Shown piece after piece: positions 1 to 33,638 of a stretch of DNA of 33,638 nucleotides (within the stretch, counting starts at the first letter, position 1; each line of letters begins with the position of its first letter). Origin of the DNA: an uncultured Erysipelotrichaceae bacterium (GTDB taxonomy: Bacteria > Bacillota_I > Bacilli_A > RF39 > UBA660). The stretch covers positions 1 to 33,638 of the forward strand of contig CADCIZ010000010.1 of the NCBI GenBank assembly GCA_902801685.1, given 5' to 3'. The notes beneath the pieces are model-generated. The model was not told where the DNA came from. It saw only the letters and a program-made list of their open reading frames with translations, and ran no database searches. A program made the position numbers and the translations under genes.

Positions 1-6
1 AGAAAA

Positions 7-43
7 AATATTGAAATCTTTATATCAATAAAATTTCAATATT
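7..43. other. Perfect 11-bp inverted repeat
   Basis: An 11-base arm at 7-17 is exactly complementary to 33-43, with a 15-base AT-rich loop. It lies beyond the 3' end of the minus-strand transposase/64-aa unit. It could be a terminator stem for that unit or an element end, but there is no clear T tract. Nothing else is recognisable in 1-124. The stretch 95-119 is unusually GC-rich for this window, on the minus strand a motif of the kind CGAACGCAGTGAGTG, which often sits between genes of mobile elements (from memory). Confidence 0.35.
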
Positions 44-124
44 CTTGTCATAAATAATTATATTATGTCGATTTATCCTAGTCGGATGATTTTATCCTGC
101 ACTCACTGCGTTCGGCCTTGACTG

Positions 125-319
125 TTATTTAGTTTCTTCTTCGATTAATAATTCTTCATAATTGTTAATTGTTTCAATTAGGCAAGCTGATATTGCCTTT
201 ATGTCTTCTTCTAAATATTCTGTATTTAGTGTATATTTATATCTCTTGTTTATATAATCATCTAATATAATTCCATAATGTTTTATATCTTCAAATAATA
301 ATTCTTTTTCTTTTACCAT
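125..319 (-). CDS. Small hypothetical acidic protein (64 aa)
   Basis: A 64-residue, Glu/Asp-rich, helix-prone protein with no recognisable domain, signal peptide or membrane segment. The start is supported by an AAAGGAT ribosome site a few bases upstream on the minus strand. It lies 69 bases downstream of the transposase on the same strand and probably shares its transcript. Its ribosome site falls inside a perfect 11-bp inverted repeat (320-330 with 360-370), so translation may be masked. It could be a passenger or regulatory gene of the insertion sequence or an unrelated chromosomal gene; I cannot tell which. Confidence 0.6.
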   Translation of the reverse strand: MVKEKELLFEDIKHYGIILDDYINKRYKYTLNTEYLEEDIKAISACLIETINNYEELLIEEETK

Positions 320-403
320 AATAGTTTATCCTTTCAATTTTATTTTATTATATTTTTATGATAAACTATTAACTGTAATCTGGGGAGATTATACAGTTAA
401 TAG
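320..403 (-). promoter_or_regulatory. Two mutually exclusive hairpins at transposase 3' end
   Basis: Hairpin 1 pairs 366-381 with 386-403 (GGGG loop on the plus strand, two-base bulge) and contains the transposase stop codon at 389-391. Hairpin 2 pairs 360-370 with 320-330 (11 bp, perfect) and covers the ribosome site of the 64-aa gene. The two share bases 366-370, so they cannot both form fully. This is visible in the sequence; a role in translational coupling or in termination is inference. Confidence 0.5.
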
Positions 404-1441
404 CTGTGGCTTAGGAAAGTTGATATTATCAATTTCATAAGCCGTTTTTATTTTGTCTAGAGGTGAATATCCTCTAGTTTTAATCTCTGTATTAATATAG
501 TTATTTATATACTCGGTTGTATATTTAATTAATGATTTATTATCTACTATATCATCCCAAGCTAGGCAATCTCTTTCTATAGACCAATGAAATGTTTCTA
601 CATCACTATCATAAGTCGGACAGGCTGGTGGATTAGTTTTATGCTTTCTAAAATTTTCTTCAATATACAATGTGAATTTACTAGTTTCTGGCTCTTTTCC
701 CTTTGTATGGATATATTTATTAGTAAACTCAGGCCCATTATCTGTTTGTATCTTTATTTCTTTTAAATTAAGATATTTAAACTGATTTAAGAAATTATAT
801 AAAACTTTTTCTAGAAACATTTTTGTATATGTTACTGATTTTTCATTACAATAAGCTACTATTGGAAATCCAGTAGCTATATCTCTTGCAGTTATTTGAT
901 ATTTAGCTAAGCTTCTATCATTGTCTTTTTTAAAATATGGTTTTAAATTATCTATATCCGTTAAATATTTAATATCTACTTGCCAATACATGAATGGTTT
1001 GATTTTTCGCTTCCAACTAACATCAGATTTTTCTTGAATGTGTTTCTTATTCTTTTTACCATTACAAGATGCATTAATATATCTATTAATTGTTGTATCA
1101 GAATAATCATTAATTTTAGTAGTTTTTCTAATATTATTAACAGTAATATATTTTTTCTTTTCTTTAGCTACATCTACACATTCTTTAATTTTGATTATAT
1201 CTTGTTCTTTTATTCTGTTAGGTGAATTTTTAGGACGTCTAGATAAATCTTTTAAACCTTTAATACCATGTAACGCATATCTTCTACACCACTTTTTTAC
1301 TACATTTTTAGAACATCGATAAAGTCTAGCAGTTGGTTTAAATCCTATTTTATGAGCACTTCTAACCATTTCTAATCTTTTATCAACTATTAGTTTTTCG
1401 TTTGTTGTATTAAGATACATCTCTTTATAACTTGACCACAT
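389..1441 (-). CDS. IS481-like DDE transposase (rve integrase fold)
   Basis: A 350-residue transposase. The N-terminal ~110 residues look like helix-turn-helix DNA-binding modules. The catalytic RNase H-like domain shows Asp156 in the motif WQVDIKYL, Asp234 in QTDNGPEF and Glu282 in SDVETFH, which would form the DDE triad. Length is close to that usual for IS481/rve transposases. The start is backed by AAAGGAGG eight bases upstream (minus strand). The frame is intact, so the copy may be active. I could not define terminal inverted repeats or a target duplication, so element ends are unknown. It sits immediately upstream of, and divergent from, the T-box/gatCAB operon. Confidence 0.85.
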   Translation of the reverse strand: MWSSYKEMYLNTTNEKLIVDKRLEMVRSAHKIGFKPTARLYRCSKNVVKKWCRRYALHGIKGLKDLSRRPKNSPNRIKEQDIIKIKECVDVAKEKKKYITVNNIRKTTKINDYSDTTINRYINASCNGKKNKKHIQEKSDVSWKRKIKPFMYWQVDIKYLTDIDNLKPYFKKDNDRSLAKYQITARDIATGFPIVAYCNEKSVTYTKMFLEKVLYNFLNQFKYLNLKEIKIQTDNGPEFTNKYIHTKGKEPETSKFTLYIEENFRKHKTNPPACPTYDSDVETFHWSIERDCLAWDDIVDNKSLIKYTTEYINNYINTEIKTRGYSPLDKIKTAYEIDNINFPKPQLLTV

Positions 1442-1485
1442 ACTTTCACACCTCCTTTATGGGTATATATTATACTACATTATAA

Positions 1486-1517
1486 AAATACATAGTAACT
1501 AGGGGGTCACTATGTAT
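1486..1517. other. 10-bp inverted repeat upstream of transposase
   Basis: AATACATAGT and its complement ACTATGTATT flank a 12-base core containing AGGGGG. The palindrome lies in the gap between the divergent transposase and the T-box promoter. It could be an IS terminal structure or an operator. No protein-coding potential is seen between 1442 and 1548. Confidence 0.4.
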
Positions 1518-1548
1518 TGTATATTTTAAAAAAAGTGGGAAAATGGTA

Positions 1549-1577
1549 TTGACAAAGTGGGGTAATTACTTTATAAT
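1549..1577 (+). promoter_or_regulatory. Sigma-A-type promoter of the T-box/gatCAB operon
   Basis: Consensus TTGACA (1549-1554), a 17-base spacer and consensus TATAAT (1572-1577). It is the only near-perfect promoter upstream of the leader. Transcription is expected to start near 1584. Confidence 0.9.
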
Positions 1578-1584
1578 TAATTCG

Positions 1585-1790
1585 TAGCTGTTTTTTGGGG
1601 ATTAATACTATAAATGGAAGAGTAGTAATATAAACTGATTAAAGCGAGTTAGGTATGGTGGAAGCTAACAATTAAGTATATTATGAAGAACAACCATTTG
1701 GTGCGTTTGCCGGGGAAGCCCGTTATATCTAATGAGAGGTCAATTTTTTGGCAATTTGGGTGGCACCGCGTTTATTCGTCCCAAAGTAGC
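1585..1790 (+). promoter_or_regulatory. T-box leader, probably specific for tRNA-Asn
   Basis: Stem I can be drawn directly. AAATGG at 1614-1619 pairs with CCATTT at 1694-1699, and TAATATA just above pairs with TATATTA. Between them is a loop with AGTA-type bases on the 5' side and TGAAGAACAA on the 3' side (1684-1693). This matches the S-turn plus specifier layout. The specifier reads AAC (Asn, 1689-1691), overlapping GAA (Glu, 1688-1690). An AGCGAG and a GGTGGAAG segment form the distal part. The T-box proper, GGGTGGCACCGCG, is at 1758-1770; its TGGC bulge has C1764 to pair with a G discriminator base. TTTGGG/CCCAAA (1755-1760/1780-1785) closes the antiterminator. I see no canonical competing terminator with a T run before tRNA-Asn starts at 1801. 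Confidence 0.88.
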
Positions 1791-1800
1791 GGACAGTAAT

Positions 1801-1876
1801 GCTTAATTAGCTCAGTTGGTAGAGCACTCGGCTGTTAACCGATAGGTCGTAGGTTCGAGTCCTACATTAGGCGCCA
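1801..1876 (+). tRNA. tRNA-Asn (GTT)
   Basis: A cloverleaf can be drawn by eye: 7-bp acceptor GCTTAAT/ATTAGGC, anticodon loop CTGTTAA with anticodon GTT, G73 discriminator and encoded CCA. It starts about 15 bases after the T-box antiterminator and precedes gatC by 55 bases, so it is inside the leader transcript of the operon whose enzymes make its Asn. Confidence 0.95.
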
Positions 1877-1931
1877 TTTGATAATTACAAGTCCGTTGGA
1901 CTTGTTTTTTTATATTATAAAGGAGGATATT

Positions 1932-2228
1932 ATGGAGAAGTTTACAAAAGAGATGGTAGATGATTATGCAGATAAGTTGTTAATTGGTCTAACAGATGAG
2001 GAGAACAAAATGGTTTTAGATGAGTTCAATATTATTGATGCCGATATTGCGAAGGTAATGGAGATTGATAATATTGAATCAGTAGAACCTATGACACATA
2101 CATTGGACGATTTTGTGTATGAGTTAAGAGAAGATGTAATTGAAGAGTCAGTAGATATTGATGATTTACTAGCTAACTGTGATGATTATATTAATGATGA
2201 GGTTAGAGTGCCAAAGGTGGTGGAATAA
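1932..2228 (+). CDS. gatC: Asp/Glu-tRNA amidotransferase subunit C
   Basis: 98 residues, the usual GatC length. The N-terminal helix region resembles the family pattern and the middle carries the hydrophobic/acidic belt (around EPMTHTLDDFVYELREDVI) where GatC normally has its 'P..H...N.LR.D' segment. GatC wraps around GatA-GatB and stabilises the complex. I chose the ATG at 1932 because AAAGGAGG lies eight bases upstream; the longer frame beginning at 1878 has no ribosome site. The stop overlaps the gatA start by one base (TAATG), indicating translational coupling. Confidence 0.85.
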   Translation: MEKFTKEMVDDYADKLLIGLTDEENKMVLDEFNIIDADIAKVMEIDNIESVEPMTHTLDDFVYELREDVIEESVDIDDLLANCDDYINDEVRVPKVVE

Positions 2229-3691
2229 TGGAATACATGAGTAAAAGTATTGAAGAATTACACGAATTATTAAAAAATGGTGAAGTAACTAGTGAAGAAC
2301 TAATTAAAGAATCATTAGATAAAGCTCATAAAAATCAAGATGAGTGTAATAGTTTTGTAACAATTATGGATGATGCAAAAGGAACTAAGGTAACTGATGA
2401 ATTATTATCAGGAATACCTTATGGAATTAAAGATAATTATTCAACTAAAGGAATACTATCTACAGGATCATCTAATACATTAAAAGACTATGTACCATTT
2501 TTTACTGCTACTGCAATTAGTAATCTAGAAAGTAAGGGAGCAGTAGGAGTTACAAAGTGTGCGATGGATGAATTTGGTATGGGTGGTACTGGTACTACAT
2601 GTCACACTGGTACTGTTTTAAATCCATGGGATAAAACTAGAATGACGGCTGGATCTTCGGCTGGTTCTGCCGCTTCGGTTGCAGCTGGAGTATATCCTTA
2701 TGCAACTGGTTCTGATACCGGAGATTCTATTCGTAAACCTGCTGCATACTGTGGAATTGTTGGATATAAACCTACATATGGTATGATTTCTCGTTATGGA
2801 TTATTTCCATTTGCTTCAAGTTTAGATCATTGTGGTTGTCTAACAAGATCTGTTAAAGATGCTGCAATTGTTGTTGATGGTATGAAAGGTATAGATAAAA
2901 ATGATATGACTAGTTGGGATTCTAGTAATATTAATCTATATAAATCTATTACCGGAGAAGTTAAAGGTAAAAAACTTTGCTATATAAAAGAGTTATGTGA
3001 TATAAATGAGTATCCAAATGCAAATGATGAATTAAAAAAACACTTATCTAATTTTATGGATGTGCTTGAAAAATGTAAAAGCATTGGTATTGAAGTAGAA
3101 GAAGTTAGTGTCGATAAAAAACTACTTGATGCACTTGCATCAGTTTATGTAGTTATATCATGCGCAGAGGCAACTAGTAATATGTCTAACCTTACAGGAT
3201 TTATCTTTGGACCTAGAGGAGAAGGAAAGAATTATATTGAAATGATGAAGGATCACCGTACTAAAGGATTTTCTCCGCTTATTAAAAGAAGATTTGTAAT
3301 TGGATCTTATGTATTACAGGCCCAAAATAAAGATAGATATTTCCATAATGCACAAAGAGTTAGAAGATTGCTTGTAGATAGATGGAAAGAACTATTTAAA
3401 GATTATGATGCAGTAATACTTCCAGTAGGTTCTGGTCCAGCTAAAAGGTTAGATGGTTCAAAAGATATATTAGATGAAAATACTAAGGCATTAGAAGAAC
3501 ATTTACAAATTGGAAACTTTGGAGGATTTCCTTCAATTACTATTCCAGATGGCTTTATTAATGATTTGCCTGTTGGATTAAATATTACCGGTAATTGTTA
3601 CGATGATGTAAATGTATTAAATATTGCTCATGCAATAGAATCTACTATGCCTTATAAAGGACAAATTGCAAAGGAGGCGTGCCATGAGTAA
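2228..3691 (+). CDS. gatA: Asp/Glu-tRNA amidotransferase subunit A
   Basis: 487 residues, full length for GatA. The amidase-signature Ser-cisSer-Lys triad is visible: Lys68 (GIKDN), Ser144 (AGSSAGS) and Ser167 (TGDSIR). GatA releases ammonia from Gln, which is channelled to GatB to amidate Asp-tRNA-Asn or Glu-tRNA-Gln. The residue before the nucleophile is Asp166 where the family usually has Gly (TGGSIR); the codon GAT is clear. The start is coupled to gatC by a one-base overlap and the 3' end overlaps gatB by eight bases. Confidence 0.95.
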   Translation: MEYMSKSIEELHELLKNGEVTSEELIKESLDKAHKNQDECNSFVTIMDDAKGTKVTDELLSGIPYGIKDNYSTKGILSTGSSNTLKDYVPFFTATAISNLESKGAVGVTKCAMDEFGMGGTGTTCHTGTVLNPWDKTRMTAGSSAGSAASVAAGVYPYATGSDTGDSIRKPAAYCGIVGYKPTYGMISRYGLFPFASSLDHCGCLTRSVKDAAIVVDGMKGIDKNDMTSWDSSNINLYKSITGEVKGKKLCYIKELCDINEYPNANDELKKHLSNFMDVLEKCKSIGIEVEEVSVDKKLLDALASVYVVISCAEATSNMSNLTGFIFGPRGEGKNYIEMMKDHRTKGFSPLIKRRFVIGSYVLQAQNKDRYFHNAQRVRRLLVDRWKELFKDYDAVILPVGSGPAKRLDGSKDILDENTKALEEHLQIGNFGGFPSITIPDGFINDLPVGLNITGNCYDDVNVLNIAHAIESTMPYKGQIAKEACHE

Positions 3692-5141
3692 ATATAAAGC
3701 ACTTATTGGTTTAGAGATGCACTGTGAAATAAGTGAGACTAATACAAAAGTATTTTCTAGTGCTGAAAACTCTTATAAAGATATTCCAAACTCTAATATT
3801 AGACCTGTTGATATGGCTTTTCCAGGAACACTTCCTATTGTAAATAAAGAAGCAGTTAAAATGGCTTTAAAAGCATCAATGATTTTAAATTGTAAACAAC
3901 CAGAATATATGTATTTTGAAAGAAAGAATTATTATTATCCTGATTTACCTAAGGGTTATCAAATTACGCAAGAGACTAAACCCGCTCCAGTTGGAATTTA
4001 TGGTAAGTTAGAATACGAATGCAAAGGTGAGAAGAAAATAGCGGTTATAAATAATCTTCACCTAGAAGAAGATGCTGCATCTACTGATCACTATTCATCA
4101 TATTCAACAATAGATTATAACCGTGCGGGAGTACCTCTTCTGGAGTTAGTTACAGAACCATGTTTCCATTCAGCTGATGAAGCAGTATCTTTCTTGGAAA
4201 CCATGAGAAGTATTTATCAATATGCTGGTATTTCAGAAGCAGATTCTAGAAAAGGACAAATTAGATGTGATGTAAACGTATCTATTATGGATGATAGTTT
4301 AGATGAGTCTGATATGAATAACTGGGGTACTAAAATTGAGATTAAAAATGTTAACTCTTTTGGTGGCGTTAGGGATGCTATTAATTATGAAATAGATAGG
4401 CAAACTGAACTTAAAGAGAATGGTGAATATGATAAGATGGAACAACAAACAAGGCGTTGGGATGAAGATAGTCTATCTACTATTTACATGCGTAGTAAAG
4501 TTGATGCTATTGATTATAAATATTTTGTTGAACCAAATATTCCTAAATATAAAATTTCTAAGGAATGGTTAGAACAAATTAGAAAAGATATTCCAGAACT
4601 TGCAAGTGAAAGAAAAGCAAAATATATTCAAAAATATGGATTATCTGATTATGATGCAACTATTATAGTTAAGGAAAAAAACGTATCTGATTACTATGAA
4701 GAAGTAATTAAATTAGGAGGAAATCCTAAAAAAGCATCTAACTGGTTAACATCAGTTATACTTGGACATTTAAATAAATATGATATTGGTATTAATGAAA
4801 TATATCTAACTCCTAAAATGCTATTTGATATTATGAATATGGTTGAGACTGGTAAAATATCATCTAAACAAAGTAAAGATGTTTTATATAAATGTTTATC
4901 TGATTGTAAAGAACCTCAAGTAATAGTTGATGAATTAGGATTAAAACAAGTAGGGGATGAAGATACGATTAGACCTTTAGTAATTGAAATACTAGATGCT
5001 CACCTAGATTTAATTGAAGAATATCGTAAAGGTAGAAATGTATTTGATTTCTTTGTAGGGCAAGTTATGAAAGCTACTCGTGGTCAAGCAAATCCAAGTC
5101 TAACTGCAAAAATAATTAAAGAAGAAATAGACAAAAGGTAG
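3684..5141 (+). CDS. gatB: Asp/Glu-tRNA amidotransferase subunit B
   Basis: 485 residues. The N-terminal signature ALIGLEMHCEI, the segment YYYPDLPKGYQITQ and the Glu-rich HLEEDA region are typical of GatB's kinase-like catalytic cradle. The C-terminal tail domain with GQVMKATRGQANP matches the helical/YqeY-like tRNA-binding part. GatB phosphorylates the misacylated amino acid and transfers ammonia to it. ATG 3684 is preferred over TTG 3666 because AAGGAGG (3670-3676) lies just upstream of it. It overlaps the end of gatA by eight bases. Confidence 0.95.
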   Translation: MSKYKALIGLEMHCEISETNTKVFSSAENSYKDIPNSNIRPVDMAFPGTLPIVNKEAVKMALKASMILNCKQPEYMYFERKNYYYPDLPKGYQITQETKPAPVGIYGKLEYECKGEKKIAVINNLHLEEDAASTDHYSSYSTIDYNRAGVPLLELVTEPCFHSADEAVSFLETMRSIYQYAGISEADSRKGQIRCDVNVSIMDDSLDESDMNNWGTKIEIKNVNSFGGVRDAINYEIDRQTELKENGEYDKMEQQTRRWDEDSLSTIYMRSKVDAIDYKYFVEPNIPKYKISKEWLEQIRKDIPELASERKAKYIQKYGLSDYDATIIVKEKNVSDYYEEVIKLGGNPKKASNWLTSVILGHLNKYDIGINEIYLTPKMLFDIMNMVETGKISSKQSKDVLYKCLSDCKEPQVIVDELGLKQVGDEDTIRPLVIEILDAHLDLIEEYRKGRNVFDFFVGQVMKATRGQANPSLTAKIIKEEIDKR

Positions 5142-5164
5142 TAAATAAAAATTTGGGGGATTTA

Positions 5165-5704
5165 GTGAATAACGAAGTTTATAATTTAGATGATTTATAT
5201 ATATTTGAGTTATATGAAAAAGCATATGATGATGAGTATTATGATGGTAGTATTGATTACTATGTGAAGAATACATTCTTTACTTTAAAAGGTTATTGCG
5301 TGTGTTATATAGATGATAATAAGAATGTAATAGACACAATAACTAATAAAGAGTTAAAGATATTTTCTAATGATTTAAATGATAAAGAACAATTTATATT
5401 TTGTGATATATATCGAAAAATAAACTATTATGTAGTTGATGGTTCAAAGAATATAGATGTATCAAGACATGTATTACTAGAACTATGGAATATAGTAAGA
5501 GATAATTTACAGGTAGAAAATAGAGATAAATATAATCAATTATTTTATATGTCTGTTCCAATAATTGATAAAGGATATTATCCTAAAAAAGATGCTATGA
5601 TATATTATAGTGAAATAGAAGATTACTATGATGAGTATAATGAATATAGAAAAGAATTAGTTTTAATGCCTAAGGGTGTTAATAATAAAAATATAATAAT
5701 GTAA
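5165..5704 (+). CDS. Unknown acidic protein between gatB and aspS
   Basis: About 179 residues, rich in Tyr, Asp and Glu, with no signal peptide, membrane segment or motif I recognise. The only plausible start is GTG at 5165 after a GGGGGA site (5155-5160); spacing is short, so an alternative TTG at 5153 cannot be excluded. It is 23 bases after gatB and 15 bases before aspS, so it is co-transcribed with the Asn-tRNA pathway. A role in that pathway is possible but rests on position only. Confidence 0.75.
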   Translation: MNNEVYNLDDLYIFELYEKAYDDEYYDGSIDYYVKNTFFTLKGYCVCYIDDNKNVIDTITNKELKIFSNDLNDKEQFIFCDIYRKINYYVVDGSKNIDVSRHVLLELWNIVRDNLQVENRDKYNQLFYMSVPIIDKGYYPKKDAMIYYSEIEDYYDEYNEYRKELVLMPKGVNNKNIIM

Positions 5705-5719
5705 AAGAAAGGAGATATT

Positions 5720-7459
5720 ATGAGTAAATATCGCAATCGTTATTGTGGAAAAATAAATGAAAAAGATGTAGATAATAAAGTTGCAGTTGCAGGATGGATT
5801 GCAAATATCAGAGACCATGGAGGAGTAATATTTGTTGATGTAAGAGATTATACAGGGATTATTCAAGTAGTAAGTAATGATGATTCTATATTTAAAGGAC
5901 TTACTAAAGAATCAGCAGTAACAGTAACTGGAACTATTAGAAAAAGAAATAAGGATGATTATAATGATCATATCTCTACTGGTACTGTTGAATTATTAGT
6001 AGAAAAGTTGGAGGTATTAGGTACTGCTCCTAATGAACTTCCTTTTGAAATACTTAAAAGTAAAGAAGTATCTGAGGATGTTAGATTAAAGTATCGTTAC
6101 CTAGATTTACGTAATGAAAAAGTTGGTAATACTATTCGCATGCGTAGTGAACTTTTAAAGTTTTTAAGAAATGAAATGGATTCTATGGATTTCACTGAAG
6201 TACAAACCCCAATAATTACGGCATCTTCTCCAGAAGGAGCTAGAGACTTTATAATTCCATCACGTAAGTTTAAAGGTAAGTTTTACGCACTTCCACAGGC
6301 ACCTCAAATATTTAAGGAAATACTTATGGTAAGTGGTTTTGATAAATATTATCAAATTGCGCCTTGTTTTAGAGACGAGGATTGTCGTAGTGATAGAACT
6401 TTGGAATTTTATCAATTAGACTTTGAAATGGCTTTTGTAGATGAAGAAGATGTATATAAAATAGGAGAGAAAGTATTCTATGATACATTTACTAAATTTA
6501 GTGATAAAAAAGTATCAAAGGCGCCTTTCAAACGTATCAGTTATAAAGATGCAATGTTAAAATATGGTACAGATAAACCAGATTTAAGAAATCCACTTGA
6601 GATAATTGATTTATCTGATATATTTGAAAATAGTGATTTTAAACCATTTAGAGGTAGTATAGTTAGAGGTATTAAAGTAGATGATATTGGTACTAAATCA
6701 AATAGTTGGTTTAATGAAATAGTAGCTTATGCTAAAACTATTGGCATGCCTGGTATTGGATATATTACAGTAAATGATGATTTATCTTTTAAAGGACCTA
6801 TCGATAAGTTCTTAACAGATGAAGATAGAAAGAATTTAATTGATAGAGCAGAATTAAAAGAAAATGCCGTATTATTCTTTATTGCTGATAGAAAAGAGAA
6901 AGTTGCAGCTAAACAAGCAGGGATGATTAGAATAGAATTAGGTAAACGTCTAGAATTAATAGATGAGAATGTATTTGAATTCTGTATCATTAACGATTTT
7001 CCAATGTTTGAATATAATGAAGAAGAAAAGAAATATGATTTCTGCCACAATGCATTTTCAATGCCTAAAAATGGTATAGAAGCATTTGATAAAGAGAATA
7101 TTGATGATATAATTGCAAGTCAGTTTGACTTTGTATGTAATGGTAATGAAATGGCATCAGGAGCAGTACGTAATCATAGTGTAGAAGCATTAGAAAAAGC
7201 ATTTAGCATGGTTGGATATGATAAGAGTATTGTAAAAGAAAAATTTACATCTTTATATAATGCATTTAAGTTTGGTGCACCTCCTCATGCTGGTATGGCT
7301 CCTGGAATTGATAGAATGATTATGTTACTTAGAGGAGAATCTAACTTAAGAGAGGTTCAAGCATTCCCGATGAGTGTATCAGGGGCAGATATGATGATGA
7401 ATGCACCATCTAGCGTTACTGAATTACAATTAAGAGAGGCTCATATTAAGTTAAGATAA
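5720..7459 (+). CDS. aspS: Aspartyl-tRNA synthetase, probably non-discriminating
   Basis: 579 residues, bacterial-type class IIb AspRS. Order: OB-fold anticodon domain (about 1-110), catalytic domain with motif 2 (CFRDEDCRSDR), a bacterial insertion domain, and motif 3 (GMAPGIDRMIMLL) with the C-terminal signature ending ELQLREAHIKL. His33 in RDHGG corresponds to a position where non-discriminating AspRSs, as described for Pseudomonas, carry His rather than Leu (from memory). With GatCAB in the same operon this supports charging of both tRNA-Asp and tRNA-Asn. AAAGGAGAT lies before ATG 5720. Confidence 0.95.
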   Translation: MSKYRNRYCGKINEKDVDNKVAVAGWIANIRDHGGVIFVDVRDYTGIIQVVSNDDSIFKGLTKESAVTVTGTIRKRNKDDYNDHISTGTVELLVEKLEVLGTAPNELPFEILKSKEVSEDVRLKYRYLDLRNEKVGNTIRMRSELLKFLRNEMDSMDFTEVQTPIITASSPEGARDFIIPSRKFKGKFYALPQAPQIFKEILMVSGFDKYYQIAPCFRDEDCRSDRTLEFYQLDFEMAFVDEEDVYKIGEKVFYDTFTKFSDKKVSKAPFKRISYKDAMLKYGTDKPDLRNPLEIIDLSDIFENSDFKPFRGSIVRGIKVDDIGTKSNSWFNEIVAYAKTIGMPGIGYITVNDDLSFKGPIDKFLTDEDRKNLIDRAELKENAVLFFIADRKEKVAAKQAGMIRIELGKRLELIDENVFEFCIINDFPMFEYNEEEKKYDFCHNAFSMPKNGIEAFDKENIDDIIASQFDFVCNGNEMASGAVRNHSVEALEKAFSMVGYDKSIVKEKFTSLYNAFKFGAPPHAGMAPGIDRMIMLLRGESNLREVQAFPMSVSGADMMMNAPSSVTELQLREAHIKLR

Positions 7460-7460
7460 T

Positions 7461-7925
7461 ATGAAACTAGATAAAGATAAATATATTATTGTAGAAATAA
7501 TTCCTGATAATTCAAATCCAGATATAGGTAAAATATGTCAATTACAAGCATTAAAATTAAATGGCCTAACACTTATAGATAGATTTGATTACAGACTTGA
7601 TAGTAGTAAAATAGATAATATTGCAATTATAAAAGCTACTAATTATGATAATGAAAGTTTTAAGTATGTATATGATTCCGATACGATATTAAATGATTTT
7701 AAATCTTGGTGTGATGATTATCCATTAATATTAATAGAAGACGATTATACCAGTAATTATTTAAAAAGTATTGATAATAAGAAAGAACTAGTATATCCAT
7801 ACTTAGGATTAGAACATAGTTATGATATATTCGATAAAATAATTGATAAATATAATTTAGAACCAAGTAATCATTTAGTAGATTTAATATATGAAGCAAT
7901 AATAATAACGAGTAATAAGAAGTAA
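7461..7925 (+). CDS. Hypothetical protein, possible inactive DnaQ-like fold
   Basis: 154 residues, starting one base after the aspS stop, so translation is probably coupled. The pattern of an N-terminal strand (YIIVEII), a second strand with basic loop, a middle segment DFKSWCDDYPLILIEDD, and a late helix beginning NHLVDLIYEA resembles the DEDD exonuclease (DnaQ) fold. The first catalytic Asp-x-Glu is replaced by Glu-x-Ile and other acids are not clear, so nuclease activity is doubtful. The fold assignment is inference by eye; the coding call is firm from its position and ribosome context. Confidence 0.7.
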   Translation: MKLDKDKYIIVEIIPDNSNPDIGKICQLQALKLNGLTLIDRFDYRLDSSKIDNIAIIKATNYDNESFKYVYDSDTILNDFKSWCDDYPLILIEDDYTSNYLKSIDNKKELVYPYLGLEHSYDIFDKIIDKYNLEPSNHLVDLIYEAIIITSNKK

Positions 7926-7942
7926 AATGCTTCTTATTACTC
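7910..7942 (+). terminator. Terminator at the end of the gatCAB/aspS operon
   Basis: A perfect 13-bp stem (7910-7922 with 7930-7942) with a seven-base loop that contains the stop codon of the preceding gene. The T tract after it is weak. Confidence 0.75.
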
Positions 7943-7991
7943 ACTATTTTATCAAAAAGTTAAAAAATGCTTAAATTTTTTAAAATTTCTA

Positions 7992-8020
7992 TTGACGATA
8001 ATAAAAAAATAATGTATACT
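7992..8020 (+). promoter_or_regulatory. Promoter of the tRNA-Ile/tRNA-Glu unit
   Basis: TTGACG (7992-7997), 17-base spacer, TATACT (8015-8020), about 20 bases before tRNA-Ile. Confidence 0.85.
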
Positions 8021-8040
8021 TGAATAGTCATTGATTAATT

Positions 8041-8117
8041 GGGCTTGTAGCTCAGCTGGTTAGAGCGTCCGTCTGATAAGCGGGAGGTCGATGGTTCAAG
8101 TCCATCCAGGCCCACCA
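8041..8117 (+). tRNA. tRNA-Ile (GAT)
   Basis: 77 bases with encoded CCA. Acceptor GGGCTTG pairs with the 3' strand ending in GGCCC, the D-loop has TAGCTCAGCTGGTTAGAGC and the anticodon loop CTGATAA gives GAT. Confidence 0.95.
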
Positions 8118-8125
8118 TTAATTAT

Positions 8126-8202
8126 GGCCCGTTGGTGAAGTGGCTTAACACACATGCCTTTCACGCATGCATTCATGGGTTCAAATCCCGTACGGGTCAC
8201 CA
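8126..8202 (+). tRNA. tRNA-Glu (TTC)
   Basis: 77 bases with encoded CCA. Acceptor GGCCCGT/ACGGGTC with A73, anticodon loop CTTTCAC giving TTC. A73 matters because the T-box at 1764 offers C, which would pair with G73 and not A73. Confidence 0.95.
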
Positions 8203-8209
8203 AATATGT

Positions 8210-8261
8210 AAAAAGTGAGTGAAGCCAGCTCTATAAATGGCAGCTAAAAAAGTGATTAGAG
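8210..8261 (+). ncRNA. ToxI-like type III antitoxin RNA (1 unit plus partial repeat)
   Basis: A 36-base A-rich unit (8210-8245) begins AAAAAGTGA and is followed by a partial second copy (AAAAAAGTGATTAG, 8246-8259). Inside the unit GCC (8224-8226) pairs with GGC (8239-8241), while AGCT in the loop (8227-8230) pairs with AGCT just downstream (8242-8245): an H-type pseudoknot. Type III antitoxins are tandem ~35-nt pseudoknots cut by their toxin in A-rich sequence, and they sit before a terminator and the toxin gene, as here. Only about 1.4 units are present, fewer than in most known loci. Expression may come from the tRNA promoter at 7992. Confidence 0.65.
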
Positions 8262-8288
8262 ATATTTCTCTAGTCTCTTTATCTTTTT
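8254..8288 (+). terminator. Terminator between ToxI-like RNA and toxin
   Basis: Nine-base stem (8254-8262 with 8267-8275, one G-U pair), TATT loop, then TCTTTATCTTTTT. Type III systems use such a leaky terminator to keep antitoxin RNA in excess of toxin mRNA. Confidence 0.8.
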
Positions 8289-8298
8289 AGGAGGAAAA

Positions 8299-8822
8299 AT
8301 GTACAGAATGTTAGTATTGTTAGGGTTGATTCACAATATTGTGATTTTTTGCGCACTTTTGATTCAAAAGTTTCATATAATGAAGGTTATAAAGAATTAA
8401 GACCGTTTATTGGTGCTTTGTTTAAAGTAAATAACTGTGAGTATTTCGCACCATTATCAAGTCCCAAACCTAAGCACAAAGTTTTAAAAAATAGTATTGA
8501 TATGATAAGAATTAAAGAAGGAGTTTATGGTGTCATTAATTTTAATAATATGATTCCAGTAACAAAGAACAATTATTCTATTATTGATTTAAGTAAAGAT
8601 AACAAAGATAATATAAGTATATATAGATTAGAATTATTAAAAAATCAATTGAGATGGTTAACAAGAAATAGAGAAGAAATATACAAGAAATCTTAATTAT
8701 TATATAATCTATATAAAAGTGATAATTTAAAATCAAATGTTAAAAATAGGTGTTGTAATTTTCTTTTACTTGAAGAAAAGTGCATTGAGTACAATAAAAA
8801 CAATGTATTTATATTCTCTTAG
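8299..8822 (+). pseudogene. ToxN/AbiQ-family endoribonuclease toxin, doubly disrupted
   Basis: The frame at 8301+3n carries the family hallmarks: VDSQYCDFLRTFDSKV, LRPFIGALFKVNN, YFAPLSSPKPKHK, VINFNNMIPV and NQLRWLTRNRE. ToxN cuts RNA and is inhibited by ToxI. AGGAGG (8289-8294) and ATG 8299 exist but are one base out of frame with this reading; the conserved SIVRVDSQYCDF stretch already lies in the toxin frame. A one-base loss within about 8302-8315 therefore explains the shift. At 8694 a TAA stop interrupts the frame, yet family-like sequence (LLYNLYKSDNL and RCCNFLLLEEKCIEY) continues to TAG at 8820-8822. From ATG 8299 only a 33-residue peptide is made (to 8400). Intact length would be about 174 residues. 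Confidence 0.8.
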
Positions 8823-8874
8823 CATATCTTATTGAAAAGATAAAATATTTATAGAATAGGAAACCAATAAAATA

Positions 8875-8895
8875 AGAGATTTCTCTATTTTTTTT
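8875..8895 (+). terminator. Weak terminator after toxin remnant
   Basis: AGAGA/TCTCT five-base stem with a TT loop (8875-8886), then a run of T. A TATAAT at 8910-8915 follows, likely the -10 box for the next gene; no good -35 is visible. Confidence 0.5.
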
Positions 8896-8934
8896 CTTTA
8901 TATAAATGGTATAATTAATATAGAGGTTGATAAA

Positions 8935-9624
8935 ATGACTATAACAGTTAATGAATTAAAGGATTATATATTACAAAATTCTACATTTGCAAATGAAGAA
9001 ACCATTGATATTGTTGTTCATGATTTAATCAATTATTTAATATCTAATAATTTTGATTTAAATAATCTTAATGTAGAAAGCGGAGAAACATCAATTAATT
9101 TTATTGGTGATGATAATGTAGTTAGATTAACATATGTTAGATATGATTCTTGGGGTTATGACACTTTAAGTGATTATGTAAGCCATAGTAGTGCTATATT
9201 ACAACCAATATTTGAACATAAGGTTAATACTGGTGATATTAATTATCCTACTATTTTAGGACTTAAGAAATTACAAATTGGTAATGTTACTGATTTAGAA
9301 AGAGATGCTTGTTATATTCGTCTTAGGGAAGATGGTTATTTATTTAATGATGCAAATAAATTAGAAAATTTTGGAAAAGATGAAAACGGTAATGTGTTTT
9401 TAATTGATTATGGTGAACTAATATATATTAATGATTTAAAAAAAATTAATAATCCAGAATTGTTTTATAAAATACAGTATCAAAAATTTATTGAAAGGGA
9501 GTTAAAGTATCATGCTAAAGCATGTGAAAGATTAAATAAATTATATTTAGAATATTTAAAAGAAGTAAATCAATTTCAGGATAATATATTAAAAGATGAT
9601 GAGAGTGAAAAAAAGGTTAGATAG
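8935..9624 (+). CDS. Kinase-fold-like protein of unknown function
   Basis: 229 residues, cytoplasmic. The stretch around YIRLREDGYLFNDANKLENF and then FLIDYGELIYI resembles the catalytic loop and DxG metal-binding segment of small kinase-like (APH/protein kinase C-lobe) folds: an acidic loop, Asn, then Asp-Tyr-Gly after a hydrophobic strand. The N-terminal lobe is not convincing and the family is not identified. GAGGTTGAT precedes ATG 8935. It is a single-gene unit with a strong terminator at its stop codon. Confidence 0.75.
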   Translation: MTITVNELKDYILQNSTFANEETIDIVVHDLINYLISNNFDLNNLNVESGETSINFIGDDNVVRLTYVRYDSWGYDTLSDYVSHSSAILQPIFEHKVNTGDINYPTILGLKKLQIGNVTDLERDACYIRLREDGYLFNDANKLENFGKDENGNVFLIDYGELIYINDLKKINNPELFYKIQYQKFIERELKYHAKACERLNKLYLEYLKEVNQFQDNILKDDESEKKVR

Positions 9625-9652
9625 TAGTAATTATTGCTACTATTTTTCTTTT
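9620..9652 (+). terminator. Terminator of kinase-like gene, overlapping next promoter
   Basis: Ten-base stem (9620-9629 with 9633-9642, one wobble pair), three-base loop, then TTTTTCTTTTTT. The right arm also supplies TTGCTA (9633-9638), which lies 17 bases before TATATT (9656-9661), a possible promoter for the LysM gene. Confidence 0.85.
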
Positions 9653-9679
9653 TGCATATATTTAAATAGAGGTGATTTT

Positions 9680-10528
9680 ATTAATTATACAGTTAAAAGT
9701 GGAGATACTTTATATGGTATTAGTAACCAGTTTGGTGTATCTGTTATTGAACTTGCTAATTTAAATAATGTTACTGCAAGCACATTAAAAGTAGGTCAAG
9801 TGTTAATTATTCCAACTAATTCTGGAACCAATCCTAATAATTTATTCTTATATACTGTAGTATCAGGAGATTCTTTATATAAAATAGCTCGTAAGTATAA
9901 TACAACTGTTGATGAAATAGTAAAACTAAATAATTTAAAATCTACAAATTTAAAAATAGGTGATGTATTACGTATTCCTGAGATGTATACACCAGAGTCA
10001 CAGATGATTATGCCAAGTTATATCAATTACACTGTAAAAAAGGGAGATAATTTATATAGTATTGCTAGAAGCTATAACATAGATATAAATGTATTAAAAA
10101 AAGATAATGGACTTACTAGTAATTTACTTAATATAGGAGAGGTTTTACGTATTAGAGTTACTCCTGAATCAGTTAGTGTTGAAGAATGTATAGGACCAGA
10201 TTATACTCCTCCTGCAAGTAGTATGAATTATAAATTATATACTGTAAAAAAGGGAGATAGTCTTTATAGTATAGCTAGGGCTAATAATACAACTGCATCT
10301 ATACTTACTAGTATTAATAATTTAACTAGTAATAATTTATCTATCGGGCAACAGTTAAAAATACCAATTGGTAGTAATACACCTTCAAGTACTACTGTTT
10401 ATACAGTAAAAAGTGGTGATAGTTTATATAGTATTTCTAAGAAATTTAATACTACAGTAGATAGTATTAAGAAGAAAAATAATTTAACTTCCAACGCATT
10501 ATCTATAGGACAGAAATTAAATATATAA
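9680..10528 (+). CDS. Protein made of five LysM domains, likely ATT start
   Basis: About 282 residues consisting of five LysM repeats, each opening with YTVKSGD, YTVVSGD or YTVKKGD and closing with a 'G..L.I' strand. The first begins at the start codon; a linker with EECIGPDYTPPASS separates repeats 3 and 4. LysM binds N-acetylglucosamine polymers such as peptidoglycan. No catalytic domain and no signal peptide are present. The reading frame is open back to ATG 9596, but that would run through a terminator. AGGTGATTTT directly before ATT 9680 has exact ribosome-site spacing, so ATT is the best start. A spore-coat-type or non-classically exported wall protein is possible. Confidence 0.8.
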   Translation: MNYTVKSGDTLYGISNQFGVSVIELANLNNVTASTLKVGQVLIIPTNSGTNPNNLFLYTVVSGDSLYKIARKYNTTVDEIVKLNNLKSTNLKIGDVLRIPEMYTPESQMIMPSYINYTVKKGDNLYSIARSYNIDINVLKKDNGLTSNLLNIGEVLRIRVTPESVSVEECIGPDYTPPASSMNYKLYTVKKGDSLYSIARANNTTASILTSINNLTSNNLSIGQQLKIPIGSNTPSSTTVYTVKSGDSLYSISKKFNTTVDSIKKKNNLTSNALSIGQKLNI

Positions 10529-10546
10529 TAATGTATTTTTTAAAAT

Positions 10547-10570
10547 ATCAACAACAGGTTGATTTTTTTA
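10547..10570 (+). terminator. Terminator after LysM gene
   Basis: ATCAAC/GTTGAT stem (10547-10552, 10558-10563) with a five-base loop and a following T run. Confidence 0.75.
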
Positions 10571-10600
10571 TGAAAAGTGAAAAAAGTTTTCAAAAAGGTC

Positions 10601-10631
10601 TTGTAATATATATATATATATATAGTATAAT
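10601..10631 (+). promoter_or_regulatory. Prepilin promoter with (TA)9 spacer
   Basis: TTGTAA (10601-10606) and consensus TATAAT (10626-10631) are separated by 19 bases, 18 of which are nine TA dinucleotides. Nineteen is two above the optimum of 17, so loss of one TA unit would give the ideal spacing. An inverted repeat ATAAGGTA/TACCTTAT (10638-10645, 10658-10665) lies in the leader between promoter and ribosome site. Confidence 0.7.
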
Positions 10632-10685
10632 ACAGTCATAAGGTAATATAAGAAAGATACCTTATTAGAAAGAGGAGGATATTAA

Positions 10686-11693
10686 ATGAAAAATTTAAGA
10701 AAGGAAGGATTCACGCTTATTGAACTAATAGCAGTATTAGTTATTATTGCAATACTTGCTTTAATCGTTACGCCATTAGTAATGAATATTATTAGAAAAG
10801 CTAGAGTTGCAGCAGATAGGAGAAGCATTGATGCATATGGAAGAAGTATTGAACTAGCAATTGCTTCATATCTACTAGATACAGGTAAATTTCCAACAGA
10901 AGTATCACAACTTACAATTGAGTATTCAGGAGATACAGTATCTTGTACAACAGAACAGATTAATCCAGATTCATCAATATATCTTGCGGATTGTAAAGTA
11001 AAGAATCGTAATGTAGAAGGATATACATATGGTACTGATAAATCACCATCATATACTGCATATGTAGTAGGAAATCAAGTTACATATAATGGAGTAAGCT
11101 ACTATGTAATAAAAGATTCAGGAGTAAAAGAATTAACAGTTACATTACTTAAAGCAGAACCGTTAACTGCAGCAGAAGTAAATTTATACGGTGGGGTAGG
11201 AACTGAGAATAATCACGTTAATATGTATATAACAAATAATACTTCTTCACCTGAATATCAAAAAGCATATGATGCTGGTGTTGCATATTATTCATCTGAA
11301 ACATGTAAAAATTACGGAGACTATGATAAAAGTGGATGTAAGTTAGATTATGAGCAATCAGAAATAAAATATGTAGTAGATGCATGGGCAAAAGATAAAG
11401 TTCTATTAGGCTTACAAGAAGCAAGATTGATAACTATAGATGAATTAAGAAATAATTTAGGATATGGTTCTTCCAATTCTAAAAATGAAAATACACCAAG
11501 TTGGATATATAACAGTAATTATAGCTGGTGGACAATGAGTGGATATAATGATTCATATGTTTCACCTTCGGAAATGTGGTCTGTTAAACAAAATGGTGGT
11601 TTATCTGGTGTAAGTGTTTGCAGAAGTCGATTTAACACAATCAACGCTGTACGCCCTGTCATAGTCTTAGATAAATCTGTACTATCTAATTAG
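10686..11693 (+). CDS. Prepilin-like (type II/IV pseudopilin) surface protein
   Basis: 335 residues. The N terminus has a short basic leader followed by GFTLIELIAVLVIIAILALI, the class III prepilin signal with cleavage expected after Gly and Glu at +5. The mature N-terminal helix would anchor it in the membrane and pack in the pilus. The C-terminal ~120 residues, with SWWTMSGYN and NAVRPVIVLDKS, resemble a repeat-rich 'WWT...VRPV' domain common on pilin-like proteins of gut Firmicutes (DUF6273-like, from memory). GAGGAGGATATT precedes ATG 10686. No pilus assembly ATPase or peptidase lies in this window. Transcribed alone, from the (TA)9 promoter to the terminator at 11711. Confidence 0.85.
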   Translation: MKNLRKEGFTLIELIAVLVIIAILALIVTPLVMNIIRKARVAADRRSIDAYGRSIELAIASYLLDTGKFPTEVSQLTIEYSGDTVSCTTEQINPDSSIYLADCKVKNRNVEGYTYGTDKSPSYTAYVVGNQVTYNGVSYYVIKDSGVKELTVTLLKAEPLTAAEVNLYGGVGTENNHVNMYITNNTSSPEYQKAYDAGVAYYSSETCKNYGDYDKSGCKLDYEQSEIKYVVDAWAKDKVLLGLQEARLITIDELRNNLGYGSSNSKNENTPSWIYNSNYSWWTMSGYNDSYVSPSEMWSVKQNGGLSGVSVCRSRFNTINAVRPVIVLDKSVLSN

Positions 11694-11710
11694 TTATAAG
11701 TGAAAACATT

Positions 11711-11747
11711 AATATTTCTCATAGTAATTATGGGAAATATTTTTATA
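11711..11747 (+). terminator. Strong terminator after prepilin gene
   Basis: Thirteen-base stem (11711-11723 with 11729-11741, one wobble), five-base loop, T-rich tail. Confidence 0.85.
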
Positions 11748-11781
11748 TTGTATTACATATGATTTAATATAAAGGAGGGTT

Positions 11782-12189
11782 ATGAATATATATAATATAA
11801 ATGATGAGAACTTTATAAATTCTGATATATATAAGAATTTTATAAAAGAAAATCCAGTAAATGGATATTTAAAAATTAGAGCATATTCTGCAAGTGGTGC
11901 AATACCAGTAAGAGGTCTTCGAATAGTAGTCTCAACTGAATATGAAGGAAGTACTATAATATTCTATGATGGTTTTACAGACACATCAGGAGTAATTGAA
12001 AAAATAGTTTTATCCGCGCCAAGACTTACTAGTGATAATTTAGATGTACCGTCTAAAATAGTCTATGATATAAAAGCTACATATCCTAATAACCTAGTTG
12101 ATTTAAAATATCAAGTTAATATTTATGAAGACATATTTGTTATTCAAAATATTAATATTGTCCCTGAAGCAAGTTCTGGTGGTTTATAA
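11782..12189 (+). CDS. Predicted beta-sandwich (transthyretin/carboxypeptidase-regulatory-like) protein
   Basis: 135 residues, no signal peptide or membrane helix. The central part (NGYLKIRAYSASGAIPVRGLRIVVS, with FTDTSGVIEKIVL) follows the pattern of carboxypeptidase-regulatory-like/transthyretin-like beta-sandwiches: a 'G.L.I.......P..G..V.' strand pair and a 'TD.sG' turn. AAAGGAGG precedes ATG 11782. It overlaps the next gene by one base (TAATG) so the two are a translationally coupled pair, probably acting together at the cell or spore wall. Confidence 0.75.
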   Translation: MNIYNINDENFINSDIYKNFIKENPVNGYLKIRAYSASGAIPVRGLRIVVSTEYEGSTIIFYDGFTDTSGVIEKIVLSAPRLTSDNLDVPSKIVYDIKATYPNNLVDLKYQVNIYEDIFVIQNINIVPEASSGGL

Positions 12190-13535
12190 TGGCTGTAAGA
12201 TTACCAATTGTTCCTAATAATATAACAGTTCATTTGGGTGCGCCTGATGATGATAAAGCACGTGATGTAACAATTCCTTTTACTGATTATATATCTAATG
12301 TTGCATCATCAGAACTATATCCAACATGGCCTAGAAATGCGTTAATAGCTAATATCTATACAATTATATCATTTGCGATGAATAGAATATATAATGAGTG
12401 GTATAGATCTAAAGGATATAACTTTGATATTACATCTAACCCAAGTTTCGATCAAACTTATATTGATAATCGTTCTACTTATGAAAATATCGATAATATA
12501 GTAGGCGATATATTTAATAACTATGTTGTTAAAGCTAATCAAGTTCAACCATATTTTACAAGATATTGTGATGGAAGAATTACTACATGTGAAGGTTTAT
12601 CGCAGTGGGGTAGTGTGACACTTGCTAATCAAGGAAAAACACCACTTGATATTTTAAAGTACTATTATGGAACTGATATTTCAATTAAGTATGATGCTCC
12701 TGTTGGAGAGGTAACAGAAGGATATCCTGGATATGAAGTAGGGCTTGGTAGTGCCGGAAATCCAGTGTTAGCTATTCAAAGAGATTTAAAAAGAATTAGT
12801 CTTAATTATCCTGCTATACCTTATATAACTACGACACTAGGTATATATGATAAGGAAACAGAAGATGCCGTAAAGAAGTTTCAAGAGATATTTTCTCTAC
12901 CTGTTACGGGAGTTGTAGATAAAGCTACATGGTATAAGATTAAATACATTTATACAAGTGTTAAAAAGTTATCTGATTTATATTCAGAAGGTCTTACTGA
13001 ACAAGAGGCAACTTTTCTTTATGATGATGAGTTAAGTTATGGAGATACAGGTATTGAGGTTGAATATATCCATTACTTCCTAGATGCGCTTGCTTTTCTC
13101 GATAAAGATATACCAAGACTTCCAACTAATTCAATTTATACTAATAATACTATTAGTATGGTTAAGGCTTTTCAAGAAAAATATAATCTTCCAGTAACTG
13201 GAGTGTTTACTTATAGAGACTGGCTTGTATTAAAAAATGCTTATCGTAAAACATTAGAATCATTTCCTAAAGAGTATCAAGAATATGTTAATGAACTTTA
13301 TCCTGACTACTTTTTAACTAGAGGTACAACTGGAGAAGACGTAAGAAGGTTTCAAAGATTTTTACTTACAATATGCAAATATGATAAATCAATACCAGGA
13401 GTTAGAGTAAATGGTGTATTTGATGAATTAACAGAAAAATCTGTTATGAAATTACAAGATGATTATGGTTTTGATATCAATGGAATTGTAGGACCTTTAT
13501 TATGGAGAAAGGTTGTAGAACTATCGAAAAGATAG
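12189..13535 (+). CDS. SpoIID-like and peptidoglycan-binding domain protein
   Basis: 448 residues. Residues ~25-160 resemble the SpoIID lytic-transglycosylase domain (IPFTDYISNVASSELYPTWPRNAL), with Glu42 at the position of the catalytic Glu. Three PG_binding_1 repeats follow, at roughly 180-260, 275-350 and 365-447, each with a 'V...Q..L' opening and a 'LPVTGVVD..TW' type closing. It probably binds or remodels peptidoglycan. There is no signal peptide, which suits a mother-cell spore protein or an unusual export route. Translationally coupled to the upstream beta-sandwich gene; the terminator at 13519-13537 overlaps the stop codon. Confidence 0.8.
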   Translation: MAVRLPIVPNNITVHLGAPDDDKARDVTIPFTDYISNVASSELYPTWPRNALIANIYTIISFAMNRIYNEWYRSKGYNFDITSNPSFDQTYIDNRSTYENIDNIVGDIFNNYVVKANQVQPYFTRYCDGRITTCEGLSQWGSVTLANQGKTPLDILKYYYGTDISIKYDAPVGEVTEGYPGYEVGLGSAGNPVLAIQRDLKRISLNYPAIPYITTTLGIYDKETEDAVKKFQEIFSLPVTGVVDKATWYKIKYIYTSVKKLSDLYSEGLTEQEATFLYDDELSYGDTGIEVEYIHYFLDALAFLDKDIPRLPTNSIYTNNTISMVKAFQEKYNLPVTGVFTYRDWLVLKNAYRKTLESFPKEYQEYVNELYPDYFLTRGTTGEDVRRFQRFLLTICKYDKSIPGVRVNGVFDELTEKSVMKLQDDYGFDINGIVGPLLWRKVVELSKR

Positions 13536-13542
13536 TTTTTTA
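13519..13542 (+). terminator. Terminator overlapping stop codon of SpoIID-like gene
   Basis: AACTATC/GATAGTT stem (13519-13525, 13531-13537), GAAAA loop, T run. The TAG stop (13533-13535) lies in the right arm. Confidence 0.8.
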
Positions 13543-13595
13543 CTTGTTTAAAAATATTGATAGTGATACAATTATATTGTGAAAGGGTTGATAAA

Positions 13596-14831
13596 ATGAA
13601 TGGAAGTATTATTAAAAATATTATAGGTAGAGAAATATTGGATTCAAGAGGAAATCCAACTGTTGAAGTTGATGTTATTCTAGATTGTGGTATTGTTGGT
13701 AGAGCAGCAGTTCCATCTGGCGCATCTACTGGCGAGCGTGAAGCATTAGAAATGCGTGATGGTGGTACTCGTTTCATGGGAAAAGGAGTATTAAACGCTG
13801 TAGGACATGTTAATAATGAACTAAAAGATTTAGTTGTAGGAATGGACTGTCTTAATCAAAAGGAAATTGATTATGCAATGATTAAATTAGATGGAACAGA
13901 AACTAAATCTAAGTTAGGTGCGAATGCAATACTAGGTGTTTCTATGGCAGTATTAAAAGCAGCAGCCTTATATAAAGGCTTACCACTTTATAAATATATA
14001 GGAGATGGTACTACTTTACCAGTTCCTATGATGAATATTATAAATGGTGGTGCGCATGCAGACAATAAATTAGATTTTCAAGAGTTTATGATTATACCAC
14101 AAGCAAGCACTATTAAAGAAAGAGTAAGAATTGGTGCGGAAGTATTTCATAACTTAAAGAAAGTATTAAATGAAAAAGGATTATCTACTGGAGTAGGTGA
14201 TGAAGGAGGATTTGCTCCTGATTTAAATTCTAACAGTGAAGGTTTTGAATTAATTATGGAAGCAATAAAAAAAGCAGGCTATATTCCTGGTAAAGATGTA
14301 ATGCTTGGAATAGATGTTGCAGCATCAGAATTCTATGAAGAAGGAAAGTATAATCTAGTTGGAGAAGGAAGAAGTTTAACTACTTTAGAACTTGTTGAAT
14401 ATTATGAAGAGTTAGTAAATAAGTATCCAATTATTTCTATCGAAGATCCAGTTGATGAGAATGACTGGGATGGATTTAGATTAATTACCGAAAGACTAGG
14501 TGATAAGATTCAATTAGTAGGTGATGATTTATTTGTAACTAATAAGAAATGTTTACAAAAGGGTATTGATAATCATGCTGGTAATGCAATATTACTTAAA
14601 GTTAATCAAATAGGTACTATTACAGAGACTTTAGAAACAATAGAACTTGCTAAAACTAATAACTATAAAACAATTATTTCTCATAGAAGTGGTGAGACTG
14701 AAGATACTACAATTGCTCATCTTGCAGTAGGTCTTAATTTAGGACAAATAAAAACAGGTTCTATGTCTAGAACTGATAGAATCTGCAAATATAATGAATT
14801 AATTAGAATTGAGGAAGAACTAGAGCGATAG
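13596..14831 (+). CDS. eno: Enolase
   Basis: 411 residues, slightly short for the family (~430). It interconverts 2-phosphoglycerate and phosphoenolpyruvate in glycolysis. Visible signatures: [22 protein letters not shown] (substrate loop), GDEGGFAPD with the catalytic Glu region, [13 protein letters not shown] and GDDLFVTN metal ligands, LLKVNQIGT with the catalytic Lys, and [20 protein letters not shown] 13596 is chosen because GAAAGGG lies upstream; the frame is open back to 13557 but without a better start. Monocistronic, with a terminator across its stop codon. Confidence 0.97.
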
Positions 14832-14840
14832 TTCTTTTTG
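14816..14840 (+). terminator. Terminator overlapping eno stop codon
   Basis: AGAACTA/TAGTTCT stem (14816-14822, 14829-14835), six-base loop, TTTTT tail. The TAG stop 14829-14831 is in the right arm. Confidence 0.8.
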
Positions 14841-14846
14841 CATGAA

Positions 14847-14881
14847 AAATATCAAGCCGCCATATGCCTTGCTTGATATTT
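14847..14881 (-). terminator. Terminator of the minus-strand DUF1292 operon
   Basis: Eleven-base perfect stem (14847-14857 with 14871-14881), 13-base loop, and on the minus strand a TTTTTC tail. The stop codon of the 390-aa gene (14852-14854) is inside the stem. Confidence 0.75.
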
Positions 14882-16024
14882 ATTAGTTGTTTGCATAAAT
14901 CTGTTAGCTTTATTTTTCATAAACGTATCTTGAATAGTGCCTTGTTTTTTCTGTAATCTTTTTACTGTTGCAATTTGTAATTCAAGCGGAATATTTCTTA
15001 TATCATATATTTTATTAGTTATTTTATTAATAATTTCAATACTAGACTGATTCCTTTTCGCATTAATTAATTCATCTCTATATTTTTTATATTCTTCTAA
15101 TGCTTTAGTTTTATTCCTTAATTTATTTTTTCTACGATCATTGTTGTAAATCTTAAAAATTTTTTTATCAATACTTTTTCTTTGCTTGTCTTTTATCTCA
15201 CCTTGTTTATTTTTAAGTTTTTCTAATTTTGATTTCATTCTTTCTTTATTTGAATCGAATTTCGCATTATTTATAGCAATATTTTTTTTCTCTATTTTAT
15301 CTTGATAATGGTTTATCATGTTGTCAAATAACTTAGTTCTTAATTTATCATTATAATTTTTAGATAAATCATTAATCCTTTTGTACTGTTCTTCTAAATT
15401 TTCTTTTTTGGCTCTCATTTCTTGTAAGATGTAGAAATTATTTTTACTTTGCTTTTCTTTTGATGAGTGAATACTATTTTCCATATCTGCAATATTTTTA
15501 TCTAAATCTTGTATTTGTTTTTCGATTTCTCTTTTAGCGTGAGTACTACTATATACATGGCCATTTTCGTAATCATAATAATCAATATCTTGATTATCAT
15601 TTGAATTATTAGTAGGTTCATTAGAATTACTATTTAGATTAATTGGAATAGACTGTTCATCAACACCAGTATAAGTGTTAGAAGATGAATTGGGATTAAA
15701 ATTCGAAGTATCAAACGATTCTGCATTAAAAATATAAGTTTCGCTATTTTGATTAGTTGTTGTTTTACTTTTATTATTTATTTCATCAATAACCTTTATA
15801 TATTCATCTTTATTTTTTTCAATTAAAGCAATAGCTTCCTTTGAAAGAGTAGGCTTATTATTTTTAAAAGCATTATATGCCTCGACAAAAACTTGGTAAT
15901 CTCTCATTTTATTTGCATCGTTTACAACTAAATATTCTTTCATTATTCTGTCTGTAAATTCTTTATTATTAAGAAAAGCTTGGATTATTTTTGTTGATTT
16001 ATCATAATCTATATTACCTATCAT
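14852..16024 (-). CDS. Long coiled-coil protein of unknown function
   Basis: 390 residues, no signal peptide or membrane segment. Residues ~1-85 form a helical region, ~90-160 a low-complexity Asn/Ser-rich linker, and ~165-350 a long Lys/Glu-rich coiled coil; the tail ends RFMQTTNKYQARHMAA. I do not recognise the family. It overlaps the upstream DUF1292 gene by four bases (ATGA), indicating tight translational coupling. A structural or scaffold role is possible but unsupported. Confidence 0.8.
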   Translation of the reverse strand: MIGNIDYDKSTKIIQAFLNNKEFTDRIMKEYLVVNDANKMRDYQVFVEAYNAFKNNKPTLSKEAIALIEKNKDEYIKVIDEINNKSKTTTNQNSETYIFNAESFDTSNFNPNSSSNTYTGVDEQSIPINLNSNSNEPTNNSNDNQDIDYYDYENGHVYSSTHAKREIEKQIQDLDKNIADMENSIHSSKEKQSKNNFYILQEMRAKKENLEEQYKRINDLSKNYNDKLRTKLFDNMINHYQDKIEKKNIAINNAKFDSNKERMKSKLEKLKNKQGEIKDKQRKSIDKKIFKIYNNDRRKNKLRNKTKALEEYKKYRDELINAKRNQSSIEIINKITNKIYDIRNIPLELQIATVKRLQKKQGTIQDTFMKNKANRFMQTTNKYQARHMAA

Positions 16025-16284
16025 AATGACATTTCTCCAGAGTTTTCTTCTAATTTATTGATAAAGAATTGTTCAATAGCATCAAATTCATCTTTGTCAT
16101 CTATAGTCTCTATTGAAAAACTATTTTCTTTCTCATTTAATCTAGAAATAAAAATATCCTCATTATTAATTAGTTTATATAGAATATAAGTTTTATTATT
16201 AGATATATCATCTGCCATATCTAATATTTCAAGTATAATATTAGTTCCGTTTTCCGTTTTTACTTTTATAAAATTATCATTCAT
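16021..16284 (-). CDS. DUF1292-like small acidic protein (YrzB type)
   Basis: 87 residues. The layout matches the short DUF1292/YrzB proteins: a hydrophobic ILEILDMA strand, TYILYKLINNEDIFISRLNE, then an acidic 'DDKDEFDAIEQFFINKLEE' helix. Their function is unknown. AGGAGG lies just before the start. First gene of a two-gene minus-strand operon driven by the promoter at 16309-16337. Confidence 0.75.
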   Translation of the reverse strand: MNDNFIKVKTENGTNIILEILDMADDISNNKTYILYKLINNEDIFISRLNEKENSFSIETIDDKDEFDAIEQFFINKLEENSGEMSL

Positions 16285-16308
16285 ATTTTCCTCCTACTTT
16301 ATGTGTAA

Positions 16309-16337
16309 ATTATATAATTTAATCATGTGTTTGTCAA
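16309..16337 (-). promoter_or_regulatory. Promoter of the DUF1292 operon
   Basis: On the minus strand TTGACA (16332-16337), 17-base spacer, TATAAT (16309-16314). Its -35 box is six bases from that of the divergent tRNA promoter. Confidence 0.88.
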
Positions 16338-16343
16338 ATGCAA

Positions 16344-16372
16344 TTGACTTAAGGTAGGTACTGTGGTAAAAT
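16344..16372 (+). promoter_or_regulatory. Promoter of the tRNA-Gln/Thr/Leu cluster
   Basis: TTGACT (16344-16349), 17-base spacer, TAAAAT (16367-16372), back to back with the minus-strand promoter. Confidence 0.82.
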
Positions 16373-16390
16373 TAATTTGGTTTTAAATAT

Positions 16391-16465
16391 TGCCCAATAG
16401 CCAAGCGGTAAGGCGGTGGACTCTGACTCCATTATGCGTAGGTTCGAATCCTTCTTGGGCAGCCA
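16391..16465 (+). tRNA. tRNA-Gln (CTG)
   Basis: 75 bases with encoded CCA. Acceptor TGCCCAA/TTGGGCA with the weak U1-A72 pair typical of tRNA-Gln and G73; anticodon loop CTCTGAC gives CTG. The T stem has a U-U mismatch (second pair of GTAGG/CCTTC). Confidence 0.9.
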
Positions 16466-16485
16466 TTTTTTTATTTGTTTGAAAA

Positions 16486-16561
16486 GCTGGAATAGCTCAG
16501 TCGGTAGAGCAGTTCACTCGTAATGAAAAGGTCGTAGGTTCGATTCCTATTTCCAGCACCA
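16486..16561 (+). tRNA. tRNA-Thr (CGT)
   Basis: 76 bases with encoded CCA. Acceptor GCTGGAA/TTCCAGC, A73, anticodon loop CTCGTAA gives CGT. The outermost anticodon-stem pair is a G-A mismatch. Confidence 0.9.
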
Positions 16562-16567
16562 TAACTT

Positions 16568-16651
16568 GCAAGAATGGCGGAACTGGTAGACGCGCTACTT
16601 TGAGGGGGTAGTGATTATTTCGTGGGAGTTCAAATCTCCTTTCTTGCACCA
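16568..16651 (+). tRNA. tRNA-Leu (GAG)
   Basis: 84 bases, class II with a long variable arm, encoded CCA. Acceptor GCAAGAA/TTCTTGC, anticodon loop TTGAGGG gives GAG (CTC codons). Confidence 0.92.
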
Positions 16652-16663
16652 TAGGGAAATCCG

Positions 16664-16726
16664 CTCGAACTTTTTATAGTTTCGAGAATAAATAAACAAT
16701 CAATTCTAAATTAGGATTGATTTTTT
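16664..16726 (+). terminator. Hairpin and terminator after tRNA-Leu
   Basis: Two structures: CTCGAACT with AGTTTCGAG (16664-16686, one bulged A, no T run) and a terminator AATCAATTCT/AGGATTGATT (16698-16707, 16713-16722) followed by six T. Confidence 0.75.
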
Positions 16727-16767
16727 CTTGTTTAGAAAAAAGTCTTTCGAAGAAAGGATTGATTAAA

Positions 16768-17040
16768 ATGGTAAATGTTATCAAGCAAGAAGTTAGAATG
16801 GAAGAACACTTGCGAAAAAGATTAGAATTTATTTGTGATTTTTGTAGAGTTAAACCAATTATTATTAATGGTAGTTTAAGAACTATTGATAAAACAAATC
16901 TTACTTATTTAGAACCACATAGAATAATAATTAATGATATAACCTTTTTAGCTTTTAATTATTCTAATGAGATATTTATTGAAAACTTAAATAATAAGAT
17001 TAAATTATCTGAATTAGAAAACTATTTAAAACATAACTAA
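16768..17040 (+). CDS. Hypothetical 90-aa protein
   Basis: 90 residues starting at ATG 16768, preceded by AAAGGATTGATTAAA. Mixed alpha/beta composition with one Cys-x2-Cys-like pair (FICDFCRV), no membrane segment or known motif. The frame extends upstream through the tRNA terminator, so the longer form is not credible. Position between the tRNA cluster and the recombinase leader means it could be chromosomal or the first gene of the mobile element. Confidence 0.6.
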   Translation: MVNVIKQEVRMEEHLRKRLEFICDFCRVKPIIINGSLRTIDKTNLTYLEPHRIIINDITFLAFNYSNEIFIENLNNKIKLSELENYLKHN

Positions 17041-17062
17041 TATCTATACCCTAAACAGGGAA

Positions 17063-17091
17063 TTGACAAAATAAACTTTTGAGTATATTAT
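17063..17091 (+). promoter_or_regulatory. Promoter of the leader peptide/recombinase unit
   Basis: TTGACA (17063-17068), 17-base spacer, TATTAT (17086-17091). A small CCCT-AAAC-AGGG palindrome sits just before it. Confidence 0.8.
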
Positions 17092-17146
17092 ATAAAACCA
17101 ATAAATGACAAGCAGTATCCGTCTTTTATTAAAAAGGAGGTACACT

Positions 17147-17218
17147 ATGGTCAAAAGCACAATTAATAAAAAATATAATATGAAATTAAGTGGAGTCAAA
17201 GGTATTAGTTTGAACTAG
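17147..17218 (+). CDS. 23-residue leader peptide before the recombinase
   Basis: ATG 17147 follows AAGGAGGT at ideal spacing and the frame ends at TAG 17218. The peptide is basic (MVKSTINKKYN...) with no membrane helix. Its last nine or so codons form the left arm of the terminator that follows, and its stop codon lies in the right arm, so ribosome position should decide whether the terminator folds. This is the layout of a translation-dependent attenuator. Confidence 0.65.
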   Translation: MVKSTINKKYNMKLSGVKGISLN

Positions 17219-17238
17219 TATTTTTGACTCCCTTTTTT
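17192..17238 (+). terminator. Attenuator-type terminator before serine recombinase
   Basis: A 19-bp stem (17192-17210 with 17213-17231, three G-U pairs) with a two-base loop, followed by C and six T. It separates the promoter from the recombinase gene and overlaps the leader-peptide frame. Confidence 0.85.
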
Positions 17239-17255
17239 GTAGGAAAAGGAGTTGA

Positions 17256-19115
<1,860 letters not shown>

Positions 19116-19133
19116 AATGCGTGGCACGTTTTG

Positions 19134-19344
19134 TTTACGAAGTAAATGAAAGTGGCGATAGCAATTTAAAAATTAATACTTTATGTAGTTTTAACTATTT
19201 ACGAAGTTTATAGTTATTACGAAATAAAGTAAACGGATTCTAAGGTGTTAAACCTTAGCCCACTGGATATTTTGTATGCTCGGCGTACAAAATTCCTAGG
19301 GGGTTAGAAATTTTGGATGACCAAAATGGCCACTAAAGTGGTCA
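19134..19344 (+). other. Hairpin-rich region, candidate origin of transfer
   Basis: The 250-base gap before the relaxase gene holds no ORF. It contains TTACGAA direct repeats (TTTACGAAGT at 19134 and 19198, a variant at 19216), the first inside the palindrome TTTACGAAGTAAA. Hairpins are: CTAAGG/CCTTAG (19240-19258); an 11-bp stem ATTTTGTATGC/GCGTACAAAAT (19269-19293, one wobble); and TGGCCACT/AGTGGTCA (19327-19344). MOB_V relaxases usually nick next to such a hairpin directly upstream of their gene. Confidence 0.5.
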
Positions 19345-19365
19345 CTTCTAGAAAGGAGGAAACTT

Positions 19366-20712
19366 ATGCAAGAACTTGCTTATTCATTACATTTAGGTAG
19401 TGATAAAAACAGAAAAAATATATCTAAACAAAATGGTAAAAACAATTTAAGTGGAACAACTTCTTTACCAAATAATGCTATTCAAAATGTAAGACAATTA
19501 TCAAAAGTAGATAAACATAATTATAGAAAATATGATAATGAGCAAGACTTAATAGAAATAGTAAGAGGTACCTCTTCTCCACTTAATGATGTAAAAGAAT
19601 TATATTTAAGTGAGTTTGAAGAAGCAAGATTAGAATACAATTCTAAACAATCTAGACCTAGTCGTATGATAGATAATTATTTTGATAATGTATCTAATAA
19701 CGAGAAAAAGGATCTTGCTTGTGAAATAATACTTGAACTTGGAGATAAAGAATACTGGGATACTAAAGATGAAACATTTAAGAAAAGAATGTCTGAAGTA
19801 TATAAAAAACAAGTTGATGATTTAGAAATGCTTGTTCCTAATTTTAAAGTAGCTAGTGCTATTATTCATTATGATGAAACAAGTCCACACTTACATATTG
19901 TTGGTGTTCCAATTAAGTACAAAAATAAAAATGGTATGGAAAAACAAGTTGGTAAATCAGATGTATTTACTAAAGAATCACTAATTAGATTACAAGAAAA
20001 AATGAGAACTTTATGTATTCAAGAATTTAATCAAGTATATAGTTTAGATTCTACTTTAAAGAAAAAACAAAAAGGTAGAAATCGAGATATTCACGTATCT
20101 GATATGGATAACTATATAGAAATGAAAAAGCAAATTGAAAAGAATACTGAAAATTTAAAACAAGCAAATAAAAAATCTTCAGAGTTAAAACAAAACTCTA
20201 AAGATATAAAAGATAAAATTGATAAATTAAAAGTATCTAGATTTAATAAAGATAATTATATTTTATCAAAGGAAGATAAAGATTCTTATATCAACTTTAT
20301 CGAACAAGTAGATAGTACTAATAAAGAATATGATAAAATACAATCTTTATCTAACACACTATTTAATGCACACGAACAATTAAAAGACAAAAATAATAAG
20401 ATTAAAATGCTTACTGAAAATAATGAAGCACTTATTTTAAGAATAAAAAGTTTAAATGATAAAATTAAAGAAAAAGATAACGAAATATCATTTTTAAAAT
20501 CTAAAATGCAGAATTTGAAAAATACATTAGATTATTGGAAAGAAAAGTTTGAAAAACTAATTTCATTCTTACACGATAAACTTCATAGTTGGTATGATAA
20601 AGATGATAAATATATCGATGTTGTTAATGAAATGTATGACGATGATGTTTTAGATGATGACGACATAGAAGAATTAGATTTAAACAAAGAAAAAGATGAC
20701 TTTGAAAGATAA
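19366..20712 (+). CDS. MOB_V-family relaxase (Mob/Pre)
   Basis: 448 residues. The Mob_Pre pattern is visible: an early HNYRKYDNE region, ELGDKEYW, and the metal-binding motif HYDETSPHLHIVGVP with His168, His175 and His177. Residues ~250-400 form a long coiled coil and the tail is very acidic. The relaxase nicks oriT and leads the strand into a recipient during mobilisation. GAAAGGAGG precedes ATG 19366. No coupling protein or secretion genes are present, so transfer needs a helper. Confidence 0.92.
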   Translation: MQELAYSLHLGSDKNRKNISKQNGKNNLSGTTSLPNNAIQNVRQLSKVDKHNYRKYDNEQDLIEIVRGTSSPLNDVKELYLSEFEEARLEYNSKQSRPSRMIDNYFDNVSNNEKKDLACEIILELGDKEYWDTKDETFKKRMSEVYKKQVDDLEMLVPNFKVASAIIHYDETSPHLHIVGVPIKYKNKNGMEKQVGKSDVFTKESLIRLQEKMRTLCIQEFNQVYSLDSTLKKKQKGRNRDIHVSDMDNYIEMKKQIEKNTENLKQANKKSSELKQNSKDIKDKIDKLKVSRFNKDNYILSKEDKDSYINFIEQVDSTNKEYDKIQSLSNTLFNAHEQLKDKNNKIKMLTENNEALILRIKSLNDKIKEKDNEISFLKSKMQNLKNTLDYWKEKFEKLISFLHDKLHSWYDKDDKYIDVVNEMYDDDVLDDDDIEELDLNKEKDDFER

Positions 20713-20775
20713 TTAATGTTTTTATTAACAAACAAAGTAAAAGCATGGTATAATAAATAGTCATAGGGGGTAAAT

Positions 20776-21381
20776 ATGGATAAACTAAATATATTATATG
20801 ATCATTATAAAGATACATTTTCAATACAAAAAGAGAATGAAAAAAGTAGGAATAAACTGTTTTTAGTTTTGTGTATTTGTATTTTAATATTAATGTTGAT
20901 GATTATATATCCAAATAACATATATGAAAATCTACAAGAATTCTTTTCTGATAACTTAGGAATAAATATTAAATTTGAATTAAAAGTATTAGAATTATTT
21001 AACTGGTTTATTATTTCATATTTAACTATAAGATATTATCAAATAAATGCCAATATAGAAAAAAATTATAAGTATATTCATGATATTGAAGATATGTTAG
21101 AAAAAAAGCATAAATTACTTATTTATAGAGAAGGAAAAAATTATTTAGAACAATATCCAATGTTTTTAACTTTTTCTTATATTTTTTATAAATATGTTTT
21201 TCCTGTTTTATTCAGTGTATGCATAATTATTAAGGTTATTTTTAATATAATTAATAAATTAAGTTTTCCATTTTTAATAATATCAATTATTGTATCAATA
21301 TTTTTAATAATTATAAATATATCGTATTTTACATTTAACTATAAACTAAGGAAAGGAGGAAATAAAAATGTCAAGGCCTAA
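20776..21381 (+). CDS. Four-helix membrane protein paired with a TIR-like protein
   Basis: 201 residues. A soluble N terminus (LYDHYKDTFSIQKENEKSRNK) precedes hydrophobic segments at roughly 28-45, 75-92, 128-153 and 162-186, with a basic stretch before the first and at the C terminus. There is no enzymatic domain. Its 3' end overlaps the TIR-like gene by 14 bases, so the two proteins are made together. The N-terminal pattern reminds me of small membrane proteins near defence genes, but I cannot name a family. By analogy with TIR-signalled systems it could be a membrane-disrupting effector; this is inference. Confidence 0.8.
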   Translation: MDKLNILYDHYKDTFSIQKENEKSRNKLFLVLCICILILMLMIIYPNNIYENLQEFFSDNLGINIKFELKVLELFNWFIISYLTIRYYQINANIEKNYKYIHDIEDMLEKKHKLLIYREGKNYLEQYPMFLTFSYIFYKYVFPVLFSVCIIIKVIFNIINKLSFPFLIISIIVSIFLIIINISYFTFNYKLRKGGNKNVKA

Positions 21382-21802
21382 GATATGTGTTAGTTTTGAT
21401 TATGAAAATGATAAGTATTCTCGTAATGCCATTAGATTATGGAATGAAAATAAGTATATTGCTTTTGATATAATTGATAAAACACCAAGCGAAATAGATA
21501 CTTATAATATAAGTAGAATTAAGGCAGGATTAACAACTAAAATTAGCGAATCAAATATTTTACTTGTTATTAGTGGAGATTATATAAATACCCCTCATAA
21601 GGATAAAAATGAAATAGGTTGTATAAATTGGCAAAATTGGGAATGCAGAAAAGCATTAGAATTAAATAAAAAAATAATACTTGTAAAATTAAAAACTAGT
21701 AGTTTAATTCCAGAAGAATTATTAGGTGAATCTAGAGAAGATATAGTAGGTTTAGAATTAGATAAAGTCAATAGAGCAATTTCGAATTTAATGGTTCATT
21801 AA
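21368..21802 (+). CDS. TIR-like domain protein (MTH538/ThsB type)
   Basis: 144 residues, one domain. The opening KICVSFDYENDKYSRNAI, middle SRIKAGLTTKISESNILLVISGDY and late WQNWECRKALELNKKIILVKL match MTH538 TIR-like (DUF1863) proteins, where 'W...E...A' carries the putative catalytic Glu, here Glu92. In Thoeris, ThsB proteins of this type make a nucleotide signal from NAD+ on phage infection that activates ThsA. No ThsA is present; the neighbour is a membrane protein instead. AAAGGAGGAAA precedes ATG 21368. A clear terminator follows, closing a two-gene unit. Confidence 0.82.
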   Translation: MSRPKICVSFDYENDKYSRNAIRLWNENKYIAFDIIDKTPSEIDTYNISRIKAGLTTKISESNILLVISGDYINTPHKDKNEIGCINWQNWECRKALELNKKIILVKLKTSSLIPEELLGESREDIVGLELDKVNRAISNLMVH

Positions 21803-21806
21803 CAGG

Positions 21807-21830
21807 AAGCCCAAAATGGGCTTTTTTAAA
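21807..21830 (+). terminator. Terminator after membrane-TIR pair
   Basis: AAGCCCA/TGGGCTT perfect stem (21807-21813, 21817-21823), AAA loop, T run. Confidence 0.9.
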
Positions 21831-21896
21831 ACAATTAATAAAATTAAGCACTAAAATATTATGATTATAGTGTATAATTAATATAGTGGTGGTTTT

Positions 21897-23654
21897 ATGA
21901 AGTTATTTAAATCAACGGTTGAAAATTTATATAAGGTAATATTAATGATAGTAATTTCATCTGGAATAATTAGTTTTTTTAATGTAATTATTGCTAAATT
22001 TATAGTATATGTTATAGATGGAATTGTTATGAAAAATATTGAATTACCTAGTTATTTAACAATGCTTTTTTATAGTGATGATACATTTTCAAAAATAATA
22101 ATTGCTGCTATTCTTATGATTACTATGGCTCTTATTATTTCAATATTTAACTATATTAGAAGCAAATATAATACTAAGTTAAGATTAGGTATGAATAGAA
22201 ACATAAAAAAATTATTATTAAAACATGCGACTTATTTAGAATATAATAAATATGTTGGCTATGAAAATAGTCAAATATTACAAAGAGTTAGTAGTGATTC
22301 TAGTAATTATATTTCTTATATAAATGACAAATTAAATTTAATTCTTAATACAGTTTTCTATACTTTTTTCTCATTAAATGTTATTATCGAACTAAATTTT
22401 AAAGTATGTTTAATACTATCAGTTATTATTTTAATAGTAGTTTTAATGTCGGTATGGTATTGTATAAATACTAAAACTATAGTTAATAAAAAAGTTACAT
22501 TATCTGAGGGATTAATAAAAAAGACAATGAATTCAATTTATAATCCTAAAATGATTAAAATGAAAAATAATCAAAATAATGAAATAGAAAAATTTAATAA
22601 TAATAGTGAAGAATATTTAAAATATGATATAAAAGAAATTGATTATTTAATTTACTATGAATTAATTGCAAGCGGAATAAAAGCTTTAAGTTCTCCTATT
22701 ATATATTTGGTTTGTGGAATCATGATAATAAATGGACATATGCAAGTAGGTGGACTAATGGCTATCTTAACATATTCAACAACTATGTTAAACTATTTTC
22801 AAAATGTGATTTATGCTGTTGAAGGAATAAATGGTTTTTTAGTACCGGCTAAAAGAATAAAAGAATTTTTAAGTTTAGATGAAGAAAAATTAGTGTGCAA
22901 AAATATTGTTACATCTGATTATAAAAAAATTGAATTTAGAAATGTTAATGTCAAGTTTGAGAATCAAGTAGTATTTGAAAATCTTAACTTTACAATAAAA
23001 AAAGGCGAAAACGTTTATTTAGTTGGCTCTAATGGTAGTGGTAAAAGCATTATTACTAAATTACTTTTAGGATTTATAGAGTATGAAGGTAATATTTTTA
23101 TAGATGATATAGACTTAAAAGATTTACATAAAACTAAATTACGTGAAAATATAGGATTATGTTTTCAAAAACCATATATATTTTCAGATACAATTAAAAA
23201 TAATATAGATTGTTTTGAAAATAAAAAAATTGAAGAAATAAAACAAATATGTAAAATATGTGAACTTGATCAAGAGATAGAAAAAAATCCTAATAAATAT
23301 GATGAATTATTAGGAGAAAGAGGTATAAATTTGTCAGGAGGACAGAAACAAAGAGTTAATATTGCTAGATTATTAATTCAAAATAAAAAGGTTTTAATAT
23401 TTGATGATGTTTTAAGCAAACTTGATAATAATACTAAAAATAAAATAGTAGAAAACTTAAATGAATCTTTTCCAGATAATATAAACATATTTATTACACA
23501 TGATTTGCTTAAAATCCCAAAAGGAAGCAGAGTATTATTTATTGATAATAAAACTGTTATTGATTCAACAAATACAAAATTACAAAAAGATAATAAGAAC
23601 TATAAAAAATTAATTGATATTTGTGAGAATGTTGTGGGAGGTTTGTATGAATAG
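21897..23654 (+). CDS. ABC exporter half (TMD-NBD), degenerate Walker B, intact LSGGQ
   Basis: 585 residues: six membrane helices in ~1-320, then an ATPase domain. Walker A GSNGSGKS is near residue 376, signature LSGGQKQR near 479, Walker B VLIFDD near 500 (Asp in place of the catalytic Glu), and the switch His in ITHD near 534. Exporter type I fold. It overlaps the partner gene by eight bases, so the two are made in equal amounts as a heterodimer. TATAAT lies at about 21873 upstream with no clear -35; the ribosome site is GGTGG. Substrate unknown. Confidence 0.92.
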   Translation: MKLFKSTVENLYKVILMIVISSGIISFFNVIIAKFIVYVIDGIVMKNIELPSYLTMLFYSDDTFSKIIIAAILMITMALIISIFNYIRSKYNTKLRLGMNRNIKKLLLKHATYLEYNKYVGYENSQILQRVSSDSSNYISYINDKLNLILNTVFYTFFSLNVIIELNFKVCLILSVIILIVVLMSVWYCINTKTIVNKKVTLSEGLIKKTMNSIYNPKMIKMKNNQNNEIEKFNNNSEEYLKYDIKEIDYLIYYELIASGIKALSSPIIYLVCGIMIINGHMQVGGLMAILTYSTTMLNYFQNVIYAVEGINGFLVPAKRIKEFLSLDEEKLVCKNIVTSDYKKIEFRNVNVKFENQVVFENLNFTIKKGENVYLVGSNGSGKSIITKLLLGFIEYEGNIFIDDIDLKDLHKTKLRENIGLCFQKPYIFSDTIKNNIDCFENKKIEEIKQICKICELDQEIEKNPNKYDELLGERGINLSGGQKQRVNIARLLIQNKKVLIFDDVLSKLDNNTKNKIVENLNESFPDNINIFITHDLLKIPKGSRVLFIDNKTVIDSTNTKLQKDNKNYKKLIDICENVVGGLYE

Positions 23655-25353
23655 CATTAAGTATATGTCAAATTATGGTAGGTTTAAGAAAAGAATAATA
23701 TTTGCTTTTGTTGAGTACTTTTTATCATGCACTATATGGCTTTTAATAGATCAGTATTTAACATATTCAGTATTTGATAATGCTATAGCAAAAAATAGTG
23801 CTAAAACTTTAGTATTTGTCGCAATATTAGTTATAGTTAAACAAATATTTAAAACTACTGAAGGTATATTTCATTGTATGGTAAGACATCATTTGCAAAG
23901 AGAATATGCCAACCATGCGAGAAAAGATTTATTTTCAAAATTTATCAATACAAAAATTTCTTATTTTGACAATGCCAATACTGGTGAAATGTTAGAATTA
24001 GTAATGAATGACACTGGAAATGCATCTACATTTTTTACACAAAATGGATTAATTTCTTTTGGTAATTTATGTGCTAAACTTCCATTGTTATTAATTATTT
24101 TGTTATTTATAAATTTTAAATTAACATCAATTTTAATAATAATTTATTTAATTGGATATTTATCATTAATTATATCCAATAAGAAAACATTTAAAATAAT
24201 TTCAGAAATAAGAGATTTAAATATATTAATTACTAAATGGATTACTGAACAAGTTAATAATTTTGAACTTATAAAATCAATAAACATTGAAGATGTAAGA
24301 TTAAACAAAATGAACGAATTGTTAGAAAAGTATACAATTGAAAGTGAAAATCTAGATAAATTAATTAGAAAATATAATTTTGCATATACATTATTTTCTT
24401 TTTTAGCAAGTATAACTACAACTTGTATAGGTGGTTATGATTTATCAACATCAATTTTATCTTACGGAACATTAATGCTTTTTATAAATGGTACTACATC
24501 TATAAAAGGTTATTGTGATGATTTAGTTATGCATTTACCTAGATTAAATGAATCATTTATATCTATGAAAAAAATATATAATTATCTAAAATCATATGAT
24601 CCTGAGGTGGAAACAGGTGAATTAGAATTAAAAGATATTAAGAAAATTAATTTTAATAATGTATCATTTTCCTATAATAATGATAGAGAAATATTAAGTA
24701 ATATTTTAATTGACGTTGAAAATAATGATAAAATTGCTATAGTAGGAAGAACTGGTTGTGGAAAGACTACATTAGTAAATTTATTATGTAGATTCTATGA
24801 AGTAACAAAAGGTGATATTTTAATTAATGGGAAAAATATTAATGAATATACATTAGAAAGTTTAAGAAATAATATAGGATATGTTATGCAAGATGTTGTA
24901 ATATTTGATGGTAATATTTATGATAATATAAATTATGCAAATAAAAATATATCCGAAAACCAAATTCAAGATATTTGTAAAAGATTAAAATTACATGATA
25001 AAATTATGTCTTTTAGTGAGGGTTATAAATTAAATTTAAACAAAAATCAAGATTTATTTTCTTTAGGTGAAAAGCAAATGATTAATTTTGCTAGAATAAT
25101 GGTTGAAAATCCAAGTGTTGTAATATTAGATGAGATAACATCTTCATTAAGTTATGAAAATGAGGAACTTGTAAAGAATGCAATAAAAGAAATTACAAAA
25201 GATAAAATATGCTTTATAATTGCACATAGATTAACAACTATAAAAAATTGCAATAAAATTCTATATATGGAAGATGGTAGAATTTTAGAAAATGGTAGTC
25301 ATAATGAATTAATGGATAAGAAAGGAAAATATTACAGTTTAGTTGAAAATTAA
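23647..25353 (+). CDS. ABC exporter half (TMD-NBD), intact Walker B, degenerate signature
   Basis: 569 residues from ATG 23647 (GGGAGG upstream; an earlier ATG at 23614 has no ribosome site). Six membrane helices, then Walker A GRTGCGKT near 367, signature FSLGEKQM near 471 instead of LSGGQ, Walker B VVILDE near 491, switch His in IIAHRLT near 525. Together with the first half, one ATP site is fully canonical (this Walker A/B with the other's LSGGQ) and the other is degenerate, as in TM287/288- or BmrCD-type heterodimers. Confidence 0.93.
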   Translation: MNSIKYMSNYGRFKKRIIFAFVEYFLSCTIWLLIDQYLTYSVFDNAIAKNSAKTLVFVAILVIVKQIFKTTEGIFHCMVRHHLQREYANHARKDLFSKFINTKISYFDNANTGEMLELVMNDTGNASTFFTQNGLISFGNLCAKLPLLLIILLFINFKLTSILIIIYLIGYLSLIISNKKTFKIISEIRDLNILITKWITEQVNNFELIKSINIEDVRLNKMNELLEKYTIESENLDKLIRKYNFAYTLFSFLASITTTCIGGYDLSTSILSYGTLMLFINGTTSIKGYCDDLVMHLPRLNESFISMKKIYNYLKSYDPEVETGELELKDIKKINFNNVSFSYNNDREILSNILIDVENNDKIAIVGRTGCGKTTLVNLLCRFYEVTKGDILINGKNINEYTLESLRNNIGYVMQDVVIFDGNIYDNINYANKNISENQIQDICKRLKLHDKIMSFSEGYKLNLNKNQDLFSLGEKQMINFARIMVENPSVVILDEITSSLSYENEELVKNAIKEITKDKICFIIAHRLTTIKNCNKILYMEDGRILENGSHNELMDKKGKYYSLVEN

Positions 25354-25377
25354 ATTATTTATAGAAGGGAAAATAGT

Positions 25378-26106
25378 ATGAAACTAGTGTTTGAAGAATA
25401 TTTTCATAACTTAGATAATTGGAATTTTGAAAAAGGATTTGTAAGAAATTATGAATTACAATATTATACAGACAAAAATGTAGAGTTTTCAAATGGATTA
25501 AAAATTTATGGTAAAAAAGAAAGAATTATAAATGAGAAATATGTTTTAAATAGTGATGATTGGAAATTAAATAGAAAATATTCTGAATATAGTTCATCAT
25601 CAATAAATACTAAAGAAAAATTTGAATTCAAATATGGTGTTTTAGAAGTTAAAGCAAAAATACCAACTGCTGATGGTTCATGGCCTGCTATATGGTTATT
25701 AGGTAGTGAAGAAGAATATCCTTTTTGTGATGAGGTTGATGTTATGGAGTATTATCTTTGTGGTGATAGTCCATCAATATTAGCAAATTTTATGTGGTCA
25801 AATAATGGTGAATATAATTGGTCATCTAAAAATATTTCAATTGATTATTTTAAAAATAAAGATAATGATTGGGAAAATAAATTTCATATATGGAAATTAG
25901 ATTGGCAAGAGAACTATATGAGAATATATATTGATAATGAATTAATAAATGAAATTAACATTAGCAAAATAAAAGGAAATAAATTTAAGAAAAAATATTA
26001 TATATTACTTAATTTAGCTATTGGTAGAAAAGGGTTAAAACCAAAAGATAGTGACATTCCACTTATTTATGAAATTGAATATGTTAAAGTTTATCAAAAT
26101 TATTGA
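25378..26106 (+). CDS. GH16-family glycoside hydrolase without signal peptide
   Basis: 242 residues. The GH16 active-site pattern E-x-D-x-x-E is present as EVDVME with nucleophile Glu119 and acid/base Glu124, preceded by the substrate-cleft motif GSWPAIWLLG. GH16 enzymes cut beta-1,3 or beta-1,3/1,4 glucans or related galactans. The N terminus (MKLVFEEYFHNLDNWNF) goes straight into the fold; there is no signal peptide. It starts 24 bases after the ABC pair with AGAAGGGAAAA as ribosome site, so it is probably in that operon. The substrate cannot be predicted from sequence. Confidence 0.88.
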   Translation: MKLVFEEYFHNLDNWNFEKGFVRNYELQYYTDKNVEFSNGLKIYGKKERIINEKYVLNSDDWKLNRKYSEYSSSSINTKEKFEFKYGVLEVKAKIPTADGSWPAIWLLGSEEEYPFCDEVDVMEYYLCGDSPSILANFMWSNNGEYNWSSKNISIDYFKNKDNDWENKFHIWKLDWQENYMRIYIDNELINEINISKIKGNKFKKKYYILLNLAIGRKGLKPKDSDIPLIYEIEYVKVYQNY

Positions 26107-26127
26107 TGATAAAATAAAAATATGTGC

Positions 26128-26133
26128 TATAAT
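26128..26133 (+). promoter_or_regulatory. -10 box for the DUF2974 gene
   Basis: TATAAT preceded by TGTGC; no good -35. It gives a ~95-base leader containing the structured element at 26152-26213. Confidence 0.6.
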
Positions 26134-26151
26134 GGTTACAGAATTAAATTG

Positions 26152-26213
26152 TTTATTTATTTGTTGTGATGGTTTCGGACTATCTTAACTATCGCACCAA
26201 AATTGTAAATAAA
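26152..26213 (+). other. Structured leader of the DUF2974 gene
   Basis: Stacked helices: TTTATTTA/TAAATAAA (26152-26159, 26206-26213), TTTG/CAAA (26160-26163, 26198-26201) and GTGATGGT/ACTATCGC (26166-26173, 26188-26195, two wobble pairs), capped by a 14-base loop. No T run follows, so it is not a simple terminator. It could be a regulatory RNA element or part of the element's right attachment region. Confidence 0.5.
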
Positions 26214-26236
26214 AATAATATGTAGTATGGTGATTT

Positions 26237-27319
26237 ATGAATTTAATAAGTTATATTGAAAAATATGGTAATAAAACTTTTGATGATAAACCATTAAATG
26301 GAGTAGATAAATTAATACTTAGTAATTTATCGTATGTAGATTTTAAACATATTGTTGCTAAAAATAGTTTTATTAAAATAAGATTAGAAGAAGCTGGAGA
26401 AGAATTTTTTTCTAATAATTATGATAAGGGTAAGAAAATACTAGCAGTAAAAGGTGGTATAAAATTACTTAAAGCAATGTATAAAACCGCTAGATATAAA
26501 GATTTACTTCTATTCAATTATGAAAGTATAATAAATGATGTAGAACAGTTTTCGGCACTTTCAATAGAGATTAAACCAAAACTTGTTTATGTATCATTTG
26601 AAGGAACTGATGATTTAGTAATTGGTTGGAAAGAAGATTTTGAAATGTGTTACAAATTTCCAGTTAAATCCCAAAAAAGTGCTATTAATTATATGAATGC
26701 TCATTTTACATTTAAAGATTGTAAATTAATATTAGGTGGTCACTCTAAAGGTGGTAATCTTTCGCTCGTTGCAGCTATGTATTCTAATTTTTTGGTAAGA
26801 AATAAAATCATAGAGATTTACTCTTATGATGGGCAAGGACTTTTAGAAGAACAATTAAATAGTTCTAGATATAAAAAAATAGAAGATAGATTTATACACG
26901 TTATTCCTAATAATTCTGTTGTTGGTTTAATGCTTTATTCAACAAACAATAGAGTTATTAAGACAAATTATGTTGGGGTACTTTCTCATTTTGCTTTAAA
27001 CTGGCAAGTGGATGAAAATGATTTAATAGATGATGAATTAAAAAAATCATCAATTGATTTAAAAAATAGAATGGATAAATGGTTAGAAAAATATAATAAA
27101 GAAGAAAAAGAAAAATTTGTTGAAGAAATATTTGAAGTATTCAATAAGAATAATATTACATCTCTTATGCAAATCGCACATAATCCTAAAATGTTTATTA
27201 AACTTTTAAATGATACATCTAAAGTTGATAGTACAGCTAGTATGATGTTTAAAGAGTTTGTAGATATGGTAAGAACTTTCTTCTTTAAAAATGTAAAAGA
27301 AAAAATAACTAAAAAATAA
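26237..27319 (+). CDS. DUF2974 (Mbeg1-like) alpha/beta hydrolase
   Basis: 360 residues, cytoplasmic. The nucleophile elbow GGHSKGGNLS, preceded by the strand LVYVSFEGTDD and followed by SYDGQG, is typical of the lipase-like Mbeg1/DUF2974 family found in many Firmicutes. The substrate is unknown. GGTGATTT precedes ATG 26237. The C-terminal ~80 residues are helical and charged. It converges with the next gene on a shared bidirectional terminator. Confidence 0.88.
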   Translation: MNLISYIEKYGNKTFDDKPLNGVDKLILSNLSYVDFKHIVAKNSFIKIRLEEAGEEFFSNNYDKGKKILAVKGGIKLLKAMYKTARYKDLLLFNYESIINDVEQFSALSIEIKPKLVYVSFEGTDDLVIGWKEDFEMCYKFPVKSQKSAINYMNAHFTFKDCKLILGGHSKGGNLSLVAAMYSNFLVRNKIIEIYSYDGQGLLEEQLNSSRYKKIEDRFIHVIPNNSVVGLMLYSTNNRVIKTNYVGVLSHFALNWQVDENDLIDDELKKSSIDLKNRMDKWLEKYNKEEKEKFVEEIFEVFNKNNITSLMQIAHNPKMFIKLLNDTSKVDSTASMMFKEFVDMVRTFFFKNVKEKITKK

Positions 27320-27343
27320 GCAAAGCCTAAATTGACTTTGCTT
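27318..27343. terminator. Bidirectional terminator shared by convergent genes
   Basis: AAGCAAAG/CTTTGCTT stem (27318-27325, 27336-27343). The plus-strand stop (27317-27319) touches the left arm and the minus-strand stop (27327-27329) is in the loop. Confidence 0.8.
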
Positions 27344-28040
27344 TTATTAATTCTTTTTCTTTACTACTTTGTTTAAAATTTATAATAGCTCTTGTATTAT
27401 CTTCATTCATTGTTAATTGATATTCATCATATGTATTTAAACTTTCCCTTCCTTTATTTATAATTGCATTAAACATACTTATTGTATAATCATTTAAATT
27501 AATAATTCCTTTATTTTCTTTTTCAACTATAATTGTATTTGAATCAAGGGTTTGTTTAATTATATAAGTCTCATTATTATCAGTAACTTTATATCCTTCC
27601 TTATCAAAATCAACAACTACTGGTAAATTTAATCTTTTTTTAGTATACACATTTTGTAGAATTAAATATATATCATTAATTTGCTTAGATATTATTTTTT
27701 TTCTAATTAATGCTTCTTGTAAGTCACTTGAATTTGTTTTGAAATAAATTTCTTGATTAATCCTTGATAATGCATGAATATATTTTTCATATAAATTATT
27801 ATATTCACTAACATTTATATTTTGATATTGTTTATAATCTATTATCCATTTAAATAAATTTATATATCCTATTAATCCTTTATCAGTTATTTCGACAAAA
27901 CTATTTTCATTTATCTCATCATTATTGATTACCATATCCAATTGTTCAGGTATAGTATTATACTTTTCCTTAATAATTATTAAGTCATTTTTTTGAATAT
28001 AAAGTTTATTTACACTATCTTCTTTATTTAATATTTTCAT
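27327..28040 (-). CDS. Hypothetical 237-aa protein
   Basis: No signal peptide, membrane helix or motif I know. Mostly helical in the first two thirds, with a predicted beta-rich stretch around residues 140-190 (VVVDFDKEGYKV...). Ribosome site AGAAAGGAAAA upstream on the minus strand. Its promoter TTGACA (28086-28091), 16-base spacer, TATAAT (28064-28069) is clear. Single-gene unit. Confidence 0.8.
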   Translation of the reverse strand: MKILNKEDSVNKLYIQKNDLIIIKEKYNTIPEQLDMVINNDEINENSFVEITDKGLIGYINLFKWIIDYKQYQNINVSEYNNLYEKYIHALSRINQEIYFKTNSSDLQEALIRKKIISKQINDIYLILQNVYTKKRLNLPVVVDFDKEGYKVTDNNETYIIKQTLDSNTIIVEKENKGIINLNDYTISMFNAIINKGRESLNTYDEYQLTMNEDNTRAIINFKQSSKEKELIKAKSI

Positions 28041-28063
28041 AATGTTTTCCTTTCTGCATGATT

Positions 28064-28091
28064 ATTATAGTAATAATTTAAATTTTGTCAA
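28064..28091 (-). promoter_or_regulatory. Promoter of the 237-aa hypothetical gene
   Basis: Minus strand TTGACA at 28086-28091, 16-base spacer, TATAAT at 28064-28069. Confidence 0.82.
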
Positions 28092-28142
28092 TAACAATGT
28101 ATAGAATTTTACTTATTTCACACTATAATAGTGGAGGCGAAC

Positions 28143-28574
28143 ATGAAAGAAAATATTAATGCTTTAGATGAAATAAATAAAGGCGCAACCATGGGAATGG
28201 ATGCAATACATTTTATTATTGATAAGATTGATAGTAGTGATTTTAAAAGTGTAGTAGATAAGCAGTATAAAGATTATGAGGCTATTTCTAAACATATTAA
28301 TGAAATATATGATAAATATAATAGTGAAGATGAACCTCATAAAACAAGTGTAGTAAATAAGGTAATGACATGGTATGGAGTAGAGATGAAAACACTTACT
28401 GATAAAAGTGATTCCAAAATTGCAGAATTATTACTTCAGGGGACAAACATGGGAATAATTGAAGGAAGAAGAATACTTAATAATAAAGAATTAGATGATG
28501 AAGTAAAAGATATTATGAGTAAGTATGTAACAATGCAAGAAGAATGTGTTGAAAAGTTAAAGGACTATTTATAA
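28143..28574 (+). CDS. Predicted four-helix (ferritin-like) protein
   Basis: 143 residues, all helical, with the repeated pattern KGATMGMDAIHFI and later LLQGTNMGIIEGRR seen in small ferritin-like (DUF2383-type) proteins of clostridia, from memory. Metal ligands are not obvious. ATG 28143 follows GTGGAGG; a TATAAT lies at 28124-28129, so the leader is very short. A terminator overlaps the stop codon. Confidence 0.75.
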   Translation: MKENINALDEINKGATMGMDAIHFIIDKIDSSDFKSVVDKQYKDYEAISKHINEIYDKYNSEDEPHKTSVVNKVMTWYGVEMKTLTDKSDSKIAELLLQGTNMGIIEGRRILNNKELDDEVKDIMSKYVTMQEECVEKLKDYL

Positions 28575-28590
28575 GTTCTTTTTCTTTTAA
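28559..28590 (+). terminator. Terminator overlapping stop codon of four-helix gene
   Basis: AAAGGACT/AGTTCTTT stem (28559-28566, 28574-28581, one wobble), seven-base loop, T-rich tail. The TAA stop (28572-28574) straddles the loop. Confidence 0.7.
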
Positions 28591-28622
28591 CTAAAATAGT
28601 GTATAATTTAGTTGGTGGTACT

Positions 28623-30902
28623 GTGGTTATAGTATGTGATGATTATAGAAAAGATGAACTATTAAAGAATAATAGAAATAAACTTAGTAGTGTTAAATAT
28701 ATGAGTAAGCAAGAATTTATTCGTAAGTTTTTCTTTGATTATGATAAGAGGACTATATATGAATTATGTAGAAAGTATGATTATTCTTATGATGCTGCTT
28801 TAATGTATTTAGAAAATATTAACTATATAGATAATAAGAAATATAATAATGAGAAACTTGATAAGTTAGTTAGTATTAAGAATTATTTAGATAGTAATAA
28901 TCTACTTATATATGATAAATTATTTAGAGAGTATTTAAAAAGTAATGAAGTAGTATTTGATTCTATTGATTTAACTAAGGCAGATAATATTATGATTAAT
29001 GAGTTAAAGAATATTACTTCTGTTACTATAAAAGAAAAAGAATACAATAAATATACTCCAACAATAATAGAGTTTAAAACAATGGATGAAGAAGTAGAAT
29101 ATGTAGCTATTAAGATATGTGAATTAATTGATAGTGGTATTGATATATCTAATATAAAGATATCTGGTATTAATAATGATTATGATAATTCTATTAAGAG
29201 AATATTTGATATGTATAATTTAAAAATAGGTAAGAGTATTAACTTATATTCTACTAATACTGTTAGAATGTTTATAGAAAACTTTAATAGTGATATTAAT
29301 AAGACTATTGAATTACTAAAGAGTAATAAGTGTGATAGAGACACTATTGATAGACTAATAGATATCGTAAATAGTTATAACTTTGTTGATGATTATAATT
29401 TAGTTAAAGATATGATTATTAGTGAGTTAAAAAGTATTATAAAAGAGATTCATTATGATAACGAGATAGAAATAATAGATATTATGAATAATAATATAAA
29501 AGATGAGTATGTATTCTATTTAAACTACAATCAAGAATATATTCCTAAAATACATATTGATGACTATTATATAACAGATGATATAAGAGATTTAACTAGA
29601 TTAGAGAAAATAGAAATACTAAATAAAAAAGAGAGAATTAATATAAAAAGAGCTTTAGAAAGTATTAAGAATTTAACAATAACATATAAACTTAAAAGCC
29701 CATTCGCTTCTTTTAATAAGTCTAATGTATTAGATATAGAATCTATAAAGGGTAGTTTACCTACTAAGTATAATTATTCTAATATTAGTAATAAGGTTAA
29801 TTTAACAATAATGTTAGATGATTTAATTAAGTATGGTAATATAAATAGTAATTTATCTTTATATAATAAACATTATCATATTGACTATAATACTTATGAC
29901 AATAAATATATTAGAATTAATACTAAAGATTTATATGAATATCTAGGTAATAAATTAAATCTATCTTATACAAGTATGAATGATTATTATAAATGTTCAT
30001 TTAAGTATTATTTAAAGTATATACTAAAAATTAATATTAATAAAGAGATTATTACTAGGTATATTGGTTCTATATTTCATTATGTATTAGAACGAGGATT
30101 AGATAGTGATATAGATATTAATGAGACTATAACGAAGTATTTAAATGATAATAGTATAGAATTAAGTGATAAAGAGTTATTCTTTTTAGATAAGTTAAAG
30201 GAAGAATTACCTTTTATAATAGAGATTATTAGAAAACAAGATGATTTTATAAAACTAAAGAAAAGACTTTATGAAGAGCGTATTGAAATTAAATATCATA
30301 ATAAGATAGATATTTCTTTTGTAGGTATAATAGATAAGATAATGTATGATAATGATATATATGCCTTAATAGATTATAAAACAGGCAATGATTCTATAGA
30401 TATGTCACTTAATTATTATGGAATAAATATGCAGTTAGCTATATATTTATTACTCGCATCACATAGATTTGAAGGAGCAAAGTTTGCAGGATTCTATCTG
30501 CAACACATTTTAAATAAAGTAGGTAAGAGTGAAGATATATCTAAATTAGAGGCTAAATATAAACTTGTTGGATATAGTAATACAAAATATATAGGAGAGT
30601 TTGATAAAACATATAAAGATAGTAGTTTGATTAAATCTCTTAAAATAAAAAGTGATGATTTATATTATTCTACTAGTAAGGTATTAAGTGATGATGAGGT
30701 TAACAATTTAATTATCCTTGCAAGCAATAAGGTAGAAGAGTGTATTGATGGAGTGGTTAATGCTAATTTTAATATAAATCCTAAAAATATAGCAGGTAAG
30801 AATATAGGTTGTGAGTTTTGTAATTATAAAGATATATGTTTTATGAAGAATAAGGATGTAGTTTATTTAGATAAGAAAGATAATTTTTTGACAACAAATT
30901 AA
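28623..30902 (+). CDS. AddB-like PD-(D/E)XK nuclease with iron-sulfur cysteines
   Basis: 759 residues from GTG 28623, preceded by GGTGG. The upstream in-frame GTG 28599 overlaps the TATAAT -10 box at 28602-28607 and is rejected. The C-terminal third has LSYTSMNDYYKCSFKYYL, GSIFHYVLERG, a catalytic core with GIIDKIMYDNDIYALIDYKTG, and MQLAIYLLLA. It ends with GCEFCNYKDIC, giving four cysteines spaced as in AddB-type Fe-S nucleases. The N-terminal part is helicase-like in length only; no Walker A is visible and the protein is much shorter than typical AddB (~1,150). Role: probably recombinational repair with an AddA partner elsewhere, or a stand-alone variant. Confidence 0.82.
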   Translation: MVIVCDDYRKDELLKNNRNKLSSVKYMSKQEFIRKFFFDYDKRTIYELCRKYDYSYDAALMYLENINYIDNKKYNNEKLDKLVSIKNYLDSNNLLIYDKLFREYLKSNEVVFDSIDLTKADNIMINELKNITSVTIKEKEYNKYTPTIIEFKTMDEEVEYVAIKICELIDSGIDISNIKISGINNDYDNSIKRIFDMYNLKIGKSINLYSTNTVRMFIENFNSDINKTIELLKSNKCDRDTIDRLIDIVNSYNFVDDYNLVKDMIISELKSIIKEIHYDNEIEIIDIMNNNIKDEYVFYLNYNQEYIPKIHIDDYYITDDIRDLTRLEKIEILNKKERINIKRALESIKNLTITYKLKSPFASFNKSNVLDIESIKGSLPTKYNYSNISNKVNLTIMLDDLIKYGNINSNLSLYNKHYHIDYNTYDNKYIRINTKDLYEYLGNKLNLSYTSMNDYYKCSFKYYLKYILKININKEIITRYIGSIFHYVLERGLDSDIDINETITKYLNDNSIELSDKELFFLDKLKEELPFIIEIIRKQDDFIKLKKRLYEERIEIKYHNKIDISFVGIIDKIMYDNDIYALIDYKTGNDSIDMSLNYYGINMQLAIYLLLASHRFEGAKFAGFYLQHILNKVGKSEDISKLEAKYKLVGYSNTKYIGEFDKTYKDSSLIKSLKIKSDDLYYSTSKVLSDDEVNNLIILASNKVEECIDGVVNANFNINPKNIAGKNIGCEFCNYKDICFMKNKDVVYLDKKDNFLTTN

Positions 30903-30932
30903 TAAAATGGTAATATGATTTCAGGAGGGTTT

Positions 30933-31535
30933 ATGAAAAGAAAATATGTTGAATTAAATACAAATAATATTGAAGAATATAGTGATAATACTAGAAATAT
31001 ATTATCTTATTATATAGCTATGAAGCAAGATAATATAAGGTATGTTAATTATTATAATACAAAATTAAATGGTGTTAATGAAGAGTTAAGTGTTGTATTA
31101 AAAGAAATAGATAAACTTATTAATGAGATAAATGAACTTAGTAAAAGAATATCATCTTTAGAAAAGGGAAAATCTCTAGTTGCTTATAATCATAATTTAT
31201 TATTAGGTAATAAAGATAAAAATAGTATTAATAAGATTAATGATGCTAGATATTTTTATTTTGAGATTATAGATGAGTTAAATAGACTAATTAGTTATAG
31301 AGATGAATTAAGAGATAATCTTAAAGATAATAAAGATAGAAAAAATGTATTAGTGTCAGAAAGGAAAAAATATAATATAAAAGTGAATAGATGTGTAAGT
31401 AATGTAGATATTTGTAATTACAATATTAAAAAATGTCACAAAACATTAAACAGAATTGACAATATATATTTTTATAAAACTGATAAAGCGCTAGAATCAT
31501 TCATTATGCCTAAGGTTAAAAAGATAAAATACTAA
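30933..31535 (+). CDS. Coiled-coil protein of unknown function (200 aa)
   Basis: 200 residues from ATG 30933 (AGGAGGGTTT directly before). Long coiled coil in ~50-160 and a basic C terminus. No signal peptide or membrane helix. It lies 30 bases after the nuclease gene and 14 bases before a second coiled-coil gene, probably one operon. Function not recognisable. Confidence 0.8.
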   Translation: MKRKYVELNTNNIEEYSDNTRNILSYYIAMKQDNIRYVNYYNTKLNGVNEELSVVLKEIDKLINEINELSKRISSLEKGKSLVAYNHNLLLGNKDKNSINKINDARYFYFEIIDELNRLISYRDELRDNLKDNKDRKNVLVSERKKYNIKVNRCVSNVDICNYNIKKCHKTLNRIDNIYFYKTDKALESFIMPKVKKIKY

Positions 31536-31549
31536 AGGAATGACAATAT

Positions 31550-32032
31550 ATGGTTAATGAAAAAACAGATTGTTTAATAACTAATATAATTAAAGAAAAT
31601 ATTCAAATAACTGAGGATATATATATACTTAATTTAGAAATAAAAAAAGTTACTGAAGAAATATCTGAAATTGATATAGAAATTTATATATATGAAAATA
31701 CTTTAAATGATTTAATTAGATATGAGACTAGAAATGAATCTGATATTTTTAGAATTTATAACGAATATAAAATAATTGCTAATAGGAATGCTTTATTAGA
31801 AAATAAATTAAATGAATTAATAAAGAAAAGGTTATTCTTAATAAAGAATAAAAAAATACTTAAACAAAAACTAAAAATGAATAAGAAGCATATTCATATG
31901 TTAAAGAAAAGTAATAAAAGTGTTAATAGTATTATTTTACCAATAGAATTAAATGGTACAGAAAATGGTGAAGATAAAACTGTTAATCAAAAAATGCTAA
32001 TTAAAACAAATAAAATAAAAAGGAATAAGTGA
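31550..32032 (+). CDS. Coiled-coil protein of unknown function (160 aa)
   Basis: 160 residues, similar in style to the preceding gene: coiled coil ~10-110 and a basic, Lys-rich tail. AAAGGAATG precedes ATG 31550. The two may interact with each other, judged only by adjacency and matching architecture. The terminator at 32020-32046 overlaps its stop codon. Confidence 0.78.
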   Translation: MVNEKTDCLITNIIKENIQITEDIYILNLEIKKVTEEISEIDIEIYIYENTLNDLIRYETRNESDIFRIYNEYKIIANRNALLENKLNELIKKRLFLIKNKKILKQKLKMNKKHIHMLKKSNKSVNSIILPIELNGTENGEDKTVNQKMLIKTNKIKRNK

Positions 32033-32046
32033 GTTGCTTATTCCTT
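32020..32046. terminator. Bidirectional terminator, coiled-coil operon and def unit
   Basis: AAGGAATAAG/CTTATTCCTT perfect stem (32020-32029, 32037-32046), loop TGAGTTG holding the plus-strand stop. On the minus strand a T-rich tail (TTTTTATTTTATTT) follows, so it works best for the def unit. Confidence 0.8.
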
Positions 32047-32048
32047 TG

Positions 32049-32129
32049 TTACGCAGTATAGTAAATTAATATTGATAGTGCACATGCTACTATTGCAAGA
32101 ATTATATACTTTAACATATATTTAAGCAT
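32049..32129 (-). CDS. 26-residue single-pass membrane peptide downstream of def
   Basis: ATG lies directly after the def stop codon (TAAATG) and the frame ends at TAA (32049-32051). The product opens MLKYMLKYII, has a hydrophobic run ILAIVACALSILIYY and ends TA: one membrane helix with a basic N terminus. GAGG about nine bases upstream, within def, can serve as ribosome site. Translation is probably coupled to def. The following terminator places both in one transcript. The function is unknown. Confidence 0.6.
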   Translation of the reverse strand: MLKYMLKYIILAIVACALSILIYYTA

Positions 32130-32678
32130 TTATATCAACCTCAATTCATATTCTCCATAAAATCTATGATTCTTATCTATTCTATCATAGAATAATATTC
32201 CATCTAAGTGATCTATTTCATGTTGGAAAGCAATTGCTAATTCTTCACGAGCACGTATCTTTATTTTATTACCATTTATATCATATCCTTCGATGGTAAC
32301 TCTAGCATGACGTTTTACATGACCATCAACATCGCGGTTTACACTTAAACATCCTTCTCCTGCTTCTGCTGCAATCATTTCACTTGAATAACTAATTATT
32401 TTAGGATTTACTACAACATATTCATCAAATTTACCATCATCTACTTCATGGACTATGACTATTATTCTTTCATTAATACCAAGTTGGGGAAAAGCTAGTC
32501 CCATTCCTGGACGCAAATCATATTTTTCTGCTAATTCTTCTATTTGACTATATGTTAGTTCATCAATTATTTGCTTAATAATTTTTTTATATTCATCACT
32601 TATAGGTAATGTTGCTTCTACACTTTTTTTTCTAAGTGATTTTTCTTTTTCATCCAAGATATTTAGTTTTTTAAACAT
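32130..32678 (-). CDS. def: Peptide deformylase
   Basis: 182 residues. The three PDF motifs are present: GMGLAFPQLG (motif I, Phe where Ala is usual), EGCLSV (motif II, metal-binding Cys) and QHEIDHLDG (motif III, two His ligands and catalytic Glu). It removes the formyl group from nascent proteins at the ribosome. Length and an acidic insertion fit the longer Gram-positive type. CAGGTGAT precedes ATG 32678; a TATAAT lies a further ~20 bases upstream. Terminated with the small membrane peptide gene by the hairpin at 32020-32046. Confidence 0.95.
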   Translation of the reverse strand: MFKKLNILDEKEKSLRKKSVEATLPISDEYKKIIKQIIDELTYSQIEELAEKYDLRPGMGLAFPQLGINERIIVIVHEVDDGKFDEYVVVNPKIISYSSEMIAAEAGEGCLSVNRDVDGHVKRHARVTIEGYDINGNKIKIRAREELAIAFQHEIDHLDGILFYDRIDKNHRFYGEYELRLI

Positions 32679-32791
32679 AATATCACCTGCCAGGCTATAT
32701 TATAGCACATTTCCCTGAAAAATAAAAATCATTTTGTTTCGATAAATGTGTAAATAAAATGTAAAAAATATGCTTTTATATCAATTAGGTA

Positions 32792-32820
32792 TTGTGAATT
32801 ATAGATACATACTATATAAT
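32792..32820 (+). promoter_or_regulatory. Promoter of the secreted beta-helix gene
   Basis: TTGTGA (32792-32797), 17-base spacer, TATAAT (32815-32820), about 23 bases before the start codon. Confidence 0.75.
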
Positions 32821-32842
32821 TTAATTGTAGGAAGGTGTGTAT

Positions 32843-33638
32843 ATGAAAAAATATTTTAAATTAATTTTATTCCCAGTATTGTTATTTGCTTTTATTGGAA
32901 TAGTTGGAGCGAAAAGTTTTGAAATATCTTCAGAAGAAGAATTTAGTAATGCATTTAAAGAAAGTGGTACTTATAAATTAACTGCTGATTTAAAAGATAC
33001 TTCAACTGTAACAATATCAAGTGGAGTTGAAGTAGTTCTTGATTTAAATGGTCATTCAATCGAAGCAGGATTAAGGCAGGCTGAAAGACATTATTATGCA
33101 ATTGATAATTATGGAAAATTTACTTTAAAAGATTCTATAGGTGGAGGCTATATAAGCGCAAGAGGAATTGAAAACTTAACTGGTGGTAATATGACTATAT
33201 TATCTGGTGAGATTATTGCGATAGATTCTAATGGTGGAGCAGCAATTTGGAATGACGATAATCTTAAAATTAGTGGCGGAAAATTAAAAACAACTCACGT
33301 AGGGTCACCAAAAGATACGTACGGTGCAGGATGTTTAAATAATGGTGGAACTGCTGTTATTGATGGTGGAACTTTTGAAAGTGTAAATAGAAGAACATAT
33401 GCAATTATTTCATCTGGCAATATTACATTAAATAACAATCCAATCGTTACAGGTGCACATGGAGGTCTGACAATAGACTCTGGAACTGCAGTTGTTAATG
33501 GTGGAAAATATACTTCTACTGAATACTATGGTTTATATGTTTCTAATGATGCAAGAGGAGTTGATCCGGAAAAAGCGGCTGTTACTGTTAATGGCGGTAC
33601 ATTTACTGGTAAAAGTTATTCTGTATGGATTGGAAGTG
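32843..33638 (+). CDS. Secreted beta-helix-like surface protein (5' part, runs off window)
   Basis: An open frame from ATG 32843 (GGAAGGTGTGT upstream) to the window end, at least 265 residues and incomplete. The N terminus MKKYFKLILFPVLLFAF followed by GIVGA is a clear signal peptide. The mature part has repeated 'GG.A.I', 'I.GG.F' and 'V.NGG.Y' turns, as in pectate-lyase-like beta-helix or adhesin proteins, and starts with 'EEFSNAFKESGTYKL'. It is likely exported to the cell surface. Nothing can be said about an anchor because the 3' end is missing. Confidence 0.85.
   Translation, partial: MKKYFKLILFPVLLFAFIGIVGAKSFEISSEEEFSNAFKESGTYKLTADLKDTSTVTISSGVEVVLDLNGHSIEAGLRQAERHYYAIDNYGKFTLKDSIGGGYISARGIENLTGGNMTILSGEIIAIDSNGGAAIWNDDNLKISGGKLKTTHVGSPKDTYGAGCLNNGGTAVIDGGTFESVNRRTYAIISSGNITLNNNPIVTGAHGGLTIDSGTAVVNGGKYTSTEYYGLYVSNDARGVDPEKAAVTVNGGTFTGKSYSVWIGS

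Follow-up and report, generated by a model that had tools for sequence, protein, structure and literature searches.

A T-box for tRNA-Asn whose expression platform appears to be split by the gene for its own ligand

T-box riboswitches normally switch on the genes behind them when the tRNA that they sense is uncharged. The T-box of the C. acetobutylicum gatCAB/aspS operon reportedly carries an overlapping Glu codon (work of Saad from 2012 and 2013). On the aptamer side, a T-box is defined by a specifier that matches a tRNA of the pathway, a UGGN bulge that faces the discriminator-CCA end of this tRNA, and a structure that competes with the antiterminator. The competing structure is an intrinsic terminator in the transcriptional class and sequesters the ribosome-binding site in the translational class, while a trp-type attenuator has alternating 1:2, 2:3 and 3:4 pairings, the last of which is a terminator. 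The stretch of DNA analysed here (33,638 nucleotides, referred to as the window) carries a leader with the specifier AAC and a tRNA-Asn(GTT) to match, a UGGC at 1761-1764 that complements the G73-CCA end of tRNA-Asn (GCCA), and a hairpin, 1:2, that competes with the antiterminator. This hairpin is not an intrinsic terminator, having no U-run before the tRNA, and the gatC ribosome-binding site (1920-1926) lies beyond both the tRNA and a terminator. The alternating pairings of the trp type, including a 3:4 terminator, are all present, and the leader, which in a trp-type attenuator encodes a peptide with regulatory codons, is taken up by the T-box. As far as its sequence tells, the locus is a T-box on the aptamer side and would belong to neither platform class. 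We propose, as the probable reading, that it is a tRNA-Asn T-box with its own ligand's gene dividing the expression platform, and with a four-strand relay as in trp attenuation. Its parts in the window are as follows.

1549..1577, forward strand: promoter TTGACA-17-TATAAT, 12/12 consensus matches, perfect sigma-A type
1601..1786, forward strand: T-box leader (aptamer and antiterminator), RF00230, 92.9 bits, E 3e-21
1689..1691, forward strand: specifier AAC (Asn), in the frame GAA-N-AAC
1755..1785, forward strand: antiterminator from the Rfam alignment, predicted at -6.8 kcal/mol
1755-1760/1780-1785, forward strand: antiterminator helix A1 (Rfam alignment)
1761-1767, forward strand: antiterminator bulge UGGCACC (Rfam alignment)
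1768-1770/1777-1779, forward strand: antiterminator helix A2 (Rfam alignment)
1777..1782, forward strand: strand 1, the antiterminator 3' strand, CGUCCC, of which CGUCC is invariant in 34 distinct loci
1787..1794, forward strand: strand 2, leader UAGCGGAC, partner of strand 1 (putative OFF state) or strand 3 (putative ON state)
1796..1800, forward strand: outer part of strand 2, GUAAU, abutting the tRNA and pairing with 1884-1888
1801..1876, forward strand: tRNA-Asn(GTT) with CCA encoded, the sole tRNA-Asn found in the assembly
1884..1888, forward strand: outer part of strand 3, AUUAC, partner of GUAAU
1891..1898, forward strand: strand 3, GUCCGUUG, the terminator 5' arm and loop
1887..1911, forward strand: intrinsic terminator 3' of the tRNA (strands 3:4 and U7), -9.8 kcal/mol
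1932..2228, forward strand: gatC (AAGGAGG at 1920-1926), TIGR00135, 39.8 bits, under the cut-off of 47.1
2228..3691, forward strand: gatA, TIGR00132, 429 bits, under the cut-off of 481.1 but the best family by far
3684..5141, forward strand: gatB, NF004012, 552 bits, above cut-off
5153-5704: open reading frame of 183 aa between gatB and aspS, without an NCBIfam match
5720..7459, forward strand: aspS, the genome's second AspRS, NF001750, 725 bits, above cut-off

Transcription would start at about 1585. Just 5' of the promoter lies what appears to be a transposase-like open reading frame (389-1441, minus strand), and a 13-bp inverted repeat (1487-1518) stands between the two. The 183-aa frame is found in some relatives at 27-67% identity. 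The single tRNA-Asn of the window looks like a fusion of two tandem copies of sister genomes, its 5' half (GCTTAAT) being that of copy 1 and its 3' half (ATTAGGC) that of copy 2; the cause may be a genuine deletion or a collapse during assembly, and the argument below is unaffected.

An earlier, sequence-only reading of this DNA had described a T-box with an AAC specifier, abutting its cognate tRNA-Asn(GTT) and followed by gatCAB-aspS. These observations hold: the T-box and the tRNA are 14 bases apart, and the downstream genes were identified by NCBIfam/TIGR matches. That reading had also called for a survey of related genomes, and the adjacency proves to be meaningful and conserved, with 39 further GTDB species sharing it. 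Scanning 84,980 GTDB species for a T-box and a tRNA D-arm within 25-55 bases, we obtained 87 stretches, 39 of which hold an Asn T-box before tRNA-Asn without an ordinary terminator in between (40 loci, counting the window). Because the scan needed exact motifs and a gap of 25-55 bases, this species count is a lower bound. In nine other stretches a U-run terminator (runs of 4-7 Ts) precedes tRNA-Asn, tRNA-Phe or another tRNA. The remaining matches (Sphingobacterium, Streptomyces and others) were discarded as chance, showing no T-box landmarks. In L062 and L107, both from Ruminococcus, a T-box with a terminator is followed at most 20 bases later by a tRNA-like sequence that is either untyped or unreported by ARAGORN.

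All 39 further loci come from uncultured Bacilli-type MAGs, and the arrangement is found in uncultured gut bacteria; in the window's family it occurs in 14 of 291 sampled genomes and 7 of 150 genera. The tRNA is Asn wherever ARAGORN could type it, and in L095 and L109 by the visible anticodon arm, with one or two copies per locus. The next gene, where readable, is gatC-gatA (gatCAB) or asnS. An asnS-type gene follows in five loci, recognized in L041 by an NCBIfam asnS match of 573 bits and in the other four (L054, L082, L098 and L121) by similarity.

The covariance search that had been suggested for the leader returned RF00230 at a score 0.1 under its gathering score of 93, and the 12 homologous loci of the same arrangement that were scanned all score above the window, at 115-141 bits. 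The specifier motif GAA-N-AAC is found in 34 of the 40 loci and was read by eye as GAANAACAAC in six loci of the window's genus; the bulge is UGGC in 35 loci and UGGU in 5. A two-codon Asn/Glu T-box, with overlapping GAA and AAC, was considered and rejected: the window has GAAC, without conservation across loci. Because the base 5' of AAC varies (T in 28, G in 4 and A in 2 of 34 loci), a second (Glu) codon is not conserved.

The platform is where the locus departs from the described classes. The sequence-only reading was right that no hairpin with a U-run separates the T-box from the tRNA, but wrong that a terminator is lacking: a hairpin (1887-1905) and seven Ts (1905-1911) stand between the tRNA and gatC, and covariation ties this terminator to the T-box. 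The evidence that this reading had named against itself, 3' ends before 1801, was sought on the wrong side of the tRNA. The post-tRNA terminator, with a stem of the AAG(U)CC/GG(A)CUU type after the last tRNA, is present wherever the 3' side could be read (36 of 36 loci). The link between an AAGUC-type trailer and a T-box is not exclusive: among 15 pattern matches, 4 are tRNA-Asn genes that stand alone, end in a short terminator of their own and show no T-box.

Could the 1:2 hairpin itself still terminate weakly, or act as a Rho-type pause site, with the tRNA and the operon attenuated jointly in the ordinary way? T-rich spacers are retained in a few loci (U5 in L066, U4 in L111), and real terminators before tRNA-Asn exist in L050, L069 and L056. 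However, the spacers between T-box and tRNA are on average A-rich (41% A, 27% T), their longest T-run has a mean of 2.3 and is 1 in the window, and among the 40 loci only L066 has an intact U-run terminator before the tRNA. We regard joint attenuation as the least probable of the readings weighed here.

The window genome has nine T-boxes in total. Eight of them are followed by a U-run at a distance of 8-11 nt, whereas at this locus the distance is 118 nt. TBDB was built from Rfam and GeConT3 matches that were extended by 50 nt and trimmed to the U-run (PMC7778990); because the U-run here lies 118 nt away, surveys that extend 50 nt may miss such loci. In six of the eight other T-boxes (L002, L003, L004, L005, L007 and L009), the predicted terminator encloses the whole antiterminator, on a base stem formed by the stem III 3'-strand region and the strand just before the U-run. 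These six would switch between stem III and the base stem, unlike the textbook layout.

In place of a terminator directly after the T-box, the leader has a GGAC strand, the one that in an ordinary T-box would complete the terminator. It complements both the antiterminator 3' strand and, in the post-tRNA terminator, the 5' arm and the loop (36/36 readable loci). Its first pairing, the 1:2 hairpin, is formed in 88.7% of cells, as opposed to at most 54% in slid controls, and is without covariation because strand 1 is invariant. In the window and in L012, the hairpin can reach the first two bases of the tRNA, and in the genomes checked this operon is the sole source of tRNA-Asn. Both facts would suit a switch in which the T-box fold decides if the 5' end of the tRNA is free, charging thereby controlling the maturation of tRNA-Asn and hence its own synthesis. 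In most loci, however, the hairpin stops well short of the tRNA and is followed by an unpaired spacer, and this reading leaves the covariation of the trailer unexplained; we consider it very improbable. The idea that the 1:2 hairpin controls how the tRNA folds was rejected, since the hairpin reaches into the tRNA solely in close relatives of the window. The idea of the sequence-only reading that the switch acts by other means survives in part: there is no ordinary terminator just after the T-box, but control through release or folding of the tRNA finds no support.

The second pairing is the leader:trailer helix 2:3. In the window it joins UAGCGGAC to GUCCGUUG and GUAAU to AUUAC, a duplex of -13.0 kcal/mol. 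An additional, outer helix on the tRNA side is frequent among the loci. Across 34 distinct loci, 86.6% of cells are paired (75.4% in shuffled sets and at most 50% in slid controls), double changes fall in 38 cells where 19 are expected, and the covariation score is 0.470 versus 0.270 in shuffled sets; none of 500 shuffles reaches the observed values of pairing, double changes or covariation. Cognate duplexes have a mean energy of -12.1 kcal/mol versus -8.4 for permuted ones (z -9.4, P = 2e-4, the floor of the test), with z -7.4 in 24 dissimilar loci and z -5.7 for the outer helix alone. Pairs p4-p6 exceed permutation (z 4.5); as these positions are largely loop in both the 1:2 and the 3:4 hairpin, 2:3 is their main explanation. 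At least 7 two-sided changes from one pair to another are placed on a tree built from the aptamer only. Locus L148, fetched after the model had been stated, has 10 contiguous pairs and the outer helix, at -15.2 kcal/mol.

The helix is often interrupted past five or six core pairs, and a control of another kind, L053 (tRNA-Phe), gave a z of -3.2 without explanation. Because loci within a clade are not independent, the permutation P values are optimistic, and the slid controls and the aptamer tree are the better guide. At the level of sequence comparison, the structure comprising the T-box, the leader:trailer helix and the terminator is well supported.

A helix that encloses a tRNA, and that in the window reaches up to the first tRNA base, could instead serve precursor processing, for example by steering RNase P or RNase Z or by slowing them; the terminator would then be constitutive, and the T-box would act only in this way or be decaying. 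An effect of the helix on RNase P processing is possible. Leader pairing that extends the acceptor stem, or adjoins it, reportedly hinders the binding of RNase P (PMC9433436). Yet processing would not need the 5' arm and loop of a terminator, nor the competitor strand of an antiterminator, and the helix goes with the T-box, no leader:trailer pairing being present in the window's other two tRNA arrays or in L014. We consider this reading improbable.

Returning to the relay, we found the predicted energies to be in the order that it needs. The 1:2 hairpin (mean -11.7 kcal/mol) is more stable than the antiterminator (mean -7.6) in 35 of 36 loci. The 2:3 duplex is more stable than 3:4 in 27 of 35 loci and less stable in 8, a count that leaves out L041, and the 3:4 mean of -9.2 kcal/mol, to be set against -12.1 for 2:3, counts L041 as zero. 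In the window, 1:2 is predicted at -8.3 versus -6.8 kcal/mol for the antiterminator, and the whole folds at -37.9 (ON), -34.1 (OFF) and -36.8 kcal/mol (antiterminator with terminator). Given these small margins, repression in the window is likely to be partial and may be leaky.

Because this energy order and the mutually exclusive pairings fit, we propose a relay in which 1:2 would be the OFF and 2:3 the ON pairing. Strand 1 is the antiterminator 3' strand (CGUCC), strand 2 the leader just 5' of the tRNA (GGAC and flank), strand 3 the 5' arm and loop of the post-tRNA terminator (GUCC and flank) and strand 4 its 3' arm with the U-run; 2:3 pairing excludes both 1:2 and 3:4. With tRNA-Asn charged, the antiterminator would be lost to 1:2, strand 2 would be occupied, strand 3 would be left free, and 3:4 would form and stop transcription 3' of the tRNA. 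Uncharged tRNA-Asn would bind the specifier (AAC) and, through GCCA, the bulge (UGGC), holding strand 1 in the antiterminator; the freed strand 2 would pair with strand 3 around the tRNA as strand 3 emerges, the terminator would be blocked, and gatCAB-aspS (asnS in some species) would be transcribed. The model keeps the usual T-box polarity.

The alternative pairing that is conserved links the leader with the post-tRNA terminator, so that read-through into gatCAB-aspS is the step predicted to be controlled. The tRNA-Asn would be transcribed, and thus spared, in both states, and a loop in which its charging state governs its own synthesis, as the sequence-only reading had imagined, is therefore not favoured. 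A weak point is that RNase P might sever strand 2 from strand 3 ahead of terminator synthesis; hindrance of the enzyme by leader pairing would help the switch. In a doubtful extension of the model, the 2:3 helix would in addition hold the acceptor end of the tRNA as it is made and slow RNase P. Asn starvation would then direct the transcript towards gatCAB expression at the cost of immediate tRNA release, and the riboswitch would set read-through while timing the maturation of its own ligand.

The genomic context gives such an arrangement a rationale. In the window genome, no asparaginyl-tRNA synthetase passes the family cut-off. AspRS is encoded twice, under the Asn T-box (5720-7459) and, in G000:C42, under an Asp T-box (specifier GAC); the window operon is therefore a complete Asn-tRNA-Asn module. 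In 24 genomes with this arrangement (some of the assemblies are incomplete), no tRNA-Asn(GTT) was found outside it, and sparing tRNA-Asn makes sense because it is encoded nowhere else in them. A T-box is switched on by its tRNA; if the only tRNA-Asn genes stood behind a tight T-box terminator, their expression would depend on their own product, a bootstrap problem that this layout would solve. Synthesis of the tRNA appears to proceed in either state, with the switch deciding whether the charging enzymes are made as well.

Regions 5' of gatA in relatives show what would be the steps between the layouts. L015, L023 and L024 have a T-box and an ordinary terminator directly 5' of gatC; L014 has a T-box and terminator, followed by a second promoter, tRNA-Asn and another terminator; and the window's genus has a T-box without a terminator, two tandem tRNA-Asn genes, a terminator and gatC. 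Within the same family, L050, L069 and L056 (tRNA-Asn) carry a full T-box terminator directly before the tRNA. In L052, L053, L073 and L094 (tRNA-Phe) an ordinary T-box terminator precedes the cognate-type tRNA, and a pheS-like gene follows in L053. A strict rule that the pre-tRNA terminator is lost when the locus is the only tRNA-Asn source was rejected, because in G150 and G397 a terminator still precedes the sole copies of tRNA-Asn that were found.

In the open-access literature, we found no description of a ligand gene within a riboswitch platform or of antitermination relayed across a tRNA gene. The locus resembles the transcriptional T-box (RF00230) in its Stem I and specifier, UGGN bulge, antiterminator, competitor strand and terminator, and in an operon that charges the sensed tRNA. 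It differs in that the competitor strand has no U-run and in that termination falls to another hairpin, which lies past one or two tRNA genes and is coupled by the leader:trailer helix. Like the C. acetobutylicum gatCAB/aspS T-box, it is an Asn T-box 5' of a transamidation operon; unlike it, it has no conserved second (Glu) codon (34 loci), and the open-access account consulted describes no tRNA gene within the platform of that T-box (PMC4052509). The seven T-boxes with ordinary terminators named above likewise adjoin a cognate tRNA gene, but their terminator stands 5' of the tRNA, and the tRNA itself should therefore be attenuated. With the trp-type attenuator, the locus shares a relay of mutually exclusive pairings that ends in an intrinsic terminator, whereas here the relay would be set by a tRNA-sensing riboswitch instead of a translating ribosome, and tRNA genes part strands 2 and 3.

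Follow-up and report, generated by a model that had tools for sequence, protein, structure and literature searches.

The window, the whole 33,638-nucleotide stretch of DNA analyzed here, carries a type IV prepilin-like gene preceded by a promoter whose spacer is built almost entirely of TA repeats. The prepilin is a single plus-strand gene whose neighbors encode a LysM protein, an unclassified ORF, and a peptidoglycan-binding protein. The features of the locus are as follows (all on the plus strand):

10529 to 11765 (boundaries approximate), +: whole prepilin cassette, about 1.2 kb; absent at the same site in four congeners
10547 to 10570, +: hairpin plus T run resembling a terminator, at the cassette's upstream end (fold −4.4 kcal/mol)
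10601 to 10606, +: −35 box TTGTAA, from sequence; TTGNNA is kept in every TA-class promoter
10607 to 10624, +: (TA)9 tract, the bulk of the 19-bp promoter spacer, from sequence; 14 further copies have other lengths
10626 to 10631, +: −10 box TATAAT, from sequence; TATAAT or TATACT in every TA-class promoter
10638 to 10665, +: leader inverted repeat ATAAGGTA...TACCTTAT (−7.1 kcal/mol, z −2.3), conserved in 14 leaders
10672 to 10678, +: Shine-Dalgarno GAGGAGG, from sequence
10686 to 11693, +: type IV prepilin-like gene, 335 aa, with a pilin N-terminus, a weak CBM5/12-like stretch, and a C-terminal lectin-like (DUF6273-type) domain, on weak family-level domain matches
11711 to 11746, +: terminator-like hairpin and T run 3′ of the prepilin gene (fold −11.5 kcal/mol)

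The promoter reads TTGTAA-(TA)9-G-TATAAT (10601–10631), with the G at 10625 closing the 19-bp spacer; this is exactly the arrangement described in an earlier, sequence-only reading of the locus, which had placed the boxes 19 bases apart with nine TA units filling nearly all of the interval. The −10 box is perfect, the −35 box matches TTGACA at four of six positions, and the promoter ends 54 bp upstream of the gene, whose ATG lies at 10686. Under a first-order model fitted to the composition of the window, a (TA)9 tract is expected 0.0006 times per window and 0.02 times per genome; for (TA)6, four overlapping matches occur in the window against a shuffle mean of 0.25, a count equalled in 1 of 100 shuffles. 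Promoter-like sites in the scanned host-genome sequence show a spacer maximum at 17 bp (10 sites vs. 1–5 for each other length), so that the window spacer is one TA unit too long, and the earlier proposal that a one-unit slip would bring it to an optimum of 17 bp is therefore reasonable for the host organism. Within the leader, pairing of the stem is conserved in 98% of cells in a covariation check of the aligned leaders; compensatory changes are absent, and covariation therefore offers no independent proof of RNA structure.

The window prepilin carries a class III signal by two models, PF07963 (N_methyl; 29.1 bits vs. a cut-off of 21.2) and TIGR02532 (IV_pilin_GFxxxE; 29.6 vs. 16.3), and its AlphaFold model (mean pLDDT 77) contains a long N-terminal helix spanning residues 11–66. 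A fold search with this model returned no confident PDB match; C-type lectins and a chitin-binding domain appeared at weak scores only. In an alignment of 30 family members, a pilin N-terminus resembling GspG/ComGC is present in all 30, while CBM5/12 is matched by 27 and DUF6273 by 14, mostly weakly. DUF6273 has been modelled as C-type-lectin-like (PMC10743442). Elsewhere in the host genome, contig C57 carries PilD-like (PF01478) and PilC-like (PF00482) genes, both above cut-off, and the same contig holds a short core prepilin whose repeat-less promoter reads, by eye, TTGAAA-17 bp-TAATAT. The prepilins with repeat promoters may be modular minor pilins comparable to those of S. sanguinis (PMC8179133). 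Two hallmarks of a spacer-type simple-repeat contingency promoter are present at the window locus: a pure short repeat lies between the boxes, and a surface structure is the gene product under control, as indicated by a type IV prepilin signal that exceeds the cut-off. In two species, three prepilin genes (L046:4276-4410; L017:856-920; L124:795-860) share a break point, AVLVD followed by a stop, beyond which their sequences are similar, as would be seen had one element inserted into the conserved N-terminal coding region.

The host genome (G000), from an uncultured gut-type bacterium, is a 1.31 Mb MAG of 75 contigs, about 92% complete. A protein search of it gave 41 matches, among them more than 20 distinct prepilin genes related to the window prepilin. 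Genome-wide motif counts rest on pattern searches, and the repeat counts may be wrong where assemblies derive from short reads. Tracts of at least seven TA units number four, against about 1.2 expected, and each lies in a prepilin promoter; the motif TATATATAGTATAMT occurs at ten sites, nine of which are prepilin promoters; the tenth lies antisense inside a coding region and was ruled out. This genome-wide placement in prepilin promoters also rules out the (TA)9 tract as a one-off AT-rich accident. Across the nine host promoters of the TA class, spacers measured from TTGNNA to TATAMT are 9, 9, 11, 13, 13, 15, 15, 15, and 19 bp; boxes, register, and leader are conserved, and tract length is not. 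One of the nine leads into a prepilin cut off after 20 codons. The −35 boxes of TA-class promoters often match at only four of six positions, and a 17-bp spacer was found among none of the TA-class alleles of the two MAGs that carry them (G000 and its congener G004). Other members of the prepilin family have different, non-repetitive promoters; repeat-less promoters at L012, L019, L017, and L169 have other upstream motifs in common, such as CTAGTGTACAT and AATAGTGTACAT.

The genus sample comprised seven genomes, among them G004 (CAMJTE01, SRR12081298_bin.74), G005 (CAMKGA01), and G001 (CACZAH01, RUG12438). G004 contains eight TATATATAGTATAMT sites; at least six can be read plainly as TA-spaced promoters of prepilins, their spacers measuring 7, 9, 9, 13, 15, and 23 bp. 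No TA-spaced prepilin promoters were found in G005 or G001, though the prepilin family is present in both; there, T-runs occupy the same promoter position ahead of the same family, in 12 promoters of G005 (spacers 8–20) and 6 of G001 (spacers 8–27). Four of these poly-T spacers are exactly 17 bp, and one G005 copy combines a full TTGACA with a spacer of exactly 17 bp. Boxes resembling −35 and −10 elements flank the tract in all three repeat classes, being kept where T-runs replace TA, and the host genome itself has one promoter of the G001 type. Runs of at least 16 T are absent from G000 and G004; in G005 all five such loci lead into prepilins, and of the twelve in G001, nine are promoters of the prepilin type, including one whose gene is frameshifted and one located where a contig ends, the remainder being one locus ahead of another protein and two that are ambiguous. 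Two G001 motif matches were rejected as prepilin promoters on reading the loci. On G001 contig C32 (L392:690-716), a TTGAC-T26-AG arrangement precedes a 333-aa non-prepilin ORF; therefore, repeat spacers in this genome may extend beyond pilins.

The sequence-only reading had proposed the single TA-spaced promoter as a candidate slippage switch. With 14 more TA-spaced prepilin promoters in two species and poly-T equivalents in two congeners, that proposal gains considerable ground, with two corrections: the TA-repeat spacer is a family-wide device rather than a single locus, and the likeness to hif is confined to the promoter, as set out below. The family in question is a family of genes; a trait of the whole taxonomic family was rejected, as 63 of 291 genomes match the motif, mostly at a single site. 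Beyond the genus the motif turns up sporadically, and none of 30 loci read there has a prepilin downstream.

Tract length varies against conserved flanking sequence. Two G005 promoters carry T8 and T17 within flanks that are 95% identical over 85 bp, and another G005 group, with flanks 89–92% identical, carries T6, T8, and T10. Of three syntenic orthologue pairs, two have equal spacers (9 and 9; 13 and 13) and one, between G000 contig C6 and G004 contig C8, has spacers of 13 and 15 bp. The length variation seen in this sample is among paralogues and in one syntenic orthologue pair.

On the strength of these sequence comparisons, we consider it likely that the (TA)9 tract is a slipped-strand promoter switch for a lectin-headed type IV prepilin, one of a genome-wide set. 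In the proposed mechanism, replication slippage would add or remove TA units (or T residues in the two congeners), altering how far apart the −35 and −10 boxes lie; the promoter would be active near 17 bp and weak or silent far from it. The assembled 19-bp window allele is predicted to be weak or OFF, and a (TA)8 allele is predicted to be ON. We infer that slippage would be reversible within a clone, that transcription would follow spacer length, and that the products would be assembled into pili with an adhesive role. Each paralogue has its own tract, and cells would therefore show differing pilin subsets. The observed pattern is what a randomly switching family of surface adhesins would look like.

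Other readings of the same promoters are improbable to different degrees. The tracts might instead tune promoter strength over evolutionary time while staying stable within a strain, with no phase variation; all length differences seen are between paralogues or species, and spacers are equal in two syntenic pairs, as such tuning would allow. We nevertheless regard this as unlikely. Pure tracts of 6–11 TA units or 16–31 T fall in a length range where other bacteria show frequent slippage, the maintenance of two kinds of repeat at the same site of a single gene family favors selection for instability, and many of the spacers (7–13 and 21–27) are too distant from 17 bp to serve as fixed settings.

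Two further readings deny the tract a role as a variable spacer. In one, a chance repeat promoter was duplicated along with its gene and the tract lengths drifted without function. Movement of the cassette and conservation of the leader among copies fit this reading; however, sister species differ in repeat type but not in the boxes or the position of the spacer, and functionless tracts would be expected to gather interruptions, which together make drift by copying very improbable. The other takes the tract to be a binding or melting site, with transcription starting elsewhere and regulation exerted by the leader hairpin or a protein. Though the conserved inverted repeat just downstream of the tract and the non-repetitive promoters of other family members are compatible with this, it is the least probable of the readings considered: the boxes bracket the tract in every repeat class, TA has been replaced by T-runs without their loss, and the G005 copy noted above joins a full TTGACA to a spacer of exactly 17 bp.

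The prepilin cassette also appears to be movable. In G004, G005, G001, and G003, the upstream LysM gene is followed immediately by the homologue of the gene that the window has at 11782, with the cassette absent; gain in the host lineage is therefore the simplest reading. The cassette junctions (L102, L105, L110) show a near-repeat, TTAAATATA / TTTAATATA, which could be a target duplication or merely AT-rich sequence. Promoter class and the tree of the N-terminal domain are discordant, with classes broadly mixed, in a tree built from few columns and poorly resolved. In the orthologue pair on G000 C6 and G004 C8 (L007:1498-2500 vs. L317), flanks are mostly 85–98% identical and the promoter and first ~65 codons 88–94% identical, while the rest of the gene (the C-terminal two thirds) falls to 33–59% before the downstream flank returns to 91–96%. 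This divergence between conserved ends indicates that the head domain has been replaced or has diverged very fast.

Several side observations concern other loci of these genomes. A 3-kb stretch of G000 contig C11:1-3000 is 98.6% identical to part of G004 contig C6 (L050, L321), as compared with about 90–95% at other loci of the two species, pointing to either recent transfer or binning contamination. Within the window, a large serine recombinase is followed by an ORF that by eye resembles a plasmid mobilisation protein (17262–20712), which suggests an integrated mobile element. The window also encodes a ToxN-like toxin of a type III toxin–antitoxin system (8349–8696; PF13958, E 1.5e-30); no antitoxin repeat array of at least 20 bp was found near it.

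Reverse transcriptase (RT) genes lie near several other members of the prepilin family. On G000 contig C1 (L404, L012), the order is prepilin, MutS_I-like ORF, bAvd, RT, and template repeat; this is the one locus at which bAvd was tested. Template and variable regions differ there by 13 A mismatches and 2 others. The corresponding counts are 19 A and 0 other on G001 C37 (L405, L128), 10 A and 0 other between a template on G001 C3 and its target on C19 (L402, L163), and 16 A and 0 other on G005 C13 (L406, L125); shuffled templates score far below these matches. Judging by mismatches that fall almost wholly at template adenines, and at G000 C1 by the adjoining Avd and RT genes, these prepilins are targeted by diversity-generating retroelements (DGRs). 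Homology to a C-type-lectin pilin tip of Bacteroides ovatus has been described for some of the proteins that DGRs target (PMC6199706). One G004 prepilin with a TA promoter resembles the template on G000 C21, with 13 A mismatches and 4 others in this cross-species comparison. The window prepilin was not supported as a DGR target, its best score of 12 against the five templates compared lying inside the shuffled range, with the host genome about 92% complete.

Taken as a whole, we think it fairly probable that the genus maintains a combinatorial surface display: dozens of lectin-headed type IV prepilins, many with their own TA or T slippage promoter, at least some in movable, self-contained cassettes, with binding domains swapped or fast-diverging and some hypermutated by DGRs, such that one adhesin family would be subject at once to ON/OFF switching and to diversification of its binding face. 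Overlap with retroelement hypermutation of the same adhesin family would couple switching to targeted diversification. In one gene family, sister species fill the same promoter interval with unlike repeats, which offers a natural replicate of the origin of contingency loci. Because tract lengths are recoverable from metagenomic reads, pilin switching would be measurable in a community with no need for cultivation. The best-known phase-variable promoters with repeat spacers are those of host-adapted pathogens.

The closest counterpart is the hif system of H. influenzae, in which the hifA/hifB promoters have a (TA)9–11 spacer and A-tracts replace TA in some hifA copies of strain F3031 (PMC2651432, citing van Ham 1993). 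The likeness to hif drawn by the sequence-only reading holds for the promoter, where TA units likewise stand between the −35 and −10 boxes ahead of a pilus subunit, and it extends to the F3031 A-tract copies, in that sister species here put T-runs where TA stood. It does not hold for the gene, which encodes a type IV prepilin and not a chaperone-usher fimbrin. The hif genes form a divergent chaperone-usher operon present in few copies in a Gram-negative pathogen, whereas those described here are a monocistronic prepilin family in uncultured Bacilli, and no divergent fimbrial operon of the hif type sharing the TA promoter was encountered at the window locus.

Multiplicity within a genome has its own precedents. 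Promoters of Mycoplasma mycoides vmm and other lipoproteins contain TA tracts of varying number at several surface genes per genome (PMC10502178 and PMC3053259), so that, as here, several surface-protein genes in one genome each have a TA tract in the promoter region; vmm, however, encodes lipoproteins of a wall-less pathogen, not pilins, and the accounts consulted mention neither a poly-T sister class nor any movement of cassettes or link to retroelements. In M. hyorhinis, each member of the vlp family switches independently through a promoter homopolymer tract (PMC10502178). The prepilins resemble vlp in being a surface-gene family with a tract in each member's promoter, though vlp comprises lipoproteins of one family with one repeat type.

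Pilus expression in the gut commensal Bifidobacterium breve is also switched by replication slippage, but at an intragenic G-tract that acts by frameshift on sortase-dependent pili (PMC9187656). Streptococcus sanguinis PilB, a modular type IV pilin of a monoderm, similarly joins a small pilin module to a binding module; the latter is vWA, and the description of PilB includes no repeat-spaced promoter (PMC8179133). Within the partial coverage of the open-access literature, no report was found of repeat-spaced type IV prepilin promoters or of their pairing with DGRs. The mechanism is already known from hif, vmm, and vlp; what is new is the lineage, the gene family, and the species-specific repeat types.
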